Source: an uncultured Eubacteriales bacterium (GTDB lineage: Bacteria; Bacillota; Clostridia; Lachnospirales; Lachnospiraceae). Taken from it: a stretch of DNA of 11,542 nucleotides. The notes below the pieces were generated by a model, which ran no database searches, was not told the origin of the DNA, and saw nothing but the letters and a program-made list of their open reading frames with translations. Below are positions 1 to 11,542 of the stretch, piece after piece. The translations under genes were made by a program, and so were the position numbers. The DNA is taken from contig OMSZ01000018.1 in NCBI GenBank assembly GCA_900313855.1, positions 1 to 11,542 of the forward strand, written 5' to 3'. How positions within the stretch are numbered: the first letter of the stretch is position 1; each line of letters opens with the position of its first letter.

Positions 1-1112
1 ATCATCTGATACTGCATGCTGCAGAATGAAAGCTTTCTTGAACATGTATTACCACAATGGAAGCCCATAAATGTATCCTTATGAGTATACGGGAATTTAT
101 CCTTGATCGACTCATTATACATATCAGCCGGTACAGTATTGTTAATGTCAAGAAGTGTAACTGCGTCCTGACTTACCATGCAGCCTATGAACTCACTAAG
201 TGCTCCATAGATATCAACCTCGCATGAAACCGGAATACCCATTCCAGTAAGACGGCTGTTAACAAAGCAAGGCACGAAACCAAACTGTGTCTGGAACGCA
301 GGCCAGCATTTACCGGCTATACATACATACTTGCGATAACCCTTATGCTCCTCGATCCAGTCAAGAAGTGTAAGCTCATACTGGGCAAGCTTAGGTAATA
401 CCTCAGGCTTATTATTGCCGCTTCCAAGCTCCTCCTCCATCTCTTTGATCTTAGCAGGTATACGCTCATCATTCTCGTGCTTCTTAAATGCTTCAAAAAG
501 ATCAAGCTCCGAATTCTCTTCGATCTCAATACCAAGATCATATAACGGCTTGATCGGCGCGTTACATGCAAGGAAATTAAGCGGTCTTGGACCAAAGCTT
601 ATTATCTTAAGATTGCTTAATGCATATACAGCACGGGCAACAGGAACAAATTCATTGATCATATCGGCGCATTCCTCAGCAGTTCCTACAGGATACTCAG
701 GAATATATGCCTTAACATTTCTAAGCTTAAGATTGTAGCTTGCATTAAGCATACCGCAGTAAGCATCGCCACGTCCCTGAATAAGATCATTCTGGCTCTC
801 CTCTGCTGCCGCGCAGAACATTACAGGTCCGTCAAAATGTTTTGCCAAAAGTGTCTCTGAAATCTCAGGTCCGAAATTTCCAAGATATACACAAAGAGCA
901 TTACAGCCCGCTTTCTTGATATCCTCAAGCGCCTGAACCATATGTATCTCGCTCTCAACGATACATATCGGACACTCATAGATATCAGCATCTCCGTATT
1001 TCTTGCTGTAAGCCTCTACTAAAGCCTTTCTTCTGTTAACAGAAAGCGGCTCCGGAAAACAATCGCGGCTGACTGCAACAATACCGATCTTTACCTCTGG
1101 TGAATTAATCAT
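1..1112 (-). CDS. L-fucose/L-arabinose isomerase-family protein, 3' end beyond the window
   Basis: My translation from the ATG at 1112 gives 370 residues with no stop before the left edge, so the C-terminus is missing. It reads as the FucI/AraA-type ketol isomerase fold, which interconverts an aldose and a ketose in the cytoplasm with a divalent metal. Glu298 (in SCEVDIYG) and Asp322 (in LLDINN) are 24 residues apart, the same spacing as the Mn ligands Glu337 and Asp361 of E. coli FucI; His352 (GFHCGN) may be another active-site residue, which is inference. The start is supported by AAGGAGGGT at 1119-1127. The gene follows the xylulokinase-type gene by 26 bases, so both are probably cotranscribed. 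The sugar cannot be read from sequence: L-fucose, L-arabinose and D-arabinose are all handled by this superfamily. Family confidence is high, substrate confidence low. Confidence 0.85.
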   Translation of the reverse strand, partial: MINSPEVKIGIVAVSRDCFPEPLSVNRRKALVEAYSKKYGDADIYECPICIVESEIHMVQALEDIKKAGCNALCVYLGNFGPEISETLLAKHFDGPVMFCAAAEESQNDLIQGRGDAYCGMLNASYNLKLRNVKAYIPEYPVGTAEECADMINEFVPVARAVYALSNLKIISFGPRPLNFLACNAPIKPLYDLGIEIEENSELDLFEAFKKHENDERIPAKIKEMEEELGSGNNKPEVLPKLAQYELTLLDWIEEHKGYRKYVCIAGKCWPAFQTQFGFVPCFVNSRLTGMGIPVSCEVDIYGALSEFIGCMVSQDAVTLLDINNTVPADMYNESIKDKFPYTHKDTFMGFHCGNTCSRKLSFCSMQYQM

Positions 1113-1118
1113 GGTGTT

Positions 1119-1127
1119 ACCCTCCTT
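1119..1127 (-). promoter_or_regulatory. strong RBS of the isomerase gene
   Basis: AAGGAGGGT lies 6 bases upstream of the ATG at 1112. It fixes the start of the gene that runs off the left edge and lies in the 26-base gap after the kinase stop codon. Confidence 0.85.
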
Positions 1128-1138
1128 AAAAAAATGAT

Positions 1139-2605
1139 TTATAACAATGAAAATATATCTTTTGTCGCCGGATATATCTTCTTAAATGTTCTGTATCTTT
1201 CCTCATATTTATCTACAAGCTCCGGATCAGGGACCTCAGTATCCACTATCTTTACTATCTTCTTTGCTGCATCTTCTACAGAAGCATACTCTCCACACGC
1301 TGTTGCGGCAAGCATAGCCGCACCCATCCCGGGTCCCTGCTCACTCTCAATAATATCAACCTTAAGATTAAGAATGTTAGCTATCATCTTCCGCCACAAC
1401 GGGCTCTTCGCGCCGCCGCCGCAAATCTTTGTGCGCTCTACATTAATGCCTAAGCTTCTGACCACCTCAAGAGAATCCCTGAGTGCGAAACCTACGCCCT
1501 CAAGCACCGCCTGGGTCATATCATATCTTGTGGTATCCATACTCATTCCAAGGAATACTCCTCTCGCATCCGGATCATTATATGGCGAGCGCTCCCCCAT
1601 AAGATATGGAAGGAAGAATACCTTATTCTCACCAAGAACAGTTATATCAGCCTGCTCCCGGTCATACTCTTTGGTACCGATTATATCCTCAAGCCACCAT
1701 TTATTGCAGCTTGCAGCACTTAACATACAGCCCATCAGGTGATAATGACCGTCTGCATGGTCAAAGGAATGAAGCGCATTATTGCTGTCCACCTTATAAT
1801 CGTCTGATGATATGAAAATGGTCCCGCTGGTGCCAAGTGAAATGTTGCACATCCCGTCACCGACAGTTCCTGTCCCGACTGCCGCAGCCGCATTATCTCC
1901 GGCGCCCGCAACAATCTTACATGTCCTTGGAATTCCCAGCTCATCTGCTATTGCCGGCAGCATCTCTCCGACAACCTCGTAGGACTCATATACCTTTGCA
2001 AGCATGGATTCATTTATATCACAGATATCGCACATCTTCTTAGACCATCTGCGGTTTTTAACATCAAACAACAGCATTCCGGAAGCATCGGAAACATCCG
2101 TGCAGAAAACCCCCGACAATCTGTAAGCTATATAATCCTTAGGAAGCATTATCTTAGCAATTCTTCTAAAGCTTTCCGGTTCATTCTCCTTAAGCCATAA
2201 AAGCTTAGGTGCCGTAAACCCTGTAAATGCTATATTACCTGTATACTCTGAAAGCTTTTCCCTGCCTATAACATTATTAAGATATTCACATTCTTTTCCG
2301 GTACGACCATCATTCCAGAGAATAGCCGGTCTTATAACCTGATCCTTCTCATCAAGTATAACAAGACCATGCATCTGTCCGCCGAAGCTTATTCCCGCAA
2401 TCAGTGACTTATCAACATCTGCTGTAAGCTCCTTAATTCCTGCTGTAACCTGCTCATACCAGTCCTCAGGTTTTTGCTCCGACCAACCTGTTTTAGGAAA
2501 AAAAATGGGATAGTCCTTTGATACAATATTGCATATTTCACCATTACCGCTCATAAGTAACAGCTTAACCGAACTTGTACCAAGATCAATCCCAATGTAT
2601 AACAT
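1139..2605 (-). CDS. xylB: Xylulokinase-type FGGY sugar kinase
   Basis: A full-length FGGY-family kinase (488 aa; E. coli XylB is 484) that phosphorylates a ketopentose with ATP in the cytoplasm, feeding the pentose phosphate pathway. Visible landmarks are the N-terminal phosphate loop GIDLGTSSVK (5-14), the xylulokinase-typical GQMHG (76-80), AILWNDGRT (94-102), the catalytic Asp237 in GAGDNAAAAVG, the LGTSGT loop (257-262) and the C-terminal adenosine-binding ICGGGAKSPLW (394-404). The start is supported by TAGGGGGATA at 2611-2620. The partner downstream is a fucose/arabinose-family isomerase rather than XylA, so the natural substrate could be D-xylulose or another ketopentose such as D-ribulose. 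No regulator or transporter gene is visible. The family call is firm; the exact sugar is not. Confidence 0.92.
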   Translation of the reverse strand: MLYIGIDLGTSSVKLLLMSGNGEICNIVSKDYPIFFPKTGWSEQKPEDWYEQVTAGIKELTADVDKSLIAGISFGGQMHGLVILDEKDQVIRPAILWNDGRTGKECEYLNNVIGREKLSEYTGNIAFTGFTAPKLLWLKENEPESFRRIAKIMLPKDYIAYRLSGVFCTDVSDASGMLLFDVKNRRWSKKMCDICDINESMLAKVYESYEVVGEMLPAIADELGIPRTCKIVAGAGDNAAAAVGTGTVGDGMCNISLGTSGTIFISSDDYKVDSNNALHSFDHADGHYHLMGCMLSAASCNKWWLEDIIGTKEYDREQADITVLGENKVFFLPYLMGERSPYNDPDARGVFLGMSMDTTRYDMTQAVLEGVGFALRDSLEVVRSLGINVERTKICGGGAKSPLWRKMIANILNLKVDIIESEQGPGMGAAMLAATACGEYASVEDAAKKIVKIVDTEVPDPELVDKYEERYRTFKKIYPATKDIFSLL

Positions 2606-2689
2606 GCACCTATCCCCCTAAAACATCATATGTCGAACATACCATTTATATCTTCCCACAAAAGAAAGCTAAGTGCAATTCAATATTTT

Positions 2690-2718
2690 ATTATAATGTT
2701 TAGATTATTTCTGTTGAA
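2690..2718 (-). promoter_or_regulatory. candidate promoter of the kinase-isomerase operon
   Basis: On the minus strand a perfect TATAAT (plus coordinates 2690-2695) is preceded after 17 bases by TTCAAC (2713-2718), which matches TTGACA at only three of six positions. It lies about 85 bases upstream of the kinase ATG. The good -10, right spacing and weak -35 suit an activated or repressed sugar operon. The -35 overlaps one arm of an inverted repeat. Confidence 0.5.
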
Positions 2719-2745
2719 GGATCAAAGAATTACCATTAATCCTTC
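2716..2745 (-). promoter_or_regulatory. inverted repeat GAAGGAT/ATCCTTC (operator or weak terminator)
   Basis: Seven-base perfect arms at 2716-2722 and 2739-2745 with a 16-base gap. The repeat lies 27 bases beyond the SH3b lipoprotein stop, where a terminator would be expected, but no U-run follows on the minus strand. It overlaps the predicted -35 of the kinase promoter, so an operator role is equally possible. No other obvious terminator is seen in 2606-2771. Confidence 0.35.
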
Positions 2746-2771
2746 TGAATAATGCATCACGCTAAGAAACA

Positions 2772-3344
2772 TTAATTAAGCAGACCGTTATCAAGACATT
2801 CTTTGTCCTTCTTCTTCTGTTTCTCCTTATCTGAAGATTTCTTTCCCGAAGACTCCTTCTTCGCTGTTTCCTTCGATGCCTCAACAGCCTTATCAGCCAC
2901 CGACTTATCCTCTGTTACATACTCCTTTAATATGTAACCATCCTTACCATCGAATTCAACCTTGATGTAATCCCCTGAAGTCTCGTAAGTCTTGAGCTCA
3001 CTGCCGATCGGAACCACACCGAGATCATTCCCCGAACCTGATGCTTCCTCATGAAGAGTGACACTTTCCGTCGCATACATCGTTACGCCATCAGCGCTTT
3101 CACTATTTGCAGCAACATCATAAGCTTTATCTTCATCAGCATTTTCAGTAGTCACATCATCCTTTGCCACATCCTCAGTATTATCCTCGGATGTCTGCGA
3201 CTTAAGATCATCTGATGTCTCATTGTCCGAAACAATCTCTGTAGAACCTGTCTCAACTCTTGTATCTGCTGTATTACCACATGCCGTAAGACATATTCCG
3301 GCAAGCATTAATGTTGTTATCATAAAACTTTTATAACGTCTCAT
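2772..3344 (-). CDS. SH3b-domain lipoprotein
   Basis: A 190-aa predicted lipoprotein. A basic N-terminus and hydrophobic stretch (7-19) lead to the lipobox LTAC, with Cys22 as the lipidated residue. Residues 25-85 are acidic and Ser/Thr/Asp-rich, probably a flexible linker. Residues about 88-143 resemble a bacterial SH3 (SH3b) domain, including GVVPIGSELKTY and YIKVEFDGKDGYILKEYV; such domains bind peptidoglycan or other wall ligands. The tail (155-181) is Lys/Ser/Glu-rich. It follows the transglutaminase-like gene by 15 bases, so it is the last gene of the operon; the GGTGAT before its ATG can act as RBS. It probably sits on the outer face of the membrane and contacts the wall. No catalytic residues are recognised. 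Confidence 0.8.
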   Translation of the reverse strand: MRRYKSFMITTLMLAGICLTACGNTADTRVETGSTEIVSDNETSDDLKSQTSEDNTEDVAKDDVTTENADEDKAYDVAANSESADGVTMYATESVTLHEEASGSGNDLGVVPIGSELKTYETSGDYIKVEFDGKDGYILKEYVTEDKSVADKAVEASKETAKKESSGKKSSDKEKQKKKDKECLDNGLLN

Positions 3345-3359
3345 ATCATCACCATTTCC

Positions 3360-4070
3360 TTACTTAAGTTCTTTCTTCTTCTTTGAAAAATATCTGTAAT
3401 GTTTCTTGGCTCCGTACTTGAATTTCCAGCCTGCCTTATTGGTTCGCTCAAAATTCGGATCAAACACATACTTCTTCTTATCTATTTTGATAGTAGTCCA
3501 TGCATGCGCACCGAAATTCGCCGGTTTCCCGTTCTTTAAAGCCTGCGGAACACAGCCTCTTACAAAGACTGCATCATAGCCTAACACCTGTGCCATAGCA
3601 GTAAATGTTGCCGCCTGCGTGTTACAATCTCCCTTTGACTTTGAAAATCCATAGTTTGAATAATACTCAAGAGCAGCCGAGTCTTTCTTGATCTTCTTGG
3701 TAATATTGACATATTTAAGCTTTGATGACCATTTGAAAGCTTTTTTGAGGCACTTCAAAACCTTTTTCGCATCCTTTGAATTATCGGGAACAGCATCAAG
3801 CTCTATAAGCTTTTTTGCTGCATTTGCCTTAAAGCCTTCCCACTTTACCAAACTTCCGTCCGCATTGATACAGTAGTATTCATCCTTACCATCTTCATTT
3901 ATCTTATAAGCACATTTGTCAGTAACCATCACCCCGTTTTCATCATAATAGTGAAGTACGCCGTCTTCTTCTATCATTCCGGGTTCTGCCGCCCTGCACT
4001 GTAATACGGGTAATGCCATAAGCAAAAGCGCTGCTGTTATGAACACCCGGTTCAATTTCTTTTTCATCAT
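3360..4070 (-). CDS. exported transglutaminase-like protein with wall-binding-type repeats
   Basis: An exported protein of 236 aa from the ATG chosen here. A signal peptide ends near CRAA/EPG; the Cys there has Gln before it, so it is a poor lipobox. Residues about 31-80 contain short Tyr/Gly/Asp motifs (VLHYYDENGVM, EYYCINADGSLV) like cell-wall/choline-binding repeats. The C-terminal half looks like a transglutaminase/cysteine protease-like core: Cys149 in KGDCNTQAATF, His189 in GAHAWTTI and Asp204 in YVFDPNF, in the usual Cys-His-Asp order. Family members cleave or cross-link amide bonds, so an extracellular peptide or protein target is likely but unproven. It begins just after the upstream stop and ends 15 bases before the lipoprotein gene. 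A TTG at 4082 lies within the RBS and is rejected; ATG 4067 is a close alternative start. Confidence 0.82.
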   Translation of the reverse strand: MMKKKLNRVFITAALLLMALPVLQCRAAEPGMIEEDGVLHYYDENGVMVTDKCAYKINEDGKDEYYCINADGSLVKWEGFKANAAKKLIELDAVPDNSKDAKKVLKCLKKAFKWSSKLKYVNITKKIKKDSAALEYYSNYGFSKSKGDCNTQAATFTAMAQVLGYDAVFVRGCVPQALKNGKPANFGAHAWTTIKIDKKKYVFDPNFERTNKAGWKFKYGAKKHYRYFSKKKKELK

Positions 4071-4074
4071 CAAA

Positions 4075-4080
4075 TCCTCC
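4075..4080 (-). promoter_or_regulatory. RBS deciding the start of the second transglutaminase-like gene
   Basis: GGAGGA lies 4 bases before ATG 4070 and 7 before ATG 4067, immediately after the upstream gene's stop. It excludes the in-frame TTG at 4082, which would precede the RBS. Confidence 0.75.
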
Positions 4081-4082
4081 AA

Positions 4083-4898
4083 TTAGTTAAGATCTATCGG
4101 ACCTGCTCCATCCATATAATAGACTCCTGTTTTTTTATTTTTTGTCATGGATATCATAATGTTCTTATAATAATAATTATAACCGCGATAATTTTTCAGC
4201 ATAGCGCTGTCAAAATAAGCTCCCGGCTTAATATCAAACGGATTGCATGAGTTGCTTGATTTGATCTTCGTGGGTTTTCCAAACACCTTCTTAAGCTTCT
4301 TAGGCATATCCTTAGAAGTTTTCTTTCTCTTTACGGCTTTCTGATATTTCTTTGAAGCCTTCGCATCATATACTCCTGTTTTCTTGTTAAAGAATACAAG
4401 CTTATTATCAGTAGCCCAAAGTCCCGTTACACAATGACCGTTCTCATCAAAACCATACTTAGCGCCTTCAACAGTCTTTAATATAACCTTAGTTGTCTTC
4501 ATTCCGGCAAATCTCTCAGCCTTATAAGCCTTTCCGTCAGAGCCGAAATAGAATTTGAACTCACCCTTCTTGTCTGCCGCAGTCTTCCACGAATTACAAA
4601 GTGCTTTACCGTTTTCAATATAATATACTTCAAAGTCATCTTCGTCTTTGAATGTTTTAAGAGCCGTAAATGTACTTTGAACAACTCCGTCTTCAAAATA
4701 CAGATATTCCTCTCCTGCTTTAACGACACCACTTGCCTTTACAAGCTTACCGCTCTTTTTAACATAATAGACCGTACCCGTCTCGTCCCATCCTTCATTT
4801 ACAACCTCGGCATTAACTGTGTGCATGGTACTTCCAAACGGCATGACCGTAAATGCGATCACTAACAATAATAATAACTTATAAAGCCTGTTCCGCAT
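4083..4898 (-). CDS. exported repeat protein with an unassigned C-terminal domain
   Basis: A secreted protein of about 271 aa. A signal peptide with a Leu-rich core ends near VNA/EVV. Residues about 35-180 carry imperfect aromatic/glycine repeats (TVYYVKKSGKLVKASGVVKAGEEYLYFEDG is one region; KFYFGSDGKAY, KYGFDENGHCVTGLW and VFFNKKTGVYD are others) typical of cell-wall-binding repeats. A Lys-rich hinge (184-212) leads to a small domain with NSCNPFDIKPGAYFD and a Tyr-rich stretch (GYNYYYKN). I do not recognise this domain and see no Cys-His-Asp core, so it may be a binding or structural partner of the two transglutaminase-like proteins. It touches the carrier protein gene end to start. An ATG at 4904 overlaps the carrier stop as ATGA; ATG 4898 is preferred because GGGGTGA then sits at normal spacing. 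Confidence 0.75.
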   Translation of the reverse strand: MRNRLYKLLLLLVIAFTVMPFGSTMHTVNAEVVNEGWDETGTVYYVKKSGKLVKASGVVKAGEEYLYFEDGVVQSTFTALKTFKDEDDFEVYYIENGKALCNSWKTAADKKGEFKFYFGSDGKAYKAERFAGMKTTKVILKTVEGAKYGFDENGHCVTGLWATDNKLVFFNKKTGVYDAKASKKYQKAVKRKKTSKDMPKKLKKVFGKPTKIKSSNSCNPFDIKPGAYFDSAMLKNYRGYNYYYKNIMISMTKNKKTGVYYMDGAGPIDLN

Positions 4899-4900
4899 TA

Positions 4901-5128
4901 TCATTCACCCCGCATTCTCTGTATCATATTCCAAAGAGCCTGAGCCGAATTAAAGTTCTCGGGAATGATCTCTGCCGGCGTCAGCTTAATACCAAAGGTT
5001 TCGCTAATCTCACTCACTATTGATAAAATATCAAATGACGAAAAAATCTTATCGTCAACAAGTGCCGTTTCATTTTCAAAATCCACATCCGGGCAAATAT
5101 CTTCCAAAATTTCCATTAATTCTTCCAT
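4901..5128 (-). CDS. DltC-like acyl/aminoacyl carrier protein
   Basis: A 75-aa acidic protein of carrier-protein size and helical pattern. The modified serine is probably Ser31 in KIFSSFDILSIV, followed by ETFGIKLTPAEI, which matches the helix after the DSL motif of ACPs. The usual Asp before the serine is Ser30. It would receive 4'-phosphopantetheine, be loaded by the adenylation enzyme encoded upstream and deliver the group to the membrane acyltransferase. Start ATG 5128 is set by AAGGAG at 5138-5143 with 9-base spacing; ATG 5134 is too close. The frame stays open upstream to 5311, but that part lies inside the inserted repeat element and is not believed to be coding. D-alanyl carrier is the closest functional analogy, but the cargo is unknown. 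Confidence 0.85.
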   Translation of the reverse strand: MEELMEILEDICPDVDFENETALVDDKIFSSFDILSIVSEISETFGIKLTPAEIIPENFNSAQALWNMIQRMRGE

Positions 5129-5137
5129 AATCATCTT

Positions 5138-5143
5138 CTCCTT
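5138..5143 (-). promoter_or_regulatory. RBS that sets the carrier protein start
   Basis: AAGGAG lies 9 bases before ATG 5128 and only 3 before ATG 5134. It lies outside the inserted element, so the carrier gene keeps its own initiation signal. Confidence 0.75.
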
Positions 5144-5149
5144 TTTTGT

Positions 5150-5159
5150 TATTCTTATT
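5150..5159. repeat. direct repeat, left copy (putative target-site duplication)
   Basis: TATTCTTATT directly outside the left terminal inverted repeat (one base, T5160, between) and repeated exactly at 5422-5431. This is the pattern left by insertion with a staggered cut. Confidence 0.6.
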
Positions 5160-5160
5160 T

Positions 5161-5421
5161 TAGATAATTGCGAAACCCTTCGGAACTGTAAATTGTGTAT
5201 GCATATTATACAGAATCCATAAACAGACCCTTTCCGCTGTATACTTCGGACTAGGCTCACTAAGTTCGCCAAGGCCTCAGGTATGTGACCGCCGGTACTT
5301 AACGAACACAAAGTGTGAGTTTAGTACCGCTGCGTAAACAACGGAGCGAAAGCGTGTCTGTGTTGGAACTGTATAATATGCACAACAGCAAAAAACAAAG
5401 CAGGAGTTTCGCAATTATCTA
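5161..5421. mobile_element. MITE-like palindromic element between ligase and carrier genes
   Basis: A 261-bp segment bounded by perfect 16-bp terminal inverted repeats, TAGATAATTGCGAAAC at 5161-5176 and its reverse complement at 5406-5421. Inside is a second inverted repeat, GCATATTATACAG at 5201-5213 and its complement at 5369-5381, plus a strong hairpin at 5293-5329. GGAACTGTA occurs twice as a direct repeat (5182-5190, 5365-5373). There is no transposase and no credible ORF. Exact 10-bp direct repeats flank it. This structure fits a non-autonomous MITE or other mobile palindromic repeat. In the operon transcript the ends could pair into a long stem between the ligase and carrier cistrons, possibly altering read-through, RNA processing or the protein ratio. 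It accounts for the whole gene-free stretch here. Family identity is unknown. Confidence 0.75.
5293..5329. repeat. imperfect hairpin inside the MITE-like element
   Basis: CGGTACT, AAC and ACAC pair with GTGT, GTT and AGTACCG in a 17-position stem with three mismatches (positions 8, 12 and 13) and an AAA loop. No T-run follows on either strand, so it is not a classic intrinsic terminator. Confidence 0.6.
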
Positions 5422-5431
5422 TATTCTTATT
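5422..5431. repeat. direct repeat, right copy (putative target-site duplication)
   Basis: TATTCTTATT directly abuts the right terminal inverted repeat and matches 5150-5159. It overlaps the last bases of the ligase stop codon (5430-5432), so the insertion point was at the very end of that gene. Confidence 0.6.
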
Positions 5432-6938
5432 ATTTATTAAGCATCTGTTTTAATAAGCTTCGATCAAGCTTTCCGTTCTTAGTTATTGGCAGCTCATCAA
5501 GCTTTCTAAAGACATTGGGTATCATAAAATCCTGCAGATATACGCGTACCTTTGACACGATCTCCTGCTTGGTTATCTCGCCCTGATAAAAGCATACTAT
5601 CCTGTTCTTCTTATCGTCAAACACACAACAGCATTGCTTGATCTCTCCGATCTTATAAAGAGCCGTCTCTATCTCGCCAAGCTCAATCCTGTGCCCCATG
5701 TGCTTGATCTGAAAATCCTTACGGGATGCAAAACAAAGATCACCGTTTTCATCATAATATGCAAGATCACCGGTACGATAAATGGTCTCCTGCCACTTAT
5801 CATTTAGCGGATTATTGACAAATGACTTAGCGGTCTGTTCCGGATTATTATAATAACCTAACGCAAGTGCCGTTCCACTGACACAAAGCTCACCTTCAAC
5901 GCCATTAGTCCTGATCTCTTTATCCTCATCGTCAAGTAAAAAGACCTTTTCGTTATTAAACGGACGTCCTATCGGAATGACATCCCCATCAGAAAACTCC
6001 TTGTTTATCTCATAAAAAGTACAGTTGCAGGTTATTTCTGTCGGGCCGTAAAGATTAACGAATTTTATCTTCGGATAATATGATCTCCAATAATTCAGAT
6101 GCTTAACCGGCATCGTTTCTCCGGAAAACATTATCCGCCTGATACTTCCCGGTACCTTATAAGAAAGACCGTCAAATATCGAAACAATAGTTAACGCCGA
6201 TACCGCCCATGTAAGGTTGGTAACCTTTCTATCGTCCAAAAAATCCAGCAAGCGCATCGGAACCGAGAAATATTCTTTGGGTATCAGCTGCACCGTAGCA
6301 CCAACTGCCAATCCGCTGTATATATCCTTAACGGATACGTCGAAATCAAATGGCGCCTGATTGCCAAGCACATCATTCTCATCAATACCAAACTGCCTTG
6401 TAAATTCATTGATAAAATCAATTACAGAACGATGACAGACAACAACGCCCTTAGGTACGCCGGTAGAACCCGATGTAAAAAGCACGTATAACGGATCCGT
6501 ATCGAGCCGTTCCTTCTCAATCTGTTCAAGCGCTTTATCATCTGCCGCTTTCTTTCCCAACTCTTCTGCCAAAAGTATTTTGCCGGAAAATGCAAGCTCC
6601 TTTGCAAGATCAAGGTGCTCCTTTTCCGTGATCAGCACATCCGCGCCTAATGTTTCTAAAATCTGATTAAGTCTTAACACCGGCTGCGTGGGATCTAATA
6701 TTATATAAAAGCCTCCCGCAGCTATAACGCCCATCATAATCTTAATCGTTGAAACACTTTTATCCATAAGCAGCGGAACCGGTTTTCTCTGGCATGAAAG
6801 CAAAGCAAGCTCTGTCCCTATACTCCTTGCATAAGATTCGAGCTCTTTAAATGTTACAGAGCTTTTCTCATCTGAAAACGCTGTTTTTTCAGGTCTTTCA
6901 ATAGCCTGTTTTTTTAAATGATCCAATACATTATTCAT
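5430..6938 (-). CDS. DltA-like amino acid adenylation enzyme (carrier protein ligase)
   Basis: A stand-alone ANL adenylation enzyme of 502 aa, the size of DltA. It should activate an amino or other carboxylic acid with ATP and load it on the carrier protein encoded next. Visible motifs: P-loop LFTSGSTGVPKG (153-164), APFDFDVSVKDIY with the substrate-amine-binding Asp200, NLYGPTE (295-301), YRTGDL (387-392), the hinge region FQIKHMGHRIELGEIE with Arg417, and the C-terminal catalytic Lys490 in NGKLDR. Aligned by eye to B. cereus DltA with a constant offset of 3, Asp200 matches Asp197, and Ser272 (MFSGE) falls where DltA has Cys269, the residue that favours D-alanine. Conserved Asp200 argues for an amino acid substrate, but D-alanine is not assured. 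It lies 30 bases after the SGNH gene and is separated from the carrier gene by the inserted element. Confidence 0.88.
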   Translation of the reverse strand: MNNVLDHLKKQAIERPEKTAFSDEKSSVTFKELESYARSIGTELALLSCQRKPVPLLMDKSVSTIKIMMGVIAAGGFYIILDPTQPVLRLNQILETLGADVLITEKEHLDLAKELAFSGKILLAEELGKKAADDKALEQIEKERLDTDPLYVLFTSGSTGVPKGVVVCHRSVIDFINEFTRQFGIDENDVLGNQAPFDFDVSVKDIYSGLAVGATVQLIPKEYFSVPMRLLDFLDDRKVTNLTWAVSALTIVSIFDGLSYKVPGSIRRIMFSGETMPVKHLNYWRSYYPKIKFVNLYGPTEITCNCTFYEINKEFSDGDVIPIGRPFNNEKVFLLDDEDKEIRTNGVEGELCVSGTALALGYYNNPEQTAKSFVNNPLNDKWQETIYRTGDLAYYDENGDLCFASRKDFQIKHMGHRIELGEIETALYKIGEIKQCCCVFDDKKNRIVCFYQGEITKQEIVSKVRVYLQDFMIPNVFRKLDELPITKNGKLDRSLLKQMLNK

Positions 6939-6968
6939 TGTTATCTTCTCTTTTTATTATTACTTGTT

Positions 6969-7943
6969 TTATTCTTCCAAAAGCACTCTCGCTAACACAT
7001 CAGAAAACTCTCTTGCAGCATCTCCATTCATGTGCCCGTCAAGATCTGTGTAGCTGTCAAGATCGTGCTTTGTCATTTCATAATATTTACCGTAGTTAAA
7101 ATTGATATAAGACTTGCCGGCTTTCTCAAAAAAATCAGAATAGTATTTATCAAGCGCCGCATTACCCTCCTTACACGCTTCTAATGTCACATCAGAAAGC
7201 GGAGTAGTCACAGCTACAAACTCTATATCATTGTCATCACAAACCCTGATGATCTCTTTAAGATCCTTCATATTCTTTTTGACAATATCTTCAGGGAACC
7301 ATTCGTCAAGAAGGTCTATATCAGAATCCGATACTTCAACCGGATATCTCTCTATAAAGCCGCTCTCATGATATTTCTGTGTTTCCGTCTCAAAACCGTC
7401 TTCACTGTAATCCTTAGAAAGCTTCTTATTAATTGTTTCCCCTGCATGACTTATCTCATAGGAAAGAGCGTACTCATACCAAGGGAAAAACAATGTACGA
7501 AAATCACACTTAAGTATTGTCGACTTAAAGTACTCAAGCTTTGAAGCACTAAGCGGAAACTCATGATAAAACAAAAGATAGTTATTACCAACTTCCTTCT
7601 CACGTACAAAATATCCCGGCGAAACCTCATACACAATTCTCTTCGGAGTATGTCCCTTCTCTATCATAAGCTTAATAAGATAGAGTACATCCTCGGGATA
7701 CTCACCGCCAACACAGAGATTGTGACCCGTTCTGCCATCAACCTTTTTCATAGTCTCGGGATCAATATTCATTTTGCCATGCGATGTTCCGACGAACACA
7801 TCATCAAAGCTTTTTGTTGAAACCGCATGGATATCATTTCTCATAAACGTACAGGGATACAGAACAAAATCAGCTGCCCATATTATTGCAAACAGCACTA
7901 CTATTACCCCTATTGCTGATAATATCTTCTTAAAACTGTGCAT
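6969..7943 (-). CDS. membrane-anchored SGNH/DltD-like protein
   Basis: A 324-aa protein with one N-terminal membrane segment (about 7-29) and an extracytoplasmic domain. It has the early serine motif VFVGTSHG with Ser54 and, near the C-terminus, LDGHMNGDAAREF with Asp302 and His304, as in SGNH hydrolase-like partners of MBOAT enzymes (DltD, AlgX/AlgJ types). Such proteins complete transfer of the acyl or aminoacyl group to an envelope polymer outside the membrane. Overall length is a little under DltD (about 390 aa), and I would not assign dltD on sequence alone. It starts within the MBOAT gene (14-base overlap), indicating tight translational coupling; AAAGGA upstream serves as RBS. The acceptor polymer is unknown; teichoic acid, lipoglycan and exopolysaccharide are all possible. 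Confidence 0.82.
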   Translation of the reverse strand: MHSFKKILSAIGVIVVLFAIIWAADFVLYPCTFMRNDIHAVSTKSFDDVFVGTSHGKMNIDPETMKKVDGRTGHNLCVGGEYPEDVLYLIKLMIEKGHTPKRIVYEVSPGYFVREKEVGNNYLLFYHEFPLSASKLEYFKSTILKCDFRTLFFPWYEYALSYEISHAGETINKKLSKDYSEDGFETETQKYHESGFIERYPVEVSDSDIDLLDEWFPEDIVKKNMKDLKEIIRVCDDNDIEFVAVTTPLSDVTLEACKEGNAALDKYYSDFFEKAGKSYINFNYGKYYEMTKHDLDSYTDLDGHMNGDAAREFSDVLARVLLEE

Positions 7944-9444
7944 ATATGAATCCTTTCGGAGCTGCCGTTGAACCGAACAGACCTATCATCAAAAATAATA
8001 CTATACAGATCGCAGCTGACACCGGTACCGGAAGTGCTAATATCTTTTCAAAAACATCAATACCGCGCTCCTTTAATACACCAACTGTCACCATAATGAT
8101 ACATCCGACTGCGATGATCAAAAGCGCGTACGGAACAAATTCCGTACCCTTGCTTCCTGCAGCTATATCTAAAATCTGTGACCAATTAAAATGTGTAAAT
8201 GCCTGCTTTACAAGGTAGTTCCCCTCAGTCAAAGTATCAGAGCGGTCATAAAACCACCTGAGATTAACGATTATATATGTTCGTACGATCTGAAACAGCT
8301 TATACCATGTTTCCTTACCTGAAATATGTAAGGCTTTTTTCCAATTTCTATATGTTCCGCCCATCAATTCGCTAAATGCTATTATACCACCATTTAACAG
8401 ACCGTAAACAACATATTTCCAGCTTGCGCCATGCCATATTCCCACAAGGAAAAATACTATAAGATCCGCTAAAGCTATCGGAACAACACGCCCCATTTTC
8501 TTTCCGAAGGTTTTTCTTGACCAGCCTGAGAATTTCACCATCCATCCTGATAAAGATACGGGATAGAATACATAATTCATCATCCACTCACCCAGAGTGA
8601 TATGCCAGCGCTTCCAGAAATCAGCCATTGATATAGCAAGGTAGGGTTGTCTGAAATTCTCATCCATCTCAATTCCAAAAAGTCTTCCGATTCCTATAAC
8701 TACATCCATACCACCGGAGAAATCGGCATATAGCTGGATACCGTAAAATACCAGTCCTAAAAGCACTGCTCCGTTATACTGATCCGGATTCTCCCATATA
8801 GCGTCGGCAAAAATTCCTGCCCAATCCGCTATGATTATCTTCTTGGCAAAGCCCCATATTATTCTTGTCAATCCCTTAGCTATGTTATTCCATTCAAAAC
8901 GATTCTCATTAAGCAGCTGCGGTGCCAACCGGTTATAGTTTCCGATAGGTCCCTGCATGATCTGTGGGAAAAATGAGATAAAAAGAGCAAACTTGAAAAT
9001 ATTAGTCTCAGCCTTTGCCTTTCTCCAATATACATCCAACAGATATCCAACCGATTGAAAAGTATAGAACGAAATACCAAGCGGGAATAATATCTTGATT
9101 CCCGGAATATTAAGTCCGCTTAAGGAATTAAATGTATCCACAAAAAATCCCGCGTATTTAACAATGCCAAGCATTAAAAAACTTAATAGGACACCAAACG
9201 TGATCACCCGTTTTTGCACCTTGGCTTCTGTATTCTTCTGCTGCATTCGATCGATCGCTAATCCGAACAGATAGACAACTATCGTAGAATACAGAATAAA
9301 GAACAGATAACGTACACCTCCTGCCAGATAATATATGTAGGAAAATATCAGAAGTATTATCCATCTTACCTTTGCAGGAACCAGATAATAACAGACTACT
9401 GCTGCCAAAACAAATATAATAAATGCATTCGAAATCAGCGACAC
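7930..9444 (-). CDS. MBOAT-family membrane acyltransferase (DltB/AlgI-like)
   Basis: A polytopic membrane protein of 504 aa. Family hallmarks are PLGISFYTFQSVGYLLDVY (121-139), QIMQGPIGNYNRLAPQL (161-177), LYADFSGGMDVVIGIGRLFGI (238-258), FWKRWHITLGEW with His281, and LVGIWHGASWKYVVYG with the invariant catalytic-type His338. In DltB and AlgI these enzymes take an acyl group from a cytoplasmic donor and deliver it across the membrane to a partner protein. The protein ends in KGFIYAQF, resembling the FIYFQF tail of AlgI-type enzymes and the functional C-terminus of DltX. The start is GTG at 9444, supported by GGGGAG 7 bases upstream; the preceding stop is 14 bases away and the next gene overlaps by 14. 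The small protein DltX is not seen in the operon. Family certain; the transferred group is inferred to be an amino acid from the adjacent ligase and carrier. Confidence 0.93.
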   Translation of the reverse strand: MSLISNAFIIFVLAAVVCYYLVPAKVRWIILLIFSYIYYLAGGVRYLFFILYSTIVVYLFGLAIDRMQQKNTEAKVQKRVITFGVLLSFLMLGIVKYAGFFVDTFNSLSGLNIPGIKILFPLGISFYTFQSVGYLLDVYWRKAKAETNIFKFALFISFFPQIMQGPIGNYNRLAPQLLNENRFEWNNIAKGLTRIIWGFAKKIIIADWAGIFADAIWENPDQYNGAVLLGLVFYGIQLYADFSGGMDVVIGIGRLFGIEMDENFRQPYLAISMADFWKRWHITLGEWMMNYVFYPVSLSGWMVKFSGWSRKTFGKKMGRVVPIALADLIVFFLVGIWHGASWKYVVYGLLNGGIIAFSELMGGTYRNWKKALHISGKETWYKLFQIVRTYIIVNLRWFYDRSDTLTEGNYLVKQAFTHFNWSQILDIAAGSKGTEFVPYALLIIAVGCIIMVTVGVLKERGIDVFEKILALPVPVSAAICIVLFLMIGLFGSTAAPKGFIYAQF

Positions 9445-9451
9445 GATCTTT

Positions 9452-9457
9452 CTCCCC
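9452..9457 (-). promoter_or_regulatory. RBS supporting the GTG start of the MBOAT gene
   Basis: GGGGAG is placed 7 bases before GTG 9444, between that start and the stop of the preceding gene. It explains why a non-ATG start is accepted here. Confidence 0.65.
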
Positions 9458-9458
9458 G

Positions 9459-10400
9459 TTAAAACTTTACTTTCTTATATACCTTAAAATCCTTGAGCAA
9501 AGGTTCTTTTGCCGCAAACCTCGCTCCCATATTATCGTAATACTTTCCATCTATCATAACTACCGCATGATCGACATCCATTACAATAACATAAGGTTCA
9601 TACCCTAACTCCTTTGCAAATGAAGCAAATGTACATGCCTGTCCATAGCAATTAAGCCTTCCGTTAGACAGAACCATACTTGCTATATTATAAGGAAAAT
9701 CCTTCTTTTCTGTTTCTTTCCGGTCAATACAGCCCGGTACATAATTACCCGCCTCTAAGCAGTTAAAAAGAGTACGTAATTTACTTTTTTTGCTCATTTT
9801 TGAAGTCGTATGCTTATCAATATAACGGCAGGTAGCTTTACTGCAGCTAACCTGTATTTTCGAAAGTTTTTCAGCCACACCCTTATTGTTAGTACGATAC
9901 CATTTACCCTTATATTTGAAGGGTTTTGTAAAACCGCGAAGCTCCCCTGTCTTCTCAAAGCCATATAACGTCTTCCCGATCTTCACAATTCCGGTTGCTA
10001 AGACACCGCCCTTTTTGACGTAGTATTTTATCCCTTTAATCTTTTTCCAGCCCTTCTTAGTAAAAAGACGACCTGTTTTTGTATCAAAATAGTACCATTT
10101 ACCCTTAACCTTATTAAGTCCGTAAAGTCGCTTTCCGTTCTTGTCAAGAAGGTATTTGTCGCCATTTATACTATTAATCCCTGCCTTCTTAAGTACCGAA
10201 CCATCACTTTGATAATAATAATACGAACCATCCTTATTGACCCACTGATCTTTCAATACTTCTTCCGTAGAAGCTGTTTTCATCTCAGTATTCTCTGTCA
10301 GTTCAGCCGCAATGATCCTATCCGGTTTAAAAAAGATCAAAGCGCACAATATCGGTATTATTAATGCATATATTATTTTTCTATTCACAATATTTTCCAT
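9459..10400 (-). CDS. exported wall-binding-repeat protein with transglutaminase-like domain
   Basis: The first gene of the operon, 313 aa. A hydrophobic signal segment (9-24) ends near IIAA/ELT. Residues about 51-180 contain six or so Tyr/Gly/Lys repeats (SYYYYQSDGSVLKKAGI, KWYYFDTKTGRLFTKKGW, KYYVKKGGVLATGI, TLYGFEKTGELRGF and others) like cell-wall/choline/glucan-binding repeats. The C-terminal part (about 185-313) has a transglutaminase-like core: Cys251 in RLNCYGQAC, His278 in DVDHAVVMIDGKYY and Asp289 in YYDNMGARF. Six further or catalytic cysteines in the exported part (186, 191, 214, 224, 251, 256) suggest possible disulfides or a reducing habitat. The operon promoter lies about 75 bases upstream. 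A surface protease or cross-linker anchored by its repeats is the best inference. Confidence 0.83.
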   Translation of the reverse strand: MENIVNRKIIYALIIPILCALIFFKPDRIIAAELTENTEMKTASTEEVLKDQWVNKDGSYYYYQSDGSVLKKAGINSINGDKYLLDKNGKRLYGLNKVKGKWYYFDTKTGRLFTKKGWKKIKGIKYYVKKGGVLATGIVKIGKTLYGFEKTGELRGFTKPFKYKGKWYRTNNKGVAEKLSKIQVSCSKATCRYIDKHTTSKMSKKSKLRTLFNCLEAGNYVPGCIDRKETEKKDFPYNIASMVLSNGRLNCYGQACTFASFAKELGYEPYVIVMDVDHAVVMIDGKYYDNMGARFAAKEPLLKDFKVYKKVKF

Positions 10401-10474
10401 CCTATCTTAACTTTTAATTGATCAAATGCATTTTCCTGTCAAAAAAACAAGAAAAATCTGTAATCAGCCTATAC

Positions 10475-10503
10475 ATAATAGCATTACGGTACAAAAAAAT
10501 CAA
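10475..10503 (-). promoter_or_regulatory. predicted promoter of the Dlt-like operon
   Basis: On the minus strand TTGATT (10498-10503), a 17-base spacer, then TATTAT (10475-10480): four and five of six consensus matches for a sigma-A promoter. Expected transcription start is near 10468, giving a leader of about 65-70 bases before ATG 10400. It lies just downstream of the terminator of the preceding pair, as expected for a new transcription unit. No leader structure was recognised. Confidence 0.6.
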
Positions 10504-10527
10504 TGTGGAATTTATACCAATCACATG

Positions 10528-10556
10528 AAAAAGAGTCGCATAAAGCGGCTCTTTTA
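10528..10556 (-). terminator. intrinsic terminator after the XRE regulator gene
   Basis: An 11-bp stem (AAAAGAGCCGC read on the minus strand, one G-T wobble) with a 5-base loop and a run of five T on the minus strand after the GC-rich part. It lies 25 bases beyond the regulator stop. The A/T-rich arms make it plausible in both directions. Confidence 0.8.
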
Positions 10557-10580
10557 TATGAACAGTAACATAATTATAAA

Positions 10581-10802
10581 TCACTCATTTACAACGGTTT
10601 CATCATATTCCAATATATCGCCCGGTTGACAATGCAGTGCCTCACATATCGCCTCTAATGTTGAAAAACGTATGGCACTTATCCTTCCATTCTTCATCTT
10701 TGACAGATTGACATTAGATACTCCAACTGTCTCGGAAAGCTCTGACAGTGACATCTTACGGTCAGCCATCACGCGGTCTAATCTTAAAACAATCTTACCC
10801 AT
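10581..10802 (-). CDS. small XRE-family HTH regulator (YozG-like)
   Basis: A 73-aa protein that is almost entirely one Cro/CI helix-turn-helix domain. MSLSELSETVGVSNVNLSKMKNGRI (17-41) shows the two DNA-contacting helices, followed by IRFSTLEAICEALHCQPGDILEYD (44-67), the usual closing helices. In Bacillus this type (YozG) sits beside a DUF2975 membrane protein, as here. ATG 10802 is chosen because AAGGAGGT precedes it by 4 bases; an ATG at 10826 would extend into the neighbouring gene and lies upstream of this RBS. The RBS overlaps the stop of the membrane gene, implying translational coupling. It probably controls its own operon, perhaps under control of the membrane partner, which is inference from the conserved pairing. 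Confidence 0.88.
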   Translation of the reverse strand: MGKIVLRLDRVMADRKMSLSELSETVGVSNVNLSKMKNGRISAIRFSTLEAICEALHCQPGDILEYDETVVNE

Positions 10803-10806
10803 AATG

Positions 10807-10815
10807 ACCTCCTTA
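10807..10815 (-). promoter_or_regulatory. RBS overlapping the upstream stop codon
   Basis: TAAGGAGGT contains both the TAA stop of the DUF2975 gene and the Shine-Dalgarno of the regulator gene, so termination and re-initiation are likely coupled. Confidence 0.75.
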
Positions 10816-11430
10816 TAATGTCTCATCTGATTGGATTTTCAAGAGTCTTCCGTAATCCATGATCGTATATACAGCCCATGTCACAAGTCCTAACAATATT
10901 GCAAAACCCATTCCTGATGTAAGCGCCAATATAACGGTAAGAATTATCATAGAGGTAAGAATACGCTTTAATACCTTATCAGCAAAAGGATTGCCCTCCT
11001 TTAATATTGTCTCAAACACCGTTGAAATAGTCCATATAGCAAAGGTCATAACAAAGCATATCACAGCAACCAATAAACAATACATTCCCATAACAAGTGA
11101 AGATGAGTCTCCATTCTCATCAAAAAACTCATTAAGTGCCGGAATCGATGATTCAAGCTTTAAGCTTTCTGCCATTTTGATATCACCGTCATCAATAGTA
11201 CCGAACTTAAATGAACCTATCGAGATATCTTTACTAACATTTGAATTAGTAACGCTTTCCTTAATCTTCTCATCCATATTCTTACGATTAGCGATAAGTA
11301 CTATCCCTGAAATAAATGTAAGCACCGTTGCCACCATAAAACAAATGAAAAAGATCTTAGAACAAACCTTAGCCGCCTTGCAGCTCTTGATAACATTCTC
11401 TAATTTAACATTCTCCTCATTGACATTCAT
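10813..11430 (-). CDS. DUF2975 family membrane protein (YoaS-like)
   Basis: A 205-aa protein with four predicted membrane segments (about 24-47, 112-135, 157-172, 174-192). A hydrophilic stretch of about 64 residues separates segments 1 and 2. ILKEGNPFADKVLKRI (142-157), with GNPF after the second segment, is the typical DUF2975 signature. The biochemical function of the family is unknown; it is often paired with a small XRE regulator, as here, and may sense an envelope or small-molecule signal and pass it to that regulator. The start is supported by AAGGAG at 11439-11444 with 8-base spacing. No promoter of its own is convincing, so the transcription unit probably begins beyond the window edge or within the palindromic sequence upstream. 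Confidence 0.83.
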   Translation of the reverse strand: MNVNEENVKLENVIKSCKAAKVCSKIFFICFMVATVLTFISGIVLIANRKNMDEKIKESVTNSNVSKDISIGSFKFGTIDDGDIKMAESLKLESSIPALNEFFDENGDSSSLVMGMYCLLVAVICFVMTFAIWTISTVFETILKEGNPFADKVLKRILTSMIILTVILALTSGMGFAILLGLVTWAVYTIMDYGRLLKIQSDETL

Positions 11431-11460
11431 AATATATTCTCCTTCCGATATTCAAAGTGT

Positions 11461-11482
11461 CAAGACTCGCTCGCGAGTCTTG
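11461..11482. repeat. perfect 9-bp stem-loop upstream of the DUF2975 gene
   Basis: CAAGACTCG and CGAGTCTTG pair around the loop CTCG. No T-run follows on either strand within the visible bases. It lies 31 bases upstream of the DUF2975 start codon and directly next to a second palindrome. Confidence 0.65.
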
Positions 11483-11483
11483 C

Positions 11484-11537
11484 GCGCCGGATTCGGGTCT
11501 GCTTTAGCAGACTCACTTCCTATTCGAATCCGTGCGC
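11484..11537. repeat. nested palindrome at the window edge
   Basis: Outer arms GCGC+CGGATTCG (11484-11495) and CGAATCCG+GCGC (11525-11537, one bulged T at 11533) enclose a smaller hairpin GTCTGC-TTTA-GCAGAC (11497-11512). Together with the adjacent stem-loop this looks like an intergenic palindromic repeat or part of a larger structured element continuing outside the window. It could also terminate a gene to the right. Confidence 0.6.
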
Positions 11538-11542
11538 ATCCC

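Follow-up and report, generated by a model that had tools for sequence, protein, structure and literature searches.

A tight run of eight minus-strand genes, from position 10400 down to position 2772 of the window (the whole stretch of 11,542 nucleotides analysed, which is an entire contig, C49, of a draft genome that is 80% complete and comprises 425 contigs and 2.2 Mb), appears on balance to encode one conserved envelope-modifying system, in which an aminoacyl relay is combined with a cassette of surface proteins acting at the aminoacylated acceptor. Comparison of gene neighbourhoods strongly supports the coupling of relay and surface cassette; that linkage is evidence for the coupling and not for a mechanism.

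The scheme we favour begins with the ligase, which would adenylate an amino acid and load it on the carrier protein. The MBOAT protein would then move the aminoacyl group across the membrane to the tyrosine of its own C-terminal FIYAQF, and the DltD-like SGNH protein would accept it on a serine and deliver it outside the cell, the acceptor there probably being a wall or teichoic polymer; we infer this direction of transfer from the biochemistry of the Dlt and Pat systems. The surface cassette, with at least two transglutaminase-fold cysteine enzymes that carry wall-binding-type repeats, the repeat protein CWR and an exported protein tagged by a conserved tail, would have the aminoacylated acceptor as its substrate, site or partner, with the tail presumably docking or acting as a reactive site in the machine.

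Organization of the locus

From 10400 to 2772 the genes run in the order TGA, MBOAT, SGNH, ligase, carrier, CWR, TGB and SH3b lipoprotein. The single long intergenic gap, of 298 bases between ligase and carrier, holds a hairpin repeat element (5161..5421, without strand) with 16-base perfect terminal inverted repeats. The initial annotation had listed the same eight-gene run, as a relay of MBOAT, SGNH, ligase and carrier with four exported proteins, and its gene list is correct; it did not include the FIYAQF shuttle at the end of the MBOAT protein, the tail in which the SH3b protein ends or the decarboxylase of related systems. No description of the module was found in open-licence PMC papers, and as far as these tell, this variant of the MBOAT-SGNH relay with a surface cassette is undescribed.

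Conservation of the relay and cassette linkage

A search of genome contigs with an SGNH alignment gave 43 loci, which together with the window and L032 make a clade of 45, all scoring at least 297 bits for SGNH; the cut at 290 bits was chosen after the scores had been seen, and the best locus below it reaches 231. The counts omit six duplicates and nine loci that have no SGNH gene, and some of the 45 are close kin, such as L133, L137 and L138. The isolates Blautia sp. MSJ-9 (L126) and Marseille-P3087 (L114) are among those with the module. By this comparison of gene content, 38 of the 45 clade loci, as against 1 of 24 more distant ones, have transglutaminase-type genes on the same strand no more than 6 kb away, such genes are accompanied by an SH3b or other exported protein in 34 clade loci, and a CWR-type domain is found at this distance in 28. 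The one distant locus with a transglutaminase-type gene, L097, is an outlier on a very long branch, and SH3b or other exported proteins and CWR-type domains are found in none of the 24. Seven clade loci miss the transglutaminase-type genes: six of them are cut short by the end of the contig no more than 3 kb upstream of SGNH, and for the seventh, L117, two such genes flanking CWR, the tagged protein and a third such gene follow one another on another contig (L228).

In a tree of the MBOAT proteins, made by a quick method and leaving out the fragments L111 and L116, a single branch of 43 rows, supported at 99, holds 40 of the 41 module rows together with L115, L117 and L118; L097 stands outside it, and five label changes are needed. 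The background of Transglut_core is 3-11 matches per genome in 10 genomes, from which we estimate that a chance neighbour would be met in a few percent of cases. Gene order varies by subclade, the cassette being upstream in most and downstream in that of the window, so the linkage has outlasted rearrangement of the genes. The clade-wide linkage, the Transglut_core background, the tree and the unlinked cassette in the genome of L117 together lead us to reject a chance neighbourhood. The functional link between relay and exported proteins, which had been inferred from the window by itself, is thereby well supported (38 of 45 loci, the tree and the L117 cassette). The initial annotation had named homologous relay genes lacking the exported genes as evidence against such a link; distant MBOAT-SGNH relatives of this kind do occur (1 of 24 has a transglutaminase-type gene), but the window's own clade nearly always has the exported genes.

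The relay compared with Dlt and Pat systems

The MBOAT gene (7930..9444, minus strand) encodes a DltB-like acyltransferase that scores 61 bits against PF03062, matches DltB structures at E 4.5e-22 and reaches 164 bits against TIGR04091, below that model's cut-off of 375; PF13813 is an unsuitable MBOAT model, and a search with it gave no matches. The protein ends in FIYAQF (codons at 7933..7950, minus strand). Comparison of the C-termini at all 45 clade loci gives FIYAQF in 43, FLYAQF in one and unknown or odd letters in one, that is, FXYXXF in 44 of 45, and the catalytic histidine region reads WHG in 45 of 45. FXYXXF is an acyl-shuttle motif, carried by DltX in Dlt systems and fused to the MBOAT protein elsewhere, according to PMC12148441.

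Downstream, the SGNH gene (6969..7943, minus strand) encodes a transferase with a single N-terminal membrane helix. Its structure model (pLDDT 89.9) has the DltD fold, the best structure matches being DltD, with PatB also matched; by sequence profile alone the match to DltD is weak (E 0.31). Ser54, Asp300, Gly303 and His304 are invariant in 22 of 22 aligned proteins, and across the clade D-x-[DE]-G-H is present in 45 of 45 and the serine, by a simple regular expression, in 37 of 45.

The ligase (5430..6938, minus strand) is a DltA-like amino-acid adenylating enzyme by its profile scores, with 345 bits against TIGR01733, over the cut-off, and 274-286 bits against the DltA models, under theirs (TIGR01734, 274.5 bits with 559.85 needed). 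The DltC-like carrier (4901..5131, minus strand) is likewise assigned on sub-cut-off scores, 22.5 bits against NF003464 DltC (cut-off 68) and 17.8 bits against PP-binding (cut-off 20.8); of 41 carrier ORFs in the clade, 38 have the serine motif by a loose regular expression.

By aminoacylating the envelope, Dlt systems govern charge, autolysis and resistance to cationic peptides. With the Dlt system (DltA, DltB, DltX, DltC and DltD) the module shares a ligase, a carrier, an MBOAT and a DltD-fold SGNH protein in one operon. It differs in that the shuttle motif is on the MBOAT protein itself and no DltX-like ORF was seen, since in the two gaps with room for one no ORF of at least 20 residues has FXYXXF at its end; in that none of ligase, carrier and MBOAT reaches its Dlt family cut-off; in the added surface cassette; and in the ligase pocket. 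The last of these reads, by alignment, DVKTMSLCNK in the window's ligase and DLMVLCTVAK in the true DltA of G268, a genome of the same genus, with positions named by the GrsA scheme.

Among the ligases of 26 genomes of the genus, only one, from G257 (564 bits), passes the DltA cut-off, with that of G268 close at 535 bits. The G268 ligase comes first in a run whose gene sizes and order match DltA-DltB-DltC-DltD, in which DltB has 385 residues and lacks the C-terminal motif, and the module of the same genome (L085/L105) is on a different contig from this run. No DltA-grade or other close ligase was found in the window's own genome (80% complete) or in G264 (98% complete). The separate canonical dltABCD that the initial annotation proposed to look for is present besides the module in G268 and, judged by its ligase, was not found in the window's own genome or in G264. 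The pocket unlike that of DltA and the true dltABCD coexisting in one genome argue that the module is not the usual D-alanylation operon; with the sub-cut-off scores and the fused motif, they lead us to reject a canonical dlt operon.

With PatA/PatB peptidoglycan O-acetylation, and with other fused-shuttle MBOAT-SGNH pairs, the module shares the C-terminal FXYXXF on the MBOAT protein, and the SGNH fold of PatB also matches. However, pathways of that type have no carrier protein and use acyl-CoA, as described in PMC12148441, whereas the module has both a ligase and a carrier. Judged from sequence, the relay is a Dlt-type ligase and carrier joined to a Pat-type fused shuttle, and so unites a carrier protein and a fused shuttle that are kept apart in that account. 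It would provide Lachnospiraceae with a second, carrier-dependent envelope relay, one linked to exported predicted cysteine enzymes whose triads are intact and to a conserved tail of eight residues.

The ligase pocket and the cargo

The pocket points to an amino acid other than D-alanine as the likely cargo. Related to the module are Lachnospiraceae systems with ligase, decarboxylase, carrier, MBOAT and SGNH genes, whose ligase is 53-56% identical within the genus and has nearly the same pocket, and whose MBOAT C-terminus carries the same motif or a variant of it; they differ from the module in an added PLP decarboxylase and in having no surface cassette. The decarboxylase matches the TIGR03099 and LysA models, under both cut-offs, and suggests that in these relatives the amino acyl group is decarboxylated. 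In the window's own genome (80% complete) no decarboxylase was found at E 1e-15, so the amino acid here is probably passed on unchanged.

The ligase is absent within 6 kb in 9 of the 45 clade loci. In the genomes of eight of these and that of L136, a ligase was found elsewhere in seven of nine, at 42-55% identity, and in six of these seven it adjoins a decarboxylase gene; one of the seven, G282, has quite different pocket letters. G284 (L134) gave weak ligase matches only, and G285 (L136) none at the threshold used. In Mediterraneibacter glycyrrhizinilyticus (L135) an operon of the decarboxylase type directly precedes the module. This arrangement and the distant ligases suggest that a charged carrier may be shared between systems.

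The pockets were tallied by hand, with the duplicates L031 and L081-L085 dropped. Where a decarboxylase adjoins the ligase, position 4 is Ile or Val in 18 of 19; among DVK-type ligases that have no such neighbour, it is Thr in 17 of 23. A further locus, L196, pairs a Thr-type ligase with a neighbouring decarboxylase. On this pattern, Ile-type genomes with no adjacent decarboxylase would be expected to hold one elsewhere, but a search at E 1e-15 of five of the six such genomes (that of L049 left out) found one in only one of the five (G293, 32% identity). The same search found none in G285, whose module lacks a DVK-type ligase, and distant, unlinked decarboxylases are present in the Thr-type genomes G264, G265 and G255. 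As the prediction failed, the pocket difference may reflect ancestry only.

The surface cassette

TGA (9459..10400, minus strand) is an exported protein with choline-binding-type repeats (Choline_bind_3 37 bits, Choline_bind_1 31 bits) and a transglutaminase-fold domain recognized by an iterated profile and its aligned triad. It is the variable member of the cassette, and is not directly upstream of MBOAT in L102, L103 and L104. TGB (3360..4067, minus strand), likewise exported and with repeats, has a transglutaminase core (Transglut_core 32 bits, over cut-off) with the triad Cys148, His188 and Asp203; a weak match to Acetyltransf_2 (E 0.044) recurs, again weak, in one relative. A Cys-His-Asp triad is aligned in 76 of the 77 transglutaminase domains of the annotated loci, the remaining one being a fragment near a contig end, and TGA and TGB are accordingly placed, by sequence, in the transglutaminase-like superfamily as predicted cysteine enzymes with intact triads. 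With choline-binding-repeat proteins that carry transglutaminase domains, TGA and TGB share repeats and a transglutaminase core, but in the module such proteins belong with a single relay clade and with the tagged protein, and choline binding is a profile match only.

CWR (4083..4904, minus strand) is an exported repeat protein with a conserved C-terminal domain, for which no convincing Pfam domain was found, and an invariant Cys220 (25 of 25 in the alignment). The alignment holds no invariant serine or threonine, and some invariant tyrosines, which lie within the repeats. TGB is fused to CWR in L031/L107 and in L101.

The tagged protein and its tail

The last gene (2772..3344, minus strand) encodes a lipoprotein with an SH3b domain (SH3_3, 33 bits), a lipobox LTAC seen by eye, a variable linker and the C-terminal tail CLDNGLLN (codons plus stop at 2772..2798, minus strand). 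The middle domain varies: of the 26 aligned members, 9 have SH3b by Pfam and most of the rest have no domain with a name, and for the other middle domain there was no solved relative, the best match being a ribosomal protein at E 0.014. All 26 share the same ending.

In the window, L032-L050 and L086-L143, a regular expression for the tail matches 37 of 4504 ORFs longer than 60 residues, every one a module protein. In all 37 the cysteine stands eighth from the end; the residue after it is Leu in 33, Val in three and Ile in one, position 4 after it is Gly in 34 and Ala in three, and the last residue is Asn in 26 and Tyr in seven. It is the sole cysteine after residue 40 in 26 of the 37, and 15 of the 37 have a lipobox by regular expression. 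A profile for the tagged protein gave 38 matches, 37 of them with the tail and the other a generic SH3 protein some 6 kb away; the L120 protein carries five copies, in its linker region and at its C-terminus. In a large protein database the tail ends 92 of 125 homologues among the matches listed, and the other 33 were judged by eye to be truncated, frameshifted or to have an unrelated ending.

Searched genome-wide, a first DNA pattern found the module protein in 8 of 11 genomes, the tails of G274, G276 and G277 deviating from it; there were five stray matches (four not ORF ends, one without a stop codon), and a backward control gave nine. A stricter DNA pattern, blind to the tail of G138, matched 5 of 250 genomes of the family: the module genomes G000 and G002, where the match is the end of an ORF, and three others, where it is not. 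With one tagged ORF per genome wherever the pattern could see it, a general sorting signal is unlikely.

The tagged protein was found for 41 of the 45 clade loci or their genomes, in 37 of them within the locus; it is on other contigs for L108, L110 and L117 and at a contig end for L115. It was not found for L111, L116, L118 and L122, whose contigs all end less than 2 kb upstream of SGNH.

Possible roles of the tail and the acceptor

How the tail and the transglutaminase-fold enzymes would work can be read in several ways. The tagged protein might be an extracellular acyl-carrier arm, the tail cysteine, at the end of a long and flexible linker, taking the amino acid from the MBOAT-SGNH relay as a thioester and handing it to the transglutaminase-fold proteins, which their repeats would keep in the wall, as acyltransferases that deliver it to wall amines. 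The tail's only invariant nucleophile is this cysteine, at a fixed place and in most members without another after residue 40; the five copies in L120 would fit such an arm, and the single tagged ORF per genome in the pattern searches fits a component of the machine better than a sorting signal of general use. The nearly complete set of triads and the weak Acetyltransf_2 matches in TGB and one relative point the same way, arylamine N-acetyltransferases being likewise acyltransferases, by analogy. But the step from serine ester to thioester is energetically uphill, further cysteines are present in 11 of the 37 proteins, and the invariant cysteine could instead form a disulfide, for example with Cys220 of CWR, which would fit as its partner. 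A docking or disulfide role of the tail would be as simple as a mobile acyl site, and we regard the arm as unlikely, although it is the one we favour among the bolder readings. Were it true, carrier-protein logic would extend outside the membrane and the transglutaminase fold would have a new use.

Transglutaminase chemistry takes primary amines as acceptors. The relay might therefore add amine-bearing groups to a polymer, to which the transglutaminase-fold enzymes, after cleaving or activating exported proteins, would join them in the manner of sortases, and the co-conservation of an exported C-terminal tail with these enzymes would agree with this. A sorting signal would, however, be expected on many proteins and not on one ORF per genome, and cleavage at an inner tail copy of L120 would shed the remainder of the protein; sortase-like anchoring is an improbable role. 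We are still more doubtful that the relay aminoacylates the exported repeat proteins instead of a polymer: repeat proteins do adjoin MBOAT-SGNH even with no ligase nearby (L109, L124 and L134), but CWR offers invariant tyrosines in its repeats and neither an invariant serine nor an invariant threonine, and homologous relays modify polymers. That an ordinary dlt-like operon has merely acquired unrelated, hitchhiking surface-protein genes, as the distant relatives without them might suggest, is scarcely credible in view of a linkage that is rearranged yet kept in 38 of 45 loci and of the unlinked cassette in the genome of L117.

Against the favoured reading, of a single system in which the cassette acts at the aminoacylated acceptor, we count those distant relatives without a cassette, the nine loci with no ligase nearby together with G284 and G285 with no good match, the four loci on cut contigs without a tagged protein, and the carrier's score under the PP-binding cut-off. 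For a polymer as the acceptor, weak support comes from TagF-like polymerases (PF04464), which all eight of the genomes searched contain. Both tail and acceptor offer a handle on how systems of this kind locate their targets and complete their work on them, in a relay found so far in Blautia, Mediterraneibacter and uncultured gut and rumen members of the Lachnospiraceae.

Composition of related relays

The exported repeat protein with a conserved C-terminal domain (CWR) and the exported repeat and transglutaminase-core protein (TGB) are naturally fused into a single exported protein in two related loci (L101:12825-14213 and L107:4913-6106). Other operons (loci L033, L034, L037-L042, L047 and L086-L090) combine the ligase, carrier, MBOAT and SGNH genes with a PLP decarboxylase (LysA/TIGR03099-like) and lack the surface genes; the amino acyl group that their relay passes on is apparently decarboxylated. 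At locus L049:11922-14327, a formyltransferase-like gene (PF00551) lies within the relay, flanked by the ligase on one side and the carrier on the other, hinting at a formylated cargo. Loci L091-L100, from the same genus as the window, pair a DltA-like ligase with a carrier, a full-length MBOAT or SGNH being nearby in L097 only; the substrate-pocket residues of these ligases differ from those of the window ligase.

Sequences around and within the module

Upstream of the module, on its strand, lie two genes, one for a Cro/C1-type regulator (window 10581-10826) and the other for a small membrane protein (window 10813-11430), neither of which has a counterpart in the inspected stretches of 43 related loci. 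The ligase-carrier gap holds a hairpin repeat (window 5161-5421) with perfect 16-base terminal inverted repeats, which has 8 matches in its own genome, itself included, and one long relative (C406:1552-1833, 72%). Because hairpins with similar ends occupy the same gap in genomes G255 (L083) and G264 (L081), the element may have been passed down from an ancestor and play a regulatory role, and not have inserted recently.
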